Shown here: positions 1 through 37,340 of the stretch, piece by piece | Layout of the letters: each line of letters starts with the position of its first letter | Numbering within the stretch: the stretch's first letter is position 1 | DNA from: a virus | IMG/VR virus record: IMGVR_UViG_3300043411_000554 | Location: 1-37,340 of that record | Reading direction: 5' to 3' (one strand) | DNA: 37,340 nt | Translations under genes and position numbers: made by a program | Notes under the pieces: model-generated | Databases searched by the model: none | What the model was told of the DNA's origin: nothing | What the model saw: only the letters and a program-made list of their open reading frames with translations

Positions 1-77
1 CACGCAGCCAGTGCAGATGTACAGTGCGCAGGCATTCAGCCAGCAGCCCAGTTGGTACGGCAACCAGGCGACGCAGT
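1..77. repeat. Terminal direct overlap (circular assembly closure)
   Basis: Bases 1-77 are identical to 37264-37340, so the molecule closes into a circle of about 37,263 bp. The reading frame of the Gln-rich gene continues unbroken across the join. The overlap length equals a common assembler k-mer size, so I read it as an assembly overlap and not a biological terminal repeat. The same 77 bases also occur at 37150-37226 inside a 114-bp tandem repeat, so the number of repeat copies at the join is uncertain. Confidence 0.85.
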
Positions 78-2206
78 ACAGCACGCAGCCGGTGCAGCCG
101 ATGCAGTACAACACGCAGCAGCAGTACAGCCAGCCAAGTTGGTACGGCAACCAGGCGACACAGTACAGCACGCAGCCGGTGCAGCCGATGCAGTACAACA
201 CGCAGCAGCAGTACAGCCAGCCAAGCTGGTACGGTGCGCAGTACAGCACGCAGCCGGTGTACCCAGCCACGACGACAGATCGCGGTGGGCGACCGCTGAT
301 GCCGGCTGATCCTACGGCTGGCGCCCGGCCTGGTGAGCCGACCGGATCGCCAGGGGCATGGCAGGCGCCAGTGTTGGGGCAGACGCCATATGGTGGGGCG
401 GTGCCGGGCACATGGAACCCGACAACACCCACGCCAACGCCTGTACCGGGGGCAGCACAAGCAACGGCGACCCCGGCGATACCGAATAACTGGGGAGATT
501 ACCGCGGCAACACCGGGCAGGGAATCGCCGCATGGCTACCGCTGGGGCAATTCCAACAGAATGCATACCAGTATGCGCAGGATTTCAACGAGGCGCAGCG
601 ACGGTGGGATGCGCAGTTCGGGTGGACGCAGCAGCAGGACGCGTACAACATGGCGCTAAGCGGGCGCCAACAGACGATGGCGGAATGGCAGGCGCAACAG
701 GCGGCGCAGCAGTGGGCGCAGCAGTTCGGGTGGACACAACAGACCGACCAGTGGAGCCAGCAGTTGGCGCAGCAGCAGCAGGACTGGACGCAGCAGTACC
801 AGGGCGGGCAGCTTGCCAACGAACAAATGTGGTACACGGGGCAACTGAGCCAGCAAGCCAACGAACTGGCATGGCAGCAGCAGTACCAGGGCGGGCAACT
901 CGATCTACAGCGGCAGGCCAACGAGATTGATCAAATGTACCGCATGGGGCAACTGACCAACGAGCAGCGGCAACTAGCCCTGGCCGAACTGACGCAGCAA
1001 CAGAACTACGCACTGGGGCAGCAACAACAGAACTGGCAGCAACAATACCAGGGCGGGCAACTCGATCTACAGCGGCAAGCCAACGAGATCGATCAGATGT
1101 ACCGGATGGGACAACTGACCAACGAGCAGCGGCAGATCGCCCTGGCCGAACTGACGCAGCAACAGAACTACGCACTGGGGCAGCAACAACAGAACTGGCA
1201 GCAACAATACCAGGGCGGGCAACTCGATCTACAGCGGCAAGCAAACCAGATCGATCAGATGTACCGGATGGGGCAATTGACGAACGAGCAGCGCCAACTA
1301 GCCCTCGCCGAAGTAACACAGCAACAACAGTACTCCTATCAACTGGCGCAGTTGGCCCAGCAGGGCGGACTACAAAGCCGGGAGCTTGACCTGGCGGCGC
1401 AACAGCAGGCGTGGCAGCAACAGTACCAGGGCGGGCAGCTTGGGCTACAAGGGCGGGAGCTTGACCTGGCGGCGCAACAGCAGGCGTGGCAGCAACAGTA
1501 CCAGGGCGGGCAGCTTGGGCTGCAAGCGCAGGAACTCGCCAGCCGGGACTGGTACCAGCGGGCACAGACGGACATCGCGGCACGGCAGGCAACCATCGAA
1601 GAGCAGTACCGCATGGGGCAATTGAGCAATGAGCAACGGCAACTAGCCCTGGCGGAACTGACGCAGCAACAGGGCAACGCGTATCAGTATGCGCAGTTGG
1701 CCCAGCAGGGCGGACTACAAAGCCGGGAGCTTGACCTGGCAGCGCAACAGCAGGCGTGGCAGCAACAGTATCAGGGCGGGCAGCTTGGGCTACAGGGGCA
1801 GGAACTCGCCAGCCAGGATTGGTATCGACGCCAGCAGGCGGACATTGCACGGGCGGAACTGGGGCAACAGGGACAACTGCAGAACCGGGAACTGGACGTG
1901 CGGGATTGGTACCAGCGGCAACAGGCGGACATTGCACGCGGGCAGTTGTCGGTGGACGCGATGTACCGGAGCGGGCAGATCAACGCGCAGCAGCGGGAGA
2001 TCGCCCTGGCGGAACTGACGCAGATGCAAAGCAGCGCGCTGGCGCAGGCGCAGTTCGGGTGGCAGCAACAGTATGCACAGATGCAGATGGCGCAAGAGGC
2101 GGCGCTGTCGCGGGAACGGATGGAGAACGAACGGCAAATGGCAGCGATGCAAGCCTATGGGCGGGCGTACGCGCCGAATGTGCGGGCGATCCGTAGCTGG
2201 GCGTAA
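1..2206 (+). CDS. Gln-rich repeat virion protein, 3' part (continues from 37007)
   Basis: This is the C-terminal part of a protein that starts at 37007 and crosses the circular junction in frame (820 aa in total as assembled). The sequence begins with a Gln/Tyr/Ser-rich low-complexity segment built on YSTQPVQ and PSWYGNQ units. A Pro/Thr/Gly linker follows (about 250-480), and then a long coiled-coil-like Gln-rich region to the end with 54-residue and 25-residue internal repeats (cores YQGGQL, YRMGQL, NEQRQLALAEL). I recognise no enzymatic domain. Its place between the portal and the giant protein, 15 bases before the latter, points to a structural role at the portal vertex or as an internal or ejected protein. 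This is inferred from context only. Confidence 0.8.
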   Translation, partial: TQPVQMYSAQAFSQQPSWYGNQATQYSTQPVQPMQYNTQQQYSQPSWYGNQATQYSTQPVQPMQYNTQQQYSQPSWYGAQYSTQPVYPATTTDRGGRPLMPADPTAGARPGEPTGSPGAWQAPVLGQTPYGGAVPGTWNPTTPTPTPVPGAAQATATPAIPNNWGDYRGNTGQGIAAWLPLGQFQQNAYQYAQDFNEAQRRWDAQFGWTQQQDAYNMALSGRQQTMAEWQAQQAAQQWAQQFGWTQQTDQWSQQLAQQQQDWTQQYQGGQLANEQMWYTGQLSQQANELAWQQQYQGGQLDLQRQANEIDQMYRMGQLTNEQRQLALAELTQQQNYALGQQQQNWQQQYQGGQLDLQRQANEIDQMYRMGQLTNEQRQIALAELTQQQNYALGQQQQNWQQQYQGGQLDLQRQANQIDQMYRMGQLTNEQRQLALAEVTQQQQYSYQLAQLAQQGGLQSRELDLAAQQQAWQQQYQGGQLGLQGRELDLAAQQQAWQQQYQGGQLGLQAQELASRDWYQRAQTDIAARQATIEEQYRMGQLSNEQRQLALAELTQQQGNAYQYAQLAQQGGLQSRELDLAAQQQAWQQQYQGGQLGLQGQELASQDWYRRQQADIARAELGQQGQLQNRELDVRDWYQRQQADIARGQLSVDAMYRSGQINAQQREIALAELTQMQSSALAQAQFGWQQQYAQMQMAQEAALSRERMENERQMAAMQAYGRAYAPNVRAIRSWA
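70..243 (+). repeat. 87-bp tandem repeat inside the Gln-rich gene
   Basis: An 87-bp unit (29 codons) occurs at 70-156 and again from 157, degrading near 230. It encodes the TQYSTQPVQPMQY...SQPSWYGNQA block. It is a variant of the 114-bp unit at 37106-37333, so the N-terminal domain grew by in-frame tandem duplication. Confidence 0.85.
872..1330 (+). repeat. 162-bp in-frame repeat, about 3 copies
   Basis: Units start at 872, 1034 and 1196 with exact 162-bp spacing (54 codons). Each begins with WQQQYQGGQLDLQRQAN and runs through YRMGQLTNEQRQ to LAELTQQQNYALGQ. The third copy diverges after about 1310. The high DNA identity indicates recent duplication or ongoing recombination. Confidence 0.88.
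1382..1531 (+). repeat. 75-bp in-frame repeat, 2 tandem copies plus one distant copy
   Basis: A 75-bp unit (25 codons, ELDLAAQQQAW...GLQGR) lies at 1382 and 1457. A further near-identical copy starts at 1728. This is part of the coiled-coil-like region of the Gln-rich protein. Confidence 0.8.
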
Positions 2207-2221
2207 CGACAGGAGAAGGTC

Positions 2222-5200
2222 ATGCCAGACTGGGGCGACGTTGAAAGCGTGCGGCGCTGGATTCGGGAACGTGAGGAAGAGGAAGATCAGGACTCCCCGC
2301 GCCGGGTGCAGGGACCGAAGACGCGTGAAGAGTACGAACGGGAGATGGCGGCGCTGCGCGCTGAGGGTGAGCAGGCACGCGGTTGGCGTGAGCCGGTGCG
2401 CGCGTATGATCGCCCGGATGTGCAGCAGGCATTGAACCAGAGCGGCGGGCGCAGTGCGGAACTGCTGCGCCTGTTGAGTATGACAGGGGAGGACAGGGGA
2501 GAGGCAGCGCAGCCAGGCCGGGGCGGGCAGGGGACAGGGAGAGCCACGCCCGATGTGCTGCGGGGGCAATATGAGCAGCCAGCGACACCCACGGCGGATG
2601 TGCTACGAGACCGGGAGAGTGAGCCGATCCAGCGGTGGCGGGCGCCGGCGTCGCCGTACCAGTATCAGATCGAAGAGGCAGGGCTGCGCCCCGGTGATCC
2701 GATTCCGGCGTATCGGCAGTGGGAGATGCAGCGCGCCAGCGGGCAGGCGCCGGCGCCAGACCCCAACGGCGGGATGGTGACACGGGTGCTGCACGACCCG
2801 GCACAGTATGAGGCACAGCGACAGGCAGACACGGCGGCGATGGAGCGACAGGCGGCGATGCTGCCAGCAGACCAGAGAGCCGCAGGGTATGACGTGGGTA
2901 ACTGGGCGCAGGATGTGATGGGGCCGGCGTGGACGTACTACGAAAGCCGACGCGACCAACGGGCGGCAGAGAACCAGGCACGCATCGACCAGGGGACGCA
3001 GAGTTGGTACGACCCGGCATTGCAGGTGGGTGGCAACCTGGTAGACCTGGGATTCTATGTGCCACAGAAGACGCTGACGGGCATGGACACCAACCCGCTT
3101 ACCGACCTGATGGTGGCGGGCACACAACTCGCCAACGGGCAGGAGATCACACAGCCAGAGCCAGACCGGCCCAGAGGGATGACGCCGGCGCAGATTTACG
3201 CACCGATCGGCGGGGCGCTGAACAAGATGTTCAATCCGTTCAACCCGAACAAGTTCGACCTGACGCTGCAACCAGGCGAGTACAGTATCGGGGAGAAGGT
3301 GGGCGCACAGGCGCTTGACTATATCTGGTCTGAATGGCAAAAGCACAACGCTCTAAATGAGACGCTGGCCGGGCTGCCCGACGAGCAGCGGCGTGAAGCG
3401 GAACTATCGATCCTGAATGCGACGAGCGGCGCCGACCGCGCATGGGACACACTGACGGCGATCCAGCAGAAGCAGAATGTGCAGACGCTGCGCGAGACGG
3501 CGAACCAGTTGGCGGCGCAGGGTGACGGGACGCAGGCCAGCCTGATGTGGCAGACGGCCAGGGAGTTGGAGGCCAAGAGCTACGCTGATGTTGTCGACGA
3601 GAACCAGAACATTTGGGCGGAACTGGTAGAGGGGATCTTCGCCGACCCGACGAGTTTGATCCTCGACCCGATCATGGATGCGGGGATGGCGGCGTGGCGC
3701 ACGAGCCGGGCCACGAACAAGGTGATCAAGGCAAGCCAAGCCAGCACGAAGGCGCTCGACGCCGCGGTGCAGGATGGGATCAGAATGGCCGGGCAGTTGG
3801 AAGATGGCGTAACGGTGCCCGCTGCCAGCAATTGGATCACGCAGTTGTTCGGCAGGACGGCGGAGACCAAAGCGCACATGGAAGCGGATGCGCTGTGGAA
3901 GTCGGCGACGCAACTCTTCCGCGGGGTGGACAATGCGGCGGACGCCAAGCTGTTGCTCCAGACGTGGATCGAGAACCCGGCGCAACTGATCCAGGGGGTG
4001 ACGGGGATCACGTCGAAGGCGCTGCGCGAGACGGCGGGCGTGATGAGTGACCGGGTACGCTATGGCTACCTGACGGTGGCGGGCGACGAACAGTTGCAGG
4101 CGCTGCCCATTCTGCAAGCGGTGAAGGAGAAGGTGCTCAACCTGCCGGCGCTGAATGCCGCGGGTGGGTTCAATGCGCTGGAGTTTCTGACGCAACTCGA
4201 CGACGCCATTTATAAGGGCGTGCGGCAGAAGTACGGGCTGGCGGCGCTGGAGGAGCTGGGCGACGGCGTTACCAAGTGGAGTATCCGCAGGCTGGATCAG
4301 CCAGGGGCGAACGGCGAGAAGTGGGCGATTGATTACCTGAACAAAGACGGCGGCATTGTGCGCACGTCGGACGCCATGAGCTACGACGCGGCGAAGAAAA
4401 CCACGACCGACATTCAGAAGGCGCTGGACGCTGGGAAGAAGACGCCGACCGTGCAGGGTGCGCTGAAGATGATCGGCACGGTGCAACGTGGATTCCTGTC
4501 GGACATGTGGCTGAACCTGCGCCCCAGCCACTGGATACGCAACGCAGCAGCGGCGACGGCGGCGACGATGGCCGATGACCTATACTCCCTGCGCAGTGTA
4601 AGCGGCATCCTCGACGACCTGGGCGCCAAGTTCGTAGGGGCGGCGCCCACGCAGCGGCTACAGGAGACGATCAGCGGCGCCAACAAGATGGCGGGCGGGC
4701 AAGCGGTGCAGAGTGCGGCGGCGGATGGGCAGCACTGGAGCAGGGCAATCTGGGAGAAGAACAACCCGTATGCCACGCTGAATGAGGCAGCTTCGCAGGT
4801 GTGGTCAGGGATGACGCATCTGTTCGGCACCAACATTCCCTTTGGTGAACAGGCGTTCTATTTACGGGCGTTCGACAAGGGGTTCAATCGGACGTTTGGC
4901 AAGGTGTGGGGCGACGTGGTGAGCCAGGCATTGTCACCCAAGATCGAGCAACTGGGGATTGACCCGGCGCTGGGCAAGTCGATCATGGACTCGGTGATTT
5001 CGGCAGGGGTGAACGGGTCTAAGCAGGATGTGGCACAGGCCGCGCGCAAGGCAGTGTATGGGGCGTATCAGCCGTTCGACCCGCGCACGTTGGGCATACC
5101 CGACGAACTCTTCACGGCGCAGGGGTGGAAGGCGGTGCAGAACGGGATCGAGGAGTGGCTGCAAATGTCGCCCGACCCGGCCAGCAGGATACCGGAGATC

Positions 5201-8200
5201 GCCACGTGGATACGGCAGATCGCCGGGCAGGAGAAACTGCGGTATGGGGATGTGCTGCGCAATGCGGCGCCGCAGCCGGGGGTGTACGAGTGGACGAAGC
5301 TGGACGACATCGACGAAGCGGCGGAGATGGCCGACAGCCTGATGCAAGCAGCGGCACGGGCGGGCGTCGATCCTAAGCAGGCACAGCAGCAGGCACAGGA
5401 GATCGCCGGGCGGCTGATCGACGGTCAACAGCAGGCGCTCGACACGTTTATGCAAGAGGCAGCGACGGTGCAGAACCCGGCAGCGATGAACGTTGCATTC
5501 GATTTGCTGGCGACGCTGCACAACTTGAAGACGGGCGCACGCCGGCAGGTTGACGAGTTCTCACGGCTGGCGGCGGATGCGGGTACGCCGGAGATGTGGC
5601 AGCGCAAGTGGCAAGAGACGACCCGCATTTACACGCAGCTATCGACCGACCTGGAACAGACGATCATGGGGGCGGCGGACTCGCTACGCACGGTGTTGGC
5701 TGGGGGTGAAGCGCCGCGCCAGTATGACTGGTGGGCAAGCCTGCGCCGCTACTTTGACTACGACATCGAGAAGAACGCCGAACTGCGCGGTACACCACTG
5801 GGCAGCACGAAAGACAACCGGGAACTGTGGGAGGCTGCTATCGACGCCAACCGGCAGTATCTCGACGCCAGCATGGTGCAGCTCTACGATGCGTTCCGGC
5901 GTTTCCCCAGTATCGACGCTCTCGACGTGTTACGAAGCGCGCAGAAACAGATCGACCAGGAGGGGGCGAAGGTGGCGGCCTGGCTGGGCGGGGTGCGTAA
6001 TGAGGCGCTGGCGGGCAACGTAAAGTGGGATGAGTTTTTCACGGCGCGCAACTCGGCCTGGTACCGCGGCTTCGACAACATGGTGCTCTATAACGAAGCG
6101 GCGAAGCGGGCAATCGTGGCGCAGGGGATGGCCGACGAGGTGCCGACGCAGTTGCGGTGGGCGGATGAGTTTGCGGGCGGCGAGTTCTCCCTGCTGGGGC
6201 CAAGCCAAAAGGAGGGGTACTGGTTAGCCAGGCGACTGGACGACGGGACGATCCATCAGTTCGACACGCCAGGGCGTGACCCCAAGCAGGCAAGTCCGCT
6301 GGTACCGCAAGAGGTGCTGAACGACTGGTACACGGTGACGAATCAGACAGAACGGATGAAGCCGATCCTGGAAGAGATTGCGCAGGCGAATCCACTGCCG
6401 GTGCGCAAGCCGACAGGCGATCTGACGTCGGAGACGGTGCCGACGACGGGCGAAACGTTTACGGATTACCCTGATCCTGTGACGCCGTGGACGGATGCGG
6501 AGTTGCGGCAAGCGACCAGCCCGGATCGGGATGTGGACTTCGGGATGAGATCTTCGCAGAGATGGAAGCAACCGGACGCAGGGGCCACACCGTCGTCGAT
6601 CTCGGAGCCGAAGCCCGGGCCTGGTGTCGAACCGCCGATACCGACAGGTAAAACACGGCTATACCATGGCAGCGCACAGCCCGGCAGATTCGACGGTAAA
6701 GCGTGGTTCTCTACAGATAAAACCTATGCCCAAAACTACCGGGACAACGCCGAACTACAATATGTGGACGTTGATACTGATTGGCTGAACAAACAGGCTG
6801 ACCCGGACGGATACGGCCAAACACCAGACAGAGGATTTTCATTCAGCGTAGAACTAGACTCCAGCGTAACGGGGCCACGCCGCCCGCTGTTTCCCGCTGC
6901 CATTGACCCGAACGCACGGCTAACCAAGCCTGCCAGTTGGGAGAGTCCACAACGCCCGGCGCCGCTGGAACCGGGTGCGCAGGTGCGGCACAAGCAGACG
7001 GGCGAGGTGTACACGGTCAAGAAGCTGAGCGAGAACGGCGAGTATTACTTTGTGACGGACGCCAACGGGAAGACCAAGCGGTTCAAGAATGCCAGTATCG
7101 AAGGGCTGGAGAAGCCGGTGGCGTGGGTGAAGCCGGAAGAGCAAGCGAAGGTCGACGAACTGGCACGGCTGGGAAAGAAGCAGCTGATCACCGACCACGG
7201 GGAGACGCTGCGCGGCAGGGGCTACACCGATGGGCAGTTGAAACGCTTCTCGCCGGAGGAGATCGGGCACGCCATCACGGGCACGAGCAAGGCACCCAAG
7301 CCAGCGGTGGAAACATCGTGGATGGTTTACGAGGGACAGGAGGGGATGGCGGGCCGGGCAGAGTTGCGGGAGTTCATGCGCCAGGCGTGGGATAGGGATG
7401 TGGCGGCGACACTGGGTGATCATCTCGACTTGGACAGGCTGGCGCGGCGCTTCAACAAGGGCGGGCAGATCGAGATCGTCAACCGCAGCCGGGACATGAA
7501 CCCCAAAGAGGTCGAAGAACTCTTTCAGGATTTGATGGGGACAACGGTAGGCGGCCAGCCGATCAACGACCTGGGCGACGTGGAACGCTACCTGCAGCAG
7601 TATGTGGATGCTGGGGCGACGTTCACCGAGAACAAGGCGGTGATTACAGAGGCACGGCAGTTCAAGGGGATGGGCGTCACGGAGATCGTCAAGGATACCT
7701 ACGACGAGATGAAGCGGTTCGGCATGAGCGACGCCGACATCAAGGAGCTTGCCAGCCGCAGCCGGCGTGAGGTGCTGGAGTGGATCGCCGCGATGCGCGG
7801 CAAGATGCCGGACACTGACTCGCCCTACGCCGGGATGATTACCTATGAATCCAATACGCCGATGTTCCGCGGGATGGCGGGTGAGGCGCCTGGCTTCCTG
7901 ACGGATGACCCGCAAGAGTCGCTGGAGAATCTGTATCAGCTGATCCGGTCGATGTGGGGCAAGCGCAAGCAACCGGAGGTGGGTGACGTAGCGGTGCATA
8001 TGATCCAGTCGCTCGACGATGCCGCCGAGCGGATTGTCGCCGCACTGCCACAACTGGCACAGCGCACACCCAACACCCTCGACGCCGGGCAGAAGCGGTT
8101 TCTGTTGCAGACGCTGGATAGCCTGCTGCCCACATTCGACAATGCGGTGGCAGAATCCAGACGGGTGGGTGAATCGCTGGCAAATACGGCGATGCTGAAC

Positions 8201-11200
8201 TATCAGGACAGGCGGGGCTTCGACTCTATGTTGAGCCTGGTCTTTCCGTACCACTACTTCTGGACACGCGGTGGGGCGACGTGGGCGCGGCGGCTGATGA
8301 CACAGCCGAAGACCATGAACCTGGTGTATGAGACAGACAGGGCGATCCGCAATGCGAACCAACGGCAAGATGTACCACAGCGACTAGAGGGTGCGGTGCC
8401 GGTGGCGGCGGTGCAGGGCGGGACGCTGTTTGCAGGCAACCCGCTAAACTGGCTGCTACCCCAGCCGATCAACCAGTATGTAGACCCGGAGGCAGCGAAC
8501 AACGATCTGGAACGGTGGATTCTGCGCTTCCAGCAGGTGACGCCGGGTCTCATGCCGGCGATGCAGTATGCGCTCGACAGCTACATGGATGCTGTGTCTC
8601 CCTTGCCGAACGGACAGAAACGGGTGGAGACGGCGGTGCGGCGCTTTGTGCCGATGTACGGTGCAGCCAGCGACATCAGCCAGGCGTTGACCGGGCAGCC
8701 ATTGCCAGCAGGCGGCGACCAGTTCGACCCGTACCGCACACGGCGGGCGTTGTCGATGATGGCGCAGGAAGGACAGTTCGACGGGGCAGCGGCGCAGTAT
8801 GCACAGCAGATTAGCGTCAACCTGGAGAACGGGCGGGATCGCTACGCAGGGATACCACAGCAGGCACAGCAGGCGGCGGATGCAGCGTACCAGGCGGCGA
8901 TGCAGCGGGCGGGCAGTGAGCGCGCGCTGAGCAGCGTTACCGGGCTGGCGGCAGGATCGCCGATGTACTACTATCCCGATGCCGAAGCGGAGATGCGCCA
9001 GGCGCAGCAAGCCTACGGGACGGCGGGCTATGATCCGCTGGCGAATCCCTATGGTAGTGCGGAGCAACGGCGGGACGTGCTCGAACAGAACCCAGGGCTG
9101 CCGGTGTACTGGAGCCGGAACCAGGCGCCGGGCAAGCTGGAGCCAGCACAGGCGGCGCAGCGCAGCGAGATGTGGGACGCACTGGACGCACAGGTGTACG
9201 GGCCGATGGCGGACGCAGTGACGAAGGCGATCCTGGCGAACCCCGACATTACCGAGAAGGAACTGAACGCCATCAAGGGGCAGTACTACGACCTGGCCGG
9301 CACGATCAAGGGGCGCTACCCTGGGCTGCCGGAGAGTGACCCCAAGCCACCGAGCGGGGCGAACCCGCAGGAGCGGGCGATCTATGAACTGGAGAAGCTG
9401 CTGGCGGTGCCGGGCAAACCAGCGTGGCCGGGGGAGAACGCCAGCAATACGCAGCTGCAACAGTACTACGCAGCAAAGGCGCAGTGGGAAGAGCAGCGGC
9501 TGAATGTGATCGACCAGCGGCTGAACCAGTTTGCGCAGTCGGTGGAAATGAATCCATCCAGCGAGTGGCAGCAGGAGCTTGCGAAGCTGGTGCAGGGGCG
9601 GTACTCCTCGGACATGATCCGGCAGTACAAGGAGTTGAAGTACGCCACGGATGTGGAACGGGCGTGGGCGGAACAGGAGGCACTGCGCCAGGAGACGACG
9701 GCGGCGAACTGGAATGCGAAGGGGGCAGCCGTTGCGGAACGAATGGGGCCGGAAGGGGCGGCGCTGTGGCAGCAGTATCACGCGGCGGCGAAGGGACCGG
9801 AACGGGATGCGCTGAAGCAGCAGAACCCCGCGGTGCGTGAGGCGATCATGGCGGGGTACAACCCGACGCAGTACGACCAGGCGATCACACAGTTTGGGCC
9901 GGATGCGTGGACGAACTACTACAGTTCAGAACGTCCGCAGTACCCGGAAGGGGCAGACGAAGCGGCGCTACAGCAGTACTACGATGCGCTGCAAGCGTGG
10001 AACCAGGCGCACCCCTACGACGCCGAGATGCGCTTCTGGCTGAACGGGCGGGCCAACCTGCCGACGCCGACGACCAGCGGGCAAGACTTCGCCTATGACT
10101 TTGGCGACGACTGGCAGGAAGCAAAGGCGATCTTTGGGGAGGACATCTTCGACGTAGAGCGGGCGGCCAACAGTGCGCAGAACTGGGCGGCGTGGCGCAA
10201 CGCCAACCCGGACGGGTACATGCGGCTGACAGGCTACAAGGAGTGGAAGAAGGTAGCGCAGGAAGGGGCGACGCCGATCCCAGAAGCGCCGGGGATTGCG
10301 TATCAGCCGGGGATGCCCAGACCAGTAGGCAGTGAGCGCAGGCCGGTGGGGGCAGCGGATTGGCAGCAGGGATTGACGGAGGTCCAGCCGCCGATCAAAA
10401 GCGAAAATTTTGCGCTTTTGGAACCCGGTGCAGGTGGGGCGCCGCCAGGAATGCCACCCACGAGCGGGACAGGTTTCAATCCGCAGATGACGCAGAGTGC
10501 GCAGAGTACGGGCGGGACGCTCTTTGATCCACAGATGGCGCAGAGTGCAGGGGCGCAGAGCATAGCGGCGCCGGCCAACCCGGTGATGGGCAACGGCAAT
10601 GGCGCACTGCCCACGACGGCGGAAGGGTGGGCGATGCGCAATGCGGGCTATGCAAAGGGCGCAGAGTGGGGCGCACGCAAGGCAAAGGTGTACCAGGTGT
10701 TCGGGCAAGAGACGGGAAGCCTGTACGACCAGTACTTGAGCCTGCCCAGTGGGAGCCAGCAGCGGAAGGAGTTCAAGGCGCAGCACCCGGAACTGCGGGC
10801 GGTGCAGCTCTACACGTTCCAGCCGGAAGCGTATGCGCAGGTGTACCAGGTCTTCGGGCAAGAGGCGATCATGGCGTGGGCACGGACGCCGGCGTACCAG
10901 GACACGCCAGAGGCAAAGGCGGCGCGGTCGCAGTATCTCGACGCCAACCCGCAAGCGTTCACGGTGGGGGCGTGGCTGTATGGGCGGCCAGGCGCCGACG
11001 ACGAGGACACAGCCAACGACGAACAGTTCCGCTACAATCTGGGCGCAGACTTCAGCACGGCGAAGGAGATGTTTGGCGCCAACATCTGGAGTGTGGTCGA
11101 GGGGTACAAGCGCAACTGGCCGAAGGCGATCAAGAGCCAGTATTACAAGGACAATCCCAGCCTATCGCCGTTCTTTGATTGGTGGTACGGCAACCTGCCG

Positions 11201-11464
11201 AAGACGGCGGGCGCGACGGCAACGACACGCGCCGGGTATAGTTACGGCGGCGGTGGGGGCTGGGGTGGCGGCGGTGGCCAGTGGCAGCCGCGCGTGTATC
11301 CACCCCGGATTGACCCGCGGTATATGGATCGGGAGTTGGAGGTGAGCGCAGAGATGCTGCGCCGATGGCGGCCAGCGGATAATCAGATCGATCTATCCTG
11401 GCTGCGCGCAGGGGATCGGATTGGGCCGGATCAGATTCGGGCGTGGAGAGCGCCGAAAGGATAG
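2222..11464 (+). CDS. Giant 3080-aa virion or ejection protein with ADP-ribosyltransferase-like insert
   Basis: This one gene fills a quarter of the genome. It starts at ATG 2222 behind a good AGGAGAAGG site. Visible regions: a charged N-terminus; a mixed alpha-helical body with hydrophobic stretches near residues 760-800 (WLNLRPSHWIRN) and about 2020 (FPYHYFWTRGG), of a kind seen in very large phage internal proteins; an ADP-ribosyltransferase-like segment from about residue 1479 (LYHGS, then WFSTDKTYAQNY); a small beta domain just after it (GEVYTVKKL...); a C-terminal pair of duplicated modules (FAYDFGDDW and FRYNLGADF copies); and a Gly-rich tail. Its place between the Gln-rich protein and the head genes suggests an internal or ejection protein. 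No tape-measure signature is clear, though a tape-measure role is the main alternative. Confidence 0.75.
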   Translation: MPDWGDVESVRRWIREREEEEDQDSPRRVQGPKTREEYEREMAALRAEGEQARGWREPVRAYDRPDVQQALNQSGGRSAELLRLLSMTGEDRGEAAQPGRGGQGTGRATPDVLRGQYEQPATPTADVLRDRESEPIQRWRAPASPYQYQIEEAGLRPGDPIPAYRQWEMQRASGQAPAPDPNGGMVTRVLHDPAQYEAQRQADTAAMERQAAMLPADQRAAGYDVGNWAQDVMGPAWTYYESRRDQRAAENQARIDQGTQSWYDPALQVGGNLVDLGFYVPQKTLTGMDTNPLTDLMVAGTQLANGQEITQPEPDRPRGMTPAQIYAPIGGALNKMFNPFNPNKFDLTLQPGEYSIGEKVGAQALDYIWSEWQKHNALNETLAGLPDEQRREAELSILNATSGADRAWDTLTAIQQKQNVQTLRETANQLAAQGDGTQASLMWQTARELEAKSYADVVDENQNIWAELVEGIFADPTSLILDPIMDAGMAAWRTSRATNKVIKASQASTKALDAAVQDGIRMAGQLEDGVTVPAASNWITQLFGRTAETKAHMEADALWKSATQLFRGVDNAADAKLLLQTWIENPAQLIQGVTGITSKALRETAGVMSDRVRYGYLTVAGDEQLQALPILQAVKEKVLNLPALNAAGGFNALEFLTQLDDAIYKGVRQKYGLAALEELGDGVTKWSIRRLDQPGANGEKWAIDYLNKDGGIVRTSDAMSYDAAKKTTTDIQKALDAGKKTPTVQGALKMIGTVQRGFLSDMWLNLRPSHWIRNAAAATAATMADDLYSLRSVSGILDDLGAKFVGAAPTQRLQETISGANKMAGGQAVQSAAADGQHWSRAIWEKNNPYATLNEAASQVWSGMTHLFGTNIPFGEQAFYLRAFDKGFNRTFGKVWGDVVSQALSPKIEQLGIDPALGKSIMDSVISAGVNGSKQDVAQAARKAVYGAYQPFDPRTLGIPDELFTAQGWKAVQNGIEEWLQMSPDPASRIPEIATWIRQIAGQEKLRYGDVLRNAAPQPGVYEWTKLDDIDEAAEMADSLMQAAARAGVDPKQAQQQAQEIAGRLIDGQQQALDTFMQEAATVQNPAAMNVAFDLLATLHNLKTGARRQVDEFSRLAADAGTPEMWQRKWQETTRIYTQLSTDLEQTIMGAADSLRTVLAGGEAPRQYDWWASLRRYFDYDIEKNAELRGTPLGSTKDNRELWEAAIDANRQYLDASMVQLYDAFRRFPSIDALDVLRSAQKQIDQEGAKVAAWLGGVRNEALAGNVKWDEFFTARNSAWYRGFDNMVLYNEAAKRAIVAQGMADEVPTQLRWADEFAGGEFSLLGPSQKEGYWLARRLDDGTIHQFDTPGRDPKQASPLVPQEVLNDWYTVTNQTERMKPILEEIAQANPLPVRKPTGDLTSETVPTTGETFTDYPDPVTPWTDAELRQATSPDRDVDFGMRSSQRWKQPDAGATPSSISEPKPGPGVEPPIPTGKTRLYHGSAQPGRFDGKAWFSTDKTYAQNYRDNAELQYVDVDTDWLNKQADPDGYGQTPDRGFSFSVELDSSVTGPRRPLFPAAIDPNARLTKPASWESPQRPAPLEPGAQVRHKQTGEVYTVKKLSENGEYYFVTDANGKTKRFKNASIEGLEKPVAWVKPEEQAKVDELARLGKKQLITDHGETLRGRGYTDGQLKRFSPEEIGHAITGTSKAPKPAVETSWMVYEGQEGMAGRAELREFMRQAWDRDVAATLGDHLDLDRLARRFNKGGQIEIVNRSRDMNPKEVEELFQDLMGTTVGGQPINDLGDVERYLQQYVDAGATFTENKAVITEARQFKGMGVTEIVKDTYDEMKRFGMSDADIKELASRSRREVLEWIAAMRGKMPDTDSPYAGMITYESNTPMFRGMAGEAPGFLTDDPQESLENLYQLIRSMWGKRKQPEVGDVAVHMIQSLDDAAERIVAALPQLAQRTPNTLDAGQKRFLLQTLDSLLPTFDNAVAESRRVGESLANTAMLNYQDRRGFDSMLSLVFPYHYFWTRGGATWARRLMTQPKTMNLVYETDRAIRNANQRQDVPQRLEGAVPVAAVQGGTLFAGNPLNWLLPQPINQYVDPEAANNDLERWILRFQQVTPGLMPAMQYALDSYMDAVSPLPNGQKRVETAVRRFVPMYGAASDISQALTGQPLPAGGDQFDPYRTRRALSMMAQEGQFDGAAAQYAQQISVNLENGRDRYAGIPQQAQQAADAAYQAAMQRAGSERALSSVTGLAAGSPMYYYPDAEAEMRQAQQAYGTAGYDPLANPYGSAEQRRDVLEQNPGLPVYWSRNQAPGKLEPAQAAQRSEMWDALDAQVYGPMADAVTKAILANPDITEKELNAIKGQYYDLAGTIKGRYPGLPESDPKPPSGANPQERAIYELEKLLAVPGKPAWPGENASNTQLQQYYAAKAQWEEQRLNVIDQRLNQFAQSVEMNPSSEWQQELAKLVQGRYSSDMIRQYKELKYATDVERAWAEQEALRQETTAANWNAKGAAVAERMGPEGAALWQQYHAAAKGPERDALKQQNPAVREAIMAGYNPTQYDQAITQFGPDAWTNYYSSERPQYPEGADEAALQQYYDALQAWNQAHPYDAEMRFWLNGRANLPTPTTSGQDFAYDFGDDWQEAKAIFGEDIFDVERAANSAQNWAAWRNANPDGYMRLTGYKEWKKVAQEGATPIPEAPGIAYQPGMPRPVGSERRPVGAADWQQGLTEVQPPIKSENFALLEPGAGGAPPGMPPTSGTGFNPQMTQSAQSTGGTLFDPQMAQSAGAQSIAAPANPVMGNGNGALPTTAEGWAMRNAGYAKGAEWGARKAKVYQVFGQETGSLYDQYLSLPSGSQQRKEFKAQHPELRAVQLYTFQPEAYAQVYQVFGQEAIMAWARTPAYQDTPEAKAARSQYLDANPQAFTVGAWLYGRPGADDEDTANDEQFRYNLGADFSTAKEMFGANIWSVVEGYKRNWPKAIKSQYYKDNPSLSPFFDWWYGNLPKTAGATATTRAGYSYGGGGGWGGGGGQWQPRVYPPRIDPRYMDRELEVSAEMLRRWRPADNQIDLSWLRAGDRIGPDQIRAWRAPKG
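6640..6935 (+). other. ART-like domain insert within the giant gene
   Basis: Codons from about 6650 encode TRLYHGSAQPGRF followed by AWFSTDKTYAQNYRD, then a beta-rich stretch ending near PLFPAAIDPNARL. The Arg/Tyr-His-Gly start followed by a Phe-Ser-Thr strand and an Ala-x-x-Tyr helix is the usual pattern of ADP-ribosyltransferase folds such as those in phage polyvalent proteins. The DNA here is visibly less GC-rich (for example runs of aaaac and aacaaac) than the flanking gene, consistent with a transferred domain. I cannot assign the third catalytic residue with confidence. Confidence 0.5.
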
Positions 11465-11469
11465 GAGAG

Positions 11470-11988
11470 ATGGCAACGCATCCAGCTAACGCTGTGTTTG
11501 TGAGTGGTGACGGGAAGGTATCGTTCAATGAGAATGGGCGGAAGCTCGACAGCAACGGCAATGTGGTGTGGGGCGACCGGCAGAGTTTGCGGGGGGCACG
11601 CGCCAGGGTGAGGCCGGAGATTATCGAGGCATACGAGCGGGAAGCACAGGCGCAGCAGCAGGCACAGCAGGCGCCGCCCGTGCAGGAGTACCGGCCGCCA
11701 GCGGTGGCGGAGCCAGTGCTGGCGGCGCCACCGGCTGACCCGTGGGCAGGGGTGAGCGCATGGGATGCGCCGATGCAGCAGGGGCAGAACTGGCGGCAGT
11801 ATGCGCCGCCACAGCGACCCGCGGCGCCGGCGTGGGAGCCGCCACCCAGCGGGATGGGGGGCGGTGGGGCGCCGCCGAATTGGAACCAGTACACGCCGCC
11901 ACAGCAGCGACAACAGGCGCCGCCACAGCAAGCACAACAGCAGATGTACCTGCCGATGGTGCAGTCGTGGAACCGGTTCAGGCGATAG
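11470..11988 (+). CDS. Pro/Gln-rich structural protein, unknown function
   Basis: This 172-aa protein has a small folded N-terminus (ANAVFVSGDGKVSFNENGRKLD). A long disordered tail rich in Pro, Gln and Ala follows, with PPQQ and WNQYTPPQQ motifs. ATG 11470 is preferred, although its AGGAG lies unusually close (2-3 bases). An in-frame GTG at 11443 would overlap the giant gene but has no ribosome-binding site. The gene sits between the giant protein and the scaffold/capsid pair, just upstream of a promoter-like element that begins at its stop codon. It is probably a minor head component. I do not recognise the family. Confidence 0.65.
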   Translation: MATHPANAVFVSGDGKVSFNENGRKLDSNGNVVWGDRQSLRGARARVRPEIIEAYEREAQAQQQAQQAPPVQEYRPPAVAEPVLAAPPADPWAGVSAWDAPMQQGQNWRQYAPPQRPAAPAWEPPPSGMGGGGAPPNWNQYTPPQQRQQAPPQQAQQQMYLPMVQSWNRFRR

Positions 11989-12018
11989 GTAGCAGACGCA
12001 GAACGAACGTGCTAGAAT
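11988..12018 (+). promoter_or_regulatory. Promoter-like element, copy 1 (extended -10)
   Basis: This 31-base element matches 31301-31331 at 27 of 31 positions. It contains TGCTAGAAT, which reads as an extended -10 (TG-n-TAGAAT at 12010-12018). TAGCAG sits where a -35 would be and forms an inverted pair TAGCA...TGCTA with the -10 region. The middle, AGAACGAACGTGCT, is an imperfect palindrome that could bind a dimeric regulator. It lies directly before a terminator and the scaffold/capsid genes. Confidence 0.6.
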
Positions 12019-12034
12019 GGCAGGAGAGCGGGGA

Positions 12035-12071
12035 GCGGGCGCCTGGTTGACGGGCGCCCGCTTCCTTTTTT
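12035..12071 (+). terminator. Intrinsic terminator or attenuator before scaffold gene
   Basis: A perfect 9-bp GC stem (GCGGGCGCC with GGCGCCCGC, 9-base loop) is followed by TTCCTTTTTT. It starts only 16 bases after the promoter-like -10, and the scaffold ribosome-binding site lies downstream. It could end transcripts from the 3080-aa gene, attenuate the promoter at 11988-12018, or both. Confidence 0.8.
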
Positions 12072-12102
12072 ATCAGCCACGATTTCCAGGAGCAAGCACA
12101 AC

Positions 12103-12867
12103 ATGGCAGAAGAATTGACAAGCGGCCAGCCTGCACAGGCGGCGCCATCGCCAGAGACCGGCGGTCAAGCGCCAGCAGCAGGGCGGCAGCCTCAGTTCGC
12201 AGGACGGGGGGCGAGGGGCGAGACACCCACGCCGCAGCGCGAGACGCAATCGGCAACGCCAGCGCAGGGCGGAGAGACACCGCAGGCGCAACCAGGCGAG
12301 ACGGCCCCGGCCGGGATGAGCGCAGAGGAAGCGAAGGCGAAGGGGTTCAATCTCTTCGAGGACGAGAACTTCCGCAAGGTGCAGTCCGCATGGCAACGGC
12401 AAATGGCGCAGCTGCAGCAACAGAATACGGAGATGGCGCGGCGGGTGCGCGAGTCCGAACTGAAGGGGCTGGACGACTTCGAGAAGCTGGCCTACGAAAA
12501 GAAGGAACTCGAAAGCGCCATTCGCACCATGCAGCAGCAGCGAGACCTGGAGATCATGGCGTACCAACGCCAGCAGGACATCCAACAGATCGCCAACGAG
12601 ACCGGCGTGGAAGCGGACGAGATCATGCAGGCGACGGACTATGCCAATGCTTGGCAGCGGGCGGCGCTGAAACTACGCAGCCAGGTGGCGGACTTGCAGA
12701 AGCAGGTCGACCGGCTGGAGGTCAAGAAGAAAGAAGCGAACGCTCCCTACCTGGGCGGCGGCACGGCGAGTGCTGGCGAGGGCGAACTATCAACCGCATG
12801 GGAGGCGGCGCGCCGGAGCCGAGACCCGGCTGCCTGGGTGCGCGCTGTAAGAGAGAGCAAGAAATAG
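12103..12867 (+). CDS. Probable capsid scaffolding protein
   Basis: This 254-aa protein has a disordered Pro/Ala/Gln/Thr-rich N-terminus (residues 1-70). A long charged coiled coil follows (about 85-215, including ELKGLDDFEKLAYEKKELE and LRSQVADLQKQVDRLEVKK), with a short basic tail ending VRAVRESKK. Length, composition and position immediately upstream of the major capsid gene (11-base gap) are those of phage scaffolds, where the basic C-terminus binds the capsid protein. The start is ATG 12103 with AGGAG about 10 bases upstream. No protease is seen nearby, so the scaffold may leave without cleavage. The identification rests on architecture and synteny, not on a specific sequence family. Confidence 0.75.
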   Translation: MAEELTSGQPAQAAPSPETGGQAPAAGRQPQFAGRGARGETPTPQRETQSATPAQGGETPQAQPGETAPAGMSAEEAKAKGFNLFEDENFRKVQSAWQRQMAQLQQQNTEMARRVRESELKGLDDFEKLAYEKKELESAIRTMQQQRDLEIMAYQRQQDIQQIANETGVEADEIMQATDYANAWQRAALKLRSQVADLQKQVDRLEVKKKEANAPYLGGGTASAGEGELSTAWEAARRSRDPAAWVRAVRESKK

Positions 12868-12878
12868 AGGAGTGAGAG

Positions 12879-14021
12879 ATGGCTACCGGGACACGGACTA
12901 GCTACACCGACAGCAATGTCAATATGCGCAGCATCGCCGATGCTGTGTTCATGATCGATTGGACAGAAGCGCCTTTGCTCAACATCCTGGGCTTTGGGCC
13001 GGAGAACGTGCGCAAGTTTGAGCTGGTGAACTTCCCCTCGACGAAGGTTGAGTGGATCGAAGACACCATGTCGCCGTACACCACGACGACGGCGGAAGAC
13101 ATGGACACCAGCGAGACCGGGCTGGATGTGGCGACGGACACGGGATCGTATTTCCGCCAGGGCGACATCATCAGCGTGGGCAGCGAGTATATGCTGGTGA
13201 CCAGCGTTAGCTCCGACACACTAACGGTGGTGCGCGGCTACGGCAGCACGACGGCGGCGTCCAGCTCGACCGGCGCAACGGTGACGCTGTTGACGCGCGC
13301 GATGCCGGAAGGGGCAGACGCCACGACCGGGCACACGACCACGGCCAGCCAGCCGTACAACTACAGCCAGATCATCAGCGAGGCGGCGAAGGCCACGAAG
13401 ACGGCCATCGCCATCAAGAAGTACGGGATCGCCGATGAGATAGACTACCAGGTGGGCAAGCTTTTTGCCAACGGCGGCCAGGCCGGGAAGCTGGCGCAGT
13501 TCCTCCAGCGCACGTTCTACTATGGCAAGCGGGTGCAGCGGTCGGCCAGCGCGTATGGCAGCATGGGCGGCTTTGGGGTGTTCGTGACGACCAACGTCTC
13601 CAACCTGGCAAGCGCCAGCCTGCAACGCAGCGACATCCACACGAAGATCCGGCAGATCAGGGATGGCGGCGGGATGTGCTCGCATCTGATTACCGGGTCG
13701 TGGGGGCTGGAGAAGATCAACGGGATGTACGAGGGGAGCATCCGCACGACACGCGACGAGACGCGCGGCGGCAGCGAGATCACGATGGTCAAGACCCCAC
13801 ACGGCGAGGTCGAGGTGGTGTACGACTGGATGTGTCCGGCTGGCTATATGTACTTCATCAACCAGGAGAAGTGCGGGTGGCTGCCGGTGCGTCCGTTCGA
13901 GGCCGGGAAGATCGCCGAACAGGGCGACTACTTCGTCACCGATGTAGTGGGCGAGTACACGTTCGGCATTGCCAACGAGGAGAGCCACGGGCTGATTTAT
14001 GGGTTTAGCACTTCGAGCTGA
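12879..14021 (+). CDS. Major capsid protein, SU10/DUF5309-like (HK97 fold expected)
   Basis: This 380-aa protein resembles the SU10-type major capsid family (DUF5309). The N-terminal part has IADAVFMIDWTEAPLLNILG. A central beta insert follows with the typical GSEYMLVTSVSSDTLTVVRG segment and a Gly/Thr/Ser loop. Next come an alpha-helical stretch (SEAAKATKTAIAIKKYG, then FLQRTFYYGKR) and a C-terminal beta domain ending in GLIYGFSTSS. It would build the icosahedral shell on the scaffold encoded 11 bases upstream. A strong ribosome-binding site (GAGGAGTGAGAG) precedes ATG 12879, consistent with high expression. I am confident of the capsid role and less so of the exact family. Confidence 0.88.
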   Translation: MATGTRTSYTDSNVNMRSIADAVFMIDWTEAPLLNILGFGPENVRKFELVNFPSTKVEWIEDTMSPYTTTTAEDMDTSETGLDVATDTGSYFRQGDIISVGSEYMLVTSVSSDTLTVVRGYGSTTAASSSTGATVTLLTRAMPEGADATTGHTTTASQPYNYSQIISEAAKATKTAIAIKKYGIADEIDYQVGKLFANGGQAGKLAQFLQRTFYYGKRVQRSASAYGSMGGFGVFVTTNVSNLASASLQRSDIHTKIRQIRDGGGMCSHLITGSWGLEKINGMYEGSIRTTRDETRGGSEITMVKTPHGEVEVVYDWMCPAGYMYFINQEKCGWLPVRPFEAGKIAEQGDYFVTDVVGEYTFGIANEESHGLIYGFSTSS

Positions 14022-14040
14022 GATTAGGAGATTGGAGATT

Positions 14041-14073
14041 GGGAGATTGGAGATTACGCCAGTCTCCCTTCTT
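14041..14073 (+). terminator. Terminator-like hairpin after capsid gene, built from GGAGATT repeats
   Basis: The gap 14022-14096 starts with tandem GGAGATT-type repeats, a kind of intergenic repeat I associate with Chloroflexota. GGGAGATTGG at 14041-14050 pairs with CCAGTCTCCC at 14059-14068 over 10 bp including one wobble, followed by TTCTT. The short, interrupted T tract suggests partial termination after the capsid gene. Confidence 0.5.
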
Positions 14074-14096
14074 GCGATCTCTACCAGGAGACAACC

Positions 14097-14672
14097 ATGA
14101 TTACGAATCAGCCACAACAGTTCGAGAGCGGGATTGATGGGGCGGGGCCGGTGCAGTGGTTCGGGCCGGACGCGCCAGACGGAGACCGGGGGCCGTGGGT
14201 TAGCGCGCCGGTGGGCAGCATGTACTGCAAGAAGAGCGCCACGCAGACGACCTGGTACGTGAAGGAGAAGAACGACGGCGCCGACAATGACTGGTCGGTG
14301 CGCTGGGGTGAGATTCGCCAGACGTTCGACTTCGCCGACTTCACGGACGGCGGCAGCGCGGCGGGCACACTGGCGCTGAGTGAGCCACTGCCGGTGGGGG
14401 CGTGGGTGCTGCGCGCGGTGCTGCGCAACGTGACCGGGTTCACCGGAAACACGAGCGCGGTGATCACGGTGGGCGACGGCACGGACGTTGACCGGTACAA
14501 CACGGGCACGCCAAGCGTCTTCACGACAGCCAACGCCATCGACCTGGGCGCACCCAGCGGCACGCAGATTCACTCGGCGGCCGCCACGGTGACAGTGACG
14601 GTGACGGGCGGGTCTGACTTCGGCGCCATCACGGCCGGGCAGGCGACGATCTCGATCTACTATCTGGGTTAG
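14097..14672 (+). CDS. Probable head decoration or fibre protein
   Basis: This 191-aa protein is beta-rich. The N-terminal segment (APVGSMYCKKSATQTTWYVKEK, followed by NDWSVRW) resembles the short beta module common in phage decoration and fibre proteins. The rest is Thr/Ala/Gly-rich strands ending in QATISIYYLG. It sits directly after the major capsid gene behind a good AGGAG site, the usual place for a capsid-binding accessory protein. Function is inferred from position and composition only. A head-fibre or tail-associated role is also possible. Confidence 0.6.
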   Translation: MITNQPQQFESGIDGAGPVQWFGPDAPDGDRGPWVSAPVGSMYCKKSATQTTWYVKEKNDGADNDWSVRWGEIRQTFDFADFTDGGSAAGTLALSEPLPVGAWVLRAVLRNVTGFTGNTSAVITVGDGTDVDRYNTGTPSVFTTANAIDLGAPSGTQIHSAAATVTVTVTGGSDFGAITAGQATISIYYLG

Positions 14673-14673
14673 G

Positions 14674-14807
14674 GCAAGGGCGATTCACATCGGGGTGAAG
14701 GTTGGGTGCATCCATGAGCGCCGGGCGGCACCGAAGCGTTACGTGTTGCGTAGCGTAGCTGGATTGTAGGTGCGCTGGGCGCCTAGCCCTGGTGTGGATC
14801 GCTTTGC
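14674..14807 (+). ncRNA. Candidate structured leader RNA
   Basis: The 146-base gap holds no ORF but a strong fold. Bases 14680-14695 pair throughout with 14787-14802: 16 bp including three G-U wobbles. The stem extends outward (GCAAG with TTTGC) with one bulge. Inside, CGTTACG and CGTAGCG form a 7-bp hairpin with a 5-base loop (one wobble), and GCACC can pair with GGTGC. Wobble pairing suggests selection at the RNA level. The element ends directly next to a hairpin that covers the next gene's ribosome-binding site, so it looks like a regulatory leader. I do not recognise it as a known riboswitch or ribozyme. Confidence 0.55.
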
Positions 14808-14810
14808 TAT

Positions 14811-14828
14811 ATAGGAGTTGAGTCCTAT
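14811..14828 (+). promoter_or_regulatory. Hairpin sequestering ribosome-binding site and start codon
   Basis: ATAGGA (14811-14816) pairs perfectly with TCCTAT (14823-14828) across a 6-base loop. The AGGAG ribosome-binding site (14813-14817) and the first two bases of the ATG at 14827 are both inside or next to the stem. Translation of the 112-aa gene would be low unless the hairpin opens, which suggests control by the structured RNA just upstream. Confidence 0.6.
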
Positions 14829-15165
14829 GAGTTGTTACAAGACGGCCGTCCTGCAGAACGCAGCGACGGCGACGGGGAACGGCACGGCGCTCGATTGCAC
14901 GCCGGTGAATGACGGGCCGTATTACAGCCTGACGGCGCAGGTTGCCGGGATTACGACGGCGACGATTACCTGGGAGGGGACGGTGGACGGCACCAACTGG
15001 GTAGCGGTGCAGGCCACGAACCTGAACAGCGGCGCAGCGGCGACGACGGCGACGGCGGATGGGTTGTTCCGGGTGACGGTGTTGGGGCTGCGCCAGGTGC
15101 GCGCCCGGATCAGTGCGTACACCAGCGGGACGATCACGGTGACGGGTACATTAGCCGACATGTGA
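14827..15165 (+). CDS. Small beta-rich virion protein
   Basis: This 112-aa protein (MSCYKTAVLQN...GTLADM) consists of short strands rich in Thr, Ala and Val, with TATITWEGTVDGTNW and VRARISAYTSGTITVTG. That pattern is typical of small immunoglobulin-like or decoration modules in phage particles. ATG 14827 was chosen because of AGGAG nine bases upstream. The same stretch lies in a hairpin that would hide it. A decoration or connector-associated role is likely, but no specific family is recognised. Confidence 0.6.
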   Translation: MSCYKTAVLQNAATATGNGTALDCTPVNDGPYYSLTAQVAGITTATITWEGTVDGTNWVAVQATNLNSGAAATTATADGLFRVTVLGLRQVRARISAYTSGTITVTGTLADM

Positions 15166-15177
15166 AAGTGATGCGCG

Positions 15178-15468
15178 ATGGCTGAACGCAGGGAGTTTCC
15201 CCAGCTACTGCGCCGGAAGCGATACCTTGAGCAGGAACTATACACCTACGACAAGTACTTGCGGCGGGATGAGACTGACCCCAAACAGCAAACACGGTGG
15301 GCGTTGGACGCCGAGACGAACAATGAGGAGCTAAACGAGATCGACTATGTACTGCGCTACTTCGAGCGGCTGGGGAATGGGTATCACTTGTCGCGGCGAC
15401 AGTGGCTGCTGCTGGTCAGTCTCGCAGGGCTGGCGATTGTGTTGGGAGTGATAGCGGTGGTGCGATGA
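15178..15468 (+). CDS. Small coiled-coil protein with C-terminal membrane anchor
   Basis: This 96-aa protein has a charged alpha-helical N-terminus (residues 1-70, Arg/Glu-rich, probably coiled coil). One C-terminal transmembrane helix follows (about 76-94, WLLLVSLAGLAIVLGVIAVV). Its stop overlaps the start of the next membrane-protein gene, so the two are probably made together. Paired small membrane proteins amid virion genes are candidates for lysis (spanin- or holin-like) or for membrane attachment during ejection. The sequence does not decide this. Confidence 0.65.
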   Translation: MAERREFPQLLRRKRYLEQELYTYDKYLRRDETDPKQQTRWALDAETNNEELNEIDYVLRYFERLGNGYHLSRRQWLLLVSLAGLAIVLGVIAVVR

Positions 15469-15800
15469 GCATAGACGAAGTGATCAGGGTATGGGGCTAT
15501 ATGGTGCTGGCGCCAGGGCTGGCATACCTGGGGATGGTGGCGCGTAATCGGGGGCAGGCGTGGTGGAGTTGGTTGGCTTTCACGTTGAGCCTCTTTTTCT
15601 TTTTGTTGATGGTGGGGCTGGTGCTGCTGCGCATGGGGCGCCCCATGCCCGTGCTGCTGCATATCAACACGGGCGTAGTTCTGGCGATGGCGCTGATCGT
15701 GCTGCGCCAGAGCCTGGTCTATTTGAGGCTGTGGTGGGTGGAGTGGAAAACGCAGCGAGAGCACGACCCGTTGCAGCGATGCACGATGGGGAATGGGTGA
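15465..15800 (+). CDS. Multi-pass membrane protein, holin candidate
   Basis: This 111-aa protein has three hydrophobic segments (about residues 7-25, 32-53 and 64-82) and a basic C-terminus (WWVEWKTQREHDPLQRC). It starts at ATG 15465, overlapping the TGA of the preceding gene. Length, three transmembrane helices and a charged tail fit the class I holin pattern. Holins cannot be identified from topology alone, and no endolysin is adjacent. Confidence 0.55.
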   Translation: MSIDEVIRVWGYMVLAPGLAYLGMVARNRGQAWWSWLAFTLSLFFFLLMVGLVLLRMGRPMPVLLHINTGVVLAMALIVLRQSLVYLRLWWVEWKTQREHDPLQRCTMGNG

Positions 15801-15803
15801 GCC

Positions 15804-16643
15804 ATGCTGTATCTACGGGCACAGAACGAACTGCTGGCGCAGATGCAGCGGCAGTTACGCGACACGGGCATGAGCCGGTGGACGGAGACAGAACTGACGG
15901 ACGCACTAAGCCGGGCGCTCGACACGTGGGCAGGCCGGGTGAGTGTGCAGGCTACCTACGAACTGCCGAACGGATGGCCGAATGATCAGTTCGAGATCAC
16001 GCTGGAGGATTGGCTGCCCGACGATGTACGCCCACAGGCACAGTGGCCGGTCGATCCACTGCTCCCCAACGAAGTGACCCTCAGCACGTGGAAAGACATC
16101 ACTACCTGGCAGGTGGAAGCGGCGGAGGATGGCACGCGCACGCTGCGGCTGAACATGGTGCCATACAACGGGCAACTGCGGCTGCTCTACCCGGTGCGTA
16201 ATGGGCGGCTACCCGCCACAGCGGTGACGCTGGACGGTGCGATCACGGCGAGTGCGACCAGCCTGGCGCTAGATACGGAACTGCCGGAGGTGGGGCGGGC
16301 GGGCTGGGTGCGCATCGGCGCCGAGTGGATCGGGTACCGAGGGGTGGCGCTGGCGAGTGGGGCGACGACGCTAACGCACTTGGTGCGGGGACAGCACGAT
16401 ACGACGGCGGGCAGCCACAGCGACGGCGACGCAGTGCAGTGGGGGGTGGCGGCGCACAATATGGCGCTCTTTGCCCAGCTACTGGATCAGGCGTGTGCGT
16501 TTGCGCACGAGTACTACCTGACGGATGGCAGTCCGCGGGAGCGTGACCTGCACGAGCGGATGCTGAGTTATTTCCAGCAGCGCAGTGATCTGTTCTGGCG
16601 GCGCCATGTGCCACGGGCGCCGCGGTGGAAGTATGGGGTGTAA
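15804..16643 (+). CDS. Probable head-tail connector or adaptor
   Basis: This 279-aa protein starts with a helical segment (NELLAQMQRQLRDTGMSRW, then DALSRALDTWAGR) like those of phage adaptor proteins that bind the portal. A beta-rich middle with an insert follows (WVRIGAEWIGYRGV...LTHLVRGQHDT), as seen in baseplate and neck proteins. The C-terminus is helical (LLDQACAFAHEYYLTD...YFQQRSDLFW). It lies three bases after the membrane-protein gene and directly before tail genes, which fits a neck function. The assignment is by architecture and position. Confidence 0.55.
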   Translation: MLYLRAQNELLAQMQRQLRDTGMSRWTETELTDALSRALDTWAGRVSVQATYELPNGWPNDQFEITLEDWLPDDVRPQAQWPVDPLLPNEVTLSTWKDITTWQVEAAEDGTRTLRLNMVPYNGQLRLLYPVRNGRLPATAVTLDGAITASATSLALDTELPEVGRAGWVRIGAEWIGYRGVALASGATTLTHLVRGQHDTTAGSHSDGDAVQWGVAAHNMALFAQLLDQACAFAHEYYLTDGSPRERDLHERMLSYFQQRSDLFWRRHVPRAPRWKYGV

Positions 16644-16645
16644 CG

Positions 16646-17131
16646 ATGGCGACACGATTTGTAGGCACGCCGTTTGGCGCTGAGTTTCCCGCCAGCAACT
16701 ACCCGCAGATGACACTGAGTAACCGGCGCCCCGTGCTGGGCTTCGATGCTACGACCAGCGAGACAGCCTATTGGACATTCATCGCTCCGCAAGGACTGAC
16801 CGGCACGATCACGGCGGTGATCTCCTATGCGATGGCATCGGCGACTACAGGCGGGGTGGCGTTCGATGTGGCGCTAGAGGCGATCACGTCGGGCGATGCG
16901 CTCGATACAGACGCTACGACCAGTTTCGATACGGTGAACGCCGGCAACGATGGCACGGTGCCAGGCACGGCAGGGTACATGGAACAACTGAGCATCACCC
17001 TCTCTAACGCCGATAGCATCACAGCGGGAGACCTGGTGCGTGTAAGTGTGGCGCGTGACGTGGCCGACGCCGCAGACACGGCGACGGGGGACTGCTACGT
17101 GTTCGCGGTAGAGATTCGGGACGCTGCCTGA
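16646..17131 (+). CDS. Beta-rich virion protein, unknown
   Basis: This 161-aa protein (MATRFVGTPFGAEFPASN...) has regular beta strands and a jelly-roll-like pattern (TAYWTFIAPQG-type, ISYAMASATTGGVAFDVALEA, DLVRVSVARDV). Its TGA overlaps the ATG of the LamG-like gene that follows, and it starts two bases after the adaptor stop, so it is translated in the same series. It could be a tail or spike component. I see no catalytic motif. Confidence 0.6.
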   Translation: MATRFVGTPFGAEFPASNYPQMTLSNRRPVLGFDATTSETAYWTFIAPQGLTGTITAVISYAMASATTGGVAFDVALEAITSGDALDTDATTSFDTVNAGNDGTVPGTAGYMEQLSITLSNADSITAGDLVRVSVARDVADAADTATGDCYVFAVEIRDAA

Positions 17132-18438
17132 TGGCAATTCGCTTTGACGCTTCTGGTGACAGCTTGAGTCGTACGCGCCTGGCGGGCGCCAAGACCGTCA
17201 TGGCGTGGATTTACATTGCGACAGATCGCAATGACTACACGGCTTTCTTTGGGCTGGGCGACAACGAGATCGTGGCAACAACGACGACCGGGACAACGCT
17301 GCTGCACTACGACGGCGCCGCCGAGCGCACGGGCACCAACTTGGTGACAGGCACGTGGTATCACCTGGCATATGCGAGTGCTGGTGATGACATAGGTAAC
17401 GGTTTTACGGTGTATCTGAATGGCGTTAGCGATATTACAAGTGCCGGGCGCGGCGGAACTGGCACCGGCACCAATATGTACCTGGGCAATGATGCGTACA
17501 GCGAATGGCTGAATGGGCGGATTGCGCACGTGAAAATTTGGAATGCGCAGTTGACCCAAGCCGAGATCCAGCAGGAGATGTACAAGATCCAGCCACAGCG
17601 GTTTGCCAACCTGTGGTGCTGGATGCCGATGATCGAGACGGGGAGCAGCCGCGATAATGAATGGAGCGGCAGCGGCAACTCGTTTGCTGAGAACGGCACG
17701 CTGACTGACGAAGCCGGGCCGCCCGTCAGCTGGGGCATGGCGCCGTGGGTTGTGCCGTTTGTAGCGAGTGGCGGCGGCACGACGTACAACCAGAGCGCAG
17801 CGGGCAGCGTAGCCCCCAGCGGGGCGAACGTGCGGCGCACGAATAAGGCGCTGGCGGGTGCGTTGTCGCTGGCGGGTGCGCTGGTACGGGCGGCAGGTAA
17901 GAGCCTGGCCGGGGTGCTGGCGCCAGCCGGAACGCTGGCACGCAGCACAGCAAAGAGCCTGGCGGGTGCGCTGGGGCTGGCCGGTGCGCTGGCAGCGGTG
18001 CGCACGGTGCTGGTGAGTGTGGGCGGTGCGTTGTCGCTGGCGGGTGCGCTGGAGCGACAGACAGCAAAGCCGGTGGCGGGTGCGCTGGGGCTGGCCGGTG
18101 CGCTGGCGGCTGACCTGGTGGCGGGCGTCATCGAGCAGGCGGTGGGCGGTGTGCTGGGGCTGGCGGGTGCGCTGAGCCGGCAGACCAACATCACCACGGC
18201 GGGTGCGCTGGCGTTTTCTGGGGCGGTGGCACGCAGCATAGCAAAGAGCCTGGCGGGTGCGCTGGGGCTGGCGGGGGGGCTGGTGCGGGCTCTGTTTGGC
18301 CCCTCGGCCAGCAAGCTCGACGTGACGCTGAGCGATGCGGCGCAGACGACGCTGACGATTGCGAGCGCAGCGCAGACCGCGCTGACGATTGCGAACGCAG
18401 CGCAGACGACGCTGACGATTGGAGATGCGGCAGTATGA
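17131..18438 (+). CDS. LamG-like tail/fibre protein with AGAL repeats
   Basis: This 435-aa protein begins with a concanavalin/LamG-type jelly roll (residues about 1-170: MAWIYIATDRNDYTAFFGLGD, GTWYHLAYASAGD, YLNG, then NGRIAHVKIWNAQLTQAEI). This is the classic LamG core and it usually binds glycans. Residues about 220-390 consist of degenerate Ala/Gly/Leu repeats (KSLAGALGLAGAL) like those in phage and bacterial surface proteins. The C-terminus has three exact 10-residue AAQTTLTI repeats. It is likely a receptor-binding or fibre component. The end overlaps the next gene by ATGA. Confidence 0.72.
   Translation: MAIRFDASGDSLSRTRLAGAKTVMAWIYIATDRNDYTAFFGLGDNEIVATTTTGTTLLHYDGAAERTGTNLVTGTWYHLAYASAGDDIGNGFTVYLNGVSDITSAGRGGTGTGTNMYLGNDAYSEWLNGRIAHVKIWNAQLTQAEIQQEMYKIQPQRFANLWCWMPMIETGSSRDNEWSGSGNSFAENGTLTDEAGPPVSWGMAPWVVPFVASGGGTTYNQSAAGSVAPSGANVRRTNKALAGALSLAGALVRAAGKSLAGVLAPAGTLARSTAKSLAGALGLAGALAAVRTVLVSVGGALSLAGALERQTAKPVAGALGLAGALAADLVAGVIEQAVGGVLGLAGALSRQTNITTAGALAFSGAVARSIAKSLAGALGLAGGLVRALFGPSASKLDVTLSDAAQTTLTIASAAQTALTIANAAQTTLTIGDAAV
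17839..18290 (+). repeat. Degenerate AGAL-coding repeats
   Basis: About seven related units of 50-90 bp encode variations of KSLAGALGLAGALxR. The block around 17950 (gcaaagagcctggcgggtgc) recurs near 18240. The units are in frame, so length can change without breaking the gene. Confidence 0.7.
18337..18426 (+). repeat. 30-bp tandem repeat, 3 copies
   Basis: Three 30-bp units each encode AAQTxLTIxx (10 residues) and form the extreme C-terminus of the LamG-like protein. They differ by only a few bases. Confidence 0.85.
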
Positions 18439-18725
18439 ATCAGTATTCAAAGGGCGACCTGGTGCGCTGCACGGCGACATTTGCGACCAGTGCGGGCGCG
18501 GCGACCGATCCAACGGGGGTGCGATTTCAGATGCTCGACCCAGCCGGGACGACAACGACCTATGTGTACGGTACGGATGGGGAACTAGTGCGCACGGCGA
18601 CGGGCGCCTATTACGTCGATGTGGACGCAAACCGGCCTGGTACGTGGCGCTACCGATTCTACAGCACAGGCACGGGACAGGCCGCCGACGAAGGGGCATT
18701 CAGAGTCAAAGATAGTTGGTTCTAG
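18435..18725 (+). CDS. Small immunoglobulin-like virion protein
   Basis: This 96-aa protein has the strand order of a bacterial Ig-like phage module (YSKGDLVRCTATF, GVRFQMLDPAGT, YYVDVDANRPGTWRYRFYS). The motif GTWRYRFYSTG is common in small tail-associated proteins that modify fibres or particle surfaces. The ATG overlaps the preceding TGA, suggesting translational coupling with the LamG-like fibre. An accessory tail or fibre role is likely. Confidence 0.65.
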   Translation: MNQYSKGDLVRCTATFATSAGAATDPTGVRFQMLDPAGTTTTYVYGTDGELVRTATGAYYVDVDANRPGTWRYRFYSTGTGQAADEGAFRVKDSWF

Positions 18726-18737
18726 GAAGGTGAGGAC

Positions 18738-19349
18738 ATGGAGAGCAATGTTGTATTGGGCGGACGGCTGACCGTGCGCAAGGTGACAGGGGAACGGGCG
18801 CCGCTGGCGTGGCGGGTGCGGAATGCGCTGCGGGTGGCGTTCGTGTGGGGGTGGCTGGCGCACATGCTGGGGCGGCTGTATAGCCAGGCGTTCGGGCCGC
18901 CCGTGCTGCTGGGGAAAATGTCGGCAGTGCTGATCCGGCGTGATGGCACGACGATCAACTATGGCGTGCTGGGCTATCGGGTGGTGACAACTTCCTACGT
19001 CAATCTGCTGGTCGATGAACTGCAATCGTCTCAAGCGGCGCACAGCACATTCCTCTACCACGACAGCGGCACGGGCACGACGGCTGAGGCGGTCGGAGAT
19101 ACTGCGCTCGTGACGAAGGTAGAGACGGGCAGAGCCACGGGCACGCAGACCGAAGGGGCAAGCGCCAATATCTATCGCAGCGTGGGAACGATATCCTATA
19201 CGGCAACGCGGGCGGTGACGGAGCATGGGCTGTTCAACGCCTCGAGCGCGGGAACGCTGATGGATCGCACGGTGTTCTCGGCGGTCAATGTGGTGAATGG
19301 GGATTCGATCCAGTTTACCTACGAGTTGACGGCGACGGCGGGCAGCTAA
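18738..19349 (+). CDS. Tail-fibre-like structural protein
   Basis: This 203-aa protein starts with a basic helical region with a hydrophobic stretch (AFVWGWLAHMLGRLYSQAF, residues about 34-52). A beta-rich domain resembling widespread phage fibre/appendage proteins follows (ATGTQTEGASANIYRSVG, ISYTATRAVTEHGLFN, VNGDSIQFTYELTATAGS). ATG 18738 has a good AAGGTGAGG site. It sits between two other tail genes. The distal-tail role is inferred from context and the C-terminal pattern. Confidence 0.65.
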   Translation: MESNVVLGGRLTVRKVTGERAPLAWRVRNALRVAFVWGWLAHMLGRLYSQAFGPPVLLGKMSAVLIRRDGTTINYGVLGYRVVTTSYVNLLVDELQSSQAAHSTFLYHDSGTGTTAEAVGDTALVTKVETGRATGTQTEGASANIYRSVGTISYTATRAVTEHGLFNASSAGTLMDRTVFSAVNVVNGDSIQFTYELTATAGS

Positions 19350-19362
19350 CCGAAAAGGGGAG

Positions 19363-21732
19363 ATGATGAAGGGACATATCCGATTGGGGGCGCCGGGAGA
19401 CCTGCGCCCCTACTTATTGGCAGAGCCGCGCAGCTACCGAGCGACGACGGCTAACCCGATGGCGGCCAGGGTGAGCACGGGCAGCCAGTACGGGGATTTG
19501 CAGGCGTGGTCTACCTTCCTGATGGCGGATTGGCAGGCCGGGGTGGGGAAGGCACAGGCAGAGGCGGGCGGCTTTCTGTTTGGGGAGATCGAGAGCCGGG
19601 TGCCACAGCAGTTGATCCTGCCCGCGGCGCTGGGGTGTAGTCAGATGAAGTTGATCACAGCAGCAACGAACGAGCAGTGCGCTTATCTACCCGCGGCGGC
19701 CAGTGCGATCTCGGCTATCGACATCGGCGGCGCAGGGAATCCGACGCGCTTGTCATTCTCGATTTCGGTGTACGGCGACACGACGGTGGGCTGGCGTCCG
19801 GAGATCAGCGGGGTTGCTTTCTATGGGGATGTACCAAATGGCGTTGGGCTAACGGCGGCGCTATACAACAACAGCAGCGGTCAGCCAGGGACACAGGTAG
19901 CCAGCGGCACGGCGACGGCGGCGACCTATCGGCCTGGCTATCAGTGGTATTGGATCCCGCTGAGCAGCGTTTACAATCCGCCATCCATCAGCGGGAACGT
20001 GACGTTTCATTGGGTGATCTATCCCACATCCAGCAGTGACAGTATCGTTGTGGCACAAGGCGCCACGTACGGCGGCAGCAGTTATACCTACGATGGCGCC
20101 AGCTGGGCGGCCAACAGTGGCGATCCTTTCTTTGTGTACAAACGACCGTGGCCGGAAGTCAGTGCGTATGGTATAAGGAGACATGCCGGCGCGCGCGGGT
20201 TTTTTATTGATACCAGCTCGTCAGAGATATGCACGTTCACGGCGCACCAGTTGTTATCCACTGACGAACTGGTTTCGGCGCCGCTATGCCTGCGCTATGA
20301 CAGTGGCGCCGATGTGTGGCAGTACACGGCAACGACAGGGGTTGTGCAGTTTTCGGGAGTAACCCCAGACGACGTGGGGGGGCCTACGTTATTCGATGGC
20401 GTCGTTTATATTCCGCAAGGGAGCCAGTATTCCACCTGGACACTAGCGAGCGACACGGGCGGCACGTCGACCAACGATGCCCACTTGTTCTGCTCGTGGT
20501 CAGGGTATCTGTGGCGGGCGTACAACAACCAACTGTGGTACTCGACAGATGGCAGCGCATGGACGGCGATCGCCAACGACGTGGGGACTAGCGATTACCG
20601 GATACGGGGGATGGTGGGCTTCGGGCAATACCTGTACGTGGCGACGGATGAGGCGCTTTACTATGTGGCGCCGGGGGATGTGGCGGTGGGGCTGTTCCCG
20701 TGGAGCACCATCGACGAGCGCAACGGGCGGGGAATGGTGGTACACCAGGGGGCGCTGTACATTCCAGTGGCGGGACGGATTCTGCGCTACTCGGAGGATG
20801 GCAGCCTACAGGACATCTGGATCAACCGGGACGACGATTTCAATAACCAACGGCTGGGGGCGATTGCGGCGCTGGCTGGGTTGAGCAACTGGTTGGTGGC
20901 AGGGGTGAACGGGACGACCGACACAGAGCCGGCCAGCGTGTGGGCGTTCACGCAGCAGGGGTGGCACCATCTGGCGACGCTGCCGCCAGCGTTCCAGATT
21001 CGCAGTTTGTACTATGATCGGGTGCGGTCCCGGCTGTGGATTGCATCGGATGAGTGGGCGATCTTCTACATTCACGCGCCGGACTGGGCGCTGAACCCGT
21101 TCAACGACAGCGGTAGTACCTACATGCCGCACGGGTGGCTGGAGACAGGGCGTATCTATTCGGGGCTGCGCGAACTGTTGAAGGATTGGGAGAGCGTGCG
21201 GGGGTTCGGCGAGTTCATGGTGGGCACGACAGACGCAGTGATCTACTATCAGGACGCCGACGCGACGACGTGGACGACGCTGGGCACGCTGACCGAAGAC
21301 GGCGAGGAGCTGCGCTGGAGTGATTACGCAACACGGCCGGGCGGGCGGTGGCTGAAGCTGGGGCTGCTGCTGCGCACGGACACGGCGACGGAGACGCCGA
21401 AGATCGAAGCGGTGGCGGTGAAGCTGCTGCCGATGGTGACCGACCGGAGAGCGTGGAACCTGGCGATTACGATCTCGGACGACCAGGAGATGGTCGACGG
21501 CGACGTGAACATGTACACGGCGGCGGAGATGATCGCCCACTTGCGCGGGCTGGTGGAACAGGTGGCGCCCTTTATTTTCGAGGATGTGACCGGCGACCAG
21601 TATGAGGTGAAAGCGACGGGCAGCGCTGAGAATATCGCCCAGTATGAATGGCTGGCAGGGGAACAGGCAGCCAGGATCATGTGGGTGTTCGAGGTGGCCG
21701 TCGAGCAGGTGACGGTGGGGACATATAACTAA
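19363..21732 (+). CDS. Large tail protein with beta-propeller-like region (nozzle or hub candidate)
   Basis: This 789-aa protein has a beta-sandwich-like domain at about residues 100-270, then a long repeating-blade region (about 300-600). The blades include LWRAYNNQLWYSTDGSAW, YLYVATDEALYYV, RILRYSEDG, VWAFTQQGWHHL and RLWIASDEW, which is the Trp/Tyr-rich pattern of a beta-propeller. The C-terminal domain has LAITISDDQEMVDG and an alpha/beta end. In short-tailed phages a propeller protein forms the tail nozzle. In others such proteins are hubs or fibres. Two ATGs (19363 and 19366) follow an AAGGGGAG site. DNA between about 19700 and 20450 is less GC-rich, as expected for a variable receptor-facing part. 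Confidence 0.65.
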   Translation: MMKGHIRLGAPGDLRPYLLAEPRSYRATTANPMAARVSTGSQYGDLQAWSTFLMADWQAGVGKAQAEAGGFLFGEIESRVPQQLILPAALGCSQMKLITAATNEQCAYLPAAASAISAIDIGGAGNPTRLSFSISVYGDTTVGWRPEISGVAFYGDVPNGVGLTAALYNNSSGQPGTQVASGTATAATYRPGYQWYWIPLSSVYNPPSISGNVTFHWVIYPTSSSDSIVVAQGATYGGSSYTYDGASWAANSGDPFFVYKRPWPEVSAYGIRRHAGARGFFIDTSSSEICTFTAHQLLSTDELVSAPLCLRYDSGADVWQYTATTGVVQFSGVTPDDVGGPTLFDGVVYIPQGSQYSTWTLASDTGGTSTNDAHLFCSWSGYLWRAYNNQLWYSTDGSAWTAIANDVGTSDYRIRGMVGFGQYLYVATDEALYYVAPGDVAVGLFPWSTIDERNGRGMVVHQGALYIPVAGRILRYSEDGSLQDIWINRDDDFNNQRLGAIAALAGLSNWLVAGVNGTTDTEPASVWAFTQQGWHHLATLPPAFQIRSLYYDRVRSRLWIASDEWAIFYIHAPDWALNPFNDSGSTYMPHGWLETGRIYSGLRELLKDWESVRGFGEFMVGTTDAVIYYQDADATTWTTLGTLTEDGEELRWSDYATRPGGRWLKLGLLLRTDTATETPKIEAVAVKLLPMVTDRRAWNLAITISDDQEMVDGDVNMYTAAEMIAHLRGLVEQVAPFIFEDVTGDQYEVKATGSAENIAQYEWLAGEQAARIMWVFEVAVEQVTVGTYN

Positions 21733-21733
21733 C

Positions 21734-21758
21734 CGCAGATTGCGCAGATTGCGCAGAG
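21734..21758. repeat. CGCAGATTGCG simple repeat, copy 1
   Basis: A short tandem repeat (CGCAGATTGCGCAGATTGCG, then CAGAG) fills the gap before the 21774 gene. A sister copy with A for G lies at 22364-22388, and a related coding copy lies at 10482-10560. I associate this kind of dispersed intergenic repeat with Chloroflexota genomes. Confidence 0.7.
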
Positions 21759-21773
21759 ATGGGAGATTAGGGA

Positions 21774-22349
21774 TTGGCTAAAGCGGCGCCGGCGTTGTTT
21801 CGGAAGACGGATAAGTCGAAGACGATCAAGGGGTTCGGGAAGAAGCGGAAGGAGTTCGCCCCTCGCTTCGGGCTGCGCAAGAACCGGATCGTCGATCTGA
21901 GAGACGCGGCGGAGGTGCGGCTGCTGCGGGCGCTAGATGGCGACGAGAAGCTCGTGAAGCGGATTCTGGCGCTGATGCAGGAGTATCCCGCGGGGACAAT
22001 ACCGGAGTTGATCTGCTATGTGTGGCTGGAGAAGGAGCGGATCAAATTCACGTATCAGGCGATGCTGTACGGCGGGCGACGGTCTAGCGGCGGGCTGCTG
22101 CCTGACTTTGTGGTGGATGTGGGCGGCGGGCTGAGCGTGGCCTGGCAGGTGCAAGGGGAGTATTGGCACAGCCTGGCACGGAAGGGCGGCTATGACCGGA
22201 CGGTGAGCCTACGGCTACAGGGTGCGTGGTACCAGGGGCGGCGCATCTGGAAGGTAGCGGAGTTGTGGGAGGCTGACCTGCTGGATAAGTACCAGCGGGA
22301 GACGGTGCTGCGCATGGGGCTGCAAGGGATTTCGGCGCGGCAGGCGTGA
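21774..22349 (+). CDS. PD-(D/E)XK/Vsr-like nuclease-fold protein
   Basis: This 191-aa protein has a basic N-terminus (KTDKSKTIKGFGKKRKEF) and a core resembling restriction-endonuclease-fold proteins: E78 in IPELICYVWL, GGRRSSGG then PDFVVD (D111), and LSVAWQVQGEYWHS (Q125-x-Q127, E129, H132). In the family the strand after the Asp normally carries E-x-K. Here it is Q-V-Q, so activity is doubtful or uses E129. The start is TTG 21774 in the absence of a good ATG. It is the last rightward gene of the virion module, so it may be a virion-associated nuclease-fold protein or an accessory gene. Confidence 0.55.
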   Translation: MAKAAPALFRKTDKSKTIKGFGKKRKEFAPRFGLRKNRIVDLRDAAEVRLLRALDGDEKLVKRILALMQEYPAGTIPELICYVWLEKERIKFTYQAMLYGGRRSSGGLLPDFVVDVGGGLSVAWQVQGEYWHSLARKGGYDRTVSLRLQGAWYQGRRIWKVAELWEADLLDKYQRETVLRMGLQGISARQA

Positions 22350-22363
22350 ACCGGGGAGTGAAC

Positions 22364-22388
22364 CGCAGATTACGCAGATTACGCAGAG
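22364..22388. repeat. CGCAGATTACG simple repeat, copy 2
   Basis: Second intergenic copy of the repeat at 21734. The rest of the gap 22350-22467 holds GGTAGG...CCTACC (22430-22450) and CACC-GAAA-GGTG (22450-22461) hairpins. These sit between converging transcripts and may mark their 3' ends, although no T tract is present. Confidence 0.6.
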
Positions 22389-22467
22389 AGCGAAGGATTG
22401 GGGAGGGTGGGGACGATTGTATTGGCGGTAGGCTTCCCCTGACCTACCCACCGAAAGGTGAGGGTAA

Positions 22468-22647
22468 TCAGTTCTTCTTTTTCTTCCGTTGTTCGTTTGA
22501 AGTCCAGAGCGCACCCAGTACGGCGCCGAGTGGTCCCCAACAGAAAAAAGCGCCTTCCATTGCATCCGGCCAGCCGTGGCCGCCAGCCAGGTTGGCGACG
22601 ATGGAGACGCTAACACCGATCAGGGCACCGATTATGATAGGTTTCAT
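22468..22647 (-). CDS. Small membrane protein (59 aa)
   Basis: A leftward ORF encodes MKPIIIGALIGVSVSIVANL, then a Gly/Trp-rich turn (AGGHGWPDAMEGAFFC), a second hydrophobic helix (WGPLGAVLGALW) and a strongly basic tail (NEQRKKKKN). Two transmembrane helices with a cationic C-terminus are predicted. AGAGGAA lies about 9 bases upstream of the start at 22647, immediately after the stop of the 64-aa gene, so the two form an operon transcribed against all virion genes. Possible roles are lysogenic conversion, superinfection exclusion or lysis. Confidence 0.7.
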   Translation of the reverse strand: MKPIIIGALIGVSVSIVANLAGGHGWPDAMEGAFFCWGPLGAVLGALWTSNEQRKKKKN

Positions 22648-22663
22648 CGGGTAGTTTCCTCTT

Positions 22664-22858
22664 TTACAGTAATGTACGCCGTACTAGTTCAAACAGCATG
22701 TAGACCAAGTATGCCGTCACACCTAACGCTCCGCCAACTTCGCCAGCTTCGGATAAATTGATCTCGGTGTTGGCGAATAATCCATACAGGAAGCCTGACG
22801 CCCAGCCAATCACCATGCCCGATATAGCAAAGATCATGACAAGTGCTAGGAGTTCCAT
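22664..22858 (-). CDS. Small two-helix membrane protein (64 aa)
   Basis: A leftward ORF encodes MELLALVMIFAISGMVIGWA (helix 1), a loop with NTEINLSEAGEVGG, and LGVTAYLVYMLFELV (helix 2) ending in RRTLL. It shares a transcript with the 59-aa membrane gene 16 bases downstream and diverges from the excisionase-like gene across an 81-base regulatory gap. DNA here is clearly less GC-rich than the virion genes. As a leftward gene beside attP it could be expressed in the prophage. I cannot assign a function. Confidence 0.7.
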   Translation of the reverse strand: MELLALVMIFAISGMVIGWASGFLYGLFANTEINLSEAGEVGGALGVTAYLVYMLFELVRRTLL

Positions 22859-22870
22859 TGGATTTGCCTA

Positions 22871-22900
22871 TTGACAAGGGATTTAGATCGGGTGTACTCT
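22871..22900 (+). promoter_or_regulatory. Sigma70-type promoter for HTH gene
   Basis: A perfect -35 TTGACA (22871-22876) is followed after 18 bases by TACTCT (22895-22900), a weak -10. The start would fall near 22907, leaving a 30-base leader with AAAGGAG before ATG 22940. Confidence 0.5.
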
Positions 22901-22924
22901 GTATTTGGCTATTCTGGCAAATAC
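22901..22924. promoter_or_regulatory. Inverted repeat, operator candidate
   Basis: GTATTTG (22901-22907) and CAAATAC (22918-22924) form perfect 7-base arms around a 10-base spacer, overlapping the expected transcription start of the HTH gene. A dimeric regulator, perhaps the HTH protein itself, could bind here. Confidence 0.45.
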
Positions 22925-22939
22925 GGCAAAGGAGAACCG

Positions 22940-23140
22940 ATGCACTACACAGTCTCGCAGGTTGCGGACGGGTTCAACGTCGATGAACGGACTGTGAGGC
23001 ACTGGGCGCAGACACGAGGATTACCAGGACACAAGCGAGACTTCCGCGGCACCTGGGTTTTCGAGCACGACGCAGTTGTCCAATGGGCCACACAGAATGG
23101 GCTGACGTTCAATCCGCCCGTAACAGAAGAAGCCAAGTAA
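22940..23140 (+). CDS. Excisionase-like helix-turn-helix protein
   Basis: This 66-aa protein (MHYTVSQVADGFNVDERTVR...) has a MerR/excisionase-type winged HTH: VSQVADGFNVDERTVRHWAQ as the helix-turn-helix, then GLPGHKRDFRGTWVFEHDAVVQW as wing and final helix. Proteins like this act as recombination directionality factors or as small repressors. ATG 22940 is preferred over an upstream TTG because of AAAGGAG six bases before it. The attP core lies 90 bases downstream and the integrase is convergent, so an excision role is the best guess. A repressor role cannot be excluded, because no other repressor is visible. Confidence 0.75.
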   Translation: MHYTVSQVADGFNVDERTVRHWAQTRGLPGHKRDFRGTWVFEHDAVVQWATQNGLTFNPPVTEEAK

Positions 23141-23228
23141 TAGCTGGAGGACTACGGCACCCGCAGCCAAGCAAGATACCGTAGCCCTCACTGCAATTTT
23201 GTACCTTACCAAGCGAACTCGGCAAGGA

Positions 23229-23275
<47 letters not shown>

Positions 23276-23290
23276 TGGCGCTTCTATCGA

Positions 23291-23347
23291 CGCCGGGGGT
23301 TGATACCCAGATCATATGTCTGGGTATCTAGCTACCCGGCGTTTTTT
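23291..23347 (+). terminator. Nested-stem intrinsic terminator between attP and integrase
   Basis: Outer arms CGCCGGG (23291-23297) and CCCGGCG (23335-23341) enclose perfect 10-base arms GATACCCAGA (23302-23311) and TCTGGGTATC (23319-23328), followed by TTTTTT (23342-23347). It would stop rightward transcription from the HTH gene before it runs antisense into the integrase. Its T tract overlaps the integrase stop codon. Confidence 0.8.
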
Positions 23348-24260
23348 ATTTTCCAATGCCCTTCATTCTTGCCGCGTATTCATCGACCAAACCCTCGGTC
23401 AACCAGTTGGCGTAATGCTTCGCCGTGGTGCCGATCTGGGCGTGGCCGAGCACTTTCTGCACGAGCGACATGTCGCCTCCTTTGTTGAGCAGGTGCATTG
23501 CCAAGCCATGTCGGAAGCTATGCGGGTTGAGCAAGCGCACGCCAGCACGCCGGCAGCGGCGCCGCAGCATTTGGTAGATGCCCTTCTCCTGGATGCAGGC
23601 CGGGCGTGGGTTACCTGCACCATCGGCGGCGATGAAGAGGCGTTGCTGCTCACTGTGTGGCCTGCTGAACAAATAGGCGACAAAGGCACGTTCGACGGCG
23701 GGGAGGAGGGGCACGAGACGGACGCCGGTTTTGCCGTCTACGCGCAGGAGATGATCGGCGGTGCGATAGTCGGAGGCGGTGAGCCGGGTGCATTCGCCAA
23801 GCCGGACGCCGCAAAGAAACAGTGTGTTGATAATGAGTCTATCACGGTTGTCAACCCAGGTAGCAGCGGGGATGCTGTCAAGCAGCAGCAGATACTCGTC
23901 CAACTGGGTGCGGCGTGGTTCTTTGGGCGGGACGTGGGGCGGCTTCATGCCCTGCATGGGGCTGGCGCCGATGTAGCCCCGCTCGACCAGGTAGGCGAAG
24001 AAGCCACGCAGCCCGCGGTAGTGGCCGGCGACGGTGGCGGGTTGGTTGCCGGCGCCGCCCGACTCGACAGGGGTGCGGCTGTGGGCGAGGTATTGTTCGA
24101 TGATTTCACGCTTGAGCCAGTTGCCGTTGTGCAGGCCAGAGGTTTGCAGCCAGCGCAGGAAGCGGCGCACTTCGGCAGCATACCAATCGATGGTGCGCTG
24201 GCTGCGGTTGAGGGCAGCGAGGGATTGCAGGTAAAGATCGAGCAGATCGTAAACAGACAT
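23346..24260 (-). CDS. int: Tyrosine-family integrase
   Basis: This 304-aa protein has an N-terminal SAM-like core-binding domain (about 1-110: SLAALNRSQRTIDWYAAEVR...ATVAGHYRGLRGFFAYL). The catalytic domain holds R153 (GVRLGE), K177 (GKTG), H247-x-x-R250 (HSFRHG), H273 (LGHAQIGTT) and nucleophile Y283 (KHYANW). All catalytic residues are present, so it should be active. The start at 24260 has GGGAGG eight bases upstream. It lies beside an attP core made of a tRNA-His 3' half, so it should integrate the phage into that tRNA gene. It resembles XerC/D-type recombinases in length. Confidence 0.95.
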   Translation of the reverse strand: MSVYDLLDLYLQSLAALNRSQRTIDWYAAEVRRFLRWLQTSGLHNGNWLKREIIEQYLAHSRTPVESGGAGNQPATVAGHYRGLRGFFAYLVERGYIGASPMQGMKPPHVPPKEPRRTQLDEYLLLLDSIPAATWVDNRDRLIINTLFLCGVRLGECTRLTASDYRTADHLLRVDGKTGVRLVPLLPAVERAFVAYLFSRPHSEQQRLFIAADGAGNPRPACIQEKGIYQMLRRRCRRAGVRLLNPHSFRHGLAMHLLNKGGDMSLVQKVLGHAQIGTTAKHYANWLTEGLVDEYAARMKGIGK

Positions 24261-24282
24261 GACAGGGCCTCCCGGTGGGATA

Positions 24283-24374
24283 GCTGCCAGGGTAGAGGGT
24301 ACGAAGCTCTACCGGGCAGCACGGACGAACCCCGTTTGAGGGGTGACAGTTGTCCTGGCCGGGCCTGTCATCCC
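24283..24374. promoter_or_regulatory. Stem-loop cluster between integrase and early operon
   Basis: Two strong structures lie in the 142-base divergent gap. GCTGCC-GGTAGAG pairs with CTCTACC-GGCAGC (24283-24320, a 2x1 internal loop). GGGGTGACAG (24340-24349) pairs with CTGTCATCCC (24365-24374) over 10 bp with one wobble. CCCC/GGGG at 24330-24343 competes with the second stem. The gap can act as leader for the leftward integrase message. Confidence 0.55.
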
Positions 24375-24376
24375 TC

Positions 24377-24385
24377 ATTTTAGCA
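24377..24385 (-). promoter_or_regulatory. Extended -10 candidate for integrase (TGCTAAAAT)
   Basis: Minus-strand TGCTAAAAT fits the TGCTANNAT motif found in the other intergenic gaps. No clear -35 is seen. Transcription from it would enter the stem-loop cluster at once and reach the integrase start about 110 bases later. Confidence 0.4.
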
Positions 24386-24402
24386 GATTTTACGGAGTAG
24401 GT

Positions 24403-24801
24403 ATGCGGGAGTGGTTGCAGTCGTTGAAGGTCCCGGGATGGCTGCGAGAGGAACTGGCGACGGCGGCGCGCTGTGAGTGTGGGGAGCCGGCAACAGCGGT
24501 GGGGATTTTCAGGAGCCGCACGAATCGAACGAATGCGATGTGGCTGTGCGCCCGGTGCGCGCTGGAAGTCGACACAGGTGTGGCGGTGCATGTGATCCCG
24601 GAGGTGTGCGAGATGGAGCAGACGGCGTTGTTCGATGCGTTGGTGCGGGCGGAGATCAAGCGACTGACGGATCGGAACGGGCCGCCAGATCGCCAGCGGT
24701 GGGATCGGCAGCGGGGCGATCACTTACCCGATGCTCAAACGGTGGAACGGCGGTTAGGGGTGAAGTACGAGGAGGTGGTGGCGGTGGTGAGTTTCCGGTA
24801 G
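24403..24801 (+). CDS. Small zinc-binding protein, unknown
   Basis: This 132-aa protein (MREWLQSLKVPGWL...) has a likely zinc site formed by CECG (residues about 25-28) and CARC (about 49-52), followed by a helical acidic C-terminal half (EVCEMEQTALFDALVRAEIKRL, then DAQTVERRLGVKYEEVVAVV). It is the first gene of the rightward early region, with GGAG before ATG 24403. Such proteins are often transcriptional regulators or adaptors in phages. The sequence gives no specific family. Confidence 0.6.
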   Translation: MREWLQSLKVPGWLREELATAARCECGEPATAVGIFRSRTNRTNAMWLCARCALEVDTGVAVHVIPEVCEMEQTALFDALVRAEIKRLTDRNGPPDRQRWDRQRGDHLPDAQTVERRLGVKYEEVVAVVSFR

Positions 24802-24921
24802 GCGAGTCCGATCTGCACCCAAGCGGACGGCGGCAATGCTCGGTCGAGGTCGGATTGCACGTGTTTCGATTTGGGGTAACAGGAGCTTGGGTGCAGATCG
24901 GAGCTATGCAGGTGACTCGCC
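24801..24921. repeat. Long perfect inverted repeat, candidate structured RNA or miniature element
   Basis: A 17-base arm (24807-24823, TCCGATCTGCACCCAAG) and its exact complement (24886-24902) enclose 62 bases. Outer arms GGCGAGT (24801-24807) and ACTCGCC (24915-24921) add a second stem with a 12-base bulge. Inside, GCAAT (24833) and ATTGC (24854) can pair. No ORF is present. It could be a folded RNA, a small non-autonomous mobile element or a dispersed host-type repeat. Confidence 0.7.
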
Positions 24922-24968
24922 GTTCCTGCATGGCGCCACGCCATGAGCCGGTAGGCCCCGGCGCCAAC

Positions 24969-25006
24969 AAAGAAAGGGGGCGACGAGTGGATCGACTCGT
25001 CGCCCC
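24969..25006 (-). terminator. Leftward intrinsic terminator
   Basis: A perfect 12-bp stem (24977-24988 with 24995-25006, loop of 6) is followed on the minus strand by CTTTCTTTG. A second small hairpin (TGGGC/GCCCA, 25010-25024) lies just upstream in that direction. No leftward gene feeds it, except a possible short RNA starting near 25036. Confidence 0.6.
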
Positions 25007-25042
25007 GGTTGGGCGCTTTGCCCAGAAAGGTATGCGGGTCCC

Positions 25043-25051
25043 ATGATAGCA
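25043..25051 (-). promoter_or_regulatory. Leftward extended -10 candidate (TGCTATCAT)
   Basis: Minus-strand TGCTATCAT fits the TGCTANNAT motif. It lies about 37 bases before the leftward terminator stem, so it could produce a short RNA of about 65-70 bases antisense to the leader of the 25067 gene. Confidence 0.35.
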
Positions 25052-25066
25052 CTGAAAGGACGGACG

Positions 25067-25378
25067 ATGCAAGAGCCTATCGCATTGCCGCCGCCTGGCC
25101 TGCGCGGTGGGGTGAAGGGTGCGCTGCGGGTGCGAATCCTGACAGCGGAGAATCTGACGGACGAGCAGGCGCTGATCGCTACGTCGCTGTTGGCGTTGAG
25201 TAACGACACGGGCCGCGTCAGTGTGTCGATGTTTGCGGCAACGCAGATGTTCGACTGCTCATCGGTGGAGTGGCGGCAGACGGTGACGGCGTTGAGTGCG
25301 GCCGGGCTGGTCGATGCCGTGTGGGAAGGCGACAGCGGGCGGGTCAACCTGGCGTGGAGGGAAATAGATTATGCGTAG
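25067..25378 (+). CDS. Probable winged-helix DNA-binding protein
   Basis: This 103-aa protein has segments suggestive of a winged helix: LTDEQALIATSLLALSND, SVSMFAATQMFDCSSVEW as the helix-turn-helix, QTVTALSAAGLVDAVWEGD and a final strand VNLAWREIDYA. ATG 25067 was chosen over an in-frame ATG at 25043 because AAAGGA lies 6-7 bases upstream. It could be an early regulator or a replication accessory protein. The gene overlaps the next small ORF at its stop. Confidence 0.6.
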   Translation: MQEPIALPPPGLRGGVKGALRVRILTAENLTDEQALIATSLLALSNDTGRVSVSMFAATQMFDCSSVEWRQTVTALSAAGLVDAVWEGDSGRVNLAWREIDYA

Positions 25379-25517
25379 GCTGCTGGCGGTTGGGTTGGCG
25401 GCGGCGCTGGCGTGGCAGGCGGGGCCGATTGTGGGGCCGGGGCCATGCCATTCGGATACGGAGTGGGGATGCTACGAGCATCGTGTGTTTATGCCATTCT
25501 TACAGAGGGGATCATGA
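25371..25517 (+). CDS. Small exported protein (48 aa)
   Basis: This ORF encodes MRRLLAVGLAAALAWQAG, a good signal peptide (Arg-Arg, Leu/Ala core), followed by a short Cys-containing tail (GPCHSDTEWGC, then YEHRVFMPF). It starts inside the end of the preceding gene, behind GGAGGG about 9 bases upstream, and ends next to the next start. Two cysteines could form a disulphide outside the membrane. Function is unknown. Superinfection exclusion is one possibility. Confidence 0.55.
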   Translation: MRRLLAVGLAAALAWQAGPIVGPGPCHSDTEWGCYEHRVFMPFLQRGS

Positions 25518-25523
25518 TCGCTT

Positions 25524-25724
25524 ATGACTGCACCAGGCAGCGGTATCACATACGGAAGGAACTTCGACGGAAGTGTTGGCGACGTGCTGGCGCGGCTGCG
25601 CGAGATATTAGAGACGACGCCACCCCACGCGCTGGCAACACGCCCCGTCAAGCGGGCGCTGATCGAGGCGGCGGTGAAGGAGATCGAGCGGCTGCGCAGG
25701 GCAGTGGCAGAGGCGCCACGATGA
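25524..25724 (+). CDS. Small helical protein (66 aa), unknown
   Basis: The sequence MTAPGSGITYGRNFDGSVGD is followed by an amphipathic helical region (VLARLREILETTPP, then RPVKRALIEAAVKEIERLRRAVAE). The ribosome-binding site is weak and distant (AGAGGGG, 13 bases). The TGA overlaps the ATG of the next membrane gene. A competing frame starts at ATG 25514 but gives an atypical Arg-rich product, so I prefer this one. Confidence 0.5.
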   Translation: MTAPGSGITYGRNFDGSVGDVLARLREILETTPPHALATRPVKRALIEAAVKEIERLRRAVAEAPR

Positions 25725-25843
25725 CCTGGCAATTTGTGCTGGCGTTCGTGGCGGGGCTGGGGATCGGCGTGACGGTGACGCTGGTGCTGTGGGCGGCTGG
25801 GGTGATCGCCGGGCGGGAGGAGGATCGGGACGATGAACGATGA
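25721..25843 (+). CDS. Single-pass membrane protein (40 aa)
   Basis: MTWQFVLAFVAGLGIGVTVT is followed by LVLWAAGVIA, forming one long transmembrane helix, then a charged tail (GREEDRDDER). The start overlaps the preceding stop (ATGA) and the stop overlaps the next start, so translation is probably coupled. Confidence 0.5.
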   Translation: MTWQFVLAFVAGLGIGVTVTLVLWAAGVIAGREEDRDDER

Positions 25844-25943
25844 GCAGGGATATAGCGGGTGGTTCTATGTGATGCTGATCGTTGGGATCGTGGGGGTGGT
25901 GGGGTTTTTCGTGGTGGCGGCGGGGGCTGCGGGTGGTTTGTGA
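25833..25943 (+). CDS. Single-pass membrane protein (36 aa)
   Basis: MNDEQGYSGWFYVMLIVGIV followed by GVVGFFVVAAGAAGGL gives a short acidic N-terminus and one transmembrane helix. GGAGGAGG lies about 10 bases upstream of ATG 25833. TGA overlaps the ATG of the following gene (TGATG). It overlaps the 40-aa gene by 11 bases in another frame. Confidence 0.5.
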   Translation: MNDEQGYSGWFYVMLIVGIVGVVGFFVVAAGAAGGL

Positions 25944-26830
25944 TGTTAGACGAGCTTCTCGATCATCTTGACCGGATAGAGTTATCGGCGCCGGTGTTCC
26001 GCACGGCGGTGCGTATGGCGCGGCTGGCGGATGCGGCGCGCTCGGTGGTGCTGACCTACGAGCAGGCGCGGGCGCTGGCCGGGACGGAGAGCGACGCCAC
26101 GGTGCGCGCACATCTACACCAACTGCACGCGGCGGGGGTGCTGTGGTTCCGGCGCAATGAGGTGATCCGGGTGGGGTTCTATGCGCAGCCGGTGTTGGCT
26201 GAGCGCGCGGAACGCGCGCCCAGCCAACAAAATGCTAGCCCAGCCAACACGGACACAGAGGACGAACGCGCGCTCAGCGCGCGAAATGCTGAACCAGCCA
26301 ACACGGACGACGTTGACGGCGACGAAGGGCGCGCGCTGAGCGCGCGAAATGCTGAACCAGCCAACACGGCGCGCGCTGAGCGCGCGAAACGCGCGCCCAG
26401 CCAACAGTATAAGGTAGGTAGGGTAGGTAGGCAGGTAGGAGATCAACCTACCTACCTACCTGGGGGGTCTGGGGGGGGCGGCGGGCTGACGCCCGAAGAG
26501 TCCCGGACGGTGGCGCTGCTAACCGACCCTGCGTTCGGGATGGATTCACCCACGGCCGTGGCGATTGCGCGGCAGTTTTCGTTCGAGGTGGTGCGGGCAC
26601 ACGCGTTCGCCGTGCTCGACGACGTGCAGGCCGGGAAGGTGCGAAGCGTGTATGTGCTGGCGGCGCGGCTGAAGCGCGGCGGCCAGCCGCAGATCACGGC
26701 GGCGGATCGGCTGTCGGGGTTGTGGAAGCGGCACTGCCCGGAGGAGGTTGTCGGCGTGGACGGCACGACTGCGGAGGAGCTTCGGCGGCGGTTCATGCCA
26801 GACGAGCTCGCCGGCGTGGTTATCGGGTGA
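25943..26830 (+). CDS. Winged-helix replication-initiator-like protein with iteron-bearing linker
   Basis: This 295-aa protein has three parts. Residues 1-85 form a winged helix (VFRTAVRMARLADAARS, VLTYEQARALAGTESDATVR, HQLHAAGVLWFRRNEVIRVGF). Residues about 86-185 are a low-complexity linker whose DNA contains direct repeats, a long palindrome and G runs. Residues about 190-295 form a helical C-terminal domain (PTAVAIARQFSFEVVRAHAF, then VYVLAARLKRGGQP). This is the plan of lambda O-type initiators: N-terminal origin binding, origin iterons inside the gene, C-terminal helicase-loader contact. No helicase loader is recognised nearby, so the role is inferred. The start is ATG 25943, overlapping the previous TGA. 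Confidence 0.6.
   Translation: MLDELLDHLDRIELSAPVFRTAVRMARLADAARSVVLTYEQARALAGTESDATVRAHLHQLHAAGVLWFRRNEVIRVGFYAQPVLAERAERAPSQQNASPANTDTEDERALSARNAEPANTDDVDGDEGRALSARNAEPANTARAERAKRAPSQQYKVGRVGRQVGDQPTYLPGGSGGGGGLTPEESRTVALLTDPAFGMDSPTAVAIARQFSFEVVRAHAFAVLDDVQAGKVRSVYVLAARLKRGGQPQITAADRLSGLWKRHCPEEVVGVDGTTAEELRRRFMPDELAGVVIG
26193..26406. repeat. Iteron-like repeats, candidate replication origin
   Basis: CAGCCAACA occurs at 26221, 26241, 26295, 26358 and 26398, with an inverted copy TGTTGGCTG at 26193. The last three direct copies sit in larger units: 39 bases at 26268-26306 and 26331-26369 (one mismatch), and a partial unit from 26371, each beginning GCGCGCT(C/G)AGCGCGCGAAA. Repeats at 39-64 base spacing inside an initiator-like gene look like origin iterons. 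A coding-repeat expansion is the alternative. Confidence 0.55.
26426..26460. repeat. TAGG/CCTA palindrome next to G runs
   Basis: GGTAGGCAGGTAGG pairs with CCTACCTACCTACC (14 bp, one mismatch, 7-base loop). It is preceded by further GGTAGG units from 26413 and followed by runs of 6 and 8 G (26462-26479). A structure of this kind, a cruciform or G-quadruplex next to iterons, is a plausible origin or pause element. Confidence 0.65.
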
Positions 26831-26834
26831 TGCG

Positions 26835-27041
26835 ATGGCGTACACGGCAGCGCAGTATGCGGCGCAGCGGCGGCTGATGGTGGTGATCCGCTGGAGCCAG
26901 GCGACGAACACGTGTCCGGTGTGCAGGCGGCGTCCGCTGGGGGTGTGGCCGGACGGGGTGAAGCGGGGCACGTGCGGTGATGACGAGTGCTTTAAGCGTT
27001 GGTTGCGGTTTCGACCGGAAAGGGATGTGGACGATGAGTGA
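26835..27041 (+). CDS. Small zinc-ribbon-like protein (68 aa)
   Basis: MAYTAAQYAAQRRLMVVIRW has a basic helical N-terminus. CPVC and CGDDEC follow (CxxC, 17 residues, CxxxxC), which should bind zinc, with a final basic/acidic tail. It overlaps the next gene by 8 bases and starts four bases after the initiator-like gene. It is probably a nucleic-acid-binding accessory protein. Confidence 0.55.
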   Translation: MAYTAAQYAAQRRLMVVIRWSQATNTCPVCRRRPLGVWPDGVKRGTCGDDECFKRWLRFRPERDVDDE

Positions 27042-27369
27042 AGATGCAGGGCGACCCGATCCGTTGAGGGTGGCGTTGACGGCGATTGGGGACTTTGACC
27101 GTGAGGTGGTGGCGTACTCTGAGGCCGGGCTGGAGCCATCCAGCGATACGAAGTTTCAGCGGGCGCAGTTGCGAGTGTTGTTTGCGCTGGCGGCGGAGGT
27201 GCGCCAGTCGCGCCAGGAGTTGGCGAAGCACACGGAATATCTAATTGCCCACTACAAACTACAACTCGATCAGTACGGGTTGAATCAGGATGGACACGCG
27301 CTACATGAGGCTTTCGTGCGTGCACAGTTGGCGGCGATGGGGGTGCAGGATGGCACGGCAACAGATTGA
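27034..27369 (+). CDS. Helical protein of unknown function (111 aa)
   Basis: The sequence MSEDAGRPDPLRVALTAIGD is followed by helices (FDREVVAYSEAGL, FQRAQLRVLFALAAEVRQSR, QELAKHTEYLIAHYKLQL). No motif identifies it. Both ends overlap neighbours (8 and 20 bases), so it belongs to a translationally coupled run. Confidence 0.55.
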   Translation: MSEDAGRPDPLRVALTAIGDFDREVVAYSEAGLEPSSDTKFQRAQLRVLFALAAEVRQSRQELAKHTEYLIAHYKLQLDQYGLNQDGHALHEAFVRAQLAAMGVQDGTATD

Positions 27370-28462
27370 CTATGCTGGCGTGGTGCTGGCGATGGACCCG
27401 GAGCAGGAGGAGCGGAAGCAGGTAAGGTCGCAACTCCAGTGGGACTATGGGCAGGTGCCGGCGCTGCATCGCAAGGCGGTGGAGGATGCGGCGGTGGAGA
27501 TCCTGGTCAGCGGGCGAAAGATGCAGCAAAGCGTGCTGGTGATCGGGCAGCGGCTGGGCGAGGTAAAGCGGCTGTTGGATCACGGGCAGTTTGGCGATTG
27601 GTGCGAGCGTGAGTTCGGGATGAATGTACGCACGGCACAGCGGATGATGAGTGTGGCCGCCAACCTGGATGGCAAAAGCGACAAATTGTCGCATTTGGGT
27701 ACGTCGGTGCTGTACCTGATTGGGGCAGACTCGACGCCGGAGCCGGTGCGGGAAGCCGTGATCCAACAGGCGGAGAGCACAGGCCGGTCGCCCTCGGTGG
27801 CGGAGGTGCGCAAAAGCATTCGGTTCTATCGGGACGATGACCGGGCGGCGCCAGCACCATCTGGCACAAGTGCTGCACAGCCAGCAGGGTTGGCGCTGAT
27901 CAGCGGCGCCGTGCTGGAGGAACGCGTGAAGCAGGAGATCATGCAGCATTATATGCGCCCGATGAATCAGGGAGAGGCGCTTTGGGCGGCCAACGACATG
28001 CGACGAGAGGCACAGAGAAAGGATGGGAAGTTTTGGCGCCGAGTCTGTGTGATGCCCACTACGGTCGATGAGATCGCCGACTGCGTGTTGCGACTGGCGG
28101 ATGAGGTGACGATTGGATTTGATCGATGGTTGCCCAAGCCAGCGGGTCAGCCGTTGATGCAGGTACTCGCCACGGATGAGGAGCGCCAGGCGTTGGCGGC
28201 CAGCGATTTGCAGGTGATGCAGACGGCGCCAGCGGCGCCCACTGAGCGAGTTGTCAGTGAGCGAGAAGCGGAGTTGCAGCGGTGGTGGGTGCGGCTGATC
28301 GGTATGCAGAGTGATCTGCACAACTGGGCCGACTTGACCGGGCGGCACGTGGCGACGGGGGAGTGTGAGCGGGGGCTGCGGAAGATGCTGGAGATTACGG
28401 AGAGGGAGTTGGCGCTCTTGCGTGGCGAGGTGGTGGAGGGGGAAAGCGAGGGGTGGGGATGA
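27350..28462 (+). CDS. DUF3102-like protein, predicted DNA-binding
   Basis: This 370-aa protein resembles DUF3102-type mobile-element proteins over residues about 45-110 (QQSVLVIGQRLGEVKRLLDH, GQFGDWCEREFGMNVRTAQR, MMSVAANLDG). That stretch includes a helix-turn-helix-like step in MNVRTAQRMM. The rest is an Ala/Pro linker and two helical regions (LQRWWVRLIGMQSDLHNW, then LEITERELALLRGEV). Such proteins occur in phages and plasmids near replication or partition genes, with no settled function. The start is ATG 27350, inside the previous gene. Confidence 0.65.
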   Translation: MARQQIDYAGVVLAMDPEQEERKQVRSQLQWDYGQVPALHRKAVEDAAVEILVSGRKMQQSVLVIGQRLGEVKRLLDHGQFGDWCEREFGMNVRTAQRMMSVAANLDGKSDKLSHLGTSVLYLIGADSTPEPVREAVIQQAESTGRSPSVAEVRKSIRFYRDDDRAAPAPSGTSAAQPAGLALISGAVLEERVKQEIMQHYMRPMNQGEALWAANDMRREAQRKDGKFWRRVCVMPTTVDEIADCVLRLADEVTIGFDRWLPKPAGQPLMQVLATDEERQALAASDLQVMQTAPAAPTERVVSEREAELQRWWVRLIGMQSDLHNWADLTGRHVATGECERGLRKMLEITERELALLRGEVVEGESEGWG

Positions 28463-28941
28463 ACACTAGAGATCGGTTATTGTCGAGCTTTCGTGATGTT
28501 GGTATCGATCCTGCAACGGTTAGCGCGCTGGGGTTTGTGGTTGCCGAGGTCTGCTATGCGTTGGTGGGTGGTCTGCACAACTGGCCTGCGCGACGAAGCC
28601 TGAAGCGAGTTGATTGGACTAATGCTCACTATATGGAGATTGTGTATGGTGGCCCTCTTTCGACGTTTGACTTTGACAATCTAACGCGGTTGGTGTTTCT
28701 GGCGCACGATCACGCGCTGCGCGTCGAACTGTCCGGGGCGGCGCCTGGTGCTATACGTTTACGTTTCCATCAACGCCGGCGCGAAGGGGATATTTTTGAG
28801 CGTCATCCGACTATAGGCCGCGCGCTTAAAGCCTGGCGGCGGACACATCCAGATACCACTTGGACGCAGGCGGAACTGGACGCGGCGGAGGTGCGGGCGG
28901 AGGAGTTGGGGCGGGTGTTGGATGAGGCGTTGATCGAGTAG
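28459..28941 (+). CDS. Protein of unknown function (160 aa), atypical composition
   Basis: MNTRDRLLSSFRDVGIDPAT begins a mixed alpha/beta protein with LKRVDWTNAHYMEIVYGG, LTRLVFLAHDHALRVELS and AIRLRFHQRRREGD, ending in a helical region (WTQAELDAAEVRAEELGRVL). DNA from 28459 to about 28830 is visibly richer in T and less GC-rich than its neighbours, suggesting separate origin. The ATG overlaps the preceding TGA. It is the last gene before the structured leader of the FtsK-like gene. Confidence 0.55.
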   Translation: MNTRDRLLSSFRDVGIDPATVSALGFVVAEVCYALVGGLHNWPARRSLKRVDWTNAHYMEIVYGGPLSTFDFDNLTRLVFLAHDHALRVELSGAAPGAIRLRFHQRRREGDIFERHPTIGRALKAWRRTHPDTTWTQAELDAAEVRAEELGRVLDEALIE

Positions 28942-28946
28942 CGAGT

Positions 28947-29022
28947 TAGCAAAGTGGCCTGGTCGGTGCGGACACACTGACCAGGCCGGGACGTGGGCGT
29001 TCGTGGCGCCCACTTGCTACAT
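28947..29022 (+). ncRNA. Multi-stem leader RNA candidate before FtsK-like gene
   Basis: TAGCAAAGTGG (28947) can pair with CCACTTGCTA (29011-29020) with one bulge, enclosing GGCCTGGTC/GACCAGGCC (28956-28964 with 28979-28987) and GTGGGCG/CGCCCAC (28993-28999 with 29007-29013). The last stem and the outer stem compete for the same bases. TGCTAC-ATT-GTAGCA (29015-29029) offers a third pairing, followed directly by a terminator. Mutually exclusive stems before a terminator are typical of attenuators. Confidence 0.5.
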
Positions 29023-29029
29023 TGTAGCA
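29015..29029. promoter_or_regulatory. Palindromic TGCTACATT / TGCTACAAT site
   Basis: TGCTAC and GTAGCA around ATT give a plus-strand TGCTACATT (29015-29023) and a minus-strand TGCTACAAT (29021-29029). The minus form is identical to the -10 of the 31301 element. It may be a promoter (either direction) or part of the leader fold. Confidence 0.4.
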
Positions 29030-29061
29030 GGGGCATTGCACCACGAGCAATGCCCCTTTTT
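29030..29061 (+). terminator. Intrinsic terminator before FtsK-like gene
   Basis: A perfect 10-bp stem GGGGCATTGC / GCAATGCCCC with a 7-base loop is followed by TTTTTG. The ribosome-binding site GGAGGT and ATG 29080 come right after, so read-through is needed for expression from upstream promoters. Confidence 0.85.
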
Positions 29062-29079
29062 GTTTGGTTGGAGGTACGC

Positions 29080-30414
29080 ATGGACAACGGGATCGAGGGG
29101 CTGTTGAGCCGGGAGATTGCGACGATCAATCGGACCTTCGCCCACTTCGACGTGCAGGCGGCAACGTCGCCGGCGCGCACGTTGGTGGCGGGGTCGTCGT
29201 TCGTGGCGTATGGGCTGCGGACGGGGGCGGCGCAGCGGATCAGTGAGATCGAGGGTGTGCTCGATGAGTTGGGCGAACGGTTGAGCGCCGGGCGCCGGTG
29301 CGCTACGCCGGTGCGGTTACGGCGGATGCCGCTGGCGTTAGAGGTGGCCCACCCCAACCCGCGGCCGTTGGATTGGCGGCGTGCGGTTATGCGGGTGGGG
29401 GCGGGGCGGATGGTGGCGGGGCGCAATTACAGCGTGACGCCCGCGGCCGATCTGGTGCTCGATCTGGACAAGTCGCCCCATGTGCTGGTGGCGGGGACGA
29501 CGGGCAGCGGGAAGTCTACCATGCTGCGGATGATGCTGGCGTCGCTGGCGTTTTCGTCGGCGCCGGATGCGCTGCGCATGATGATCGTGGATCGCAAGCA
29601 TTTGGATATGGTGCCGTTCGCCCAGTTACCACACACGGAGGGCGCGGCGTACACGGCGGAGGATGCGCAGCGGGCGGTGGCCACGGTACACGCCGAACTA
29701 CAGCGGCGGGTGGCGGCCGGGCACGGGCGCTGGTCGCGGTTGGTGCTGGTGATCGATGAGTTGGCGCAGCTCGACGCTGCGTCGCTGGAGTTGCTGGCGG
29801 CCGTGCTGGCCGTGGGGCGCAGCATGTTGGTCAATGTGATCGCAGCGACGCAGCATCCTACCGTGCGGCTGATCGGGGACAAAGCGAACTATGCGGTGCG
29901 TCTCGTCGGGCAGGTGGTGGACGGGCCAACGGCGGCGCTGGCGACGGGACGCAAGCAGACGGGGGCGGAATTTCTGCCAGGGGCCGGGGCGTTCCTGTAC
30001 GTGGATGGCGGGCGGCTGGAACGGGTGCAGGCGTATTACCTGGACGGGGGCACGACGGCGGCGTTGGTGGGCGTGATCGGGCAGAAGTGGGGTTCTACTC
30101 CTGTGCAGTTGCCAGTAGTAGAGCCTGCTACGGTAGGAGTAGAGCGGGTAGAGGATGAGATCACGCGGATTGCGGGGTTGATTCGGCGGCTGTGGGAACA
30201 GGGGGCGAGTAAGAGCGCCATGTGTAAAGAGGCGCTGAGCAAGCCCTATGCCGGGTCGTATGCGGCGAAGATCGACAGGGCGATCCAACTACTGGAGAGC
30301 TCTACTACTACTACAGGGGCGAGTGCTGGCGCAGGGGAGATGGGGCGCACGGAGGGCGGCGACGGTAGTAGTAGTAGAGGGTTGGCGCCGGTGTTGCGGA
30401 TGGGGATGCGCTGA
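29080..30414 (+). CDS. FtsK/SpoIIIE-type DNA-translocase ATPase
   Basis: This 444-aa protein has a Walker A motif GTTGSGKST (residues 139-147), Walker B LVLVIDELA (221-229, D226 E227), and AATQHP with the sensor-type context that follows in FtsK-family motors. The N-terminal 120 residues are a short alpha/beta region without transmembrane helices, unlike host FtsK. The C-terminus carries a helix-turn-helix-like segment (EQGASKSAMCKEALSKPYAG) that could read DNA. Related compact translocases act in actinobacterial conjugative elements. In a phage it may move, segregate or process DNA. The start is ATG 29080 behind GGAGGT. Confidence 0.85.
   Translation: MDNGIEGLLSREIATINRTFAHFDVQAATSPARTLVAGSSFVAYGLRTGAAQRISEIEGVLDELGERLSAGRRCATPVRLRRMPLALEVAHPNPRPLDWRRAVMRVGAGRMVAGRNYSVTPAADLVLDLDKSPHVLVAGTTGSGKSTMLRMMLASLAFSSAPDALRMMIVDRKHLDMVPFAQLPHTEGAAYTAEDAQRAVATVHAELQRRVAAGHGRWSRLVLVIDELAQLDAASLELLAAVLAVGRSMLVNVIAATQHPTVRLIGDKANYAVRLVGQVVDGPTAALATGRKQTGAEFLPGAGAFLYVDGGRLERVQAYYLDGGTTAALVGVIGQKWGSTPVQLPVVEPATVGVERVEDEITRIAGLIRRLWEQGASKSAMCKEALSKPYAGSYAAKIDRAIQLLESSTTTTGASAGAGEMGRTEGGDGSSSRGLAPVLRMGMR
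30300..30379. repeat. CTA/TAG inverted repeat in the 3' end of the FtsK-like gene
   Basis: CTCTACTACTACTA (30300-30313) is the exact complement of TAGTAGTAGTAGAG (30366-30379). A second pair TCTACTCCT / AGGAGTAGA and further TAGTAGAG copies lie at 30092-30150. They encode low-complexity Ser/Thr residues but could be recognition repeats for the translocase. Confidence 0.65.
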
Positions 30415-30806
30415 TGCTGGATAGGATTGATCCGATTAAGTGGCTGGACGATCTTGTGTGCGTGCTGGCGAATGGCCGCGGGGCATACCTGGAATGGATC
30501 GGGCCTACCGGCGACGCCATCGAGATAATGCTGCGAGCGCATGGGGTGCGTGTGTGGGGGCGTCGCTACGACTTCGAGGGGGAGAATCGCTACGGCGTGC
30601 ATGTGCGACCATCGCAGGCGCGGTGGGCTGCCGGCCTGATCGCCGGGCAGGGTGGCGTGGTGGTGGTGGGGCCGCAGGTGGCGCCGATTCGACCGCGCAC
30701 CACGTGGGGCGCCCCTGCGCCGGCGCAGGGATTGGCGGGGGCGGTGGTCGGTGTGTTCGGGCGGCGGTACGCGACGCGGCGCAAGCCGCGAAAGGAACGG
30801 TACTGA
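30414..30806 (+). CDS. Protein of unknown function (130 aa)
   Basis: MLDRIDPIKWLDDLVCVLAN begins an alpha/beta N-terminal half (GAYLEWIGPTGDAIEIMLRA, GVRVWGRRYDFEG, ARWAAGLIAGQGGVVV). A basic tail follows (FGRRYATRRKPRKERY), suggesting nucleic acid contact. It is coupled to the FtsK-like gene by a TGATG overlap and to the next gene by another, so the three probably act together. Confidence 0.6.
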   Translation: MLDRIDPIKWLDDLVCVLANGRGAYLEWIGPTGDAIEIMLRAHGVRVWGRRYDFEGENRYGVHVRPSQARWAAGLIAGQGGVVVVGPQVAPIRPRTTWGAPAPAQGLAGAVVGVFGRRYATRRKPRKERY

Positions 30807-31300
30807 TGGAGGTTAAGAGCAGGCTGAGCGATGCGATTGTGTTGATGATGATCTCCCTGCTGTGGACAGGTTTGATCGGGATCGGCGTTTGGCTGGCGTT
30901 CGGGTGGCTGGTCGAATCGTTCGGGCGGGAGATCGCTATTGTGACGGTGTTCGCCCTGGGCGGGGTGGCGCTGGCGATTGTATTGTGGGTCGGGTCGTCT
31001 CGCCACACGACGGCGATCTGGCGGTCGGCGCTGCACTACGCAGCGGATACGCACGAGGCGAATGTGCAGGCGCTGCGAAGCTTGTCGGCGGTGCAGCGGG
31101 AGGACGCACGCGCGTACCGGGTGAGGGAGCAGGCGCAGGCGCAGATCGGGGTGGCGTCCTACCGGGCGGCGCTGGCGGATGCGCGGGCGGTGACGCGGCA
31201 GGAGTTGCGGGTGGAGCAGCAGCAGGCGCCGCAGGTGCGGGCGTGGGCGATGGGGGAGGATGAGGAAGGGGAGGGGGGCGGGTTTCAGTGGACGGAGTAG
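30806..31300 (+). CDS. Membrane protein with cytoplasmic coiled tail
   Basis: This 164-aa protein has two transmembrane helices (about 10-33 and 41-63: IVLMMISLLWTGLIGIGVWL, then IVTVFALGGVALAIVLWVG). A long helical, charged domain follows (ALRSLSAVQREDARAYRVRE, QAQAQIGVASYRAALADARA) with an acidic Gly-rich end. It is coupled to the preceding gene and lies in the FtsK-like operon, so it may anchor that ATPase to the membrane. That role is inference. Confidence 0.6.
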   Translation: MEVKSRLSDAIVLMMISLLWTGLIGIGVWLAFGWLVESFGREIAIVTVFALGGVALAIVLWVGSSRHTTAIWRSALHYAADTHEANVQALRSLSAVQREDARAYRVREQAQAQIGVASYRAALADARAVTRQELRVEQQQAPQVRAWAMGEDEEGEGGGFQWTE

Positions 31301-31331
31301 GGTAGCACGCACAGAACGAACGTGCTACAAT
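31301..31331 (+). promoter_or_regulatory. Promoter-like element, copy 2 (extended -10)
   Basis: This element matches 11988-12018 at 27 of 31 positions with identical spacing. TGCTACAAT at 31323-31331 is an extended -10. TAGCAC (31303-31308) and GTGCTA (31323-31328) form a perfect 6-base inverted repeat, and AGAACGAACGTGCT lies between. It begins right after the stop codon of the membrane-protein gene, as copy 1 does after its neighbour. Confidence 0.6.
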
Positions 31332-31351
31332 CGAGATCACAACCAGGGGGG

Positions 31352-31384
31352 CGGGCGCCCGGTGGGGCGCCCGTCTTTGCTTTT
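31352..31384 (+). terminator. Intrinsic terminator or attenuator
   Basis: A 9-bp stem CGGGCGCCC / GGGCGCCCG with loop GGTG (31352-31373) is followed by TCTTTGCTTTT. Stem and position mirror the terminator at 12035. The -10 of the promoter-like element is 20 bases upstream. Confidence 0.8.
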
Positions 31385-31429
31385 CCCCTACCGGCCTGCC
31401 CTCCGCCATTTGATCCCTTGAGGTGACGC

Positions 31430-31603
31430 ATGAATGATTTGCCGCAGATGTTGCCCGCACCCGTCGAGGTGGTGGCGGTGGCGTCTGTGCTCGGCGGGCT
31501 GGTGCTGGCCGGGCTGGGGGTGGAGGTGCCTACGTCGGTGGTGGCGCTGGGGAGTGGCGCAATCGCCGGCATGGTTGGTCTGCTGGCGCCGTCGCCGCGT
31601 TAA
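31430..31603 (+). CDS. Small two-helix membrane protein (57 aa), holin candidate
   Basis: MNDLPQMLPAPVEVVAVASV is followed by LGGLVLAGLGVEVPTSVVAL and GSGAIAGMVGLLAPSPR, giving two hydrophobic helices with a short turn. GAGGTG lies six bases before ATG 31430. It stands alone between two structured gaps, directly downstream of promoter and terminator elements, so its expression looks tightly controlled. This would suit a holin or other membrane-active protein. Topology alone does not prove it. Confidence 0.6.
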   Translation: MNDLPQMLPAPVEVVAVASVLGGLVLAGLGVEVPTSVVALGSGAIAGMVGLLAPSPR

Positions 31604-31642
31604 GCATATTGCCTGGGGTTCTCCTTGTGATGGACAGGTACG

Positions 31643-31722
31643 GCGAAAGGGGCGGCGCTTATGCGTCGCCCCTTTCGCATAGACAAGGGGAAGCGACAGG
31701 GGCGCAGGGTGGGCGCCTGTCG
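31643..31722. promoter_or_regulatory. Two strong hairpins in the gap before the terminase genes
   Basis: Bases 31643-31658 pair with 31663-31678 over 16 bp (one wobble) with a TTAT tetraloop. CGACAGG (31694-31700) pairs with CCTGTCG (31716-31722) with a further CGC/GCG pair inside. There is no T tract, so these are not simple terminators. They could stabilise or process mRNA, or be the packaging recognition site. The rest of 31604-31767 shows nothing else. Confidence 0.55.
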
Positions 31723-31767
31723 TCGCCCCGTCCAGTAGGTTGAAGATTTCCAGAGTAAATCCTGAGT

Positions 31768-32307
31768 ATGGAGTATCCAGCGTATGCAGTCCGCTATCTG
31801 ACCTATGAGCTGGTGCAGGCGCTCGAACAGTTGAGCGAACAGCAGCAGCAGCTTATCCTGCGCGTAATCTTCAGGGACAAGTACACGGGCGGGCGGGCGT
31901 TGATCCCGTGGCGGTACATCGGGGCGGGGAAGCTGGTCTCGACGCAGACGTATAGCGGGCGGGGCTGGCAGGACGAGACAGGGGGATGGCATGAGGTGGG
32001 CTGGCACCATCAGGGGGCGTTCCGCACGGCGGTGCAGATGGCAAAGCGGGCTGTGCTGGAGGTGGCCGCCGAAGAAGGGCTGGCGGATGTTGCCAAAGCG
32101 AAAGCGAAAGCACGGGCGAAGCTGCCACGGCTGACGGTGCTACGCATCGAGATGGCGGAAGATATAGGGCTGGAGGCGCAGCACAGGCTGAAGGCGATCA
32201 AGGACAATGAGGCGCTGGCGCTGCTGGGGATGGATGACCAGGCCAGCGACGCGGCGCCGGGCGAGGGAACACTGGAGGGTGACTGGTGGAAAGCAGCGAT
32301 GGAGTGA
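31768..32307 (+). CDS. Probable small terminase subunit
   Basis: This 179-aa protein has helical segments (YELVQALEQLSEQQQQLILR), a middle part rich in Gly/Trp/His (GRGWQDETGGWHEVGWHHQG) and a helical, basic then acidic C-terminus (AKAKAKARAKLPRLTVLRIE). It lies two genes before the large terminase, where the DNA-recognition subunit is expected. No ATPase motif is present. Small terminases diverge strongly, so this rests on position and size. The start is ATG 31768 with a weak ribosome-binding site. Confidence 0.5.
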   Translation: MEYPAYAVRYLTYELVQALEQLSEQQQQLILRVIFRDKYTGGRALIPWRYIGAGKLVSTQTYSGRGWQDETGGWHEVGWHHQGAFRTAVQMAKRAVLEVAAEEGLADVAKAKAKARAKLPRLTVLRIEMAEDIGLEAQHRLKAIKDNEALALLGMDDQASDAAPGEGTLEGDWWKAAME

Positions 32308-32582
32308 CAAAAAGACCCACGCCGGCCGATGGGGACGACTACACGTGGGCGCCATCGGCGGGAACGGCGCAAGCGCACCTACTGCTCCACATTCAGGACA
32401 CGCCCAGCAATGGGACGTATGACCTGCGGACGGGGACAGAGCGCACACAGGCACAACTCGAAGACCTGGCGTTCCGGTTGCGCACGCTGGAGGCACAGTA
32501 CAGCCAGGAGATTCACACGTTGGCAGAACGGCTGCAACAGGTGGAGTATGTCCTCGACCAGTACGCCGGCGATCATCGATAG
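32286..32582 (+). CDS. Small coiled-coil protein between terminase genes
   Basis: This 98-aa protein starts at GTG 32286, six bases after GGAGGG, and overlaps both neighbours (22 and 35 bases). The N-terminus is polar. The C-terminal half is a coiled coil (AQLEDLAFRLRTLEAQYSQE, IHTLAERLQQVEYVLDQY). A role in assembly of the packaging motor is possible. I do not recognise the family. Confidence 0.6.
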   Translation: MESSDGVTKRPTPADGDDYTWAPSAGTAQAHLLLHIQDTPSNGTYDLRTGTERTQAQLEDLAFRLRTLEAQYSQEIHTLAERLQQVEYVLDQYAGDHR

Positions 32583-34092
32583 GGTGCTGGCGCTGCGCCG
32601 CTACCAGCGTGACGTGGCGCTCTTCAGCCGGGATGTGATCGGCTATCCGCTATATCGCTACCAGGTGGAGTGGGCGCAGCACGCGCTGGAGATGATCGCC
32701 GAGCGGCGCAACGAGGTGTTGGTGGTGGAACAGCCGCGGCAGAGCGGGAAAAATGAGACAAGCGCACAGTTGGAGGTGGCGGTGCTGGCACGGCATGGGG
32801 CGCACGGTGGGGAGTTGGTGAAGTGTGCGCCGACGTTCAAGCCCCAGATCGTCAACAGCAAGTTACGCTTTGCGGCACGGGCAGAGATGGCGGCGGAGCG
32901 GATGCCGTTTCTCAAGGTGCGCCCCAGCATGGGCTACATGTATCGACTCGGCAGGGCGGGGATTACGTTCCTGAGCGCAGACCCTGGGGCCAGCGTGGTA
33001 GGGGCAACGGCAAGCCTGGCGCTGGAGGTGGACGAAGCGCAGGACGTGGACGCCGACAAGTTCAACAAGGACTTCGCCCCGATGCGGGCCTCGACGGCGG
33101 CGCCGCTGATTCTCTACGGCACGACATGGACGAACGACACGCTGCTCGCCAGCACGAAGCGGGACATCCTCGAAGGGCGGCTGCCGGGTAGGGTGTTCCG
33201 GGTGCTGCCGGAGTTGGTGGGCGAAGAGAACCCGGCGTACTGGCTGTATGTCGAGGGGGAGGTGCGCCGGCTGGGGCGCCAGCATCCGCTGATCCGCACG
33301 CAGTATTTTCTCGAAGAGCTGGAGAATCGGGGGCGGCTGTTTGGCGAGACCCAGTTGCGGCAGATGATGGGCGACCACAACCAGAAGGAAGAGCGGGAAA
33401 GCGAATCGATCATCGTGGCCGGGCTGGACTGGGCTGGGGCGGATGAGGATGCGGGGGAGATCTCCAGCCTGATGCGCCAGAGTAAGCGGGATAGCGTGGC
33501 GCTGAGCGTGGGTGCGGTGTCGTTTGTGAAGGAGACGGAGGGGCTGTTTGTTCCCGTGGTGCGGGCGCTGGCGCGGTATGAGTGGGTGAATGTGCATCCG
33601 CTGAGTTTGAAGGCGACGCTCTACGACATCCTGCAGCGGAAGTGGCGGGTCAACCTGATGCACAGCGACGGCACGGGGATTGGGGCAACGGGGACGCTGG
33701 AGCTTGGCAAGGCGCTTGACGCAGGGACGGGGAAGCGGGTCACCGCGGTGACTTTCGATGGGGCGTGGAAGACACACACCGGTCTGGCATTCCAGCTGAT
33801 CAGCCTGGTCAACGGGTCCCGGTTCCTCGACTACAAAGCCAGCGGCTTCGACCCGATTGAGACGGCACAGCAAGAGGAGCCGGACAAGGGCAGTGTACAC
33901 CGGCATGTGTGGTGGCAGCGGGGACACGCGCGGATGGAAGCAAAGAATAATCAGCGGGTGCGGGTATATGTGCCAGAGAGTGAGGGGCACGACGACCTGC
34001 TGATGGCGGATATGCTGATGGTGGATGCGGCAATGAGCCTGCAACCTGTAGCGCCGGTGGGGCCTGCGAAGAAGCGGGCGCCGATTGGGTAG
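32548..34092 (+). CDS. terL: Large terminase subunit (ATPase and nuclease)
   Basis: The 514-aa product starts at ATG 32548. An in-frame GTG at 32584 is an alternative. The ATPase domain has Walker A QPRQSGKNET (residues 62-71, K68) and Walker B LEVDEAQD (D162 E163). The RNase H-like nuclease domain has three Asp positions: GLDWAG (D294), HSDGTG (D374) and GHDDLL (D482/D483). It pumps DNA into the prohead through the portal and cuts the concatemer. The codons upstream of 32548 in this frame are a shadow of the coiled-coil gene. All key residues are present. Confidence 0.93.
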   Translation: MSSTSTPAIIDRVLALRRYQRDVALFSRDVIGYPLYRYQVEWAQHALEMIAERRNEVLVVEQPRQSGKNETSAQLEVAVLARHGAHGGELVKCAPTFKPQIVNSKLRFAARAEMAAERMPFLKVRPSMGYMYRLGRAGITFLSADPGASVVGATASLALEVDEAQDVDADKFNKDFAPMRASTAAPLILYGTTWTNDTLLASTKRDILEGRLPGRVFRVLPELVGEENPAYWLYVEGEVRRLGRQHPLIRTQYFLEELENRGRLFGETQLRQMMGDHNQKEERESESIIVAGLDWAGADEDAGEISSLMRQSKRDSVALSVGAVSFVKETEGLFVPVVRALARYEWVNVHPLSLKATLYDILQRKWRVNLMHSDGTGIGATGTLELGKALDAGTGKRVTAVTFDGAWKTHTGLAFQLISLVNGSRFLDYKASGFDPIETAQQEEPDKGSVHRHVWWQRGHARMEAKNNQRVRVYVPESEGHDDLLMADMLMVDAAMSLQPVAPVGPAKKRAPIG

Positions 34093-34107
34093 AGGGAGAT
34101 TACAGAT

Positions 34108-34860
34108 TTGAGACTGTATCAAGGCGATTGCATGGAGGTGCTGCGGACGCTGGAGCCAGAAAGCGTGGACGCCGTGATCGTCGATCCACCTTATTCTTCG
34201 GGTGGATTCACGCGGGGTGATCGTGTCAATGGCAACACCAGTAGCAAGTATGTGCAGACGGGAACCAACGTGGTGCGCCCTGAGTTCCTCGGCGACAATC
34301 GGGATCAACGCAGTTGGATCATGTGGTGCGCGCTGTGGCTTCAGCAGGCAATGGCAGTCACCAAGCCGGGCGGGTATGTGCTGATGTTTACTGACTGGCG
34401 CCAGTTGCCAGCGGCTACCGATGCACTACAGGCGGGCGGGTGGTCATGGCGTGGGATTGTGGTGTGGGATAAGACCGAAGCGGCACGGCCGCCCAACACG
34501 GCGTACTTCCGGCACCAGTGCGAATACATCTTATGGGGGACGAAGGGAGCAACACGATCCGAATATGCTACCGGCCCGTGGGATGGCGTGATCCGGTTGG
34601 GGGTAGCACAGGCAGACAAACATCACATAACGGGCAAGCCCACGGCACTGATGAGGAAATTGATTCAGGTGTGCCCGGTCGACGGCGTGGTGCTCGACCC
34701 GTTCATGGGGAGTGGTACGACGGGGGTAGCTTGCCGGTTGGAAGGGCGGGACTTTATCGGGATCGAACTGGACAAGACATATTACCAGATCGCAGAGCGA
34801 CGGATCACGCAGGCGGTAAAGCCGGAAGAGTTGGCGCTATTCCAACAGGCGGCAGAGTAG
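34108..34860 (+). CDS. DNA methyltransferase, N4-cytosine/N6-adenine type, beta class
   Basis: This 250-aa protein has motif IV DPPY at residues 26-29 near the N-terminus, a central target-recognition stretch, and AdoMet-binding motif I DPFMGSGTT at 197-205 near the C-terminus. This order (IV, recognition, I) defines the beta class of amino-methyltransferases. It starts at TTG 34108 with GGGAG about 8 bases upstream, and sits between large terminase and portal genes. No restriction enzyme is adjacent, so it probably protects phage DNA from host restriction or marks it for packaging or expression. Base specificity cannot be read from the sequence. Confidence 0.92.
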   Translation: MRLYQGDCMEVLRTLEPESVDAVIVDPPYSSGGFTRGDRVNGNTSSKYVQTGTNVVRPEFLGDNRDQRSWIMWCALWLQQAMAVTKPGGYVLMFTDWRQLPAATDALQAGGWSWRGIVVWDKTEAARPPNTAYFRHQCEYILWGTKGATRSEYATGPWDGVIRLGVAQADKHHITGKPTALMRKLIQVCPVDGVVLDPFMGSGTTGVACRLEGRDFIGIELDKTYYQIAERRITQAVKPEELALFQQAAE

Positions 34861-34870
34861 GGGAGCACTT

Positions 34871-36814
34871 ATGAAACTAACGATAGACGAGATTAAAGAG
34901 TGGGTGGACGCTATCGAGTCCAAGCAGGGGGAGTACCGCACGGCGGCCAGGACGTGGGAAGCCATGTGGAATATGGAGGTCTTCGACCGCACGCCGAAGC
35001 AGGCAATCGAGCAGGACGGGCAGGAGCAGGTGACGCTGCCGGTTGCGTACAACGTGGTGCATCTGGCGCAGCGATTGATCAGCTCGCACCCGCGGATCGA
35101 GGTGCCCAGCGAGCTCGCTGAAGAGGACGACGACCAGGCGGCGCAGGTGCGGCAGCGGTGGTTGGCGGCGCTGTGGCAGCGGGTGAATCGGCAGGCCGGG
35201 CGGGATGTGATCGCTGATGCGGTGTGGCAGGCGCTCGTGCGTGGGCGGTTTTGCTTCCAGGTGCTGTGGGTCTTCGACCAGATGCCGGAACGCTTGAAGG
35301 AGACCAGCCTGCCCATGATTGTGCGGACGCTCGATCCGCTGAACGTGGGGGTGAAGCGTGGGCCGCTGTATGTGGAGTATGCGTATTACAAAGACCCGCA
35401 GACGGTCAGTTCGATCCGGCAGATGTTCCCCAACCTGGAGGTGGGCAAGGGCGCCAGGCGCAAAAGACGGAACAAGGGCGAGGATAAGCTCGACGTGATC
35501 GATATGTGGTGGGTGGGTGACGAAGGGGCGATCTGGAATGCGGTAGTGGTCGACGACCAGTTCGCCAAAGAGCCGGTGGCGACGGACTATTTGCATATCC
35601 CGATTGTGCTAGGGTTGGGCGACACGGCGCCGATTGACAGCAAGATCGGGCAGGGCTACAGCATCCTACACCCGCTAAAGGACATCTACCCGTACATGTG
35701 CCGACTTGCCAGCCAGATCGGGACGGGGCTGCTGGCGTACTTCTGGCCGGCGATCCTGGTCGAGAATGAGATGGGGGTAGAGGTGCCCGACCTGGAGATT
35801 GGGCCGGGGAAGACGACGCCGATCCCCGCGGGGACGAAGGTCAACGTGCTGCGCGCAGACGTGAACGTACCACTGGCCAACAACATGCTCGGCATTCTGG
35901 ACACCCACATGCAGATGGCGACCTTCCCCGGCGTGATGTATGGGGAGAGCGGCGACATGAAGGCAGGGTATGGGGTCAACGTGCTGGCAGACCAGGCACG
36001 GGGACGCATCGCCCAGATTCGCAATAACGTGGAGAGCGCACTGGAGCATGTGAATGAGATCGTGCTGGCGCTGGTGGATGAGATGGCCGACAGCCAGGGC
36101 GTGACGATCTGGGGCAAGGATAGCCGCAGCGGGAGTATCTTTAAGGAGGTGCTGACGCCGGAAGACATCCAGGGCGCCTACAACAATATGGTGACGCTTG
36201 TCCCCGCGGTGACGCTCGACGACCTGCAAAAGCAAACGCTAGGTATGCGGATGGTGGAGCAGGGGATCGCCAGTATGCGGACGTACCGGGACAAGTTCAT
36301 TAGCGAGGAGTTCCCGGACGATGAGGCGCTGCGCGTGGCGTATGAGCGGCTGATTACCGGGGAGTTGGGGCCGAAGACGCAGTTGGAAGCATTGCAGAAA
36401 TACCGCCCGAACGACTGGGAGAGACTCGTCAAAGGCACGCCACTTGAGCAACTGGCGCGGCAGATGGAAGAGCGGGGCCAGGGGACAGGTGGTCCGCCCG
36501 GTATGCCGCCAGGTGGTCCGCCCGGTATGCCGCCAGGTGGGCCGCCAGGAATGCCGCCAGGAATGCCGCCCGGTGGGCCGCCGATGGGTGGGCCGCCCGG
36601 AATGCCGCCCGGTGGGCCGCCAGGAATGGGGGGAGGTGGGCCAGGGGGAGCGCCGCCAGCGATGGTGGGCGGGCTGCCACCTGAACTACTGCTGGGGGCG
36701 GCGGCGGGACAGCTTCCGCCAGGGCTATTCCAGCAGATGCAAGGAGAGGAGTTGCCACCAGAGGAGATGCTGCGGCGACAGATGGGCGGGCCGCCCGGAA
36801 TGATGAGGGGATGA
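34871..36814 (+). CDS. Portal protein
   Basis: This 647-aa protein has the length and helical-beta pattern of phage portals: LPVAYNVVHLAQRLISSHPR near the N-terminus, VWQALVRGRFCFQVLWVFD, a stem/wing region with LLAYFWPAILVENEMG, and QARGRIAQIRNNVESALEHV. The final 110 residues are a low-complexity Pro/Gly/Met tail (GGPPGMPP units, 36490-36660), unusual for a portal. It follows the methyltransferase and terminase genes and precedes the virion module, the standard position. GGGGAG precedes ATG 34871. It should form the dodecameric DNA gateway at one capsid vertex. Confidence 0.88.
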   Translation: MKLTIDEIKEWVDAIESKQGEYRTAARTWEAMWNMEVFDRTPKQAIEQDGQEQVTLPVAYNVVHLAQRLISSHPRIEVPSELAEEDDDQAAQVRQRWLAALWQRVNRQAGRDVIADAVWQALVRGRFCFQVLWVFDQMPERLKETSLPMIVRTLDPLNVGVKRGPLYVEYAYYKDPQTVSSIRQMFPNLEVGKGARRKRRNKGEDKLDVIDMWWVGDEGAIWNAVVVDDQFAKEPVATDYLHIPIVLGLGDTAPIDSKIGQGYSILHPLKDIYPYMCRLASQIGTGLLAYFWPAILVENEMGVEVPDLEIGPGKTTPIPAGTKVNVLRADVNVPLANNMLGILDTHMQMATFPGVMYGESGDMKAGYGVNVLADQARGRIAQIRNNVESALEHVNEIVLALVDEMADSQGVTIWGKDSRSGSIFKEVLTPEDIQGAYNNMVTLVPAVTLDDLQKQTLGMRMVEQGIASMRTYRDKFISEEFPDDEALRVAYERLITGELGPKTQLEALQKYRPNDWERLVKGTPLEQLARQMEERGQGTGGPPGMPPGGPPGMPPGGPPGMPPGMPPGGPPMGGPPGMPPGGPPGMGGGGPGGAPPAMVGGLPPELLLGAAAGQLPPGLFQQMQGEELPPEEMLRRQMGGPPGMMRG

Positions 36815-36815
36815 G

Positions 36816-37007
36816 ATGGTAAAGAGCACACAGACGGACACGGCGGATACGTTCGAGGGCGCACGGGTGGCGCTCGGCGTTTGGGAGAAGGAGACACAGG
36901 CTGATCGCTGGACGGTGAAGCGCATTACCGTGGCGGCGCTGTTCTCTCTGTTGTGGGCGTTGTTGGTAGAAGTGCGGATGCTGCGATTGCAGCAGGGGAG
37001 GGAGTGA
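36816..37007 (+). CDS. Small membrane protein (63 aa)
   Basis: MVKSTQTDTADTFEGARVAL begins a polar N-terminus. A basic segment (WTVKRIT) and one hydrophobic helix follow (VAALFSLLWALLVEV), with a short charged end. It starts one base after the portal stop, and its TGA overlaps the ATG of the Gln-rich protein (ATGA). Coupled to portal-vertex genes, it may be a virion or membrane-interacting component. Function is unknown. Confidence 0.6.
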   Translation: MVKSTQTDTADTFEGARVALGVWEKETQADRWTVKRITVAALFSLLWALLVEVRMLRLQQGRE

Positions 37008-37340
37008 TGGCGACGACCTATCAGATCACGCCGTATGTGCAGCAGCCGGTGCAGGATGATTGGGGCTACACGCTGCCGATGGCGCTCAACAGCGGGCAAC
37101 AGGCGACGCAGTACAGCACGCAGCCGGTGCAGCCCCAGCAGATGTACAGCACGCAGCCAGTGCAGATGTACAGTGCGCAGGCATTCAGCCAGCAGCCCAG
37201 TTGGTACGGCAACCAGGCGACGCAGTACAGCACGCAGCCGGTGCAGCCCCAGCAGATGTACAGCACGCAGCCAGTGCAGATGTACAGTGCGCAGGCATTC
37301 AGCCAGCAGCCCAGTTGGTACGGCAACCAGGCGACGCAGT
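37007..37340 (+). CDS. Gln-rich repeat virion protein, 5' part (continues at 1-2206)
   Basis: The true start is ATG 37007 (MATTYQITPYVQQPVQDDWG), overlapping the stop of the membrane-protein gene. The reading frame runs off the window end and continues at position 1 of the circle in the same frame, because 37264 equals position 1. The segment holds two copies of a 38-residue Gln/Tyr/Ser-rich repeat. Its low-complexity composition resembles prion-like domains known to self-associate. Confidence 0.85.
   Translation, partial: MATTYQITPYVQQPVQDDWGYTLPMALNSGQQATQYSTQPVQPQQMYSTQPVQMYSAQAFSQQPSWYGNQATQYSTQPVQPQQMYSTQPVQMYSAQAFSQQPSWYGNQATQ
37106..37333 (+). repeat. 114-bp tandem repeat, 2 copies spanning the assembly end
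   Basis: Units at 37106-37219 and 37220-37333 (38 codons each) are virtually identical and contain the 77-base terminal overlap. The contig ends within the repeat, so the real copy number may be higher than assembled. Confidence 0.9.

Follow-up and report, generated by a model that had tools for sequence, protein, structure and literature searches.

The window analysed here, the whole stretch of 37,340 nucleotides, is a virus contig that derives from an uncultured phage and lacks end repeats. On its plus strand it encodes a major capsid protein (MCP) of the SU10 type (PF17236; positions 12879–14021), followed by a gene for a 191-residue protein (14097–14672) and a gene for a 112-residue protein (14827–15165), both with no assigned function. 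The 112-residue protein has many relatives in viral contigs; another phage contig carrying one of them (L004) contains an RT-17 RNA (RF03020; 7672–7758, plus strand, 43.5 bits, above cut-off). The gap between the two genes downstream of the capsid gene measures 154 nt and is occupied by a structured RNA alone, which fills the entire space between the upstream stop codon (14670–14672) and the downstream ribosome-binding site (14813–14817). No open reading frame of at least 60 aa was found on either strand within 14673–14810. Farther along the window, an FtsK/HerA-like ATPase (28993–30414) and a divergent portal (34871–36814) are present, and no terminase large subunit was recognised among the open reading frames of the window scanned with Pfam or PHROGs.

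The plus strand from 14670 to 14835 folds with a predicted energy of −80.4 kcal/mol, compared with a mean of −59.9 ± 4.0 kcal/mol for shuffled sequences (z = −5.1), and none of 200 dinucleotide shuffles folded equally well. The complementary strand of the element folds less strongly (z = −2.9). This bears out the structured late-region RNA proposed in a preliminary description of this DNA. The element is closed by an outer helix in which, according to the fold and the count of pairs, the 5′ arm (14677–14695) forms 19 consecutive canonical pairs with the 3′ arm (14787–14805). This helix contains the previously recognised 16-bp pairing of 14680–14695 with 14787–14802, including its three G-U pairs, at exactly these positions, and the suspected outward extension runs unbroken to 14677/14805. 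On the 5′ side, a 20-nt bulge (14696–14715, plus strand), with the sequence TGAAGGTYGGGTKCRTCCRT common to the window and its closest relative, links the outer helix to the core; the alignment of the two genomes is near-identical there, and inspection of the sequence reveals a possible mini-hairpin (GGGtgcaTCC in the window, GGGttcgTCC in the relative). The core (14716–14784, plus strand) consists of a lower stem (14716–14732 with 14769–14784), an internal loop formed by GAA (14733–14735) and the segment 14757–14768 that ends in UUGUA, and an upper stem of 9 bp (14736–14744 with 14748–14756) capped by a loop at 14745–14747. The upper stem corresponds to the inner hairpin noticed before, which was given as 7 bp long. 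A perfect 6-bp hairpin (14811–14828; 14811–14816 with 14823–14828) follows the outer helix and, as described, covers the AGGAG sequence at 14813–14817 and the first two bases of the ATG at 14827.

A search of the whole window against Rfam at gathering thresholds returned no matches, riboswitches included. A cmscan of positions 14600–14900 with lax filters yielded a sole match, the DUF3800-VIII RNA (RF03075), which spans 14716–14784 and aligns to the full model (positions 1–64) with two non-standard pairs; any other Rfam class or riboswitch was therefore rejected for this element. The 20-nt bulge lies outside the Rfam model. The score of the window copy, 38.5 bits (E = 8.5e-6 for the 301-base scan against 4227 families, 2.5e-7 for the record), is just below the gathering cut-off of 40.2 bits, and the copy found at the same place in the relative, IMGVR_UViG_3300048591_000336, exceeds the cut-off with 49.4 bits. 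The conserved letters of the internal loop, CGAA ... UGUAGG, appear in the window as CCGAAG ... UUGUAGG. Our own model, R1, scores the window core at 49.6 bits with the window sequence included in its training set. Because the core of both the window and the relative matches RF03075, the view that the element belongs to no known class is wrong. The element belongs to the DUF3800-VIII family, is borne by a phage and carries a 19-bp helix as a basal extension. The family is said to have been originally described by Weinberg et al. in 2017; no function for it was found in the literature that could be searched.

The genome of the relative is collinear with the window at about 75% DNA identity across most of its length, and the protein identities are 87% for the capsid, 75% for the upstream gene and 85% for the downstream gene. 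Internally repetitive sequence occurs at both ends of both contigs (11–2206 and 37100–37340 in the window; L111 1–700 and the end of L112) and matches across the ends, which suggests circularly permuted genomes cut within a repeat-rich gene. The outer helices of the two genomes were compared in a gap-free alignment placed from the conserved anchors GGGGTGAAGG and GCCTAGCC. Among 15 aligned pairs, five are double compensations and three are one-sided changes, with no pair broken, in a comparison that rests on two genomes, this relative being the single one found close enough. With the changed letters drawn at random, all eight altered pairs would remain paired with a probability of about 5e-4, and the pairing breaks in shifted registers. 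The compensatory changes in the stem of 14680 and 14787 that had been predicted as support for the element are therefore seen.

Covariation in the core was followed over a wider set. In a first alignment, comprising the window, the relative, two gut phages and seven phages of the SPbeta group, double changes were present in 14 of 25 pairs, and the covariation score was matched by none of 500 shuffles. With 29 distinct sequences, 17 of the 25 pairs are double-changed; the double-changed cells number 119, compared with 41 in shuffles, of which none in 500 reached this level, and 83.6% of the cells are paired, against 39–51% for shifted structures, in an alignment that was fitted to the model and is hence biased towards its structure. 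The core displays the consensus secondary structure with covariation that is required of RF03075 members.

The location of the 6-bp hairpin had led to the view that the RNA controls translation of the 112-residue protein by sequestering its ribosome-binding site. The RNA does reach this site, which lies within the hairpin, and the relative retains both CTATATAGGAG and the position. The hairpin is, however, unexceptional, ranking fourth in stability among 19 compared start regions of the window, and it is rearranged in the relative, where one pair is lost, one is gained and a different local fold is preferred, so that no conserved helix covers the ribosome-binding site. The predicted core and the hairpin do not overlap. 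Moreover, a homologous record of 16.9 kb (IMGVR_UViG_3300005664_001470, hereafter L082) has all three genes, capsid, upstream and downstream, arranged as in the window (37%, 61% and 53% amino acid identity, respectively), the last two separated by about 26 nt without the element; no RF03075 match occurs anywhere in that record. The element is thus not kept wherever the gene that it would regulate is found, as would be expected of a riboswitch or leader; loss of the element with both flanking genes kept is one of the outcomes that the preliminary description had named as refuting its proposal. In other phages, members of this RNA family are followed by unrelated genes. These results weaken the reading as translational control, which we regard as distinctly unlikely. 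The element is probably no private switch for the adjoining gene; it may still affect translation but is not tied to this gene pair.

Above noise, RF03075 was detected in the window and its relative only among 40 related viral records, and the RNA is absent from Bacillus and Sporosarcina phages with related MCPs. No DNA similarity to the region was found in phage and plasmid collections, and a host search of genome contigs with the MCP and the upstream gene gave no useful match.

A scan of a viral collection with a motif pattern, complemented by a model built from the first core alignment, showed that the family is carried by many other phages. Of the 36 viral contigs retrieved by the motif pattern, one is the known relative; the other 35 are new and all match RF03075, 30 of these over the cut-off. 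The other carriers are phages of the SPbeta group and two human-gut phage contigs, with RF03075 scores of 76.7 and 72.1 bits. A different pattern, TTGCCGAAG...TGTAGGCAA, matched 16 contigs, all by chance. Faecalibacterium phage Roos and MT839879 share with the surroundings of the gut-phage copies a terminator-like hairpin alone, and the RNA is absent from both.

Outside the SPbeta group, many copies adjoin terminase, portal or lysis genes. Terminase genes (TerS/TerL) are located within about 3.6 kb downstream of the RNA in L161, L164/L231, L176 and L186; the copy of L181 sits between TerL and portal; and holin, amidase or glycosyl hydrolase 25 genes lie near the copies in L188, L171 and L121. 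No terminase, portal or lysis neighbour was found in the available DNA of L170, L177, L169 and L182/L183, and a putative TerL of 446 aa/612 aa beside the L184/L233 copy was unconfirmed by PHROGs or Pfam and was not counted. The neighbourhoods were surveyed by eye, with flanking genes taken from simple lists of open reading frames and a few profile searches, and the link to late genes does not amount to a controlled enrichment, because the sample was drawn by a motif pattern and the contexts varied. A U-rich tract closes some of the copies (L185, L166 and L120), as in a stand-alone sRNA, and others are found at operon ends; transcription units may accordingly differ between phages, given these tracts. 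A helix outside the core was also read by eye in L161, L176 and L181, as CCAGCC/GGCTGG in two of them and CCGTCC/GGACGG in the third, a compensatory change. With the outer helices of the window and its relative, these show that basal extensions recur in differing layouts, and the Rfam model may not extend far enough to cover the phage members of RF03075.

The association with a DUF3800 gene that gave the family its name does not hold in the window. No match to PF12686 (DUF3800) was found in the window, the relative, L082 or L083, and SPbeta, phi3T, Goe14, SPbetaL2 and the two gut phages have no DUF3800 gene. Among the 35 new contigs, two carry such a gene, in both cases beside the RNA: in G082 gene and RNA share a strand, with the gene 45 nt upstream, and in G063 the two are convergent with 9 nt between them. 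A nearby DUF3800 gene is therefore not a strict requirement of the family. In the loci of these two DUF3800-carrying contigs, L228 (3688–4631, reverse-complement coordinates) and L229 (4305–5184), a T-rich tract is present 3′ of both RNAs, unlike in the window. DUF3800 proteins have a predicted RNase H fold and are linked with non-coding RNAs (PMC10910872).

The SPbeta copy of RF03075 (59409–59474, 47.5 bits) belongs to the YonO late-operon leader, lying before yonK in the 1.68-kb gap that separates this gene from yonN. The gap also holds a sub-threshold match to the skipping-rope RNA (29.6 bits; cut-off 36.7), and the record of phage Goe14 annotates both DUF3800-VIII and skipping-rope as ncRNA. 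The stretch without annotated gene (L151 5153–6834, equivalent to SPbeta NC_001884 59152–60833) has a predicted fold of −491 kcal/mol and resembles a large structured RNA that forms the leader of the YonO late operon. In SPbetaL3 (L157 2560–3807), the DNA match to the leader ends at query base 982, an opposite-strand open reading frame of 415 aa occupies the expected position of the DUF3800-VIII RNA, and no match to this RNA was found in that stretch.

The SPbeta copy and the copies that lie upstream of terminase genes or inside late regions, on the same strand, are in line with a cis-acting element of the late transcript that would modify RNA polymerase or block termination and so allow read-through of late genes. 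An asymmetric internal loop that is conserved while the helices around it vary would suit binding of a protein or of the polymerase. Against this, the window copy lies within the structural cluster, behind the capsid gene and not at the head of the cluster, no terminator match was found 3′ of it, and some copies are at operon ends or have their own U-tracts; we hold such a role to be possible, though rather unlikely. The frequent terminase and portal neighbours, together with the SPbeta pac site, placed around yonR–yonP a few kb from the RNA (PMC8270828), would also fit a packaging-related RNA or DNA site, with a role like that of the phi29 pRNA or in a pac/cos neighbourhood. The covariation speaks for an RNA and not a DNA site, no recognised packaging gene adjoins the window copy, and many relatives lack the element, which makes this explanation highly improbable. 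Both roles, antitermination and packaging, are suggested by gene neighbourhoods. It is also conceivable, in view of the long near-perfect helices of 19 and 16 bp just downstream of the capsid gene, that the element serves mRNA processing or stability, as an RNase III-type cleavage site or a barrier between the capsid mRNA, which is highly expressed, and the genes downstream of it; a plain helix, however, has no need of a GAA / GAYGUAGG internal loop strongly conserved across phages, and we consider this very unlikely.

The fold, the RF03075 identity, the covariation and the occurrence in many tailed phages, most of which lack a DUF3800 gene, are best accommodated, with about an even chance of being correct, by a DUF3800-VIII RNA module that resides in the gap between two late genes, is transcribed late, is recognised by a protein and probably released from the mRNA, and is no dedicated switch for the next gene. 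A search of 13900–15300 yielded no match to a sigma-70-type promoter or a terminator, both of which are expected of an independently transcribed sRNA; because neither was found beside the element, it would be transcribed within the late mRNA. Flanked by two variable helices, the conserved GAA / GAYGUA internal loop is a candidate recognition site for a phage or host protein, and the RNA would act late in infection as an RNA–protein module, probably once freed from the mRNA. A broader proposition, that DUF3800-VIII is a general late-phase RNA, mostly without a DUF3800 protein, acting on the transcription or packaging machinery of unrelated tailed phages including SPbeta, is put forward tentatively and is more doubtful. 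The presence of the family in many phages, often in packaging or lysis neighbourhoods and mostly without its namesake protein, corrects the view that the gap holds a switch for a single virion gene. Since the RNA is carried by phages and lies in a transcribed late leader of SPbeta, its function is testable in SPbeta or phi3T, in B. subtilis.

Comparison with known systems places the element closest to the DUF3800-VIII RNA, whose 64-nt model it matches over the full length, including the lower stem, the GAA / UGUA internal loop, the 9-bp upper stem and the 3-nt loop. It differs in being enclosed by the 19-bp outer helix with the conserved 20-nt bulge, and in its residence in a phage without a DUF3800 gene. 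With leaders and riboswitches that hide the ribosome-binding site, the element shares a hairpin over that site following a structured domain; by contrast, the gene pair is kept without the element in L082, the hairpin is not conserved and no Rfam riboswitch matches. The put RNA of phage HK022 modifies RNA polymerase or blocks termination, and is, like the present element, a short structured RNA of a phage transcript with conserved unpaired bases, although neither its sequence nor its structure is matched here. The DUF3800-VIII and skipping-rope RNAs of the SPbeta-group late leader have the same core in a tailed-phage late region on the strand of the late genes; the SPbeta copy is embedded in a non-coding leader of 1.68 kb, whereas the RNA of the window stands alone in its 154-nt gap.
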